A DNA stretch of 44,820 nucleotides, from contig JAJZWB010000010.1 in the NCBI GenBank assembly GCA_021846845.1, forward strand, positions 1 to 44,820, given 5' to 3'. Made by a program: the position numbers and the translations under genes. Origin of the DNA: Actinomycetes bacterium. GTDB lineage: Bacteria > Actinomycetota > Thermoleophilia > Solirubrobacterales > Solirubrobacteraceae. The notes below the pieces were generated by a model that made no database searches, was not told the origin of the DNA, and saw nothing but the letters and a program-made list of their open reading frames with translations. Each line of letters starts with the position of its first letter. Position 1 is the first letter of the stretch. This document shows positions 1-44,820 of the stretch, one piece after another.

Positions 1-1214
1 TCGCGATCGTGTAGCGCCGGCCTCGAGCGAGCGGCACCTGCTGGTCATACACGCATGCGTAGCCGAGCCCGGAGACGGGTGACGATCCGGTGCACAGGGA
101 CCAGTAGCGGACCTGGAACGGATACGGGTACCAGGTCCTCGCCGCCGGCAGCGTCTCCGGGAACGTCGGCAGCTTGCCGGTGACGGTCACCACCGGCCCG
201 TACCGGAGGCTGATCGGTGCGGTCAGGTAACGCGTGTCAGGGTTGGACTGAAACCCGCCCGTGTCGGTCGGCGGGTATGGCTTGGCCCGCAGCGCCTGGT
301 TGCGGATGAAGGCTCCGGCGACGCTGTAGCCGGCATTCCAGAACTTCTGCCACTCGATCCGCCTGGTGGCGGGGGCGTTGGTCGGATCCGACGAGGTAGC
401 GACCAGCTGCTCCCAAACCGAGGCCGGGAAGGTGGAGGTGCTGGGCGCCTTGGACGGCTGCAGGATCCCGCAGGCCGCGGCGCCCTGGATTTGGCGACCG
501 TCGGCGAGGTTCAGCGTGAGGCGCGGGAGGCCCACGCCGCCGGTGCCGTCGCGTCCCCGATTCGGGGAGGTAGTTGCGGATGCTCATCCCCACCCTCGCG
601 GAGGGATCCGTCGAGTCGGTGTAGAGCGTGTTGCGTGCCCGCACGCGCGGGATCGGGCCGGAGACGATGTGCAGCGTGTAGCTCCGGTTCGCGGCGTTGC
701 GCGGGTGACCCGGTATGAACGGGTTGACCGAACCGGGATCGGGGGCGATCTGCGCGTCGCGCAGGTGATCGCCGTGGCCTATCTGCCCGGCGGTCAGCGA
801 CTTGAAGATCGTCCATGAGAAGTAGCGCTCGTGCGGGTAGCGCGCGTGGAACGTGAGGCTCGCTCCGGCCGGCAGGATGTACTGGGCGACGAAGTACGTG
901 GAGCCCACGTCCGGGTACAGGTTCGGCTTCTGGATCGGCCGCGCGCCGGGCAGGTTCTCGTAGTCGATGCCCTTCGGACCGCCCCAGAAGCAGTTGTGGT
1001 CGTAGAGGACGTTCGTCAGCCGGGCCAGCCTGGGCGGCAGGTAGTCGGTGACCGCGCCGACCGGGGTCGCGCCCGCGGTCAGCAGCGCGCTCGCGCAGAT
1101 CACAGCCACGGCGAGCCGGCGTCCGAGCGGTCGCGCCCGGCGTGGGAGGGGTCGCGCCCGGCGGATCGCCGCACGGACGGGCCCGCCGGACTCTCTCCGC
1201 ATCTGGCGCTGCAT
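1..1214 (-). pseudogene. Secreted/exported protein of unknown function, interrupted by an apparent single frameshift near 555-567; runs off the left edge
   Basis: N-terminal hydrophobic signal (RRLAVAVICASALLTAGATPVGA). ORF is coherent to ...VGMSIRNYLP, then becomes Arg/Pro-rich nonsense. Coherent coding (GRDGTGGVGLPRLTLNLADGRQIQGAAACGILQPSK...) resumes in another minus frame and stays open to base 1. Confidence 0.6.
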
Positions 1215-1262
1215 CTACGGCCTCATCGGCCGGCTCGACTGGGCCCGCACCCCTAACGTCTT

Positions 1263-1295
1263 ATTGCCATCAAGTCAATTTGACCGGATGGCAAT
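1263..1295. promoter_or_regulatory. Near-perfect 33-bp palindrome, candidate TetR operator
   Basis: ATTGCCATC-AA-GTCAA-T-TTGAC-CG-GATGGCAAT: 9-bp outer and 5-bp inner arms match around centre 1279. Lies between a divergent gene and the tetR-family gene. Confidence 0.75.
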
Positions 1296-1311
1296 GCAGT
1301 ACGATCGGCCG

Positions 1312-1932
1312 ATGCGGCGGGATTCGCCTCCGAGGGCCGGCGGGCGCGACCCGGGGCCGCGGCGGCTTCCGCGGGAGGTCCGCCACGAGCAGCTGACCGC
1401 GGTCGCGATGGAGATAGTCGCGGAGCAGGGCTTCGCGGAGTTCTCACTGGACGAGGTGACGGCCCGTGCGGGGGTGACGCGCAAGCTGCTCTACCACTAC
1501 TTCCCGAGCGGACGCGCCGACCTGGTGCTCGCCGTGGCCGAGCGTGCGGGCCACCAGCTGACCGACGAGTGGATCGTCGGCGGTCCCATGGACGTCCAGC
1601 AGCGGCTGGCGGCGAACGTAGGGCGGATCGTGGAGCACGCGATGGAGCCGAGCCCGCCATGGCGGATCTACCGACTCGCGCGCGCGGCTCCGGAGCAGGA
1701 GATCCGCGAGTCGGTGGAGCGCTTCGTCGAGGTCGTGATCGAGAGCATCGCCAGCAACCACCTCTCGACGACCAGCCCGCCGCTGATCGTCAGACTGGCG
1801 ATCCGGGGCTACCTGATGTTCTTCGAGAGCATGCTCGACGATGCCCGGACCACCGCGGTGCCGCTGGAGGCGGTGCTGGCCGTGCTCAACGACACCCTCG
1901 CGGCCGCGATCGCGTCTGCATCGGCGGCATGA
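1312..1932 (+). CDS. TetR/AcrR family transcriptional regulator
   Basis: HTH region RHEQLTAVAMEIVAEQGFAEFSLDEVTARAGVTRKLLYHYFPSGRADLV is typical TetR_N. Start chosen at ATG 1312, just after the palindrome; in-frame ATGs at 1288 and 1294 are alternatives. Confidence 0.85.
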   Translation: MRRDSPPRAGGRDPGPRRLPREVRHEQLTAVAMEIVAEQGFAEFSLDEVTARAGVTRKLLYHYFPSGRADLVLAVAERAGHQLTDEWIVGGPMDVQQRLAANVGRIVEHAMEPSPPWRIYRLARAAPEQEIRESVERFVEVVIESIASNHLSTTSPPLIVRLAIRGYLMFFESMLDDARTTAVPLEAVLAVLNDTLAAAIASASAA

Positions 1933-3530
1933 CCGAACCGATCGGCGATCATTCGTCGATGTCCGAGATCACCTCATACGAGCAGGCATGCGCCGTGCAT
2001 CGCTGGAACGTTCCAGAGCGCTACAACATCGCCGCCGACGTGTGCGACCGCCATCCGCGCGACAAGCCGGCGATGATCCACGAGGACTTCAGCGGCAACG
2101 TGCGGCGGCTGACGTGGGGCGAGCTGCAGGACATGGCCGGCGCGTTCGCCAACGTCCTCTCGGAGGCCGGGGTCGGGCGTGAGGATCGGGTGGCGATGCT
2201 GCTGCCGCCGACGCCGGAGACGGCGGCCGCCTTCTTCGGCACCTGGAAGATCGGCGCGATCCTGCTGTCGATGTCGGTGCTCTACGGCGATGAGGGCATC
2301 CGCCACCGGCTGACCGACTCAGGGGCGAAGGTGCTCGTCACCGATGCCGCCAACGCCGGGCGCATCGAGCCCGGGCTCGTGGAGCGCGTGCTGGTGCTCG
2401 ATGACGACCTGCTCGCCGGGGTCTCACCCTCGTTCGAGACCGTCGACACCGCCGCCGACGACCCGGCCCAGCTGTACTACTCGTCGGGCACGACCGGGCT
2501 GGCGAAGGGCATCCTGCACGCCCACCGATACCTGCTCGCCCACGAGGAGTTCGTCTACTGCCACGACGTGCGCGACGGCGAGCTGTTCCACGGCATGGGC
2601 GAATGGGCCTGGGCGGCAGGGGTGGTGCCGCTGCTGGGACCGTGGCGCTACGGGGCGGTGCAGTGCGTCTACCAGCGAGAGGGCGGCTTCGACCCTCACA
2701 GGCAGCTCGCGTTCCTATCCCGCCACGAGGTCACGAACGTGTTCGGGACGCCGACCGCGATCCGCTCCATGATGTCGATCGCCGATGCCGGCACCCGCTA
2801 CCCGCAGCGCTTCCGCGTCGTCTGCTCGGCCGGCGAGCCGCTGAACCCGGAGGCGATCCGCTGGGTCCGGGACCAGTACGGCGTAACGGTGCTCGACTTC
2901 TACGGCCTCACGGAGTCCTACCCGCTGTGCGGCAACTTCCCGTTCATGGAGGTGCGCGAGGGCTCGATGGGCAAGCCGCTACCGGGCTGGGAGGTGGCGA
3001 TCCTCGACGAGGACGAGAACCCGGTCGCGCCGGGAGAGCGGGGCGAGATCTGCCTGCGGGCGCGGTCCAACCCGCACTACCCGCTCGGCTACTGGAACCG
3101 GCCGTCGGAGGACTCGCAGGAGGTCTTCGGCGGCGACTGGTTCCACACTCGCGACGCTGCCAGGACCGACGCGGACGGCTTCTACTGGTACGAGGGGCGC
3201 GCCGACGACGTCATCATCTCCGCCGGCTACCGGATCGGCCCGTTCGAGGTCGAGTCGGCCTGCCTGGAGCATCCCGCGGTGGCTGAGGCGGCGGCGGTCG
3301 CGCACCCCGACGAGCGGCGCGGCAACGTGGTCAAGGCGTTCGTCGTGCTGGCCGCGGGCCACGAGCCCTCGGACGCGCTGGCCGAGGAGATCAAGGCCCA
3401 CGTGCGCGACCACCTGTCCGCATACGCCTACCCGCGGCTGATCGAGTTCGTGCCGGATCTGCCCAAGACACTCACGGGCAAGATCCGACGCGTCGAGCTG
3501 CGCCAGCGGGACCGGGCGCCGGGGAGCTAG
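1929..3530 (+). CDS. AMP-forming acyl-CoA synthetase (medium-chain ACSM-like)
   Basis: YYSSGTTGLAKGILHAHR, YGLTESY, GWFHTRD-like and C-terminal LPKTLTGKIRR motifs. ATG overlaps the tetR stop (ATGA). Confidence 0.85.
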   Translation: MTEPIGDHSSMSEITSYEQACAVHRWNVPERYNIAADVCDRHPRDKPAMIHEDFSGNVRRLTWGELQDMAGAFANVLSEAGVGREDRVAMLLPPTPETAAAFFGTWKIGAILLSMSVLYGDEGIRHRLTDSGAKVLVTDAANAGRIEPGLVERVLVLDDDLLAGVSPSFETVDTAADDPAQLYYSSGTTGLAKGILHAHRYLLAHEEFVYCHDVRDGELFHGMGEWAWAAGVVPLLGPWRYGAVQCVYQREGGFDPHRQLAFLSRHEVTNVFGTPTAIRSMMSIADAGTRYPQRFRVVCSAGEPLNPEAIRWVRDQYGVTVLDFYGLTESYPLCGNFPFMEVREGSMGKPLPGWEVAILDEDENPVAPGERGEICLRARSNPHYPLGYWNRPSEDSQEVFGGDWFHTRDAARTDADGFYWYEGRADDVIISAGYRIGPFEVESACLEHPAVAEAAAVAHPDERRGNVVKAFVVLAAGHEPSDALAEEIKAHVRDHLSAYAYPRLIEFVPDLPKTLTGKIRRVELRQRDRAPGS

Positions 3531-3563
3531 CCCCTCCGGCGCCGGTGCGGCGCCGGCGCGGCG

Positions 3564-5036
3564 CTACAGGCTCGCCAGAGCCGCCGCCGCCGCTTGCTCG
3601 CCGGATCGGATCGCGCCGTCCATGTAGCCGGACCACAGCGCCGAGCTGTCCGAGCTCGCGTAGTGGAGCGCTCCGAAGGCCTCCGCGGTCGGGTCGTGCA
3701 GCGAGGTCAGGACTCCGGGCGGGTTGATGCTCCCGTAGGCGCCGCGCGTGAACGGCTCCCGCGCCCAGTCGAGATCCACGTAGGCGATCGGGCGCAGCGC
3801 CTCCGGACCGAAATAGCGCGCGAAGCTCGCGAGCGCCGCGCGGCGCCGGGCTGCGCGGCCGACGCCGTAGAACGCGCGGCTGTCGTCGCCTTCCATGAAC
3901 CCGACGAGCACGCCCGGGAAGCCGTCGGGGGGCGAGTTGTCGTAGGTGACGCGGATCGGCCCCACCTCGGAGGTGGCGGAGCCGTTGAGCCCCTTTTCAC
4001 GCCAGAACGGGGTGCGGTAGATCGCGTTGACCTTGACCACCGAGCCGTTGGGCTGGCGTTGGAGGAACTGATCGAGGGCGGGGGGCAGCGGCGGGTCGAA
4101 GGTGATCCGTCCGGCCAGCGTCTTGGGCACGGTCACGATCGCTCGCCGAGCTCGATAGCTGTTCCCGGCGGTCGAGTGCAGGGTCACGTCCGTCCCCTGC
4201 GAGATAGCGGTGATCGCGACCCCCATTCGAACGGCGTCTCCGAGCCGGCGCGCCAGGATCTTCGAGAGCTGCTGGGGGCCGCCCACGAAGCGGATGCTCT
4301 GGGAGGACCCGATCAGCGTGTTCAGATCGCCGCCGACGCTGCCGATCGCCTGAAGCAGGTCAAGCAGCGAGATCTGCTTGGGCTCCTCGCCGTAGACGCT
4401 TCGGATCGCGAGCTCGGTCAGGTTCCGCGCGACTGGGCTGCTGATGTTCTCGGAGATCCAGGTCTGGCAGGTCTGCCGGTCCCAGGTGAACGCGCTCGGG
4501 GCCGTCCACGGCGCGTCGACCGGCACCGACGTGGCCATGCGGTTCAGCTCGGCGATCGTGGTGGCGAGCTCGCCGAGGGACACGGGGTCCACCGGCGGGA
4601 TGCCGCCGCTATAGGCCTGCAACTCGCCGCCGGCGCGGAAATAGACGCTATCGCCCCTGGAGTACGTCGCGAACGTCCTGACCCCCAGGTCTCTGGCGAG
4701 ACCGAGGACCCTGTCCTGCCCCGGACCCGCCCACTCGCCTCCCAGTTCGACCACCTTGCCTGGAGCGATCTCGTGATCGAGGTTGCGCCCGCCGACGCGC
4801 TGGCGCGCCTCGAGCACGATCACCGAGCGGCCGGCGTCGCGCACCACCCGAGCCGCGTTCAGACCCGCCAGCCCGGCGCCGACGACGGCCACGTCGTAGA
4901 GCCGACCGCCGGCCGAGCGGCGCGAGCGCGGTCCCTCCGCGGCGAGCGTCCCATCCGCGCCGGTGAGCGCTCCGCCCGCGACGACGGCCATGCCGCCCGC
5001 GATCAGCTCACGGCGCCTGATGCCCTCCCTCCCCAC
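3564..5036 (-). CDS. Flavin monoamine oxidase family protein, putative Tat signal
   Basis: VAVVGAGLAGLNAARVVRDAGRSVIVLEARQRVGGRN dinucleotide-binding and amine-oxidase motif; RRRELIAGG N-terminus. Confidence 0.85.
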   Translation of the reverse strand: MGREGIRRRELIAGGMAVVAGGALTGADGTLAAEGPRSRRSAGGRLYDVAVVGAGLAGLNAARVVRDAGRSVIVLEARQRVGGRNLDHEIAPGKVVELGGEWAGPGQDRVLGLARDLGVRTFATYSRGDSVYFRAGGELQAYSGGIPPVDPVSLGELATTIAELNRMATSVPVDAPWTAPSAFTWDRQTCQTWISENISSPVARNLTELAIRSVYGEEPKQISLLDLLQAIGSVGGDLNTLIGSSQSIRFVGGPQQLSKILARRLGDAVRMGVAITAISQGTDVTLHSTAGNSYRARRAIVTVPKTLAGRITFDPPLPPALDQFLQRQPNGSVVKVNAIYRTPFWREKGLNGSATSEVGPIRVTYDNSPPDGFPGVLVGFMEGDDSRAFYGVGRAARRRAALASFARYFGPEALRPIAYVDLDWAREPFTRGAYGSINPPGVLTSLHDPTAEAFGALHYASSDSSALWSGYMDGAIRSGEQAAAAALASL

Positions 5037-5090
5037 AGGCGCAACCTAACAGGTCGCGCACCGTCACGGGGCGTATGACCGCGCGCCCGC

Positions 5091-6686
5091 TCAGGAGCCG
5101 CCGCGCGAGTGAGCGCGCAGCTCGGCCAGGATCCGCTCAAGCCGCGGCTCGGTTTCGGTGTCGACGTGGGTCATGGCCGCGGCGACCGCGGGATGCACGG
5201 TCGCGATCTGACGGTGCATCTCGTGCGCGACCGCGCGATAGCTCGGATGACCCTCGCGCCCTGAGCGCAGCTCTATCAGCGCCATCGCCTCACGCGCGTT
5301 GAGGTCCAGCACGAAGCGGATGCGGTAGCCGAGGCACAGCGCGTACGGTGCGGCGGCGCGCAGACCGCGGTCGGCCAGCCGCTCGTAGGCCGCGCGTGAG
5401 GTCTCCAGCCCGCGCCGGTAGTCCTCGCCCCCGCCGGCGAGCTTCACCTGCTCGGGCACCTCGGCACCCAGGTCGGGGCTCAGAGCCTGCCACTGCACGG
5501 TCAGCATCCGGTGGCGCTGCAGGTCGCGGAAGGCGCCGTAGTCGGCCACGATCTCGAACCGGTAGCGCAGCGCCTCCAGACCCCGCCCGGGGCGGTGGCG
5601 GCGGTTGTCCCGGCCGCCGAGCAGGTCCCGCAGCAGCGCCGCGCGCTCGTCGGCGCTCAGCGCCGCGAGCGACGCGCGGATCGTCCGCTCGCCGCTCGCC
5701 GCCGACTCGAAGAGCAGCGCTGCCAGGAGGTCGTCCTCGTCTCCGTCGACGCGCGCGAGCCGCACCGAGGGCCCGCCGGCGGCGGCCTCGTCGCGATCGT
5801 GGCCGAGCCCCATCCGCTGCGCCCAGCGCTCGCCCGCGCGAGCGCGCGACTGCAGGTACTCGATCCAGCGCCCCCCGCGGTCGGGCCGCTGCACGCGCGC
5901 GACGAAGCTCGGGATCACCCGCCGGCACTCCGAGAGGAGCATCTCGCCGTAGTCGCGCGCCTCCGGCAGCGGGTGTGCGAGCAGGTGCAGGATTAGCTGC
6001 TCGAAGCTCTGGCCGCTGGCGTAGATACCCATGTGGGAAAGCGACGAGGCGGGCAGCAGCCCGCGCAGCAGGTCAAGGGACTTGGCGCGAACGGCGCGCT
6101 CGTGAGCGGCCGGGGCCTCGCCTTCGGCGAGCGGGAACGCGTCTCGTGCCCACGCGCCGACGCGCGGCAGCAGCGCCGCGTAGAGCGAGAACAGCTCATC
6201 CATCGCGCGCTCGTACTCGGGTCCCAGCTCGGCGTCCCTGTAGTACCGGTGGCCGCCCGGCGGGTCGGGCATCGGCCCGTCGTAGGCGATGTAGCGCGTC
6301 GACTGCTCCAGGTACGCCGCCAGCCGCGGGCGCTGGAGCACCTTGGTGAGCACGTTGGAGACCCACTCGCAGGCGACATGGGCGCCGCCCAGCTGGGCCA
6401 CCGAGTCGTCGCCGTAGCCTAGGAGGACGCGCTCGTAGAACCGCTCGGCGCGGCCGCCTTCGGCGCGGTGGCCCTCGCCGGGAGCCGGCCGGCACAGGTC
6501 GTCCGCGAACTCGTCGAGCAGCAGCCGCCGCAGCGTCCCCGGGTAGCGGGAGTAGCGCGCGAACAGCGCCCCCTTGAGGGTCTCTGGCAGGTCGACTAGC
6601 GCGAAGACGGGACGGTCGAGGTTCGTGCAGTGGGCGCGCAGCAGCGCCCGCTCGGAGTCTGTGAAGCTCTCGACCGGGTAGCGCAC
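5091..6686 (-). CDS. Tandem two-domain ThyX-like (FAD-dependent thymidylate synthase family) protein
   Basis: N-domain RPRLAAYLEQSTRY and C-domain RHRMLTVQWQALSP align with the two halves of the ThyX motif RHRxxSxNExSxRY. Start taken as GTG 6686; the ORF extension to 7109 is antisense to the next gene. Confidence 0.7.
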   Translation of the reverse strand: MRYPVESFTDSERALLRAHCTNLDRPVFALVDLPETLKGALFARYSRYPGTLRRLLLDEFADDLCRPAPGEGHRAEGGRAERFYERVLLGYGDDSVAQLGGAHVACEWVSNVLTKVLQRPRLAAYLEQSTRYIAYDGPMPDPPGGHRYYRDAELGPEYERAMDELFSLYAALLPRVGAWARDAFPLAEGEAPAAHERAVRAKSLDLLRGLLPASSLSHMGIYASGQSFEQLILHLLAHPLPEARDYGEMLLSECRRVIPSFVARVQRPDRGGRWIEYLQSRARAGERWAQRMGLGHDRDEAAAGGPSVRLARVDGDEDDLLAALLFESAASGERTIRASLAALSADERAALLRDLLGGRDNRRHRPGRGLEALRYRFEIVADYGAFRDLQRHRMLTVQWQALSPDLGAEVPEQVKLAGGGEDYRRGLETSRAAYERLADRGLRAAAPYALCLGYRIRFVLDLNAREAMALIELRSGREGHPSYRAVAHEMHRQIATVHPAVAAAMTHVDTETEPRLERILAELRAHSRGGS

Positions 6687-6779
6687 GGGCGGCCGATCGT
6701 AGCGGCGCGACCGGCCGGCGCCGCCGTGGAGCGGGCCGTTCCGAGACCCGTGCGGGCGCCGGTAGGCTAGCCCGAGCCA

Positions 6780-8351
6780 ATGGCAGGACCCGCCGCCCAG
6801 CCCGACGTCGAGCACGTGGACGTGATCGTCGTCGGCGCCGGGCTGTCGGGGATCGGCACTGCCTGTCGTCTGCTTGAGCGCTGCCCCTGGGCCAGCTTCA
6901 CGATCCTTGAGGCGCGCGGGAGGATCGGCGGCACCTGGGACCTGTTCCGCTACCCGGGCGTGCGCTCGGACTCCGACATGTACACGCTCGGCTATCCGTT
7001 CGAGCCCTGGCGGGGCGCCGAGCCCCTCGGCCGGGGCGAGGAGATCCTCTCCTACCTGCGGCAGACGGCCGAGCGCCACGGCGTGACGGGCCGGATCCGG
7101 ACCGGGCATCGCGTCGTGCGCGCCTCATGGTCCAGCGATTCCGCGCTCTGGACGGTGGACGTGCGCGGGCCGGCCGGGTCTCTGGCGATGACCTGCAGGT
7201 TCCTGGTCGGCTGCACGGGCTACTACCGCTACGACCACGGGCACGAGCCCGCCCTCCCGGGGGTCGAGAGCTTCTCCGGGACCGTCGTGCATCCCCAGCG
7301 GTGGCCGGCCGACCTGGACTGGGGTGGCCGCCGGGTTGCCGTGATCGGATCCGGCGCGACCGCCGTGACGCTGGTGCCGGCGCTGGCCCGGAGCGCCGAG
7401 CACGTGACGATGGTGCAGCGCTCTCCGACGTGGGTGATGGCCGTGCCCGCGCGCGATCCGCTCGCCGGCCTGCTGCCCAGGTGGTTGCCCGGGCGCTCGG
7501 CTGACCGCCTGCTGCGGGTCAGGAGCATCGCCGTGATGGCGCTCCTGTTCCGGCTGAGCCGCCGCATGCCGCGTCTGGTCTCCCGGCTTCTGCGCCGCGA
7601 CGCGCGCCGCAGGCTGCCGGCAGGCTACCCGGTCGAGCTTCACTTCAACCCCGGCTACCAACCGTGGGACCAGCGCATGTGCTTCGTCCCCGACGGCGAC
7701 CTCTTCGACGCGATCTCCTCGGGCCGAGCGTCGGTCGTGACCGACACGGTGCGCCGCTTCACCGAGCGCGGCCTGCTCCTCGGCGGCGGCCGTGAGGTCG
7801 AGGCCGACGTGGTGGTCACGGCGACGGGGCTCGACCTGCTCGTGATGGGCGGCATCGAGCTGGCGGTGGACGGCGATCCCGTCTTTGCGCCGGAGCGCTT
7901 CGTCTACCGGGGGATGATGCTCTCGGGGGTGCCCAACCTGGCGATGGAGATCGGCTACACGAACGCCTCGTGGACGCTGAAGTCCGACCTGATCGCGCGG
8001 CACGTCTGCCGGCTGCTGAACCACATGCGCGCGCACGGGCACACGCACTGCGTGCCGACGATGTCCGAGGTGGACCCGGCCAGGCGACCGTTGATCGACC
8101 TGACGTCCGGCTACGTGCGCCGTTCGGCGCACGAGCTTCCCAGCCAGGGGGCTCGGCGCCCGTGGCTGACCCGCCAGAGCCCGCTCCTCGACGCGCTGGA
8201 CTTCCGATTCGGCAGGGTGGACGACGGCGTGATCCGCTTTCACCGCGCCGACCGCGCCGACCGCGCCGACCGCGCCGACCGCGCCGACCGCGCCGACCGC
8301 GCCGACCGCGCCGACCGCGCCGACCGCGCCGACCTGCCGGCGCGGCGCTAG
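6780..8351 (+). CDS. Flavin-containing / Baeyer-Villiger-type monooxygenase
   Basis: GAGLSGIG, fingerprint FSGTVVHPQRWP (FxGxxxHxxxWP), second Rossmann VAVIGSGATA. Confidence 0.88.
   Translation: MAGPAAQPDVEHVDVIVVGAGLSGIGTACRLLERCPWASFTILEARGRIGGTWDLFRYPGVRSDSDMYTLGYPFEPWRGAEPLGRGEEILSYLRQTAERHGVTGRIRTGHRVVRASWSSDSALWTVDVRGPAGSLAMTCRFLVGCTGYYRYDHGHEPALPGVESFSGTVVHPQRWPADLDWGGRRVAVIGSGATAVTLVPALARSAEHVTMVQRSPTWVMAVPARDPLAGLLPRWLPGRSADRLLRVRSIAVMALLFRLSRRMPRLVSRLLRRDARRRLPAGYPVELHFNPGYQPWDQRMCFVPDGDLFDAISSGRASVVTDTVRRFTERGLLLGGGREVEADVVVTATGLDLLVMGGIELAVDGDPVFAPERFVYRGMMLSGVPNLAMEIGYTNASWTLKSDLIARHVCRLLNHMRAHGHTHCVPTMSEVDPARRPLIDLTSGYVRRSAHELPSQGARRPWLTRQSPLLDALDFRFGRVDDGVIRFHRADRADRADRADRADRADRADRADRADRADLPARR
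8244..8333 (+). repeat. 10 perfect tandem copies of 9-bp CGCGCCGAC, encoding (Arg-Ala-Asp)10
   Basis: Direct count, 90 bp with no mismatches. Confidence 0.98.
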
Positions 8352-9952
8352 AGCAGCCCGAACAGCGCCCGGCCGGCGTGCGCGGCCAGGTTGAACAGCG
8401 GCGTGGGGAAGACCCCGAAGCCGACGCACGCCGCTGCGAAGGCGGCGGCCACCAGGGTGACCTCGGTGAACCGTGGGCCGCTGCGCGCGCCGTCGAGCGC
8501 CGCATCCGCCTCCGGTGAGCCGCCCGCGATCGGCGCCAGCCCGCCGGGCCCGACGCCGGCGACCGCCGCGGAGGCCAGCCCCGCCCCTGGCGCCGGCACC
8601 TCGCTGCGCATCCAGATCGCCGCGGCGACCCGCAGGTAGTAGCCGAGCGAGATCATCGAGCCGATCACCAGCACGATCGCCAGCCACGTGTATCCGCCGT
8701 CGACGAGCGCCCGGATCAGCTGGAACTTGCCGATGAAGCCGACCGTGCCGGGGATCCCGGCGAGCGCCAGCATGGCGATCGTCATCGACCACGCCAGCCA
8801 GGGATCCCGGCGCCCGAGACCCGACAGGCCGGAGATCTCGTCGCCGTCGGCACGAGCCTGCTGCAGCGCCACGATCACGCTGAAGGCCGCGATGTTCATC
8901 ATCAGGTAGAAGGCGAGGTACAGCACGGTCGCGTTGACCCCGAGCCTGGTGGCGACCACGACGCCGGCCAGCATGTAGCCGGCCTGCGCGACGCCCGAGT
9001 AGCCGAGCATCCGCTTGATCTCCGTCTGCTGCAGCGCCCCGACGTTGCCGACGACGATCGTGATCGCGGCGATCGTCGCCAGCGCCGGAGCCCAGGTGGC
9101 GCTGGCGCCTGCCACCGCCACGTCGAAGAACCGCAGCATCACGCCGAGCGCGGCGGCCTTCGTCGCGGTGGCCATGAACGCGGTGACCGGGGTCGGGGCG
9201 CCCTCGTAGACATCTGGGGTCCACTGGTGGAACGGCGCCACCGACGCCTTGAAGGCGAACCCTACGAGCGCCAGCCCCAGGCCGGTCAGCAGCAGCGGGT
9301 CCCCGAGCAGACCGCCCGCCATGGCGTGGTGGCCGTGGCCGAGGATCGTCGCCGCGATCCCCTGGAACTGCGTGTAGCCGGTCGCGCCGTAGATCATCGC
9401 CAGGCCGTAGACCAGAGTCGCGGATCCGACCGAGCCGATCACGAGGTACTTCAGGCCCGACTCGAGCGATCCCTCACGTCTGAACTCCGCCGCGCACAGG
9501 ACGTAGAGCGGGATGGACAGCAGCTCGAAGCCGACGAACAGCGTGACCGTGCTCTGCGCCGACACGAGGATCGCCATCCCCAGCACGCTGAACAGCAGCA
9601 GCGAGTGGTACTCGCCGTGGCCGGCCGCCCGGGGCGCGACCTCCCGCAGCGAGATCAGGACCGCTGCGATCGCCGCCGCCGCGAAGACCAGGTCCAGCAC
9701 CAGCGCCAGCCCGTCGACCGCGAGCGCGCCGGAGAGGATCGAAGCGGGGTGGTTCAGGCGCGTGGCCTCGTCGACGATCGCGGCCGCCAGCGTCGCAAGC
9801 GTGAGCACCGGCACGACCCGCTCGCGGATGAGGCTCCCGAGCAGCCCGACGAGCAGCACCAGCAGCGCGCCGCCGGCGAGGATCATGAACGGCATCAGCG
9901 ACGCGTAGTCGATGTAGGGCCCGTGGAGGGCGGCGAGCGCGGCGATCCTCAT
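8348..9952 (-). CDS. nuoN: NADH-quinone oxidoreductase subunit N
   Basis: Antiporter-like multi-TM protein (ATKAAALGVMLRF, IKRMLGYSGVAQAGYMLAG); position at the end of the nuo operon. Confidence 0.93.
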   Translation of the reverse strand: MRIAALAALHGPYIDYASLMPFMILAGGALLVLLVGLLGSLIRERVVPVLTLATLAAAIVDEATRLNHPASILSGALAVDGLALVLDLVFAAAAIAAVLISLREVAPRAAGHGEYHSLLLFSVLGMAILVSAQSTVTLFVGFELLSIPLYVLCAAEFRREGSLESGLKYLVIGSVGSATLVYGLAMIYGATGYTQFQGIAATILGHGHHAMAGGLLGDPLLLTGLGLALVGFAFKASVAPFHQWTPDVYEGAPTPVTAFMATATKAAALGVMLRFFDVAVAGASATWAPALATIAAITIVVGNVGALQQTEIKRMLGYSGVAQAGYMLAGVVVATRLGVNATVLYLAFYLMMNIAAFSVIVALQQARADGDEISGLSGLGRRDPWLAWSMTIAMLALAGIPGTVGFIGKFQLIRALVDGGYTWLAIVLVIGSMISLGYYLRVAAAIWMRSEVPAPGAGLASAAVAGVGPGGLAPIAGGSPEADAALDGARSGPRFTEVTLVAAAFAAACVGFGVFPTPLFNLAAHAGRALFGLL

Positions 9953-9992
9953 CGGACGGCGCTCCCGGATGCGAGCTTGAGCGCGACGAGCA

Positions 9993-11564
9993 TCATGGGG
10001 TGTTGCTCCCGGAGTTGGTCCCGCCGATCGCCGCCTGCGGGGCGCTCGCGGTCAGCGGGGGGTTTGAGGTCGGGCCGCGCTGCGCGTACACGCTCTGCGA
10101 GTGAAGCCTGACCGCGCCGATCTCGGCGGTGACCGTCGCATCGGAGCGCTGCAGCCCGAACTGGGGGTAGAACGCGAGCACCAGGATCACGACGGCCACG
10201 CCGGCGAGCGGCAGCAGCTCGCCCGGACGGATCTCGAACGAGCTCACGCTCGGGCCGACGCGGTTGTGCATCGAGCGGATGTAGAGGCGCAGCGCGTATG
10301 CGGCCGCGCCGACCACGCCGACCGAGGCGACCATGGCGATCGCCAGCTTGGAGTTGAACACCCCTAGCAGGATCATGAACTCGCCGATGAAGTTCGACGA
10401 GCCGGGCATCGCCAGGGTCGCGAGCGTGACGATCAGGAACAGCGTCGCCAGAACCGGCGCGCGGAAGGCGATCCCTCCCATGTCGGCGAGCTTCTCGGAG
10501 CCGCCCGCTCGCGCCGCGAGCGCCGCGATGATGAAGAACAGCGGTGCGGTCACGAGCGCGTGGTTGACCATCTGCAGGAGCGCGCCCTGAGCGCCCTGAG
10601 TGCGCAGCGAGAAGATCCCGAGCACGATGAAGCCGAGCTGGGCGACGCTTGAGTAGGCGACCACCATCCGCGCGTCGGGGGTGGTCATCGCGACCACGGT
10701 CCCCCAGAGGATCGAGACCAGGGCGATGATCAGCATCAGCGTCTGGAAGTGAACGGTCGCATACGGGAACAGCGGCAGCACGACGCGCAGGAAGCCGTAC
10801 GCGGCGACCTTCGAGAGGATCGCCGAGAAGACCGCGATCGCCGGGATCGGCATCGCCTTGTAGCCGTCGGGGAGCCAGCCGTGGAACGGCACGAGCGGCA
10901 TCTTGACCAGGAACGCGACCGCGAAGCAGAGGAAGATCCACACCTGCGAGCTGTGCGACAGGGGCAGCGCGTGCAGCGCGCTGAGCACGAAGGTCAGGTG
11001 CGTGTGGTGCTGGCCGGAGGCGAGCACGCCGGTCGCGACGGCTCCGACCAGCATGAACAGCGACCCGACCAGCGTGTAGATCACGAGCTTGGTGGTCGCC
11101 CGAACCCGCTGCTCGCCGCCCCACATGCCGGTCAGGAAGTAGAACGGGATCAGCATCAGGTCGAAGAACGCGACGAACAGGGCGAGGTCCTGGGCGCAGA
11201 AGGCGCCCAGCACCGCGCTCTCTGCCAGGCCGAGGTGCAGGTAGAAGGTCCGCGGTCGCTCCCACTGCCGGAACGCGGACCACACGGTCGCGGCGAGGAA
11301 GATCACCGTCGTGAGCACCACCAGAGCCACGTTGAGGCCGTCGAGACCCAGCTTGTAGTGGATTCCGAGCGAGGCGATCCAGACGTCGTCGGTGACGAAC
11401 TGCAGGCCCGCGACCCCGCTCGAGAAGCGTGCCAGGAAGGAGATCGCGATCGCCAGCGCGACCGCGCTCCACACGACCGCGGCGCGGCCGGCGAGGCGGC
11501 CGGGCAGCAGCGCGGACGCGAGCGCGAGCGCGAGCGGGACCCAGATCAGGATCGAGAGCGTCAT
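9993..11564 (-). CDS. nuoM: NADH-quinone oxidoreductase subunit M
   Basis: Antiporter-like subunit (PLVPFHGWLPDGYKAMP, ARMVVAYSSVAQLGFIVLG); synteny. Confidence 0.95.
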   Translation of the reverse strand: MTLSILIWVPLALALASALLPGRLAGRAAVVWSAVALAIAISFLARFSSGVAGLQFVTDDVWIASLGIHYKLGLDGLNVALVVLTTVIFLAATVWSAFRQWERPRTFYLHLGLAESAVLGAFCAQDLALFVAFFDLMLIPFYFLTGMWGGEQRVRATTKLVIYTLVGSLFMLVGAVATGVLASGQHHTHLTFVLSALHALPLSHSSQVWIFLCFAVAFLVKMPLVPFHGWLPDGYKAMPIPAIAVFSAILSKVAAYGFLRVVLPLFPYATVHFQTLMLIIALVSILWGTVVAMTTPDARMVVAYSSVAQLGFIVLGIFSLRTQGAQGALLQMVNHALVTAPLFFIIAALAARAGGSEKLADMGGIAFRAPVLATLFLIVTLATLAMPGSSNFIGEFMILLGVFNSKLAIAMVASVGVVGAAAYALRLYIRSMHNRVGPSVSSFEIRPGELLPLAGVAVVILVLAFYPQFGLQRSDATVTAEIGAVRLHSQSVYAQRGPTSNPPLTASAPQAAIGGTNSGSNTP

Positions 11565-11604
11565 GCGCGGGCCACCGGGTGTTCGAGGGTTGGGACCGCC
11601 GGGC

Positions 11605-13617
<2,013 letters not shown>

Positions 13618-13651
13618 GAGCGAGCCCCCGTTCCGGATCGCGGTGCCGGCC

Positions 13652-13951
13652 TCATCCGCGCAACTCGTTGAGCTCGTCGACGTCGATGGCCAGCCGGCGT
13701 CGGTAGATCGCGACGATCAGGCCGAGCCCGACCGTGACCTCGCAGGCGGCGATCACCATCACGATCAGGGCGAAGACCTGACCGTCGGAACCACCCCACA
13801 TGCGGCTGAAGGCGACCAGCGCCAGGTTGGCGGCGTTGAGCATCAGCTCAAGGCAGAGGAGGATCACCAGCGGGTTGGGGCGCACCAGGACGCCGACCGC
13901 GCCGATGCAGAAGATGATCGCCGAGACGACCAGGTACCAGCCGATGGCCAT
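13652..13951 (-). CDS. nuoK: NADH-quinone oxidoreductase subunit K
   Basis: Small 3-TM protein, NPLVILLCLELMLNAANLALVAF; start overlaps the nuoJ stop. Confidence 0.95.
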   Translation of the reverse strand: MAIGWYLVVSAIIFCIGAVGVLVRPNPLVILLCLELMLNAANLALVAFSRMWGGSDGQVFALIVMVIAACEVTVGLGLIVAIYRRRLAIDVDELNELRG

Positions 13952-14589
13952 CAGCGACCCGCCTCCCCGTCCCCGTGGGCCACCAGCCCCGCGACCTCGG
14001 CCATCGTGCCGGTGTAGGCCGGCCGCGCCGGGCGCAGCCGCGCATCGAGGCTCTCGTCGGGCTCGAGGCCGCGGCGCCGGCGTGCGAGCACGACCGCGCC
14101 GATCGCCGCCACCAGCAGCAGCAGCGAGGCGACCTCGAACGGGAACAGGTACGTGGTGAGGAACTCGGTTCCGATCTGCTTCGGGGTGCCGAAGCCCAGC
14201 ACGTAGGGCGCGCCCTTGCCGGATATCCCCTTCAGCGCGGTCCCGAGCAGGGCGATGCAGAGCTCGACCGCGACCGCCACGCCGAACAGCGGCCCGAGCA
14301 CGCGCAGCGCGCCGGGGCGGTCGGCGCCGCCGGTGAAGTGGGTCACGGACTCGTCGGCACCGCCCACGTAGGCGACCACGAACACGTACAGAACCATCAC
14401 CGCGCCGGCGTACACGACCACCTGGGCCGCGGCGACGAACTCGGCGCGCAGCAGCAGGAACAGCGCGGCCAGCGCGACCAGGTGGCAGACGAGCGAGAGC
14501 ACGTTGTAGAACGGGTTGCGCAGCATCACCACGCCGAACGCGCCCGCGATCGCGACGATCGCTGCGATGAAGAACAGGACCGCGCTCAT
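13951..14589 (-). CDS. nuoJ: NADH-quinone oxidoreductase subunit J
   Basis: NPFYNVLSLVCHLVALAALFLLLRAEFVAAAQVVVYAGAVMVLYVFVV. Confidence 0.95.
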   Translation of the reverse strand: MSAVLFFIAAIVAIAGAFGVVMLRNPFYNVLSLVCHLVALAALFLLLRAEFVAAAQVVVYAGAVMVLYVFVVAYVGGADESVTHFTGGADRPGALRVLGPLFGVAVAVELCIALLGTALKGISGKGAPYVLGFGTPKQIGTEFLTTYLFPFEVASLLLLVAAIGAVVLARRRRGLEPDESLDARLRPARPAYTGTMAEVAGLVAHGDGEAGR

Positions 14590-14635
14590 CGCCGGCGCCT
14601 CCGCGGCTGCGCTCCGCTCGCCCGCTCCGGGACGG

Positions 14636-15184
14636 TCATTCGCCCTCCCGTCGCAGCGGCGTGCGCTCGATCGGCTCCGCCAGGAGCATCTCCTTGGTGA
14701 AGATCAGGTCCGAGCGCGTGTAGTCGGACATCTCGTAGTCGTGGCCCATGGTGATCGCGTCGAACGGGCACGCGATCTCGCAGTAGCCGCAGAAGATGCA
14801 GCGGCTGAGGTTGATCTCGTACACGGCGGCGTAGCGCTCGCCCGCCGAGACCCGGTTATCCGGGGTGTTCTCGGCGGCGACGACGCGGATGCAGTCGGCC
14901 GGGCAGGCGGCGGCGCACAGCGAGCAGCCGACGCACTTCTCGAGCCCGGGGTTGGCGGGATCGGATGTCTCGAAGCGGTGCAGCTTGTGACGACCGCGGA
15001 AGCGCGGGTAGACCGGTGTCTTCTCCTCCGGGTACTGGATCGTGATCGGGCCCTCGACGACCCTCATGAAGGTCGTCTTGAGGCCGCGCAGCGTCTCGCC
15101 GAACACCCGGTAGGCGCCGCGCACCGCGCCGGGGGCCGGCGCGCGGATCACCTTGACGACGCTGCCTGGGTCGTACGGGCTCAT
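14636..15184 (-). CDS. nuoI: NADH-quinone oxidoreductase subunit I
   Basis: Two 4Fe-4S motifs CVGCSLCAAACP and CIFCGYCEIACP. Confidence 0.96.
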   Translation of the reverse strand: MSPYDPGSVVKVIRAPAPGAVRGAYRVFGETLRGLKTTFMRVVEGPITIQYPEEKTPVYPRFRGRHKLHRFETSDPANPGLEKCVGCSLCAAACPADCIRVVAAENTPDNRVSAGERYAAVYEINLSRCIFCGYCEIACPFDAITMGHDYEMSDYTRSDLIFTKEMLLAEPIERTPLRREGE

Positions 15185-15200
15185 CGTCGGCCGCCTTTCC

Positions 15201-16220
15201 TCATGCCGCCACGACAATCGCCGTCACGAGCAGGTTCAACGTCGCCAGCGGCAGCAGGATCTTCCATCCGAAGGACATCAGCTGGTCGTAGCGCAGCCTC
15301 GGGAGCGTCGCCCGCACCCAGATGAAGAGCGTGATCACGATCAGCATCTTGGCTAGGACCACGAACGGGTCCACCCAGCCGGGCGGGTGGATCCCGAACG
15401 GCAGCAGCCAGCCGCCGAGGAACAGCGTCACCGCGATACCCGAGACGACGATCATGTTCGTGTACTCGGCGAACAGATATGCGACGAACGCCGTGCCCCC
15501 GTACTCGGTGAAGTAGCCGCCGACCAGCTCGGCGTCTGCCTCGACGAGGTCGAACGGGGCCCTGTTGGTCTCCGCGAACGACGCGGTCATGAAGATCAGG
15601 AAGCCGACGATCTGCGGGATGAAGTACCACATGCCGGCCTGCGCGCGGACGATCCCGGTCAGCGACAGGGTGCCCGCCGTGATCAGCACGCCGACCAGCG
15701 CCAGCCCCTGCGAGACCTCATATGAGATCAGCTGCGCGGCGCCGCGCATAGCGCCGAGGAACGAGTACTTGGATCCCGATGCCCAGCCGCCGAGCATGAT
15801 CCCGTAGAACGAGATCCCGCCGAGCGCGAACACGTACAGCGGTCCGATCGAGACGTCGATCCCGTACAGGCCGACCGGCTGGCCGAAGATCTTCTGCACG
15901 TTGCCGAACGGCACCAGCGCGAGCGCCGAGACCGCGGTGACGATCGCGATCATCGGCGCGATCCGGAACAGCGACTCGACCGCGGTCGCGGGGCGGAACG
16001 GCTCCTTGAGCGCGAACTTGACGATCTCGGCCATCGGCTGCAGCAGCCCGTAGGGACCGACTCGGTTGGGCCCGTAGCGGCCCTGGAAGCGCCCGAGCAG
16101 CTTGCGCTCGTAGATGATCAGGATCGGCAGGACGGCGAAGATGACGCCGAAGATGACGAGCGCCTTGACGATCTGCACCCACCAGGGCTCGAAGAAGTAG
16201 ACCAGGCCGAAGGCCCTCAT
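15201..16220 (-). CDS. nuoH: NADH-quinone oxidoreductase subunit H
   Basis: YERKLLGRFQGRYGPNRVGPYGLLQPMAEIVKF and ETNRAPFDLVEADAELVGGYFTEY. ATG overlaps the nuoG stop; the longer ORF start at 16964 is spurious. Confidence 0.96.
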   Translation of the reverse strand: MRAFGLVYFFEPWWVQIVKALVIFGVIFAVLPILIIYERKLLGRFQGRYGPNRVGPYGLLQPMAEIVKFALKEPFRPATAVESLFRIAPMIAIVTAVSALALVPFGNVQKIFGQPVGLYGIDVSIGPLYVFALGGISFYGIMLGGWASGSKYSFLGAMRGAAQLISYEVSQGLALVGVLITAGTLSLTGIVRAQAGMWYFIPQIVGFLIFMTASFAETNRAPFDLVEADAELVGGYFTEYGGTAFVAYLFAEYTNMIVVSGIAVTLFLGGWLLPFGIHPPGWVDPFVVLAKMLIVITLFIWVRATLPRLRYDQLMSFGWKILLPLATLNLLVTAIVVAA

Positions 16221-18691
16221 CGTGCGCTCACCTCGATCGTCGGCTCGGTCAGCTCGTTGGCGGAGTCGGCGGCCAGTCCCTGGGCCAGGAAGGCGCTCCC
16301 CTCCTGCACCCCGGTGCGCACCACGGCCGTCGCGTTCAGACGCGTGCCGTTCTGCGCGACGACGACCTCGGCGCCGTCGTCGATCCCGAGGCGCCTCGCG
16401 TCGGCCGGAGAGAGCTCGAGACGCTGGCGCGGGACCAGGAACTTCAGCGACGGCGAGATCTCGCATTCGGGCGCGGCCCACAGCGGCCGGTAGGTGCCAA
16501 GGCGCAGGGCGCCGTTCGATGCCGCGGCGGCGTCGGGGGCGCGCCCGTCGCCGGATGGAGCCTCGCCGCCGGTGGTGGTCGGCTCGCCCGGGGCGAGAGC
16601 CGATGCCTGTGGCCGCTCCGGCCAGCGCACCCCGCCCCCGCCGATCTCCTCGAGCGTCAGCCCCTCGTACACCGGCACCGCCGCGACCAGCTGCTCGAAC
16701 GCGTCGACGGCGTGCCGCACTCCGGTCTCCAGGCCGCAGCGACGCGCCAGCTCTGCCAGCACCGCCCAGCCGGGGCGGACCTCGCCCGGGTGCGCGATCG
16801 CGATCCGCAGCCGCTGCAGCCGCCCGTCGGGATGCACCACCGTGCCGTCCTTCTCGGCGTGCGACTCGGCCGGGAAGACCACGGTCGCATGCTCGGCGAG
16901 GCCCTCGGTCAGCACCGAGGCGTGCGCGACGACCAGCGCCGCGGAGCGCATCGCCCGCCTCCACAGCGCGCGGTCGGGAAGCTCGCGGACCGGGTCGGTC
17001 CCGAACAGGTGCAGGGCGGTGATCTCGCCGGTGGCGGCGGCCTCGGCGATCTCCGCACAGCCGCGACCGGCCGGGCCGTCGAGCTCCCCATGGCCGGGTC
17101 CCGCGTCGGGGACCGCGCCGGCCTCGCGCAGCCCGCGCCCGTTGGCGCCCGCGGGTAGGCAGATCAGCCCCGCGCCATCGCGCTCGGCCAGTCTCAGGGC
17201 GCGCGCGATCCGCACCAGGGCGGCCGCGCCCTCGGCGCCGATCCGCTCGCCGTAGAGGATCACGACATCCTCGCCGCCGTCGCGCAGCAGCTGCGCCAGC
17301 TCGGCGATCTCCGCCGGCGCGCCGGCGTCGACGGTCCCGTCGATCGCTTGGGCCAGGGCGGCCGCGAGACGGCCCTCGCCGCCCGGTTCGCAGCGGACGC
17401 CGAGCTTGGCGTTGGCCTCCAGCGCGGTCGGACGGGCGGTCGCGATCGCGAGCCTGACCCCGTGGCGGCGCACGCCCTTGCGGATCCGCAGGTCCAGGAT
17501 CGGCGCGTCATCACGCGGATCGCAGCCGAGCAGCAGCACGGTGTGGGCGAACTCGATGTCGGGCACCGAGGCCTGCAGCGCGGGCGCCGCGAGCACCCGG
17601 GCCAGGTCGGCCGGGATCGGCGCCCCCGCCTCCCCCGACCCGGCCATCCCGCGTGAGTCGATGTCGGACGAGCCGAGCGCCTCGCGGCTCAGCCTGGCCA
17701 GGAGGAGGCCCTCCTCGTTGGATGCCTGTCCGCCGACGATCGTGCCGACCCGCCCGCGGTGCCTGGCCAGGCCGGCCGCGGCCTCCAGCGCGCGCTCCCA
17801 CGAGGTGGGTCGCAGGACCCCGGCATCGCGGACCAGCGGCCGGGTGATCCGCTCGTCGACGTGGATCGCCTGGTAGGCGAAGCGGCCCTTGTCGCACAGC
17901 CAGCCGTCGTCGACGCCCTCGTTGTCGCGCGCGAGGACCCGCATCACCTTCTCGTCACGCACGGTGAACGTGACGTTGCACTGCGACGGGCACAGCGTGC
18001 AGACCCCGGCGCCGCCCTCGATGTCCCACGGCCGCGCCCGGAACCGGTAGGGCTGGGCGGTGAGCGCGCCGACAGGGCACAGCTCCACGATGTTGCCGCT
18101 GAACGGCGCTACGTACGGGTGGCCGTCGTGGGTGGCGACGAACGCGTGCGAGCCGCGCTCGGTGAAGATCAGCTGGTAGTCCTCGGAGATCTCCTGCGAG
18201 AAGCGGACGCAGCGATAGCAGAGGATGCACCGCTCACGGTCGATCGCCACGAGCGGCGAGAGCGCGAGCGGCTTGACGAAATGGCGCTTGGGCTCGATCA
18301 CGCGGCTGTGGCCCAGGCCCCAGCCGAAGGTGATGTCCTGCAGCGGGCACTCGCCGCCCTTGTCGCAGACCGGGCAGTCGAGCGGGTGGTTGACGAGCAG
18401 GAACTCGACCACCGCGTTCTGGGCGTGGCGCACGCGCTCGGTCCGGGTGTGGACCACCATCCCGTCCTTGACGGGCGTCGAGCAGGAAGTCTGCAGCTTC
18501 GGGATCCCCTCGATCTCGACCAGGCACATCCGGCAGGCTCCGACCGGGTTGCCGAGCTTGGGCTCGTAGCAGAAGTAGGGGATCTCGACGTCCGCCTGCT
18601 TGGCCGCGTCGACCAGCATCGTGCCCTCGATGGCCTGCACCTCGCGGCCGTCGATCGTCAGCTGGATGGTCTTGCGCTCTGGACGTGGCAT
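16217..18691 (-). CDS. nuoG: NADH-quinone oxidoreductase subunit G
   Basis: N-terminal 2Fe-2S ferredoxin (CRMCLVEIEG), CPVCDKGGECPLQ, molybdopterin-oxidoreductase-like C-terminal region. Confidence 0.95.
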   Translation of the reverse strand: MPRPERKTIQLTIDGREVQAIEGTMLVDAAKQADVEIPYFCYEPKLGNPVGACRMCLVEIEGIPKLQTSCSTPVKDGMVVHTRTERVRHAQNAVVEFLLVNHPLDCPVCDKGGECPLQDITFGWGLGHSRVIEPKRHFVKPLALSPLVAIDRERCILCYRCVRFSQEISEDYQLIFTERGSHAFVATHDGHPYVAPFSGNIVELCPVGALTAQPYRFRARPWDIEGGAGVCTLCPSQCNVTFTVRDEKVMRVLARDNEGVDDGWLCDKGRFAYQAIHVDERITRPLVRDAGVLRPTSWERALEAAAGLARHRGRVGTIVGGQASNEEGLLLARLSREALGSSDIDSRGMAGSGEAGAPIPADLARVLAAPALQASVPDIEFAHTVLLLGCDPRDDAPILDLRIRKGVRRHGVRLAIATARPTALEANAKLGVRCEPGGEGRLAAALAQAIDGTVDAGAPAEIAELAQLLRDGGEDVVILYGERIGAEGAAALVRIARALRLAERDGAGLICLPAGANGRGLREAGAVPDAGPGHGELDGPAGRGCAEIAEAAATGEITALHLFGTDPVRELPDRALWRRAMRSAALVVAHASVLTEGLAEHATVVFPAESHAEKDGTVVHPDGRLQRLRIAIAHPGEVRPGWAVLAELARRCGLETGVRHAVDAFEQLVAAVPVYEGLTLEEIGGGGVRWPERPQASALAPGEPTTTGGEAPSGDGRAPDAAAASNGALRLGTYRPLWAAPECEISPSLKFLVPRQRLELSPADARRLGIDDGAEVVVAQNGTRLNATAVVRTGVQEGSAFLAQGLAADSANELTEPTIEVSAR

Positions 18692-18704
18692 GCGGAACGG
18701 TGTT

Positions 18705-20030
18705 CTAGTGGACTGCGAGCGATTCGGTCTCGGCGAGCGGTCGCAGCTCGGCGGCGGCCGCCAGGTCCCGCGCCGCGGCGCGCTCGCGTGCGGCCTCGAT
18801 GTCGGCCTCCAGCTCGGGCCGGAACTTGCGGATCATCGACGAGACGGGCATCGCCATCGCGTCGCCGAGCACGCAGAGGCAGTTGCCCATGATCTGCTCC
18901 TGGACCGAGCCCATGATGTCGAGGTCCATCGGCGTCGCCTCGCCGGCGAAGATCCGCTGCACCATCTTGTGGGTCCAGTTGGTGCCCTCGCGGCAGGGCA
19001 CGCACTTGCCGCACGACTCGTGCGCGTAGAACTTGACGAGCTTGAGCATCGTGTCGAGCACCCGGCGCGACTCGTCGGCGACGATGATCGCGCCGGAGCC
19101 GAGCATCGAGCCGGCCTTCGCGAGCGTGTCGAAGTCGTAGGCAAGGTCCAGGTCCTCGCCGGTCAGGACCGGCGAGCTGGAGCCGCCGGGGAACCAGAAC
19201 TTGACCGGGAGCCCGCTCGGTGGTCCGCCGGCGAGCCCGTAGATGATCTCACGGGATGGGATCCCCAGCTCGATCTCGTAGTTGCCGGGCCGCTTGACGT
19301 CGCCGGAGATCGAGATCAGCTTGGTCCCGGTGGAGGTCTCGGTCCCGATCGAGGCGTACTCGGCGGCGCCCATCCGGATGATGTGGGGCACCGTCGACAG
19401 CGTCTCGACGTTGTTGATCAGCGTCGGGCCGGCGTAGAGCCCCTCGATCGCCGGGAAGGGCGGCTTCAGGCGCGGGTTGCCGCGCTTGCCCTCCAGCGCG
19501 TCGAGCAGGCCGGTCTCCTCGCCGCAGATGTAGGCGCCGGCGCCGCGGTGCAGGACCAGCGAGAACGAGAAGTCCGAGCCGAGGATCCGCTCGCCGATGT
19601 ATCCGGCCGCCCTGGCCTCCGCGATCGCCGCGTCCAGGATCTCGGCCTGGTGCTGGTACTCGCCGCGGATGAAGATGAAGGCGCGATCGATCCCGCCCGC
19701 GTAGGCGGAGATCGCGATCCCCTCTATCAGCATGTGCGGCGACTTCTGCATCAGCTCGCGGTCCTTGAAGGTGCCGGGCTCGGACTCGTCCGCGTTGCAG
19801 ACCAGGTACTTGGCCATCGTTCCCTCGGGCAGGAAGGAGACCTTGAGCCCCATCCTGAAGCCCGCGCCGCCACGGCCGCGGATGCCGGACTGCTTGATCT
19901 GGTCGAGCACCTCCGCGCGCGACATGCCAAGCGCCTTGCGCAGCGACTGGTAGCCACCTCGCCGCTCGTAGACGGAAAGCGTGTTCAGCCCCGGCTCATC
20001 GATGTCCTCAAACAGGATCTTGCGGCTCAC
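18705..20030 (-). CDS. nuoF: NADH-quinone oxidoreductase subunit F
   Basis: SGIRGRGGAGFRMGLK, CNADESEPGTFKDREL, ESCGKCVPCREGT. Confidence 0.97.
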   Translation of the reverse strand: MSRKILFEDIDEPGLNTLSVYERRGGYQSLRKALGMSRAEVLDQIKQSGIRGRGGAGFRMGLKVSFLPEGTMAKYLVCNADESEPGTFKDRELMQKSPHMLIEGIAISAYAGGIDRAFIFIRGEYQHQAEILDAAIAEARAAGYIGERILGSDFSFSLVLHRGAGAYICGEETGLLDALEGKRGNPRLKPPFPAIEGLYAGPTLINNVETLSTVPHIIRMGAAEYASIGTETSTGTKLISISGDVKRPGNYEIELGIPSREIIYGLAGGPPSGLPVKFWFPGGSSSPVLTGEDLDLAYDFDTLAKAGSMLGSGAIIVADESRRVLDTMLKLVKFYAHESCGKCVPCREGTNWTHKMVQRIFAGEATPMDLDIMGSVQEQIMGNCLCVLGDAMAMPVSSMIRKFRPELEADIEAARERAAARDLAAAAELRPLAETESLAVH

Positions 20031-20039
20031 GACGGTTCC

Positions 20040-20714
20040 TCAGCTCGCTCTCGGGTCGTCGGGGTGCGGGGCGCCGCCGCCCGGGTGGGCGCCGGGATCG
20101 ACGCATGCGCGGCTGCGCAGCTGCTTTTCGGGCAGGACCGACCGGCCGGCGCGCAGGTCATCAACGATGCGCTGCGCGTCGGACGGCTCAAGCGGTCCGA
20201 CGAACTCGCCGTTGACCGACGCCATCGGCGCGATGTCGCACGCTCCCAGGCACTCGAACGATCGCACGTGCACGGTCTCGTCGCCGGCCGCGGCGGCCGT
20301 CAGCGCGTCGAGCACCTCGTCTGCGCCCCGCAGCGAGCAGGAGATGTTCGTGCACACGTAGACGTCGTCGTGCAGGGGGCGCGGCTCAAGCTCGAACATG
20401 TCGTAGAAGCTCGCCACCGAGGTCAGGTAGGCGGGGGTCAGGCGCATCACGCAGGCGACCTGTGTCCGGGCCAGGGGCGAGCACCATCCATGCAGCCGCT
20501 GCGCCGCGTGCAGCGCGGGGATCGCGGCCGACCGGCGATCCGGGTAGCGCTCCATCAGGGCCTCGATCTCGGCTCGCAGCTCGTCTGGCACCGGCGTGGT
20601 CGCCGGGTCCGGGACGACCGCGGGGTCCTTGGTCAGGTCGACGGCGTCGTCCCAGCCGGGTACCCGCGAGCCGTGCGCGAAGCGGCGCACGGGCGGCGTC
20701 GGGCCGACGCTCAT
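20040..20714 (-). CDS. nuoE: NADH-quinone oxidoreductase subunit E
   Basis: Thioredoxin-like 2Fe-2S motif CTNISC...CLGAC; ATG overlaps the nuoD stop; extra Pro/Gly-rich C-terminal tail. Confidence 0.93.
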   Translation of the reverse strand: MSVGPTPPVRRFAHGSRVPGWDDAVDLTKDPAVVPDPATTPVPDELRAEIEALMERYPDRRSAAIPALHAAQRLHGWCSPLARTQVACVMRLTPAYLTSVASFYDMFELEPRPLHDDVYVCTNISCSLRGADEVLDALTAAAAGDETVHVRSFECLGACDIAPMASVNGEFVGPLEPSDAQRIVDDLRAGRSVLPEKQLRSRACVDPGAHPGGGAPHPDDPRAS

Positions 20715-21964
20715 CGGTCGATCCCCCCCAGGACCGGGTCCAGCATCGCCAGGGTCGCGATCAGGTCGGCGATGTAGCTGCCGCGCACCATCGGCGCGAG
20801 CGCCTGGAGGTTGACGAAGCTGGGGTCGCGCATGTGGACCCGGGCCGGCTTGCTCGACCCGTCGGCGCGAACGAAGCACCCGAGCTCGCCGCGCGGGCCC
20901 TCGATCGGGTAGTAGGCCTCGCCCGCCGGCACCCGGAAGCCCTCGGTGACCAGCTTGAAGTGATGGATGAGCGCCTCCATGCTGGTCGCCAGCTCGTGCC
21001 TGGGCGGCAGCGAGACCTTGCGGTTGGGCGTGATGTGGGGGCCGTCGGGCAGCCCGTCGAGCGCCTGCTGGATGATCTTGACCGACTCGTAGATCTCTGC
21101 GTGGCGGACCCGGTAGCGGTCGTAGTTGTCGCCGACGGTCCCGACCGGGATCTTGAAGTCGAATCGGTCGTAGCAGGAGTACGGGTGGGCCTTGCGCAGG
21201 TCCCACGGGTTGCCGGCCGCGCGCAGCAGCGGGCCGGTGACGCCGATCTTCAGCAGCGTCTCCTGGTCCAGGGCGCAGGTCCCGCGGAGCCGCTCGAGCA
21301 CGATCTGGTTCTTCTCCAGCAGGTCCGCGTACTGGTCGGCACGGGTCGGCATCTCGGCGCAGAACCTGCGCAGCTTGGCTGCGAAGCCGGGCGGGATGTC
21401 CTCCATCACGCCGCCGACCTGGAAGTAACGGGTGTGCATCCGCTGGCCGGATGACATCTCGAACATGTCGAGGATCGACTCACGCTCGCGGAAGCAGTAC
21501 CAGAACATCGAGATCGCGCCGAGGTCCAGGGCGCTTGTCCCCAGCCACACCAGGTGGGACATGATGCGGTTGAGCTCCAGGTGGATCACCCGCAGGTACT
21601 GGGCGCGCTCGGGCACCTCAAGCTCCAGCAGAGTCTCGACCGCGCCGCAGTAGGCCATCGAGTTGAAGTAGTAGGCCAGGTAGTCCATCCGCTCGATGAC
21701 CGGGACGACCTTCCAGTAGGCCTTCTGCTCGGCGGTCTTCTCGATCCCGGTGTGCACGTAGCCGATGATCGGCTTGATGTCGCGCACGACCTCGCCCTCA
21801 AGCGTCGCCAGCAGGCGCAGCACCCCATGGGTCGCCGGGTGGTGCGGGCCGATGTTGAGCGTCAGCAGCTCATGGGTCTCGCCCATCCCGGCCGACTCGG
21901 CCGAGTAGGTGATCGACTCCTCGCGGCGTCGATAGCTGGACGTGTCGAGCGAGCTCACTGCCAC
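20711..21964 (-). CDS. nuoD: NADH-quinone oxidoreductase subunit D
   Basis: LNIGPHHPATHGVLRLLATLEGE and ERMDYLAYYFNSMAYCGAVE. GTG start at 21964 or 21958. Confidence 0.96.
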   Translation of the reverse strand: MAVSSLDTSSYRRREESITYSAESAGMGETHELLTLNIGPHHPATHGVLRLLATLEGEVVRDIKPIIGYVHTGIEKTAEQKAYWKVVPVIERMDYLAYYFNSMAYCGAVETLLELEVPERAQYLRVIHLELNRIMSHLVWLGTSALDLGAISMFWYCFRERESILDMFEMSSGQRMHTRYFQVGGVMEDIPPGFAAKLRRFCAEMPTRADQYADLLEKNQIVLERLRGTCALDQETLLKIGVTGPLLRAAGNPWDLRKAHPYSCYDRFDFKIPVGTVGDNYDRYRVRHAEIYESVKIIQQALDGLPDGPHITPNRKVSLPPRHELATSMEALIHHFKLVTEGFRVPAGEAYYPIEGPRGELGCFVRADGSSKPARVHMRDPSFVNLQALAPMVRGSYIADLIATLAMLDPVLGGIDR

Positions 21965-22464
21965 CTTCCGTAGCCGTCGCGCTCGTTGTGGGTGAACAGC
22001 ACGGGCTCGCCGCCGACGGGGAAGTCGCGCCGCTGCGGGAAGCCCTCGAAGTCCTCGGGCATCAGGATCCGTCGCAGGTCCGGGTGACCCTCGAAGACGA
22101 CACCGAACATGTCGTAGACCTCACGCTCGGGGAACTCGGCCCCCGGGAACAGGCCGGTCGCCGTGGGCACTCGCGGATCGTCGGTATCGACCCTGATCTT
22201 GACGGTGATCCGGTCGACCTCGCTCATGTCCAGCAGCTCGTACAGGACGCCGAGACGCGGCTGCTGCGGGTAGTAGTCGACCCCGTGCAGGCTGGCCAGG
22301 AAGGTGTAGCCGCGCTCGCGCAGCGCGCCCAGCACGTCGATGACGCTGCCGGCGGCGGCGACCAGGACCGCGCGGCCGTGGGAGAACTCGGTTGCGAGGA
22401 TCGAATCCGAGTCGCGCTCTCGGATCTCGTGCGCGGTCAGCTCCAGGCCGGTGGCGTCAGGCAC
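21955..22464 (-). CDS. nuoC: NADH-quinone oxidoreductase subunit C
   Basis: ERE VYDMFGVVFEGHPDLRRILMPEDFEGFPQRRDFP. Confidence 0.95.
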   Translation of the reverse strand: MPDATGLELTAHEIRERDSDSILATEFSHGRAVLVAAAGSVIDVLGALRERGYTFLASLHGVDYYPQQPRLGVLYELLDMSEVDRITVKIRVDTDDPRVPTATGLFPGAEFPEREVYDMFGVVFEGHPDLRRILMPEDFEGFPQRRDFPVGGEPVLFTHNERDGYGRWQ

Positions 22465-23110
22465 CGGAGGCTTCCTGTTCCGGCGACCCGCCGTCGGCGG
22501 CCGGCGGGAGGATCTCCTCGGTTCCGACGGCGTCGTAGCGCTCGCGCCAGCCGTCGGGGGAGTGCCCCTGGATCTTGTCGCGCAGCCGCAGGATCCCGTG
22601 CATCAGCGCCTCGGGTCGCGGCGGGCAGCCGGGGACGTGCACGTCGATCGGCAGGAACTTGTCGGACGGGACCAGCGCGTAGTTGTTGAACACGCCCATC
22701 GACGAGCAGCAGGCGCCCATCGAGATCGCCCAGCGAGGCTCGAGCATCTGGTCGTAGATCCTCCGGACCACGGGCGCCATCTTCACCGACACGCGGCCCG
22801 AGAGGATCAGCAGGTCGGCCTGTCGCGGCGAGGCACTGAAAGCCCCCCAGCCGAACCGCGCGACGTCGACCCTGGCCCCGACGATCGACATCATCTCGAT
22901 CGCGCAGCAGGCGAGCCCGAAGGTCATCGGGTAGATCGAGTTCCCCTGCGACCACGCGACCGCCTTCTGCACCGTCGTCGTGAGGACGCTCTGCTCCACG
23001 TAGCGCTCGAGGGCCTCGCCCTCGAGGTCGCCGCGCAGCATGTCGCGCGCCAGCAGCTGGCGAGCGCGGAAGTCGTCGGACGCGCCCAGGCGCTCGCGTC
23101 TCATTTCCAT
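22457..23110 (-). CDS. nuoB: NADH-quinone oxidoreductase subunit B
   Basis: GLACCAIEMM, GACCSSMGVFNNY, VPGCPPRPEALM; start ATG 23110 or 23104. Confidence 0.96.
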   Translation of the reverse strand: MEMRRERLGASDDFRARQLLARDMLRGDLEGEALERYVEQSVLTTTVQKAVAWSQGNSIYPMTFGLACCAIEMMSIVGARVDVARFGWGAFSASPRQADLLILSGRVSVKMAPVVRRIYDQMLEPRWAISMGACCSSMGVFNNYALVPSDKFLPIDVHVPGCPPRPEALMHGILRLRDKIQGHSPDGWRERYDAVGTEEILPPAADGGSPEQEASGA

Positions 23111-23463
23111 TCCAGGGCCCCCCGTCTCCACACGTACACGAACGCGACCATCAGCAGCGCCACGAACACGATCGTCTCGGACATCGCGAAGGTTCCGAAC
23201 GCCCGCAGCTGGACCGCGATCGGATACAGGAAGATGACCTCGATGTCGAACAGGATGAAAAGCATCGCGATCAGGTAGAAGCTGATCCCGAAGCGGAAGC
23301 CCCGCTGCACCTCGGACGGCAGCCCGCACTCGTACGGGGTCGTCTTGGATTTGGTGCGGTGGGTCCCCCTGACGCCGGTGATCAGGTTCAGGAACCCGAA
23401 CAGGCCGCCGACCGCGGCCCCGAGGACCATGAATACGATCGCGGGAAGGTACGAGCGCAACAT
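23101..23463 (-). CDS. nuoA: NADH-quinone oxidoreductase subunit A
   Basis: 3-TM protein with KTTPYECGLPSE and FRFGISFYLIAMLFILFDIEVIFLYP. ATG 23463, or TTG 23469. Confidence 0.95.
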   Translation of the reverse strand: MLRSYLPAIVFMVLGAAVGGLFGFLNLITGVRGTHRTKSKTTPYECGLPSEVQRGFRFGISFYLIAMLFILFDIEVIFLYPIAVQLRAFGTFAMSETIVFVALLMVAFVYVWRRGALEWK

Positions 23464-23472
23464 CGCCAACCC

Positions 23473-23512
23473 CTTATACCACCAATGCGGAAACCTTGTA
23501 ACACAGTGTCAC
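23473..23512 (-). promoter_or_regulatory. Predicted nuo operon promoter with an operator-like palindrome
   Basis: Minus strand TTACAA (23496-23501), 17-bp spacer, TATAAG (23473-23478). Imperfect palindrome GTaACAC-A-GTGTcAC (23498-23512) overlaps the -35. Confidence 0.6.
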
Positions 23513-23633
23513 TTAGTGCGAAATGCGGCTATCGACAATTCGGCAGGATGTCACGCGGGGGCCACCTGACGCTTCGACACCCGCCCCGGTTCGGCGCATC
23601 CGGCGGTACGGTTTCTGACAACGGAGGGCTCCC

Positions 23634-24074
23634 TTGAGGGCCGTGCACGTCGTTCTGGGCGTTCTGTGCGGTGCGCTGTTCGCCGGCGCGGGCGTGTGGG
23701 GCGCCTGGTGCTGGCACAAGGTCCGCCACAGCGCGCTCTTCTGGCGCCTTCTGCGCGCCGGGCAGGCGGCGGTCGTGCTCGAGGCGGCGCTCGGCGGCCT
23801 GATGGTCGCCACGGGGCGTCGCGGCAACACCCTGCACCTCGTCTACGGCCTGCTGCCGATCCTCGTGTCGTTCGTCGCCGAGCAGCTGCGGATCGCCGCT
23901 GCGCAGACGATCCTCGACGGCCGTGGGATCGAGTCCGCCGCCGCCGTCGGCGAGCTGCCCGAGGTCGAGCAGCGCGCGATCGTGATCAGCATCATGCAGC
24001 GCGAGATGGGAGTGATGGTGCTTGCCGTGCTCGTGATCCTGGTGCTGCTCTTCCGCGCGGCCACAACGTCCTGA
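23634..24074 (+). CDS. Small integral membrane protein of unknown function
   Basis: Several hydrophobic segments (VVLGVLCGALFAGAGVWGAW, LVYGLLPILVSFVA, MGVMVLAVLVILVLLF); GGAGGG upstream of the TTG/GTG start. Confidence 0.6.
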   Translation: MRAVHVVLGVLCGALFAGAGVWGAWCWHKVRHSALFWRLLRAGQAAVVLEAALGGLMVATGRRGNTLHLVYGLLPILVSFVAEQLRIAAAQTILDGRGIESAAAVGELPEVEQRAIVISIMQREMGVMVLAVLVILVLLFRAATTS

Positions 24075-24095
24075 GCGGGCTCGGCGGCGGGGCGG

Positions 24096-24608
24096 CTACC
24101 GCTCGGCGGCGGGAGCGGTCCGGTTCGCGCGGGGCAGCGAGTGGTAGCGCCCCGCATACCACAGCAGCGGCGCGCCCTCGCCCAGCCCCAGGTCGATCAC
24201 CTCGCCGATCGCGATCGTGTGGTCGCCGCCCGCGATCAGCTCCCGCAGCTCGCAGACCGCCCACGCGATCGAGCCCTCGATCACCGGCATGCCGTTGGAG
24301 AATCGGTGCTCGACGGCGGCCAGCTTCTCGGCCTCGGGCAGCTTGGAGGCGAACACCCCCGCCAGCCCCTCCTGGTCCGCGGCCAGCAGGCTGACCGCGA
24401 AGCGGCCGGACTCACGCACGAGCGGCAGCGTCCTGGCCCGGTTCTCGAAGCAGACCAGCGCGAGCAGCGGGTCCAGCGAGAGCGAGCAGAGCGCGTTGGC
24501 CGTCATCCCCCCGGTGCCGTCCGGTCCCGCGCTCGTGATCACGGCGACCCCGGTCGCGAACCGTCCGAAGACCTCTCTGAACAGCTCCGGGTCTGGCTGG
24601 GTCCGCAT
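24096..24608 (-). CDS. Flavin reductase (FMN-binding split-barrel) family protein
   Basis: FREVFGRFATGVAVITSAGPDGTGGMTANALCSLSLDPLLALVCFE and GDHTIAIGEVIDL are typical of flavin reductase-like domains. Confidence 0.85.
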   Translation of the reverse strand: MRTQPDPELFREVFGRFATGVAVITSAGPDGTGGMTANALCSLSLDPLLALVCFENRARTLPLVRESGRFAVSLLAADQEGLAGVFASKLPEAEKLAAVEHRFSNGMPVIEGSIAWAVCELRELIAGGDHTIAIGEVIDLGLGEGAPLLWYAGRYHSLPRANRTAPAAER

Positions 24609-24914
24609 GCGGACACATGTATAGCGTCGGGTCGAGCGGGGCCGTCGAGGGCGGTCCCGAGGGAGCTCAGCGGCTGGCCGAGCGGGGCGGTCGAGGGCGG
24701 TCCCGAGCAAGCCCGGCGGGTCGGCGCCGGTCCGCGGGGGGGCTCCCGGCGGGGCTGGGACCCCGGCGCCGGCACCTGTGGTTGCCGCCGTAGGGGGGAC
24801 GGTCGCGCTGTGCAGCCTGCGAGCGTCTTCGCCGGCGTCCGGGGTGAGCATGGATTCGCCATGGAACCGCGGGCTCCTTCCGCGCGGCCCGGATCCGCGG
24901 CCGCGCGCGGCCGA

Positions 24915-25325
24915 TCAGCGGGTCACGTCGAGCCTGCCGTAAGCGCCCAGCGACTGGTCGGAGAGGATCGAGGAGGCCATCACGTAGCGGCCGGCGATCA
25001 GCGCCGCGTCGAGCACCACGGTCCGGCCCGGCGCTATCGGGCCGGTGGAGATCTCCGGCCGGCCCTGCAGCGAGATCACGAGGTCGTGCGTGAGGCGCCC
25101 GTAGTTGTGGACCACCAGCGTCAGGACCCCCGCGGCCGTTTGGACGTCCCGGGGGATCACGCGGTACTCGGTGAGCGCCACGCGCAGCGTGCCGTTCCCG
25201 GGCACGAACGTCGCGTGGCCGCACCCGGCGAGCGTCGCGGCCGCAAGCGTGAGGGCGATCGCGCTCGGGGCGAGTCTGCTCCGGGGCCGCGCCGTAGAGG
25301 CGGTCGCCGATCCCTCCGCGGGCAC
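24915..25325 (-). CDS. Cupredoxin-like lipoprotein
   Basis: Lipobox LAGC; beta-rich segment LRVALTEYRVIPRDVQTAAGVLTLVVHNYGRLTHDLVI...GRLDV. Start codon uncertain (GTG 25325 used). Confidence 0.55.
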   Translation of the reverse strand: MPAEGSATASTARPRSRLAPSAIALTLAAATLAGCGHATFVPGNGTLRVALTEYRVIPRDVQTAAGVLTLVVHNYGRLTHDLVISLQGRPEISTGPIAPGRTVVLDAALIAGRYVMASSILSDQSLGAYGRLDVTR

Positions 25326-25408
25326 CGGAATGGAGGCTGCGCCCCGGCGCGCCACGGGGGCCGCCTGAGCGTCCTGCGCCCACCGTGGGAGCCGCCTGGC
25401 GGGGCCCG

Positions 25409-25439
25409 GTCCACGTGGGCGCGTCGTGATCACGTGGAC
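25409..25439. promoter_or_regulatory. Perfect 9-bp inverted repeat GTCCACGTG-N13-CACGTGGAC between divergent genes
   Basis: Arms 25409-25417 and 25431-25439, directly upstream of the cytochrome c start at 25460. Confidence 0.7.
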
Positions 25440-25459
25440 GTCATTATGATCTGGCTCCC

Positions 25460-25981
25460 ATGAGACGGCTGGCAAGGATCCTGGCGCTCGGAATGGCCGC
25501 CACCTCCGTCGCCGCGGCGACCGCCGCGTGCGGCACTCAGAACATCAGCGTGCCGCAATCGGACGCCGCGCTCTACCACGGCGCTGTGATCTTCTCCGAG
25601 CGGTGCGCCGGATGCCACACGCTGGCCGCCGCCGGGACGCACGGGTCGCCGAAGAACATCCGCGACTCGATGAACATCAGCGGGCCTGACTTCAACCAGC
25701 GCTGCGAGCGCCCGATCGATCGCGTGCTGTACGCGATCGAGAACGGCGGCTTCTCCGGCGCCTACATGCCCCAGAACGTGGTCGTCGGCCAGGACGCGGT
25801 CGACGTGGCCAAGTTCGTCGCCACCTACGCCGGCAGGGAGATCCCCAGGCAGGTCGGGGTGCAGCCCTGCCAGGACAGGCCGATCGGAACGCTGCCCCCG
25901 GGGTCCGGCACGGTCAACGCAGGCTCGGCATCGGCCTCCGCGTCGGTGTCCCAGAAGAGCGGCAGCTCGGGCAGCTCCTGA
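25460..25981 (+). CDS. c-type cytochrome lipoprotein
   Basis: Signal peptide with lipobox-like TAAC, haem motif CAGCH, candidate axial Met (GAYMPQ), Ser-rich C-terminus. Confidence 0.85.
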   Translation: MRRLARILALGMAATSVAAATAACGTQNISVPQSDAALYHGAVIFSERCAGCHTLAAAGTHGSPKNIRDSMNISGPDFNQRCERPIDRVLYAIENGGFSGAYMPQNVVVGQDAVDVAKFVATYAGREIPRQVGVQPCQDRPIGTLPPGSGTVNAGSASASASVSQKSGSSGSS

Positions 25982-26006
25982 CGGTCCGAGCCGGAGGCCA
26001 GCGCCG

Positions 26007-27251
26007 GTGCTCGACATCAGGCTGATCCGGCAGGAGCCCGACCTCGTGCGAGCCGCGCTCGCTCGCCGTGGCGACGAGGTGGCCGCAGCGGTGGACCGCG
26101 TGCTGGAGCTGGATGCTCGGTGGCGTGCCCTGACCGCCGAGCTCGAGACGCTGCGCGCCGAGCAGAACGCGGCCGGTCGCGCGCTCAAGGGGGCGCCGAC
26201 CCCCGAGCAGCGAGAGGCGCTGGCGGCGCTCGCGGCGCGCGGTCGGGCGCTCTCCGACGAGGAGACGTCGCTGCGGTCCCAGCGCGACGCGGCGCTCGGC
26301 TCGCTTCCGAACCTGCCAGACCCCGAAGCTCCTGCCCAGGACACGGTGCTGCGTGAGGTCGGAGATCGCCTTGCGGAGGGTCGCGATCACCTGGAGCTGG
26401 CGGGTCCGCGGATCGACATGGAGCGAGGGGCCCGGCTGTCGGGCTCGCGTTTCGCCTACCTGCGCGGCGAGCTGGTGCTGCTGGAGCTGGCGCTCGTGCG
26501 CTACGCGATGCAGAAGCTGGTCGCCGAGGGGTTCGAGCCGGTGATCCCCCCGGTGCTGGTCCGCGAGCGCGCGCTCTACGGGACCGGCATGTGGCCCGAC
26601 ACCGAGCAGCAGATCTACCGTCTGGCCGACGACGACCTGTATCTGGTCGGCACCTCCGAGGTTCCGCTCGCGTCGCTGCACCAGGATGAGATCCTCGCCG
26701 CCGATCAGCTGCCTCTGCGCTACGCCGGCTTCTCGACCTGCTTTCGACGTGAGGCCGGGGCGGCCGGCAAGGACACCCGCGGCATCTTCCGCGTGCACCA
26801 GTTCGACAAGGTCGAGATGTTCAGCTTCGTGATGCCTGAGACCGCGCGGGAGGAGCACCGGCGCCTGCTCGCGATCGAGGAGTCGATCATGCACGACCTC
26901 GGAATCCCCTACCGGGTCGTGGCGATCGCCGTCGACGACCTCGGAGCCTCGGCGGCCTCCAAGTTCGACATCGAGGGGTGGCTGCCCGGCCAGCGGCGCT
27001 ACCGCGAGCTTACCTCCACTTCGAACACGACCGACTTCCAGGCCAGGCGCCTGGACATCCGCTACCGGCCCGCCGAGGGTCGACCGGTCCACGTGGCGAC
27101 CCTCAACGGCACCGCGGTCGCCGTCGGGCGGACGATCATCGCGCTGATCGAGAACGGTCAGCGACCGGACGGCTCGATCGTGCTGCCGGCCGCGCTTGTG
27201 CAGTGCGGGGCCCCGGAGTCGCTGGCCCCCGCGCCGGGCCTGGCTGGCTGA
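26007..27251 (+). CDS. serS: Seryl-tRNA synthetase
   Basis: N-terminal MLDIRLIRQEPDLVRAALARRG coiled arm; GTSEVPLASLH; CFRREAGAAGKDTRGIFRVHQFDKVE; TSTSNTTDFQARRL. GTG start. Confidence 0.96.
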   Translation: MLDIRLIRQEPDLVRAALARRGDEVAAAVDRVLELDARWRALTAELETLRAEQNAAGRALKGAPTPEQREALAALAARGRALSDEETSLRSQRDAALGSLPNLPDPEAPAQDTVLREVGDRLAEGRDHLELAGPRIDMERGARLSGSRFAYLRGELVLLELALVRYAMQKLVAEGFEPVIPPVLVRERALYGTGMWPDTEQQIYRLADDDLYLVGTSEVPLASLHQDEILAADQLPLRYAGFSTCFRREAGAAGKDTRGIFRVHQFDKVEMFSFVMPETAREEHRRLLAIEESIMHDLGIPYRVVAIAVDDLGASAASKFDIEGWLPGQRRYRELTSTSNTTDFQARRLDIRYRPAEGRPVHVATLNGTAVAVGRTIIALIENGQRPDGSIVLPAALVQCGAPESLAPAPGLAG

Positions 27252-27310
27252 CGCGGGAGAGCTCCCGCCCGGCGGATCGGCGCGGGACGGGGCGCGCCCG
27301 GGCGTGCCGT

Positions 27311-27847
27311 CTAGCGGACCGGTCGAAGCGGCCGGAGAGCCGGCGGGCGACCGCTCTCGAGCACCACCAGCGCGGCGCGTGGCGGCCCGCAGGTCGCGAT
27401 CCGCGCGCGCAACCGCACGCCGAACGTGTTCCATGGGCGAACGAAGCTTCGCGCCGTGCCCGCGTCATCGCCGCTCGCCGCGTGCGCGATCCTGGCGGCG
27501 AAGCCGGTCGATCCCTGGCTCTCCGCGTCCGCCGGCGCCAGCAGCTCGCCGACGGGACGATCGATCGCCAGCTCCTCGCCGATGCCGAGCAGCAGCTGCG
27601 CCTCGCGTGACATCGCCTGCACGAGCAGCGCCGAGTCGACCACCAGGAACGCGTCGTGCGGCGAGGGCACCGCGTCCTCGCGCGCCTCAAGCAGCAGGCC
27701 GAAGCCGCATGAGCGGCAGACCCGGGCGGTGGGGACGGGCGTCGCGCCGCCGGGCGCCGGTGCCGCGCAGTGGCCGCAGAACCAGCGCCACGCGACCGGT
27801 GCGTCTCCACCACCGTCGATGAGTCTGAGTGCCGGTCGTTGGATCAT
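27311..27847 (-). CDS. Zinc-ribbon + PAS-like domain protein
   Basis: CGHC...CRSC zinc ribbon followed by DAFLVVDSALLVQAMSREAQLLLGIGEELAIDRPVGELL, PAS-like. Confidence 0.6.
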   Translation of the reverse strand: MIQRPALRLIDGGGDAPVAWRWFCGHCAAPAPGGATPVPTARVCRSCGFGLLLEAREDAVPSPHDAFLVVDSALLVQAMSREAQLLLGIGEELAIDRPVGELLAPADAESQGSTGFAARIAHAASGDDAGTARSFVRPWNTFGVRLRARIATCGPPRAALVVLESGRPPALRPLRPVR

Positions 27848-27943
27848 CTGCTGGCTCGATCGCCTCTGCCGGACGCCGATCCCGTCGACCCCCCGCGATG
27901 GCGGACCAGTCTATGAAACAGATCGGCGGTCCGCAAGGATCCT

Positions 27944-30592
27944 TCAGCGTTCGGTCGATCTCTCAGCGATCGTCGCAGGAGCGTGTCCGGCCATGGCGGC
28001 CCCAACCTTCGCGAGCAGCTCACGCTCGGTGAACGGCTTGCCGAGCAGGATCGTGTCGGCCGGCAGCGTTCGCCTCGATCCCAGGACAGGCGCGGCGTAG
28101 CCGGACATGAAGACCACCCGCGCTCCGGGGCGGATGCTCCGGAACCGCTCGGCCACCTCCCTGCCCATCATCTCGGGCATGATCACGTCGGCGATCAGGA
28201 GGTCGATCGGCCCGTCGTGCGCGCGGGCGAGATCGAGCGCGGCCGCACCGTCCGCGCACACCAGCACGTTGAAGCCGTGGCGGCTGAGGATCCTCCGCGC
28301 CACCTCTCGGATCCCGTCCTCGTCCTCGACGATCAGGACGGTCGCGCCCGCGCCGACCGTCGCCACGTCCTCCTCGGGCGGCGGCGCCGACGGACCGTGA
28401 TCGGTGGACGGCAGCATCACGGTGCAGGTCGTCCCGATCCCCGGCTCGGAGTAGAGCCGGACGCTGCCGCCGACCTGGGTCACGACCCCGTAAACGGTCG
28501 CCAGCCCCAGCCCCGTGCCCGCGCCCTCCGCCTTGGTGGTGAAGAACGGTTCGAACGCCCGCTCGATCGTCTCGCGGTCCATCCCCTCGCCGGTGTCGCT
28601 CACCCGCAGGCGCGCGTGGGGCCCCGGCGACGTGTCGGTGGGATCCGCGCTCTCGTCGACCTCGACGTTCGCGGTCTCGATCACGAGCGTGCCGCCGTCA
28701 GGCATCGCGTCACGCGCGTTGACGGCGAGGTTCAGCAGCACCTGCTCAAGCTTCCCCGGGTCCGCCATCACCGCCGGCACGTCCTCCCCCAGAAGCAGCG
28801 TCAGGCGGATGTGCTCGCCGAGCGTGCGCCGCAGCAGCTCCTCGCTGCGGCGCACGATCGCGTTGACGTCGACGACCTCCGGCACCATCACCTCCCGGCG
28901 GGCGAACGCCAGCAGCTGGCGCGTGAGCCGGCCCGCGCGTCCGGCGGCCTCCACGACCTGGACCACGTCGTCGCGCACCGGCGACCAGCGGTCGTCGACC
29001 GTCGCCGCCTCCGCCAGCCGCTCCTCCACGAACGCCGCGTAGTTGACGATCACCGAGAGGAGGTTGTTGAAGTCGTGCGCCACCCCGCCCGCGAGCTGTC
29101 CGAGGCTCTCCAGCCGCTGCACCTGGGCGAGCCGGCGCTGGAGCCGTTCACGCTCGGTGACGTCGGTAGCCATCACCAGCCGTCCCCGGCGGCCGCGGAA
29201 GTCGACCGGATGAGAGACGATCTCGACCGCGATCGGGGTGCCGTCGCGCTTCAGATGCCTCCAGGGACCGGACCGATCGCGCCCGCGGTCGGCGGCGGCG
29301 AGCTGCCTGCGCAGGGCCTGCTCCTCCTCGGCCGGGCGCAGGTCGACGAGCGTCATCGACAGGAACTCGTCACGTGAGTAGCCGTAGGCCTCGACGGCCG
29401 CGAGGTTGACCTCGAAGATCTCCAGCGTCCGCTCGTCGTAGATCCACAGCGGCTGCGGGTTCTCCTCGAACAGCATCCGGTACGCCGCGGCGGTCTCGCT
29501 CGCCTCACGCTCGGCCTCGCGCGCCGCCTCGCGCGCCTCTCCCAGCTCGTCCAGCCGCCGTTCGATGTCAGCGGACAGGCCCCTGAAGCTGCGCGACAGC
29601 GCGGCGATCTCCAGCGGCCCGCGCTCGCTCAGCGATGCGGCGCCGGCCGGCCCGCGCCGCATCGCGGCGCCGAGTGCGACGATCGGAGCGGCGATGAGCC
29701 GTTCGACCACCGCCGTCGCCACCAGCATCAGGAGCAGCGCGCCGGCGATCACGAGCAGGTAGTCGTGGTAGAGGCGGGAGGCCGCGGCGAGCGCGACCGA
29801 GCTGTCGATGCCGGCGTAGACGACCCAGTGCAGCCCGGCGACCGTGCTGCGCGCGAACAGGCGTCGCGTGCCGCTGGGCCCTGGGCGCTCGGGCGCGCCC
29901 CGGTCGCGGTAGAACGCCGTGCGCGCGATCGATCCGCCGAGTCGGGCGCCCGCCGGGCCAGACCGCGCCAGCAGCTCGCGGCCGTCGGCCGTGGTCACCA
30001 CGTATGAGACGAACCTCGGCACGGCCAGCTCCGAGGCCAGCGCCGGTCCCAGCGACCGCAGGTCGACGAAGGCGGCCGCGATGCCTCCGCGCAGCGGTTC
30101 GGTCAGGACCGCCGCCGGCGCTCCGGTGCGCGGATCCGCGACCGGTGCCAGGGTGAGCTGGCCCGACATGGCCCGTGCCAGCCACGGCTGGCCGCGATAG
30201 CCGACCGCGAGGCGGCTGGACAGCGACGAGCAGGCCACCGATCCGTTCGGACGCAGGAGGTCGAGGTGGCCGGACCCGGCCTCGCCGATCGTGAACGAGA
30301 GCGTGCATCCCGCCGGTCCGCCACGGGCGCGGGACGCGATCGAGGGGCTGGACGCCAGCCCGGCGAGCGCCGGCCGCACGCTCGCCAGCTCGTCGCCCAG
30401 CAGCCTGGCCGCGCTGCGAGCCGCCGTGGCGGCCTGCGACAGCGCCTGAGCGCGCGCGTCGTCGACGCTGCGCCCGTGGACATAGACGGCGCCGCCAACG
30501 CTGGCCAGGATTGAGACGAGGACCAGGGCCGCCAGGTAGGCGCGCAGCCTCGGATGCCGGCGCAATCCAGAGAGCCTCTGTCTCTCGTCCAC
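27944..30592 (-). CDS. Membrane hybrid sensor histidine kinase (sensor - PAS - HisKA - HATPase - receiver)
   Basis: Two TMs flanking an extracytoplasmic domain; LGQLAGGVAHDFNNLLSVI; N box VLLNLAVNARDAMPDGG; GTGLGLATVYG; receiver VLIVEDEDGIR...LLIADVIMPEM. GTG start. Confidence 0.9.
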   Translation of the reverse strand: MDERQRLSGLRRHPRLRAYLAALVLVSILASVGGAVYVHGRSVDDARAQALSQAATAARSAARLLGDELASVRPALAGLASSPSIASRARGGPAGCTLSFTIGEAGSGHLDLLRPNGSVACSSLSSRLAVGYRGQPWLARAMSGQLTLAPVADPRTGAPAAVLTEPLRGGIAAAFVDLRSLGPALASELAVPRFVSYVVTTADGRELLARSGPAGARLGGSIARTAFYRDRGAPERPGPSGTRRLFARSTVAGLHWVVYAGIDSSVALAAASRLYHDYLLVIAGALLLMLVATAVVERLIAAPIVALGAAMRRGPAGAASLSERGPLEIAALSRSFRGLSADIERRLDELGEAREAAREAEREASETAAAYRMLFEENPQPLWIYDERTLEIFEVNLAAVEAYGYSRDEFLSMTLVDLRPAEEEQALRRQLAAADRGRDRSGPWRHLKRDGTPIAVEIVSHPVDFRGRRGRLVMATDVTERERLQRRLAQVQRLESLGQLAGGVAHDFNNLLSVIVNYAAFVEERLAEAATVDDRWSPVRDDVVQVVEAAGRAGRLTRQLLAFARREVMVPEVVDVNAIVRRSEELLRRTLGEHIRLTLLLGEDVPAVMADPGKLEQVLLNLAVNARDAMPDGGTLVIETANVEVDESADPTDTSPGPHARLRVSDTGEGMDRETIERAFEPFFTTKAEGAGTGLGLATVYGVVTQVGGSVRLYSEPGIGTTCTVMLPSTDHGPSAPPPEEDVATVGAGATVLIVEDEDGIREVARRILSRHGFNVLVCADGAAALDLARAHDGPIDLLIADVIMPEMMGREVAERFRSIRPGARVVFMSGYAAPVLGSRRTLPADTILLGKPFTERELLAKVGAAMAGHAPATIAERSTER

Positions 30593-30852
30593 GGGACCTC
30601 GCTCCCGACCTGGGTTGGCGGGTCCGCCGCACTTGGCCGCCGGCTCGGTGCCGGGCGCCCGGTCCCGAGATCCCGCCACCACGATACGGGCCGGGGGGCG
30701 GGGCCGCAACGGACCGCCGCGGAGCTTCGGACGGCCGAACGCCGGCACACGGACCCGCGGGGCCGTGACCACCGCCGCGAACCCTCGGACGCCGGCGGCA
30801 TGGCCGTACGGCGGGGTCGAGCCGCCGGTGCGACGACGGGCGGGGAAGTGGA

Positions 30853-30942
30853 CGGAGAGGGGGGGATTCGAACCCCCGAACGAGGTTGACCCCCGTTACG
30901 CGATTTCCAGTCGCGCCCGTTCAGCCGCTCCGGCACCTCTCC
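30853..30942 (-). tRNA. tRNA-Ser(GGA)
   Basis: Minus-strand GGAGAGG...CTGGAAA anticodon loop (GGA), long variable arm, GGGGGTTCGAATCCCCC T-arm, CCTCTCC acceptor. Confidence 0.93.
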
Positions 30943-31010
30943 GGGACGTGGAGAGCCTAGTACACGCGGCGCGCGTGATCCCTGTCCCATGGCTCGGCCA
31001 CCGGCCGCGG

Positions 31011-31149
31011 TCGGCGCGCGCTCGGATCCTGTGCCGGGCGCCGGCCCCGGGCGCCGGCCCCGGGCGCCGGCCCCGGGCGCTTCGCGGATCGGCGCGCGCT
31101 CGGATCCTGTGCCGGGGCGGCCCAGGGCGCTTCGCGGATCGGCGCGCGG
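31011..31149. repeat. Nested GC-rich direct repeats (2.2 copies of a ~50-bp unit containing 3 copies of a 13-bp unit)
   Basis: TCGGCGCGCGCTCGGATCCTGTGCCGGG...GGGCGCTTCGCGGA occurs at 31011-31087 and 31089-31138 and begins again at 31139. GGGCGCCGGCCCC x3 at 31036-31074. Confidence 0.85.
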
Positions 31150-32355
31150 TCAGATCTGCCAGCGACCGCCGCGCAGCAGCGCGACCGTCTCGCCGCCGGT
31201 GCGCACGCCGTCGACCGATACCTCGTCGCCGCCGATCATGAAGTCGGTGTGGATCGCGCTCTCGTTGATGCGCTCGACGTCCGCCGGATCCCCGACGCCC
31301 AGGTGGTAGCCGCCGCCGAGCGCGATATGGCTGGCGGCGTTCTCGTCCAGCAGCGTGTCGAAGAACACGGTCTCAAGCGGGCCGATCCGCCCCTCCCGGT
31401 CGACCAGCGCGACCTCTCCGAGTCGTGCCGCCCCGTCGTCGGTCGCCACCAGTCCGCGCACGACCTCGGCTCCCTGGTCGGCGTCGACCTGAACGGCCCG
31501 CCCCCGCTCGAATCTGACCCGCAGCCCGGTAACCGCGGTGCCGGAAGTGAACAGCGGCTTGGTCGAGCGCACCTCCCCGTCGACGCGCTCGGGATCGGGG
31601 GTCGTGAAGACCTCCTCGGTCGGCACGTTGGGCTGGTGCACGATGCCGTCGACGGTTGCGAACCTGGCGGCGATCCACCTGCTCGAGGGCAGCAGGCCGA
31701 TCGTCAGATCGGTCCCGGGTCCATGGAAGCGAACGCTGTCCAGCCGCAGATCGGTGAGCGCGCAGCTGACCCTCACCAGCTCGGTCAGCCGAGCGTCCCA
31801 GGCGGCGACGGGATCCGGCTCGTCCAGCCGGCAGACGTGCGCGATCTGCTCCCACAGCAGTTCGAGCGCCGCCGGCGGCTCGAGCCGTGGATGCACGAGG
31901 GTCGCCCAGGCCGGGGTCGGGCAGGGGACGATCGTCCAGTTCGTGGTCTGGTCGTTGACTACCCTCATCGACTCCGGCACGCGCGGGAGCCTGTCGAGGC
32001 TGAGCAGCTCGGGGTCGACATCGTCGAGCAGATGCGGCGCCACCGGTCCGGAGAGCGAGATCCGCGCGGCGCGCTGATCGCCGAGCGCGAGCACCCGCTC
32101 GCCGATCCACGGTGGAACGTACGGGAGCGTGTCCCGGTCGGCGTGCAGCGCCCGCGCGCGCTTGAGGTGGACGTCGAACACGCTCAGGTCGACGAACCGG
32201 GCGCCGGCAGCGTACGCGGCCTCGCCGATCGCGCGCCAGAGCGCCTCCTTCCCGGGCTCGCCGGCGAGCGACACGATCTGGCCGGGCTGCACGTTCGCGC
32301 CCTGCCGGACCGCGAGCTGCGCCAGCTGCGAGACGTACCTGTCGATGTCGGCCAC
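31150..32355 (-). CDS. Aminopeptidase, M29 (thermophilic metalloprotease) family
   Basis: LAQLAVRQGANVQPGQIVSL, RFHGPGTDLTIGL, NVPTEEVFTTPDP, LGGGYHLGVG, HTDFMIGG are M29-type motifs. Confidence 0.88.
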   Translation of the reverse strand: MADIDRYVSQLAQLAVRQGANVQPGQIVSLAGEPGKEALWRAIGEAAYAAGARFVDLSVFDVHLKRARALHADRDTLPYVPPWIGERVLALGDQRAARISLSGPVAPHLLDDVDPELLSLDRLPRVPESMRVVNDQTTNWTIVPCPTPAWATLVHPRLEPPAALELLWEQIAHVCRLDEPDPVAAWDARLTELVRVSCALTDLRLDSVRFHGPGTDLTIGLLPSSRWIAARFATVDGIVHQPNVPTEEVFTTPDPERVDGEVRSTKPLFTSGTAVTGLRVRFERGRAVQVDADQGAEVVRGLVATDDGAARLGEVALVDREGRIGPLETVFFDTLLDENAASHIALGGGYHLGVGDPADVERINESAIHTDFMIGGDEVSVDGVRTGGETVALLRGGRWQI

Positions 32356-32436
32356 GGGAACATGATGGCGCGCCCGCGGCGCCGCGGTCGCGCGGTAGGC
32401 TCCGATCAATCCACGACGGGCATCTCGGGAGGGAGC

Positions 32437-34047
32437 ATGCGCGAAGGCCTGATGATGGATGACCACCAGCTGTCTCTGACGGCCGTCGTCGAGCGTGCCG
32501 AGACGCTCTCGCCCGACCGAGCGGTCGTCTTCAGGCGGCCCGACGGGTCTGTCGGGCGCACGACCATGGGCGACTGCGCCCGGCGTGCTCGCCGCCTGGC
32601 CGGCGCGCTGCGCGAGCTCGGGATCGGACCCGGCGATGCCGTCGGCACGCTGCTTTGGAACCAGGCCGAGCACCTGGAGCTGTACTTTGCGGTCCCCTCG
32701 ATGGGCGCCGTCATCCACACGCTCAACCCGCGCCTGGCGGCGGATGAGCTCGGCTACATCGCGGCGGACGCCGAGGACCGGGTGATCGTCGTCGACGAGA
32801 CCCTGCTGCCGGTGCTCGACTCGTTTCGCTCCGCGCACGAGCTTGAGCACGTGATCGTCGTGCGCCGTGAGGCTTCGCTGCCGGACGGCTGCCTGGACTA
32901 CGAGCAGCTGGTGTCCGCGGGCGAGCCGCTCGCGTGGTCGGTGGCGCCGGAGCGGTCGGCCGCTGCCATGTGCTACACGTCCGGCACGACGGGCCGCCCG
33001 AAGGGCGTCCTCTACTCGCACCGGGCGCTGGTGCTGCACTCGCTGGCGGCGGCGCTGCCGGACGCCATCGACGTCGGAGCGCGGGACACGCTGCTGCCCG
33101 TGGTGCCGATGTTCCACGTCAATGCGTGGGGCATGGTCTACACGGCCGCGCTGGTCGGAGCGGGCCTCGTCCTGCCGGGACCGCTGCTGGATGCCGTCAA
33201 CCTGCTCGATCTGCTCGCCGACGAGCGCGTCACGGTCACCGCCGGGGTGCCGACGGTCTGGATGGCGGTTCTGGCGGCGCTTGACGCAGAGCCCGGCCGC
33301 TGGGACCTGAGCGCGCTGGAGAGGCTGATGGTCGGCGGCTCGGCCGTGCCCGAGAGCCTGCTCGCCGGCTTCGATCGGCACGGGCTGACGATCGTGCAGG
33401 CCTGGGGGATGACCGAGACCTCGCCGCTGGCGAGCGCCTGTCGGCTGCCGCCGGAGCTCGACGGCGCCACCGATGCCGAGCGCTACTCGTACCGCGCGCG
33501 GCAGGGCAGGCCGGCGCCGCTGATCGAGATCAGGGCGCGGGGCGAGGACGGCGAGCTGATCCCCTGGGACGATGAGGCGATGGGCGAGCTGGAGGTGCGC
33601 GGCCCGTGGGTGGCGCGAAGCTACCACCGCGGCCGCGGCGCGGACCGCTTCACCGACGACGGGTGGTTCAAGACCGGTGATGTGGTGCGCATCGATCCCG
33701 GCGGCAGCCTGCGGATCTGCGATCGCTCCAAGGACCTGGTCAAGTCAGGCGGCGAGTGGATCTCGTCTGTCGACATGGAGAACCTCCTGATGGCCCACGA
33801 GGCGGTCGCCGAGGCGGCCGTGATCGCCGTCCCCGACGACCGCTGGTCGGAGCGGCCGCTGGCCGTGGTGGTCCTGCGGGAGGGGCGGACGGCCGGTGCT
33901 GACCAGCTGTGCGAGCACCTGGCCACCGGTTTTGCTCGGTGGCAGCTGCCTGACCGGTTCGAGTTCGTGGATCAGATCCCGCGGACGGCCACCGGCAAGT
34001 TCAAGAAGACCGCGCTGCGCGAGATGTTCGCGGTCGCACGGAGCTGA
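32437..34047 (+). CDS. Long-chain fatty-acid-CoA ligase / AMP-dependent synthetase
   Basis: MCYTSGTTGRPKGVLYSHR, WGMTETSPLA, GWFKTGDVVRID, TATGKFKKTALR; GGGAGGGAG RBS before the ATG. Confidence 0.9.
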   Translation: MREGLMMDDHQLSLTAVVERAETLSPDRAVVFRRPDGSVGRTTMGDCARRARRLAGALRELGIGPGDAVGTLLWNQAEHLELYFAVPSMGAVIHTLNPRLAADELGYIAADAEDRVIVVDETLLPVLDSFRSAHELEHVIVVRREASLPDGCLDYEQLVSAGEPLAWSVAPERSAAAMCYTSGTTGRPKGVLYSHRALVLHSLAAALPDAIDVGARDTLLPVVPMFHVNAWGMVYTAALVGAGLVLPGPLLDAVNLLDLLADERVTVTAGVPTVWMAVLAALDAEPGRWDLSALERLMVGGSAVPESLLAGFDRHGLTIVQAWGMTETSPLASACRLPPELDGATDAERYSYRARQGRPAPLIEIRARGEDGELIPWDDEAMGELEVRGPWVARSYHRGRGADRFTDDGWFKTGDVVRIDPGGSLRICDRSKDLVKSGGEWISSVDMENLLMAHEAVAEAAVIAVPDDRWSERPLAVVVLREGRTAGADQLCEHLATGFARWQLPDRFEFVDQIPRTATGKFKKTALREMFAVARS

Positions 34048-34157
34048 GACCGGGCGGATCTGCGACACGGCCGGGGCGAGCAGAGGGGCCGGCCCGCAAG
34101 CGGGTGCCGAGGCGGGCGCGCCAAGCGCGCAGAGAGGCCGGCGCGCGGAGCCCGGGG

Positions 34158-35597
34158 TCAGCCGGCGACCAGCCGGCGCTTCTGCACCTTGCCCAGCTCG
34201 TTGCGCGGCAGCTCCGCCAGGAAGCGCACCTCTCGCGGGCGCTTGTGCGGGGCAAGCATCGACGCGACGTGATCGATCAGGTCCTGCGCCGTGACGTCGT
34301 CGCCGCGCCGCACGACCCATGCCACGACCCGCTCGCCGAGATCGTCGTCGGGCTCCCCGGTCACGGCCGCGTCCTCCACCGCCGGGTGCTCGCGCAGGCA
34401 CACCTCGATCTCGCCGGCCCCGATCTTGTAGCCACCGCTCTTGATCAGGTCGGTCGCGCGTCGCCCGACGATCCGGATGGCGCCGGCGGGCGTCCTGGTG
34501 ACGATGTCGCCGGTCGCGAACCAGCCGTCTCGCACCGCGGCGGCGGTCGCCTCGGGCCGGTTCAGATAGCCGAGGAACAGGTTGGGGCCGCGGACGTGCA
34601 GCTCCCCGATCGTCTCGTCGTCGGAGACCTCGATCGTGCGACCGTCCTCGTCGACGATCCTCACATCGATCCCGGCCAGCGGCGGCCCGACCGTGCCCGG
34701 GGCCGGCTCGCCGTCGGCCCTGATCGCGGTGTTCATCAGCGTCTCGGTCATCCCGTAGCGCTCGACCACGCGCCGGCCGCACAGCCGCAGCAGGCGCTCG
34801 TGCTCGATCGCCGGCAGCGCCGCCGAGCCAGACACCAGCAGCCGCGCCCGTCCCAGCGCGGACGCGAGATCGGGGGAGCGCTCGCACGCCTCGGCGAGCC
34901 GCCGGTACATCGTGGGCACCCCGAAGAGCATCGTCGCGGCCCCGTTCAGCGCCTCGCCGACCGCTTCGGGCGAGAAGCGGCCGAGGTGCATCGCGGTGCC
35001 GCCGCGTCTCAGCGGCCCGAGGATCCCGACCACGAGCCCGTGCACGTGGAACAGCGGCAGCGCGTGAGCGACCACGTCGCGCTCGGTCCAGGCCCACGCC
35101 TGCGCGAGCGCGTCGAGGTTGGACGCGATCGCGCGCCGCGGCAGCACGGCGCCCTTCGGCGGCCCGGTGGTGCCGGACGTGTAGACGATCAGCGCCGGCA
35201 GCTCGTCATCCAGGTGCCCTGGGCCGAAGTTCCGGTCCGGGCCTCCGTCCAGCGTCACCGGAACCCGCCGGCGTCCGGCCAGCGCCGCGGGCAGCTCCTG
35301 CCCGTCCGCCGCGAGCACCGCGTCCGGGTCCGCGTCGGCGACGATGTGCCCTAGCTCGGTCTCGCCGGAACGCGGGTTGACCGGCACCGCCGCGATCCCC
35401 GCCTCCGCCGCCGCGACCATCGCCACGCAGGTCTCGATCCGCGACTCGGCCACCACCGCGACCCGCGCGCACCCGTCCAGCGCGTGACCCAGCCTGCCGG
35501 CGGCGCCACGCAGCTGACCGTAGGTGAGCGAGCGCGCGGGGAACGCGATCGCGACGCGGTCCTCGACCGCGGGATCGTGCAGGGCCTCGAAGAGCAC
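34158..35597 (-). CDS. AMP-dependent acyl-CoA synthetase, malonyl-CoA synthetase (MatB)-like
   Basis: IVYTSGTTGPPKGAVLPRRAI, PLFHVHGL, RYGMTETLMN, GWFATGDIV, LPRNELGKVQKR. Start uncertain (GTG 35597 or 35624). Confidence 0.8.
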   Translation of the reverse strand: MLFEALHDPAVEDRVAIAFPARSLTYGQLRGAAGRLGHALDGCARVAVVAESRIETCVAMVAAAEAGIAAVPVNPRSGETELGHIVADADPDAVLAADGQELPAALAGRRRVPVTLDGGPDRNFGPGHLDDELPALIVYTSGTTGPPKGAVLPRRAIASNLDALAQAWAWTERDVVAHALPLFHVHGLVVGILGPLRRGGTAMHLGRFSPEAVGEALNGAATMLFGVPTMYRRLAEACERSPDLASALGRARLLVSGSAALPAIEHERLLRLCGRRVVERYGMTETLMNTAIRADGEPAPGTVGPPLAGIDVRIVDEDGRTIEVSDDETIGELHVRGPNLFLGYLNRPEATAAAVRDGWFATGDIVTRTPAGAIRIVGRRATDLIKSGGYKIGAGEIEVCLREHPAVEDAAVTGEPDDDLGERVVAWVVRRGDDVTAQDLIDHVASMLAPHKRPREVRFLAELPRNELGKVQKRRLVAG

Positions 35598-35654
35598 TTC
35601 TACAGTCTGCCGGAACGGTGGCACCCGCTCGGGACGCAACGAGGATCGTCGTCC

Positions 35655-35690
35655 CGATGCCGTCGAGGCGCCCCGAGCTTCGGGGCATCG
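35655..35690. terminator. Candidate stem-loop GCCCCGA-GCT-TCGGGGC with an alternative outer pairing CGATGCC/GGCATCG
   Basis: Perfect 7-bp arms 35670-35676 / 35680-35686; second inverted repeat 35655-35661 / 35684-35690. Lies between two minus-strand genes. Confidence 0.45.
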
Positions 35691-35787
35691 CCGCCGTCGG
35701 GCCATCGCCCCCGTGTGGCCGTCGGCGGTCCCGCAACCGGGACTCGTGCCCGTCAGGCCACCGCGCCTGCGACCGACCGCGCCGCCG

Positions 35788-36285
35788 TCACCGGGAGGCG
35801 GTCGACCGCAGCCGCAGGCTGATGTCGGCGCACTCCGCGCACATCGTCTCAGGCACCAGGCCGGCGCGGATCAGCAGGCCGAACGCCTTGCAGCCGAGGC
35901 AGTAGCCGAACACCGACTCCAGCCCGGCCGCGGGCAGGAACAGAACCAGCACGATCTCGGCCGCTCGGTGATCTCCGGCGACGAGCGCAAGCACCAGCGC
36001 GGTGGTCGACATGATCGCGCCGAGCAGCTGCGCGAAGCGCTTGGGCGGCCCGGGGACCGGTCGCCGTGCGCCGAGGCGAGGGGCGATGACGTTCTGCGCC
36101 GCCCACCCGAGCGGGCTCAGGGTGGGACCGGTGGCCACCCGCGCCCAGAAGCCGTAGGCAAGCGGCACCAGCAACCAGAACCAGCCCGTCGCCAGGACGA
36201 GCACGACGGTGGTCAGCACGACCGTGGCCACGGTTCTGGCCGCCTTCTCGTTGACCGGGTTTGGGAATGCGAACAGGGAGCTCAA
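35788..36285 (-). CDS. DUF4395-like integral membrane protein
   Basis: FPNPVNEKAARTVATVVLTTVVLVLATG...YGFWARVATGPTLSPLGWAAQ...FGYCLGCKAFGLL resembles DUF4395. TTG start inferred. Confidence 0.65.
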   Translation of the reverse strand: MSSLFAFPNPVNEKAARTVATVVLTTVVLVLATGWFWLLVPLAYGFWARVATGPTLSPLGWAAQNVIAPRLGARRPVPGPPKRFAQLLGAIMSTTALVLALVAGDHRAAEIVLVLFLPAAGLESVFGYCLGCKAFGLLIRAGLVPETMCAECADISLRLRSTASR

Positions 36286-36391
36286 GATGGAAACAAATAT
36301 ATCCCGCTTGGCTTTTATGCGATTTATGGTTCTGTGAAGGGCGCGGGCCGACGGCGGCGCGCGCCGCCGGTCATGGCATCCTCGCCGTGAG

Positions 36392-37072
36392 TTGTTCCAA
36401 CGCATCGGCCACGGGGGAGCCAGCGCGCTGGTGCCCGGCAACACGCTTGAGTCATTCGACGCGGCGCTGTCGCTCGGGATCGACATGATCGAGTTCGACG
36501 TGCGCGCATGGCGCGGGCGTCTGGTACTGGCTCACACGGTTCTGCACGCCTGCGGTGCGCAGGCGCTCGTCCTGGAGGCCGCGCTCGCCCACCTCGCGGG
36601 ACCGCGGTTCGACGGCGTAGCCGTCAACGTCGATGTCAAGCACGCCGGCTGCGAGGCCGTGCTCCTGGACGGGCTGCGGCGCCACGGGCTCCTGAACCGC
36701 GCGCTGCTCTCGTCGCAGGTGCCGGAGGTGATCGACCGGATTCGTCACCGGGAGCCGCGTGCCCGCCTCGGGATCTCGGTCGGTGGGCGTCTCGCCCGCC
36801 TGAGCCGGCGGTGGGTCGACTGGCGCGCGCACGTCCTCGCCGGGCTGGCCTCCGAGCGCTGGCATGCGCTGATGGCGCAGCACCGCCTGGTGGACGGCGA
36901 GCTGCTCGAGCAGGTGGCCGCGCGCGACGGGCGCCTCTACGCGTGGACGGTCAACGACCGGCGTTCCATCGCGGCGCTGCGGGCGCTCGGGATCCACGGG
37001 GTCGCGACGGCCGACCCGCGCCTGTTCGAGCCATCCGGGGCGGACGCCGAGCCGGCCGCCGCCACCGTCTGA
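36392..37072 (+). CDS. Glycerophosphodiester phosphodiesterase family protein
   Basis: RIGHGGASALVPGNTLESFDAALSLGIDMIEFDVRAWRGRLVLAHT and C-terminal YAWTVNDRRSIAALRALGIHGVATADP. Confidence 0.85.
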   Translation: MFQRIGHGGASALVPGNTLESFDAALSLGIDMIEFDVRAWRGRLVLAHTVLHACGAQALVLEAALAHLAGPRFDGVAVNVDVKHAGCEAVLLDGLRRHGLLNRALLSSQVPEVIDRIRHREPRARLGISVGGRLARLSRRWVDWRAHVLAGLASERWHALMAQHRLVDGELLEQVAARDGRLYAWTVNDRRSIAALRALGIHGVATADPRLFEPSGADAEPAAATV

Positions 37073-37108
37073 GTCGCGGTCGGCGCGCGAGTCCCCGCGC
37101 GGCGGGCG

Positions 37109-38005
37109 TCAGCCCGCGAGCTCCGACACGAGCCGGGTCAGCTCCACCGCCGCGGGCAGCCTCGTGGCGCCTGCGACCGTGGCGGCCGCGATCGGCCGGT
37201 GGATCGGTGCGCCCCCAAGCGGCCGCGCCACCAGGGTGCCCAGCGCCAGCTCCCTGCTCAGCGAGGCGCGAGAGAGGATCGACACCCCCAGGCCGGCCTC
37301 GACCGCCCCCTTGATCGCCTCGATGCCGGTCAGCTCGGCCGCGACTCGCAGCTGCTCGGGGCGCAGCCCGGCCCTGGCGAGCCGCTGCTCGGCGACCCTC
37401 CTGGTCCCGGAGCCCGGCTCTCGCACCACCAGGGCCTCCGCGGCGAGCTCGTCTGCCGCCACCTCGGCCAGCGCCGCGAACCTGTGCGCCGGGGCTGCGA
37501 CGACCAGCAGCTCGTCCTCCAGCAGCGGCTCGATGGCGATGCGCGGATCGGCGATCTCGTCCTCGATGTAGCCGACGTCCGCGGCGCCGGCCAGGAGCGC
37601 GCGCACCACCCGCTGGCTGTTGTCGATCGAGACGTGCAGCCGGAGCGCCGGATGACGGCGCCCGAGCAGGGCGAGCGGCGCCGGCAGGATGTAGGAGCCG
37701 ACGGTCCTCGAAGCGCTGACGCGCAGGTCGCCCTGGACCGCGCCGCGTGCAGCCGCGACCGCGCGCCGAGCGTCGTCGAGACCGGCGAGCGCCGCGTCGA
37801 CCCTGCTGAGGAGCGCGGCGCCGGCGGCGGTCAGGCGGACCCGCCGCCGGCTGCTGCGGTCCAGCAGCGGACCTCCGAGCTCACGCTCCAGCGCGGCGAT
37901 CTGCTGGCTGACAGCCGACTGGGAGAGATGCAGATCGAGGGCCGCGGCCGTGAAGCTGAGGCGCTGGGCAACGGCGCGGAAGACCTCAAGGCGGTGCTCG
38001 TCCAT
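37109..38005 (-). CDS. LysR family transcriptional regulator
   Basis: N-terminal MDEHRLEVFRAVAQRLSFTAAALDLHLSQSAVSQQIAALERELGGPLLDRSSRRRVRLTAAG. Confidence 0.92.
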   Translation of the reverse strand: MDEHRLEVFRAVAQRLSFTAAALDLHLSQSAVSQQIAALERELGGPLLDRSSRRRVRLTAAGAALLSRVDAALAGLDDARRAVAAARGAVQGDLRVSASRTVGSYILPAPLALLGRRHPALRLHVSIDNSQRVVRALLAGAADVGYIEDEIADPRIAIEPLLEDELLVVAAPAHRFAALAEVAADELAAEALVVREPGSGTRRVAEQRLARAGLRPEQLRVAAELTGIEAIKGAVEAGLGVSILSRASLSRELALGTLVARPLGGAPIHRPIAAATVAGATRLPAAVELTRLVSELAG

Positions 38006-38009
38006 CGGT

Positions 38010-38030
38010 CTTATGATAAGCAAGGCTTAT
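38010..38030. promoter_or_regulatory. LysR-type operator: overlapping palindromes CTTAT-G-ATAAGC-AAG-GCTTAT
   Basis: CTTATGATAAG (38010-38020) and ATAAGCAAGGCTTAT (38016-38030), both perfect, between lysR and the divergent transporter. Confidence 0.75.
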
Positions 38031-38056
38031 GTAATGACGCAATATCGGCTTTGTTT

Positions 38057-39133
38057 ATGAGGTCCAGCGCGGCAACCATGTCGCCCATGTCCGCACTTGC
38101 CGATCGTTCTAGAGGTCTCTCCACCCGCGCCCTCAAGAGCTCGGGCACCGCCGTTCGCAGTCTTGCCGTCGCCGGCGCGGTGACCGCCGTCGCGTTCCCG
38201 CTGGGCGGCGCCGTCCCGATCCTGGGCGCGCCGATCGTGGCGCTCGTCCTCGGGATGGCCGTCGCCGCGGTCAGGCCGCTCGGCGGTCTGCGGACCGGGC
38301 TGGGAACGGTCTCCCGGCGCTCCCTCCAGGTCGCGATCGTGGCGCTGGGAGCGACGATCAGCGCCGGTCAGGTGCTCGCCGTCGGCTCCTCGTCGCTGCC
38401 CGTGATGCTCGGCTCGCTCGGTGCCGCGCTGCTGACCGCCGCGCTGCTGGGCCCCAGGCTGCGCGTTCCAGAGCGGCTCCGGGCGCTCGTCGGCGTTGGG
38501 ACCGGCATCTGCGGCGCGTCCGCGATCGCCGCGGTGTCCGGCGTGATCGGCGCGCACGAGCGTGACGTCCGGTATGCGATCTCGACGATCTTCGCGTTCA
38601 ACCTCGTCGCCGTGCTCCTGTTCCCGCCGCTCGGGCACCTGCTCGGGCTCAGCCAGGGCTCGTTCGGCCTCTGGGCCGGGACCGCCGTCAACGACACCTC
38701 ATCGGTGGTCGCGGCCGCCTTCGCCTACGGCCACGTCGCCGGGGCACACGCGCTGATCGTCAAGCTGACGCGCACCACCGCGATCGTGCCGATCTCCTTT
38801 GCGCTCGCGCTCGCCGCGCGCCGCGGACGTCTGGGGGCGCAGCCGGGAGATGCCGGCGTTCGTCCGCTGCGGTCGGTCGTGCCGTGGTTCCTGGTGTGGT
38901 TCGCGGCGGCCTGCGCGATCGACTCGCTCGGGCTGGTAGGACCCTCGGCCCGTGGTGCGCTCTCGCACGCGGGGCTCGCCCTGACCGCGCTCGCGCTGGC
39001 CGCCGTCGGGCTCGGAGCCGACTTCGGCGAGATGCGGCGCACCGGCGGTCGCCCGCTGCTGCTGGGCGCGCTCGTCTGGGCGGTGGTCACCGCCACCAGC
39101 ATCACGCTGCAGGTGCTCACCGGCACCGCGTGA
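38057..39133 (+). CDS. YeiH-type (UPF0324) putative sulfate exporter family membrane protein
   Basis: Multi-TM; GVGTGICGASAIAAVSGVIGA and GLWAGTAVNDTSSVVAA are characteristic of the YeiH family. ORF start at 37199 is an over-extension. Confidence 0.85.
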   Translation: MRSSAATMSPMSALADRSRGLSTRALKSSGTAVRSLAVAGAVTAVAFPLGGAVPILGAPIVALVLGMAVAAVRPLGGLRTGLGTVSRRSLQVAIVALGATISAGQVLAVGSSSLPVMLGSLGAALLTAALLGPRLRVPERLRALVGVGTGICGASAIAAVSGVIGAHERDVRYAISTIFAFNLVAVLLFPPLGHLLGLSQGSFGLWAGTAVNDTSSVVAAAFAYGHVAGAHALIVKLTRTTAIVPISFALALAARRGRLGAQPGDAGVRPLRSVVPWFLVWFAAACAIDSLGLVGPSARGALSHAGLALTALALAAVGLGADFGEMRRTGGRPLLLGALVWAVVTATSITLQVLTGTA

Positions 39134-39301
39134 GCGGTCGCCCTCGGGCTGCGGCCGGGACCGTGCGCTCGGGCTGCGGCCGGGACCGTGCCGGCCGCGG
39201 GCGGCGAGGCGGGGCCATCCGTGTGGTTACGCTATCCCTCCGGGCCCGGTGTGCGACCGTCCGTTCGGACGGTGCCGGTGACGACACGGACGGAGGATGC
39301 G

Positions 39302-40534
39302 ATGCTGTCTACGCCGGGCTTGGTGCGCAGGTGGACGGCCGGCGCGCTCGCAGCCGTCGCGGTCTGCACGGCCGTCTTCGGCGAACGCGTCGCAGCGGCG
39401 GCCGGGCCGACCCCGCCGGCCGCGTTCGGCGTGCTGGCCGCGTCGCTGTCTCAGGACGGGCGGCGACTGAGCTGGACCGTGACGCTCGACCACGACTTCT
39501 CAGGCGGGGCCTTCCGGCGCGGGCGGCGGACGCTCTGCCTGTGGCTCGAGCGCCGTTCTCCGGGCGCGATGACGGGCCGCCTGTGTGTCCTACCGCCGGC
39601 TCGTCGTGGCCGGACGCTGCGCCTGACGTTCGCGCGGGTGACCGCGCGCGGCCCCGGCCGGGCGCGGGTCGTCGCGGCCACGATCACACGCGGCGGCCGC
39701 GACGAGCTGACCGCATCCCTGATCCCGACCGACTTCGATCCCGGCTACCGAGCGCTGCGATGGCAGGTTCGCAGCACCGTCGCAGGAGGCGCGTGCGCGG
39801 CCCCGGCCGTCGCCGCGGTCGCCCCGTGCTCGATCGCCTTCCCGGCGCGCCCAGCGCTCGCCCGGTTGCACACCCCCGTTCTGGTGGGGTGCGTGGCGAG
39901 CGGCCGATCACTCGTCTTCGGGGGCTCGCAGCACCGGCACGAGATCGCGCTGACGTTCGATGACGGGCCCTGGGGAACCCCTCCGTCGATCGACTTCGTC
40001 AATCTGCTCGCGCGTTACCACGTGCCGGCGACGTTCTTCGAGATCGGCAGCCAGATCAGCCGGTATGACCCGACCGGCGCGATCGAGCGCCGGATGCTCG
40101 CCGACGGCGACATGATCGGCGACCACACCTGGACGCATCCGGACATGCTCACGCTCCCGCCGGCCGCGCAGACCGCGCAGCTCAGGTTGACCGCGGACGC
40201 GATCCGCCGCGCGACGGGCTTCACGCCCTGCCTGTGGCGCCCGCCCTACGGCGCCATCAGCCCGCGGCTGGACTCGCTGGCGCGGGGTCTCGGATTCCTG
40301 ACGATCTACTGGAACGTCGATACCCGCGACTGGTCGCTGCCCGGCGTGGCCTCGATCGAGCGGACGGCGCTGTCGAACGCGAGCAACGGAGCCATCGTCC
40401 TGATGCACTTCGGCGGGGGCCCGCGCTACGAGACCTACGCCGCGCTGCCGACGATCATCACGGCATTGCGCAGTCGCGGATACCGATTCGTCAACGTCGC
40501 CCAGCTGCTCGGGCTGAGGATGATCTACCGATGA
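39302..40534 (+). CDS. Secreted polysaccharide deacetylase (CE4/NodB)
   Basis: Signal peptide; LTFDDGPWG, DHTWTHPDM, RPPYGAI motifs. Confidence 0.9.
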   Translation: MLSTPGLVRRWTAGALAAVAVCTAVFGERVAAAAGPTPPAAFGVLAASLSQDGRRLSWTVTLDHDFSGGAFRRGRRTLCLWLERRSPGAMTGRLCVLPPARRGRTLRLTFARVTARGPGRARVVAATITRGGRDELTASLIPTDFDPGYRALRWQVRSTVAGGACAAPAVAAVAPCSIAFPARPALARLHTPVLVGCVASGRSLVFGGSQHRHEIALTFDDGPWGTPPSIDFVNLLARYHVPATFFEIGSQISRYDPTGAIERRMLADGDMIGDHTWTHPDMLTLPPAAQTAQLRLTADAIRRATGFTPCLWRPPYGAISPRLDSLARGLGFLTIYWNVDTRDWSLPGVASIERTALSNASNGAIVLMHFGGGPRYETYAALPTIITALRSRGYRFVNVAQLLGLRMIYR

Positions 40535-41436
40535 GGCGGCGCCGCCGGCGCGGATGATCCTCGGTCGACGGCGGTCGCGATCGCCAGGAACGCCCGGGCC
40601 GCGGGCGAGAGCTGTCCGTCGCGGTGCACGAGGCCGATCGGGCGGGTGATCGCCGGGCGCAGGGCGCGGACCACCGCACCGCGTCGCTCGGCCTCGTGCG
40701 CGAGCGGAGCCGGGAGCAGCGCCCCGCCGGCTCCCGCCAGGACGAGCGGCACGACCGCCTCGCGCGCAGCCGTCTGCACGGCGATCCGGGGCGTGACCCC
40801 GACCGCCGCCAGGGCCTGCTCGAGCAGCATCCGGGTGGAGGTGCCCGGCGGTGTGACGACGAGCGGGATCTGCGCCAGCTCGTCTGCCCGCAGCGGTCGC
40901 CCGTGACCGGGCGTGGCCTGCGGCGGCAGCACGAACAGGAGCTCCTGATCGCCCAGCGGATGGGCGGTCAGCCGCTCCGCCGGGATCAGCAGGTGGGCGG
41001 CGCCGATCTCGCATGCGCCGTTGCGCACCATCGCGCTCACCCCCTCCGCGCTGTCGGGCTCGAGCACGTGGACCTCGACGTCCGGATACAGCTCACGGAA
41101 GCGGCCGATCAGGCGCGCCATCGGGTCCACCGCGAGGGTGGCCAGCGCGGCGACCTCGATTCGGCCGGCATGCAGCTCGTTGACCCCGCCGACGGCGCCG
41201 CGCGCCTCCTCGATCGCGCGCAGCGCCTGGCGGGCGGGTCCGACCAGCGCCTCGCCGGCCGCTGACAGGCGCATTCTGCGCCCCACCCGGTGAAACAGCT
41301 GCGCTCCGACCTCGGTCTCCAACGCGCGGATCGCCTGCGAGAGAGTCGGCTGGGCGACGTGCAGCCGCACCGCCGCGCGGGTGGCGCCGCCCTCCTCGAC
41401 GACCGCCAGGAAGTAGCGCAGCTTGCGTTCATCCAT
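40525..41436 (-). CDS. LysR family transcriptional regulator
   Basis: MDERKLRYFLAVVEEGGATRAAVRLHVAQPTLSQAIRALETEVGAQLFHRVGRRMRLSAAGEAL. Confidence 0.93.
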   Translation of the reverse strand: MDERKLRYFLAVVEEGGATRAAVRLHVAQPTLSQAIRALETEVGAQLFHRVGRRMRLSAAGEALVGPARQALRAIEEARGAVGGVNELHAGRIEVAALATLAVDPMARLIGRFRELYPDVEVHVLEPDSAEGVSAMVRNGACEIGAAHLLIPAERLTAHPLGDQELLFVLPPQATPGHGRPLRADELAQIPLVVTPPGTSTRMLLEQALAAVGVTPRIAVQTAAREAVVPLVLAGAGGALLPAPLAHEAERRGAVVRALRPAITRPIGLVHRDGQLSPAARAFLAIATAVDRGSSAPAAPPHR

Positions 41437-41507
41437 AGTCGATCTGAATTGACTCTATCCAGAAAGAATCTTTGACCTCTGATTATGCGGGTGGTGCAAT
41501 CGCCTCC

Positions 41508-43028
41508 ATGGCCGCTGACGGGATCGATTCCGCGCTGCATCGAAACGGGCTCCTGCGCCGCCTCCTGGTCGAGCCGCCGCGGCCGGAGAGGGTGCGCAGC
41601 AGCCCCCGAGCGCACTGGTACGTGGTCGGCACGGTGTGCATCGGGGCGTTCATGGGCCAGCTTGACGCGAGCATCGTGACGCTGGCGCTGCCGCGCCTTG
41701 GCAGCGATCTGCACGCCGGTGTCGGCGCGGTCGAGTGGGTTGCGCTCGCCTACCTGCTGGTGCTCGTCGCGAGCGTCACGACCGTCGGGCATCTCTCCGA
41801 CCGGATCGGTCGCAAGCTGCTCTACACGTACGGGTTCGGCGTGTTCACGCTGGGCTCGCTGCTCTGCGGGCTGGCCCCGAGCCTGCCGGTGCTGCTCGTC
41901 GCCCGGGCCTTCCAGGCGATCGGCGCTGCGATGCTGCAGGCGAACAGCGTTGCGCTGATCACCGAGGCGATGCCGCGCCCGCTGCTCGGCCGGGCGATCG
42001 GCGTCCAGGGCACCTTCCAGGCGCTCGGGCTCGGCCTCGGCCCGGCGGTCGGCGGCGCCCTGCTGGCGCTCGGCGGCTGGCGGCTGATCTTCCTGGTGAA
42101 CCTGCCGGCCGGCGCCGTCGGGCTGGTGCTCGGCTGGCTGCTCCTGCCACGCAGCCGGACCCACCACCGGGCCGACGCCCGCGACCGCCTCGGGCCGATG
42201 ATGCTCGCGGTCGCCACGGGCGGGCTGCTGCTCTACCTCTCGCTGGGGAGGAGCGTCGGCTATCTCAGCGCAGTGCTGCTGGTCGCGCTCGTCGGCGGGC
42301 TGGCGGGAATCGTCCTGTTCGTCGGCCACGAGCTCCGTCACAGGGCTCCGATGGTCGATCTCTCGCTCCTTCGGAAGCCGGCGCTGTCGATCGGGCTGAG
42401 CAGCGGACTGGTGTCGTTCATGGTGCTCTTCGGAGCGCTGTTCGTGGTCCCGTACTACCTGTCGGCGCTCGGCGTCGGCCCGGCCTCGGCCGGGCTGCGC
42501 CTGGCGGTGCTGCCCGCCGCGATCGGGGTGGCGGCGCCGTTCGCCGGCCGCTATGTCGGACGAGCCGGGGAGCGGCTGTTCACAGCTGGTGGGCTCGTGC
42601 TCGCGAGCCTCGGGCTGGCGTTGATCGCCTGGCAGGGAGAGTCCGGCCTGCTCGTAGGGCTCGCGATCGCCGGCCTTGGGCTCGGCGCGTTCACGCCCGC
42701 CAACAATGCGACGATCATGGCCGCCGCTCCACAGGGCCGGGCGGGGCTCGTCAGCGGGCTGCTGAACATGACGCGCGGCCTGGGCACGGCCATGGGCGTC
42801 GCGGTTGCCAGCCTGCTCTACACCACGGCCGTCGGGGTATCCGGGGCTGGTGTCGCACGGGTCGGCCGCGCCGCCGCCGGTCACGGATTGGCGGTTGCGC
42901 TGCTTGGGCTCGCGGTCACGTCGATGGTCGTCGGCCTCGCCCTGTTCGCCCGTCCAGGCGACGCCGCCGCTCCGGCTGAGGCGCCCGATCGGGCCGACCT
43001 GCCGGATCGGCTTCCGGGCGCGCTGTGA
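41508..43028 (+). CDS. MFS transporter, DHA2 (EmrB/QacA-like) family
   Basis: MGQLDASIVTLALPRLGSDL, LSDRIGRKLLYTYG, GPAVGGALLALGGWRLIFLVNLPAG, ~14 hydrophobic segments. Confidence 0.9.
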   Translation: MAADGIDSALHRNGLLRRLLVEPPRPERVRSSPRAHWYVVGTVCIGAFMGQLDASIVTLALPRLGSDLHAGVGAVEWVALAYLLVLVASVTTVGHLSDRIGRKLLYTYGFGVFTLGSLLCGLAPSLPVLLVARAFQAIGAAMLQANSVALITEAMPRPLLGRAIGVQGTFQALGLGLGPAVGGALLALGGWRLIFLVNLPAGAVGLVLGWLLLPRSRTHHRADARDRLGPMMLAVATGGLLLYLSLGRSVGYLSAVLLVALVGGLAGIVLFVGHELRHRAPMVDLSLLRKPALSIGLSSGLVSFMVLFGALFVVPYYLSALGVGPASAGLRLAVLPAAIGVAAPFAGRYVGRAGERLFTAGGLVLASLGLALIAWQGESGLLVGLAIAGLGLGAFTPANNATIMAAAPQGRAGLVSGLLNMTRGLGTAMGVAVASLLYTTAVGVSGAGVARVGRAAAGHGLAVALLGLAVTSMVVGLALFARPGDAAAPAEAPDRADLPDRLPGAL

Positions 43029-43037
43029 TCGCGGGCA

Positions 43038-43168
43038 CGTGACCCCGGGTGCGTGCGGGTAAGGCGGGTCGCGAGTCGTGGGCCTTCAACCCGTGACCCC
43101 GCCGGGATCGTGACCCCGGGCGCGTGCGGGTAAGGCAGGTCGCGAGCCGTAACCTTCAACCCGTGACC
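43038..43168 (+). repeat. Imperfect ~60-bp direct duplication (period ~71 bp) ending at the start codon of the next small ORF
   Basis: CGTGACCCCGGG[T/C]GCGTGCGGGTAAGGC[G/A]GGTCGCGAG[T/C]CGT...CCTTCAACCCGTGACC at 43038-43098 and 43109-43168. Confidence 0.9.
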
Positions 43169-43366
43169 TTCGAGGAGGCTCAGCGCCTGGCGCGGGCACT
43201 GCGGGACGAGCTGTGGTCCGGCGCGACCGACGACCTGCTGGCCAGGCTGTCCGACCGCGGCGGCATGCGGGCCGGTCTGAACCCGCCCGACGAGATCGAC
43301 GACGAGGAGCTGGTGGACATCGTCTGGCGGGCGGCGTCGAGGGCCGGGCTCGCCGACACCGCGTAG
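43163..43366 (+). CDS. Small acidic hypothetical protein (67 aa)
   Basis: GTG-initiated frame VTFEEAQRLARALRDELWSGATDDLLARLSDRGGMRAGLNPPDEIDDEELVDIVWRAASRAGLADTA; plausible helical composition. Confidence 0.5.
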   Translation: MTFEEAQRLARALRDELWSGATDDLLARLSDRGGMRAGLNPPDEIDDEELVDIVWRAASRAGLADTA

Positions 43367-43397
43367 CGCCCGTCTGAGAGCCGGTGCGCCGGCTCGA

Positions 43398-44820
43398 TCA
43401 GGGGATCACGACGACCAGCCTCGGCGCCGACCCGATCTCCTTCGCCGTGATCGGATCGATCGGCTCGACGAGCGGTCGCCGAACCCCGAGGATTCCGGTC
43501 AGCAGCTGCGCCTGCCCGGCGTCTCCTCGTCTGTAGAGGATCTCGTAGGAGGCTGGTCTGGCGGATCTCAGGCTTCCGACCGCCACGACGTCGACGTGCC
43601 GGCGCGCCAACCGGACCGCGAGCCGGTGCGCGGCCGCGGTTCCGCGTCCGGCGTCCAGAACCGCGACGGCCGCGGTCGGGGTCAGCGGCCGCGTCCGGTT
43701 GTGCCCCAGCGCGCTGTTGAGCCCGAGGCCGACGGCCGCCGCCGCGAACACCAGCGCGAGCGCGACGCCGACGCCGACCAGCGGTCGGCGAGCCCGGTGA
43801 CGCTTGAAGCTGACGCGCACAGAGTCCGAGAGCGGCTCCCCGGCCGGAGGTGCGGCCGCGTACCCGGCGGCGCCGTGAGCGAACGTCGGCGGGCGCCCCG
43901 ACGTGGCGGCTGCGACGTGGGCCTCCAGGACCGCGGCCGTCCTGGCCGCGGCGTCCATCTGGTCGCGCAGGGATCGCAGCCGCCCCCGTTGCAGCAGCGC
44001 CACCAGGAGACCGAGTGGGACCAGCGCGAGCGTGACCAGGCTGCCGACTCTGCCGACGGACTCGATCAGCGGCGTCCTGACAGCCGGGGCGCGATAGGTG
44101 GGGACCGACGATGCCCTCAGGACCACGCGCGTGCGCGTCCGGCTCGCTGGCCCGCTGCGCACCGGGCCGATCGGCACCGTCTGCTCCGCGATCGCCAGCA
44201 GCTCGCCGTTGCCGACGGCGTCGCTGAGCGAGTTGTGGACCCAGTACACGGCCCCGTATTGCCGCCAGGCGATCGTCTGCAGGTGGCTGCCGTCGTAGTA
44301 GAGCTCGTAGGTGCGGCCGCCGACGTGGATCGTCTGGTTGGGGTCGGCTAGCAGCGGCGCACCGGTCCAGGTCGTTCCCTGGACGTCGTAGAACTGGCCC
44401 AGCTGGCCGTTGGAGAAGACCTCGACGTAGATCGGGTAGCTGCGGCCGCCGGGGGCGTGGATCAGGTAGTCGCGCACGCAGGCCTGCACGACATCCGTGC
44501 ACTGCGGCGCGACGGGGAACACGGTGCCGGCCAGGTCCTGGACCTTCGGGAACTCGGCCGTGAACCGCAGTCTCGCCGCCGCGGCTCGCTCGCCGGCCAC
44601 GTTGGCCGCGAGCGTGGCCGTCAACGGCAGGCTTACGAGTCCGTTGCGGCGGTGGATCCTGCGGCCGATGGCCGCGACCTGCTGGTTCGGGGTCGTATCG
44701 CGTCCGAACAGGAACTTGTGAACGCTGGCCTGGATCTGCTGCGGCGAGGCGGTCAGATCCCCGTAGGGGCAGGTGCTGGAGCACGGCGTGGTCTGGAAGT
44801 GCACCTGGCGCACGTGCAGC
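43398..44820 (-). CDS. Membrane protein with C-terminal LytR_C-like domain; N-terminus probably cut off by the window edge
   Basis: TMs LVTLALVPLGLLVALL and VGVGVALALVFAAAAVGLGL; C-terminal VAVLDAGRGTAAAHRLAVRLARRHVDVVAVGSL...YEILYRRGDAGQAQLLTGILG...LVVVIP is LytR_C-like. Frame open to the right edge. Confidence 0.55.
   Translation of the reverse strand, partial: LHVRQVHFQTTPCSSTCPYGDLTASPQQIQASVHKFLFGRDTTPNQQVAAIGRRIHRRNGLVSLPLTATLAANVAGERAAAARLRFTAEFPKVQDLAGTVFPVAPQCTDVVQACVRDYLIHAPGGRSYPIYVEVFSNGQLGQFYDVQGTTWTGAPLLADPNQTIHVGGRTYELYYDGSHLQTIAWRQYGAVYWVHNSLSDAVGNGELLAIAEQTVPIGPVRSGPASRTRTRVVLRASSVPTYRAPAVRTPLIESVGRVGSLVTLALVPLGLLVALLQRGRLRSLRDQMDAAARTAAVLEAHVAAATSGRPPTFAHGAAGYAAAPPAGEPLSDSVRVSFKRHRARRPLVGVGVALALVFAAAAVGLGLNSALGHNRTRPLTPTAAVAVLDAGRGTAAAHRLAVRLARRHVDVVAVGSLRSARPASYEILYRRGDAGQAQLLTGILGVRRPLVEPIDPITAKEIGSAPRLVVVIP

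What the first reader, a model, noticed from the sequence alone, without database searches (positions are those of the whole stretch)
5091..6686. Tandem ThyX-like protein with the ThyX signature motif split between its two domains
Canonical ThyX carries one contiguous motif, RHRxxSxNExSxRY. Here the N-terminal repeat has RPRLAAYLEQSTRY (6291-6332): the ExSxRY half is intact and the RHR half is degraded. The C-terminal repeat has RHRMLTVQWQALSP (5475-5516): RHR is intact and the SxRY half is lost. Each domain keeps only the half the other lacks. This suggests an intramolecular heterodimer that assembles composite active sites, or a family that has moved to a flavin or nucleotide chemistry other than dUMP methylation. 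I cannot tell from sequence alone whether this family is already described.
Basis: partly seen in the sequence, partly recalled or inferred. Interest (0 to 1): 0.75.

Follow-up and report, generated by a model that had tools for sequence, protein, structure and literature searches.

The report
Tandem ThyX with a shared active site
This bacterium appears to make the DNA building block thymidylate with an unusual double version of the enzyme ThyX, in which each half carries only part of the catalytic machinery; the same division of labour recurs in every double ThyX examined here, from soil actinobacteria to giant phages, and nobody seems to have tested how it works.

Summary
The 531-aa minus-strand product has two Thy1 (PF02511) domains. 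The N half has ExSxRY without RHR; the C half has RHR without SxRY. It is not a quirk of one gene: all 139 relatives examined (bacteria, phages, plasmids) show the same split, none the reverse or a full motif. The split follows the published subunit partition of the M. tuberculosis ThyX site: RHR and Arg199 come from one subunit (here the C half), Ser105, Arg107 and Tyr108 from another (here the N half). Both halves resemble canonical ThyX, and a domain tree is compatible with one old duplication. Of 297 Actinomycetota genomes, 87 carry the tandem protein; none has a canonical ThyX as well, and 84 lack any ThyA. All 31 genomes with strong ThyA have DHFR; none of 85 tandem genomes lacking ThyA has it. 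Best explanation: a genuine flavin-dependent thymidylate synthase working as a pseudo-heterodimer, with half the tetramer's sites lost. The duplicated ThyX was noted in 2009 as uncharacterised; I found no account of the split site. The inter-domain geometry, the number of sites and the activity were not tested.

The parts
5091..6686 (-). CDS of tandem ThyX, 531 aa (GTG start, stop included)
   Evidence: about 85 near-full-length relatives in 297 genomes
5907..6461 (-). N-terminal Thy1 domain
   Evidence: PF02511 match E 1.5e-13; profile match to canonical ThyX, prob 97.5%, E 5e-12
5187..5651 (-). C-terminal Thy1 domain
   Evidence: PF02511 match E 1.1e-16; profile match to canonical ThyX, prob 98.5%, E 3.5e-15
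6291..6314 (-). YLEQSTRY (residues 125-132): retained dUMP-side half of the ThyX motif (Mtb Ser105, Arg107, Tyr108)
   Evidence: Ser, Arg and Tyr 135/135; subunit role from PMC6514825
6324..6332 (-). RPR (residues 119-121): degenerate RHR of the N half
   Evidence: His 0/135 in N halves
6063..6065 (-). Arg208 (T. maritima Arg147 equivalent by alignment)
   Evidence: 135/135; its subunit role is from memory
5508..5516 (-). RHR (residues 391-393): retained FAD-binding half of the motif (Mtb Arg95, His96, Arg97)
   Evidence: 135/135; role from PMC6514825
5475..5486 (-). ALSP (residues 401-404): position of the lost SxRY in the C half
   Evidence: Arg and Tyr 0/135
5292..5294 (-). Arg465 (Mtb Arg190 equivalent, FAD contact)
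   Evidence: 132/135; N half has Gln226
5265..5267 (-). Arg474 (Mtb Arg199 / T. maritima Arg174 equivalent, dUMP contact)
   Evidence: 135/135; N half Leu/Met

Best explanation
The protein is a flavin-dependent thymidylate synthase built from two fused, non-equivalent ThyX domains. In canonical ThyX each active site is assembled from several identical subunits. Here the C-terminal domain plays the FAD-binding subunit (RHR391-393, plus Arg474, a dUMP contact), and the N-terminal domain plays the partner that grips dUMP and closes the lid (Ser129, Arg131, Tyr132, Arg208). Two chains would form a pseudo-tetramer with two working sites instead of four; the two reciprocal sites are dead. It makes dTMP from dUMP with methylene-tetrahydrofolate and reduced FAD, regenerating THF, so no DHFR is needed. 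Shown: two ThyX domains, conserved split, match to the published subunit roles, being the only recognisable thymidylate synthase in its genome. Inferred: catalysis, the two-chain assembly, the number of sites.
For: Two PF02511 domains; both halves align with canonical ThyX; the full-length model is confident (pLDDT 88.8, pTM 0.88) and its best PDB matches are ThyX chains; the N half alone also matches ThyX first. PMC6514825 assigns Arg95-His96-Arg97 and Arg199 to subunit A and Ser105, Arg107, Tyr108 to subunit C; PMC3498832 reports the same kind of division for PBCV-1 ThyX (Gln75 and Arg182 from monomer A; Ser88 and Gln89 from monomer B). The partition is kept in 139 of 139 sequences, including phages of Vibrio, Microcystis, Microcoleus and Tunturiibacter and Paenibacillus plasmids. 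Own genome: no match to ThyA, another ThyX, DHFR or thymidine kinase. Of 87 tandem genomes 84 have no ThyA hit and none a canonical ThyX. DHFR 31/31 with strong ThyA versus 0/85 with tandem only, Fisher p 7e-29.
Against: No biochemical data. NCBIfam's ThyX equivalog cut-off is not reached (45.3 against 87.9 bits). The published subunit-B contacts do not follow one rule: the Arg190 equivalent is in the C half in the actinobacterial family, in the N half in Paenibacillus and Tunturi_5, and by hand alignment in neither half of the Vibrio phages; the Ser71 equivalent is in the N half. Mtb Arg87, a dUMP contact, is replaced by Asn111. The genomes are not phylogenetically independent, so the Fisher p is inflated.
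Confidence: 0.82

Rival explanations
1. A ThyX-like flavoenzyme that methylates another nucleotide or does other flavin chemistry; dTMP is made by an unrecognised enzyme.
For: Precedents in the PDB: PolB is described as a UMP/dUMP methylase (4p5b), and one Corynebacterium glutamicum ThyX is described as not required for thymidylate synthesis (titles).
Against: Tandem genomes almost never carry ThyA or another ThyX, and 59 of 87 show no thymidine kinase hit, so something must make dTMP. All residues listed as binding dUMP in PMC6514825, except Arg87, are present once per chain.
Confidence: 0.08
2. The reciprocal pockets are not dead: four sites form, two canonical-like composite sites and two with altered ligands or a regulatory role.
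For: N-half Arg121 (132/135) and Ser95 (135/135) remain conserved, as do several further invariant positions.
Against: The reciprocal pocket lacks His96, Arg199, Arg107, Tyr108 and the Arg147 equivalent in essentially all members; conserved N-half residues may be structural.
Confidence: 0.07
3. Degenerate or inactive paralogue.
For: Each half alone lacks residues that bind FAD or dUMP in canonical ThyX.
Against: Strict invariance of the complementary residues across 135 aligned sequences and sole-synthase distribution.
Confidence: 0.03

Closest known systems
Canonical homotetrameric ThyX / FDTS (PF02511; T. maritima TM0449, M. tuberculosis ThyX)
   Same: Fold, Thy1 domain, and nearly all FAD- and dUMP-binding residues present somewhere in the chain; replaces ThyA; DHFR-free genomes
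   Different: Two fused domains; the RHRx7S motif is divided between them; each domain keeps only one subunit role
'Duplicated' ThyX of non-Dehalococcoides Chloroflexi (Valas and Bourne 2009, PMC3224940)
   Same: ThyX with a domain duplication as the only thymidylate synthase; called uncharacterised there
   Different: The passage read says nothing of motif division or mechanism; Chloroflexi sequences could not be fetched here, so identity of the family is not tested
Phage proteins in PHROG 36506 (Microcystis phage LMM01 gp020 and relatives)
   Same: Two-domain ThyX of about 460-520 aa with the same split motif
   Different: Distant in sequence; phage-encoded; annotated only as thymidylate synthase or hypothetical
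PolB, UMP/dUMP methylase (4p5a/4p5b)
   Same: ThyX fold
   Different: Single-domain chain of 239 aa; its role does not fit the sole-synthase distribution seen here

Membership tests
Thy1 superfamily (PF02511) | Pfam match over the curated cut-off | tested here: met
   112.9 bits against 24.8, two domains
Canonical ThyX (TIGR02170 equivalog) | Score over the equivalog cut-off | tested here: not met
   45.3 against 87.9 bits
Canonical ThyX | Contiguous RHRx7S motif within one domain that continues into SxRY | tested here: not met
   0 of 139 tandem proteins keep RHR and SxRY together (11 of 135 keep a Ser at the Ser105 position of the C half, without Arg107 or Tyr108). The 12 single-domain controls have the motif but were selected by it.
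Canonical ThyX | Key FAD/dUMP residues present in the polypeptide | tested here: met
   Arg95, His96, Arg97, Arg190, Arg199 equivalents in the C half; Ser71, Ser105, Arg107, Tyr108 equivalents in the N half; exception: Mtb Arg87 is replaced by Asn111
Canonical ThyX | Stands in for ThyA in the genome, without DHFR | tested here: met
   genome co-occurrence
Canonical ThyX | ThyX fold | tested here: met
   AlphaFold plus Foldseek
Canonical ThyX | Homotetramer, FAD bound, dUMP to dTMP activity | not testable with these tools
   needs protein work
PolB-type UMP methylase | Lies in a nucleoside-antibiotic gene cluster | tested here: inconclusive
   No full annotation was made: neighbouring ORFs were read by eye as amine oxidase, flavin monooxygenase and nuo genes; NuoN and NuoM queries match flanks of 23 and 18 of 80 relatives

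The most novel reading that the evidence does not exclude
Tandem ThyX is an old, widespread class (Actinomycetota, Parabacteroides, jumbo and cyanophages, Paenibacillus plasmids) that turned a symmetric homo-oligomeric enzyme into an obligate asymmetric one: each chain carries one composite active site, and the reciprocal pockets are lost or free for another role. It would be the thymidylate synthase of large bacterial clades, apparently never studied biochemically.
Probability: 0.72. Interest if true: 0.65.

Novelty: new variant of a known kind. Interest (0 to 1): 0.58.

Why it matters
ThyX is pursued as an antimicrobial target and its reaction mechanism has been revised repeatedly. A natural variant that keeps only half of the sites, with the residue roles separated by domain, would let each half of the motif be mutated independently, which a homotetramer does not allow. 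It is also a clear case of duplicated domains dividing a shared active site, and it would settle the role of an essential gene in large clades (Solirubrobacterales, many Acidimicrobiia).

Tried and rejected
Single-sequence phmmer against the PDB found nothing; a family profile did. Direct profile comparison of N against C halves is not significant by probability (6%): each half resembles canonical ThyX more than the other half. A second, hidden thymidylate synthase was looked for: ThyA appears in tandem genomes only as G200 (strong, two pieces), G130 (fragment), both with DHFR on the same contig, and a weak hit in G231. Five genomes that looked like split or single-domain versions (G009, G039, G052, G076, G163) have a different single-gene ThyX variant: motif THRxFSRNSxSSRA, read in two of them. 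A Vibrio phage match that covered two annotated genes is one 461-aa tandem gene. Chloroflexota genomes could not be reached. Model coordinates were not exposed, so pocket distances could not be measured. Leduc 2004 and Koehn 2012 are not held.

Full report
Observation. The reverse strand of 5091-6686 encodes 531 aa with RPRLAAYLEQSTRY (residues 119-132) and RHRMLTVQWQALSP (residues 391-404) at the stated coordinates. Pfam finds two Thy1 domains over the cut-off. The NCBIfam ThyX equivalog model matches only part of the second domain and falls short of its cut-off. The window lies in a 3.7-Mb, 95% complete genome; its closest named relatives are Solirubrobacterales.

More than chance. A search of 297 Actinomycetota genomes found the protein in 87 (counted; the 89 matches include one canonical ThyX and one genome with fragments only). 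In an alignment of 135 homologues the N half keeps Ser, Arg and Tyr of SxRY in 135/135 and never the His of RHR; the C half keeps RHR in 135/135 and never the Arg or Tyr of SxRY. Motif-anchored counts that add four more phage members give 139 of 139 (one has Phe in place of the lid Tyr, two have RHN in place of RHR by that alignment). Those counts are anchored on the motifs and so partly circular; one search is not anchored. If retention in N or C were a coin toss for four linked units (RHR, Arg199, SxRY, Arg147), the right partition would arise about one time in eight; the weight of the argument is the strict conservation and the functional completeness, not that number.

Why the split makes sense. 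A 2019 review of solved structures (PMC6514825) describes one active site of M. tuberculosis ThyX: Arg95, His96, Arg97 and Arg199 from subunit A, Ser71 and Arg190 from subunit B, and Arg87, Ser105, Arg107 and the lid Tyr108 from subunit C. PMC3498832 gives the same kind of division for PBCV-1 ThyX. In the tandem protein the A set is in the C half (Arg391, His392, Arg393, Arg474) and the C set, except Arg87, in the N half (Ser129, Arg131, Tyr132). Arg208, equivalent to T. maritima Arg147, follows the C set; I recall that this residue comes from the same subunit as SxRY, but no paper I opened says so. The B set is mixed: Arg190 equivalent in the C half (132/135), Ser71 equivalent in the N half (135/135).

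Structure. The full-length AlphaFold model is confident (pLDDT 88.8, pTM 0.88). Its best PDB matches are single ThyX chains, TM about 0.7 by target length. The N half alone is modelled less well (81.5), with a large drop around residues 121-140, the SxRY loop (64/72 against 82/87). That would fit packing of the C half on this loop, but the two runs also differ in alignment and length, so it is only a hint. Its best PDB matches are again ThyX, at modest TM about 0.5. ThyX chains found in the PDB by sequence are 216-270 aa, so no tandem one was seen.

Genome evidence for function. The genome has no match to ThyA, another ThyX, DHFR or thymidine kinase. Of the 87 tandem genomes, none carries a separate canonical ThyX: matches are the two halves of the tandem protein, except two tandem copies in G040, an extra C-half fragment in G293 and one truncated copy in G246. 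Three have a ThyA hit: G200 and G130, whose contigs also carry DHFR, and a weak one in G231. All 31 genomes with strong ThyA have DHFR; none of the 85 tandem genomes outside G130 and G200 does above cut-off. Relatedness between genomes inflates the p-value, and many genomes without ThyA lack DHFR too, so this supports ThyX-type chemistry rather than the tandem form in particular.

Distribution and origin. Tandem ThyX with the same split occurs in Euzebya and Miltoncostaea plasmids, in a Parabacteroides distasonis record that carries housekeeping genes and looks chromosomal, in Paenibacillus plasmids, in one IMG/VR contig and in phages of Tunturiibacter, Vibrio, Microcystis and Microcoleus. Bacillus plasmids match the Parabacteroides protein over most of its length; their motifs were not read. 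In a tree of 56 domains all N halves group together (99/98) and 20 of 22 C halves group together (98/97); the Paenibacillus C halves are unplaced. This is compatible with one old duplication, given midpoint rooting and long branches.

Literature. Valas and Bourne 2009 (PMC3224940) wrote that Chloroflexi other than Dehalococcoides have only ThyX, and that it contains a domain duplication that 'has not been characterized'. The searches made turned up no paper on the divided motif; the library lacks most subscription journals, so this is not proof of novelty. NCBI already annotates such proteins as FAD-dependent thymidylate synthase.

Verdict. A real, conserved and sensible feature: a tandem ThyX whose active site is shared between two specialised halves. 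New variant of a known kind; mechanism strongly suggested, not shown.

Noticed in passing
L074-L078 (genomes G052, G039, G009, G076, G163): Five Actinomycetota genomes without a tandem ThyX hit have a roughly 300-aa ThyX variant instead; motif THRxFSRNSxSSRA read in L074 and L075, and in L075 it lies between dapA-like and dapB-like ORFs.
   Followed up: partly
many genomes without a listed ThyX (e.g. G015, G020, G030): Several dozen genomes show only a weak (E about 1e-6 to 1e-12) PF00303 match, often in a frame of 220-300 aa, and most have no DHFR match: possibly a divergent, archaeal-like ThyA.
   Followed up: no
window 8245-8335: 9-bp tandem repeat (GCCGACCGC)n at the 3' end of the flavin monooxygenase ORF 6780-8351, encoding (ADR)n, next to nuoN.
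   Followed up: no
L166 (NZ_OY725790.1): Parabacteroides distasonis record labelled 'plasmid 45' carries housekeeping genes (lpxK, thiL, queC) and looks chromosomal; its tandem ThyX lies near a dihydrofolate reductase gene.
   Followed up: partly
G040:C5 and C71; G293:C49 (L081): One genome has two tandem ThyX genes; another has an extra C-half fragment.
   Followed up: no
L164, L165, and Bacillus plasmid hits H28-H31, H33: 200-230 kb Paenibacillus and Bacillus plasmids carry ThyX-like proteins matched over most of a tandem query; the Paenibacillus ones sit among DUF1257, UvrD and AAA genes, possibly phage-plasmids.
   Followed up: partly
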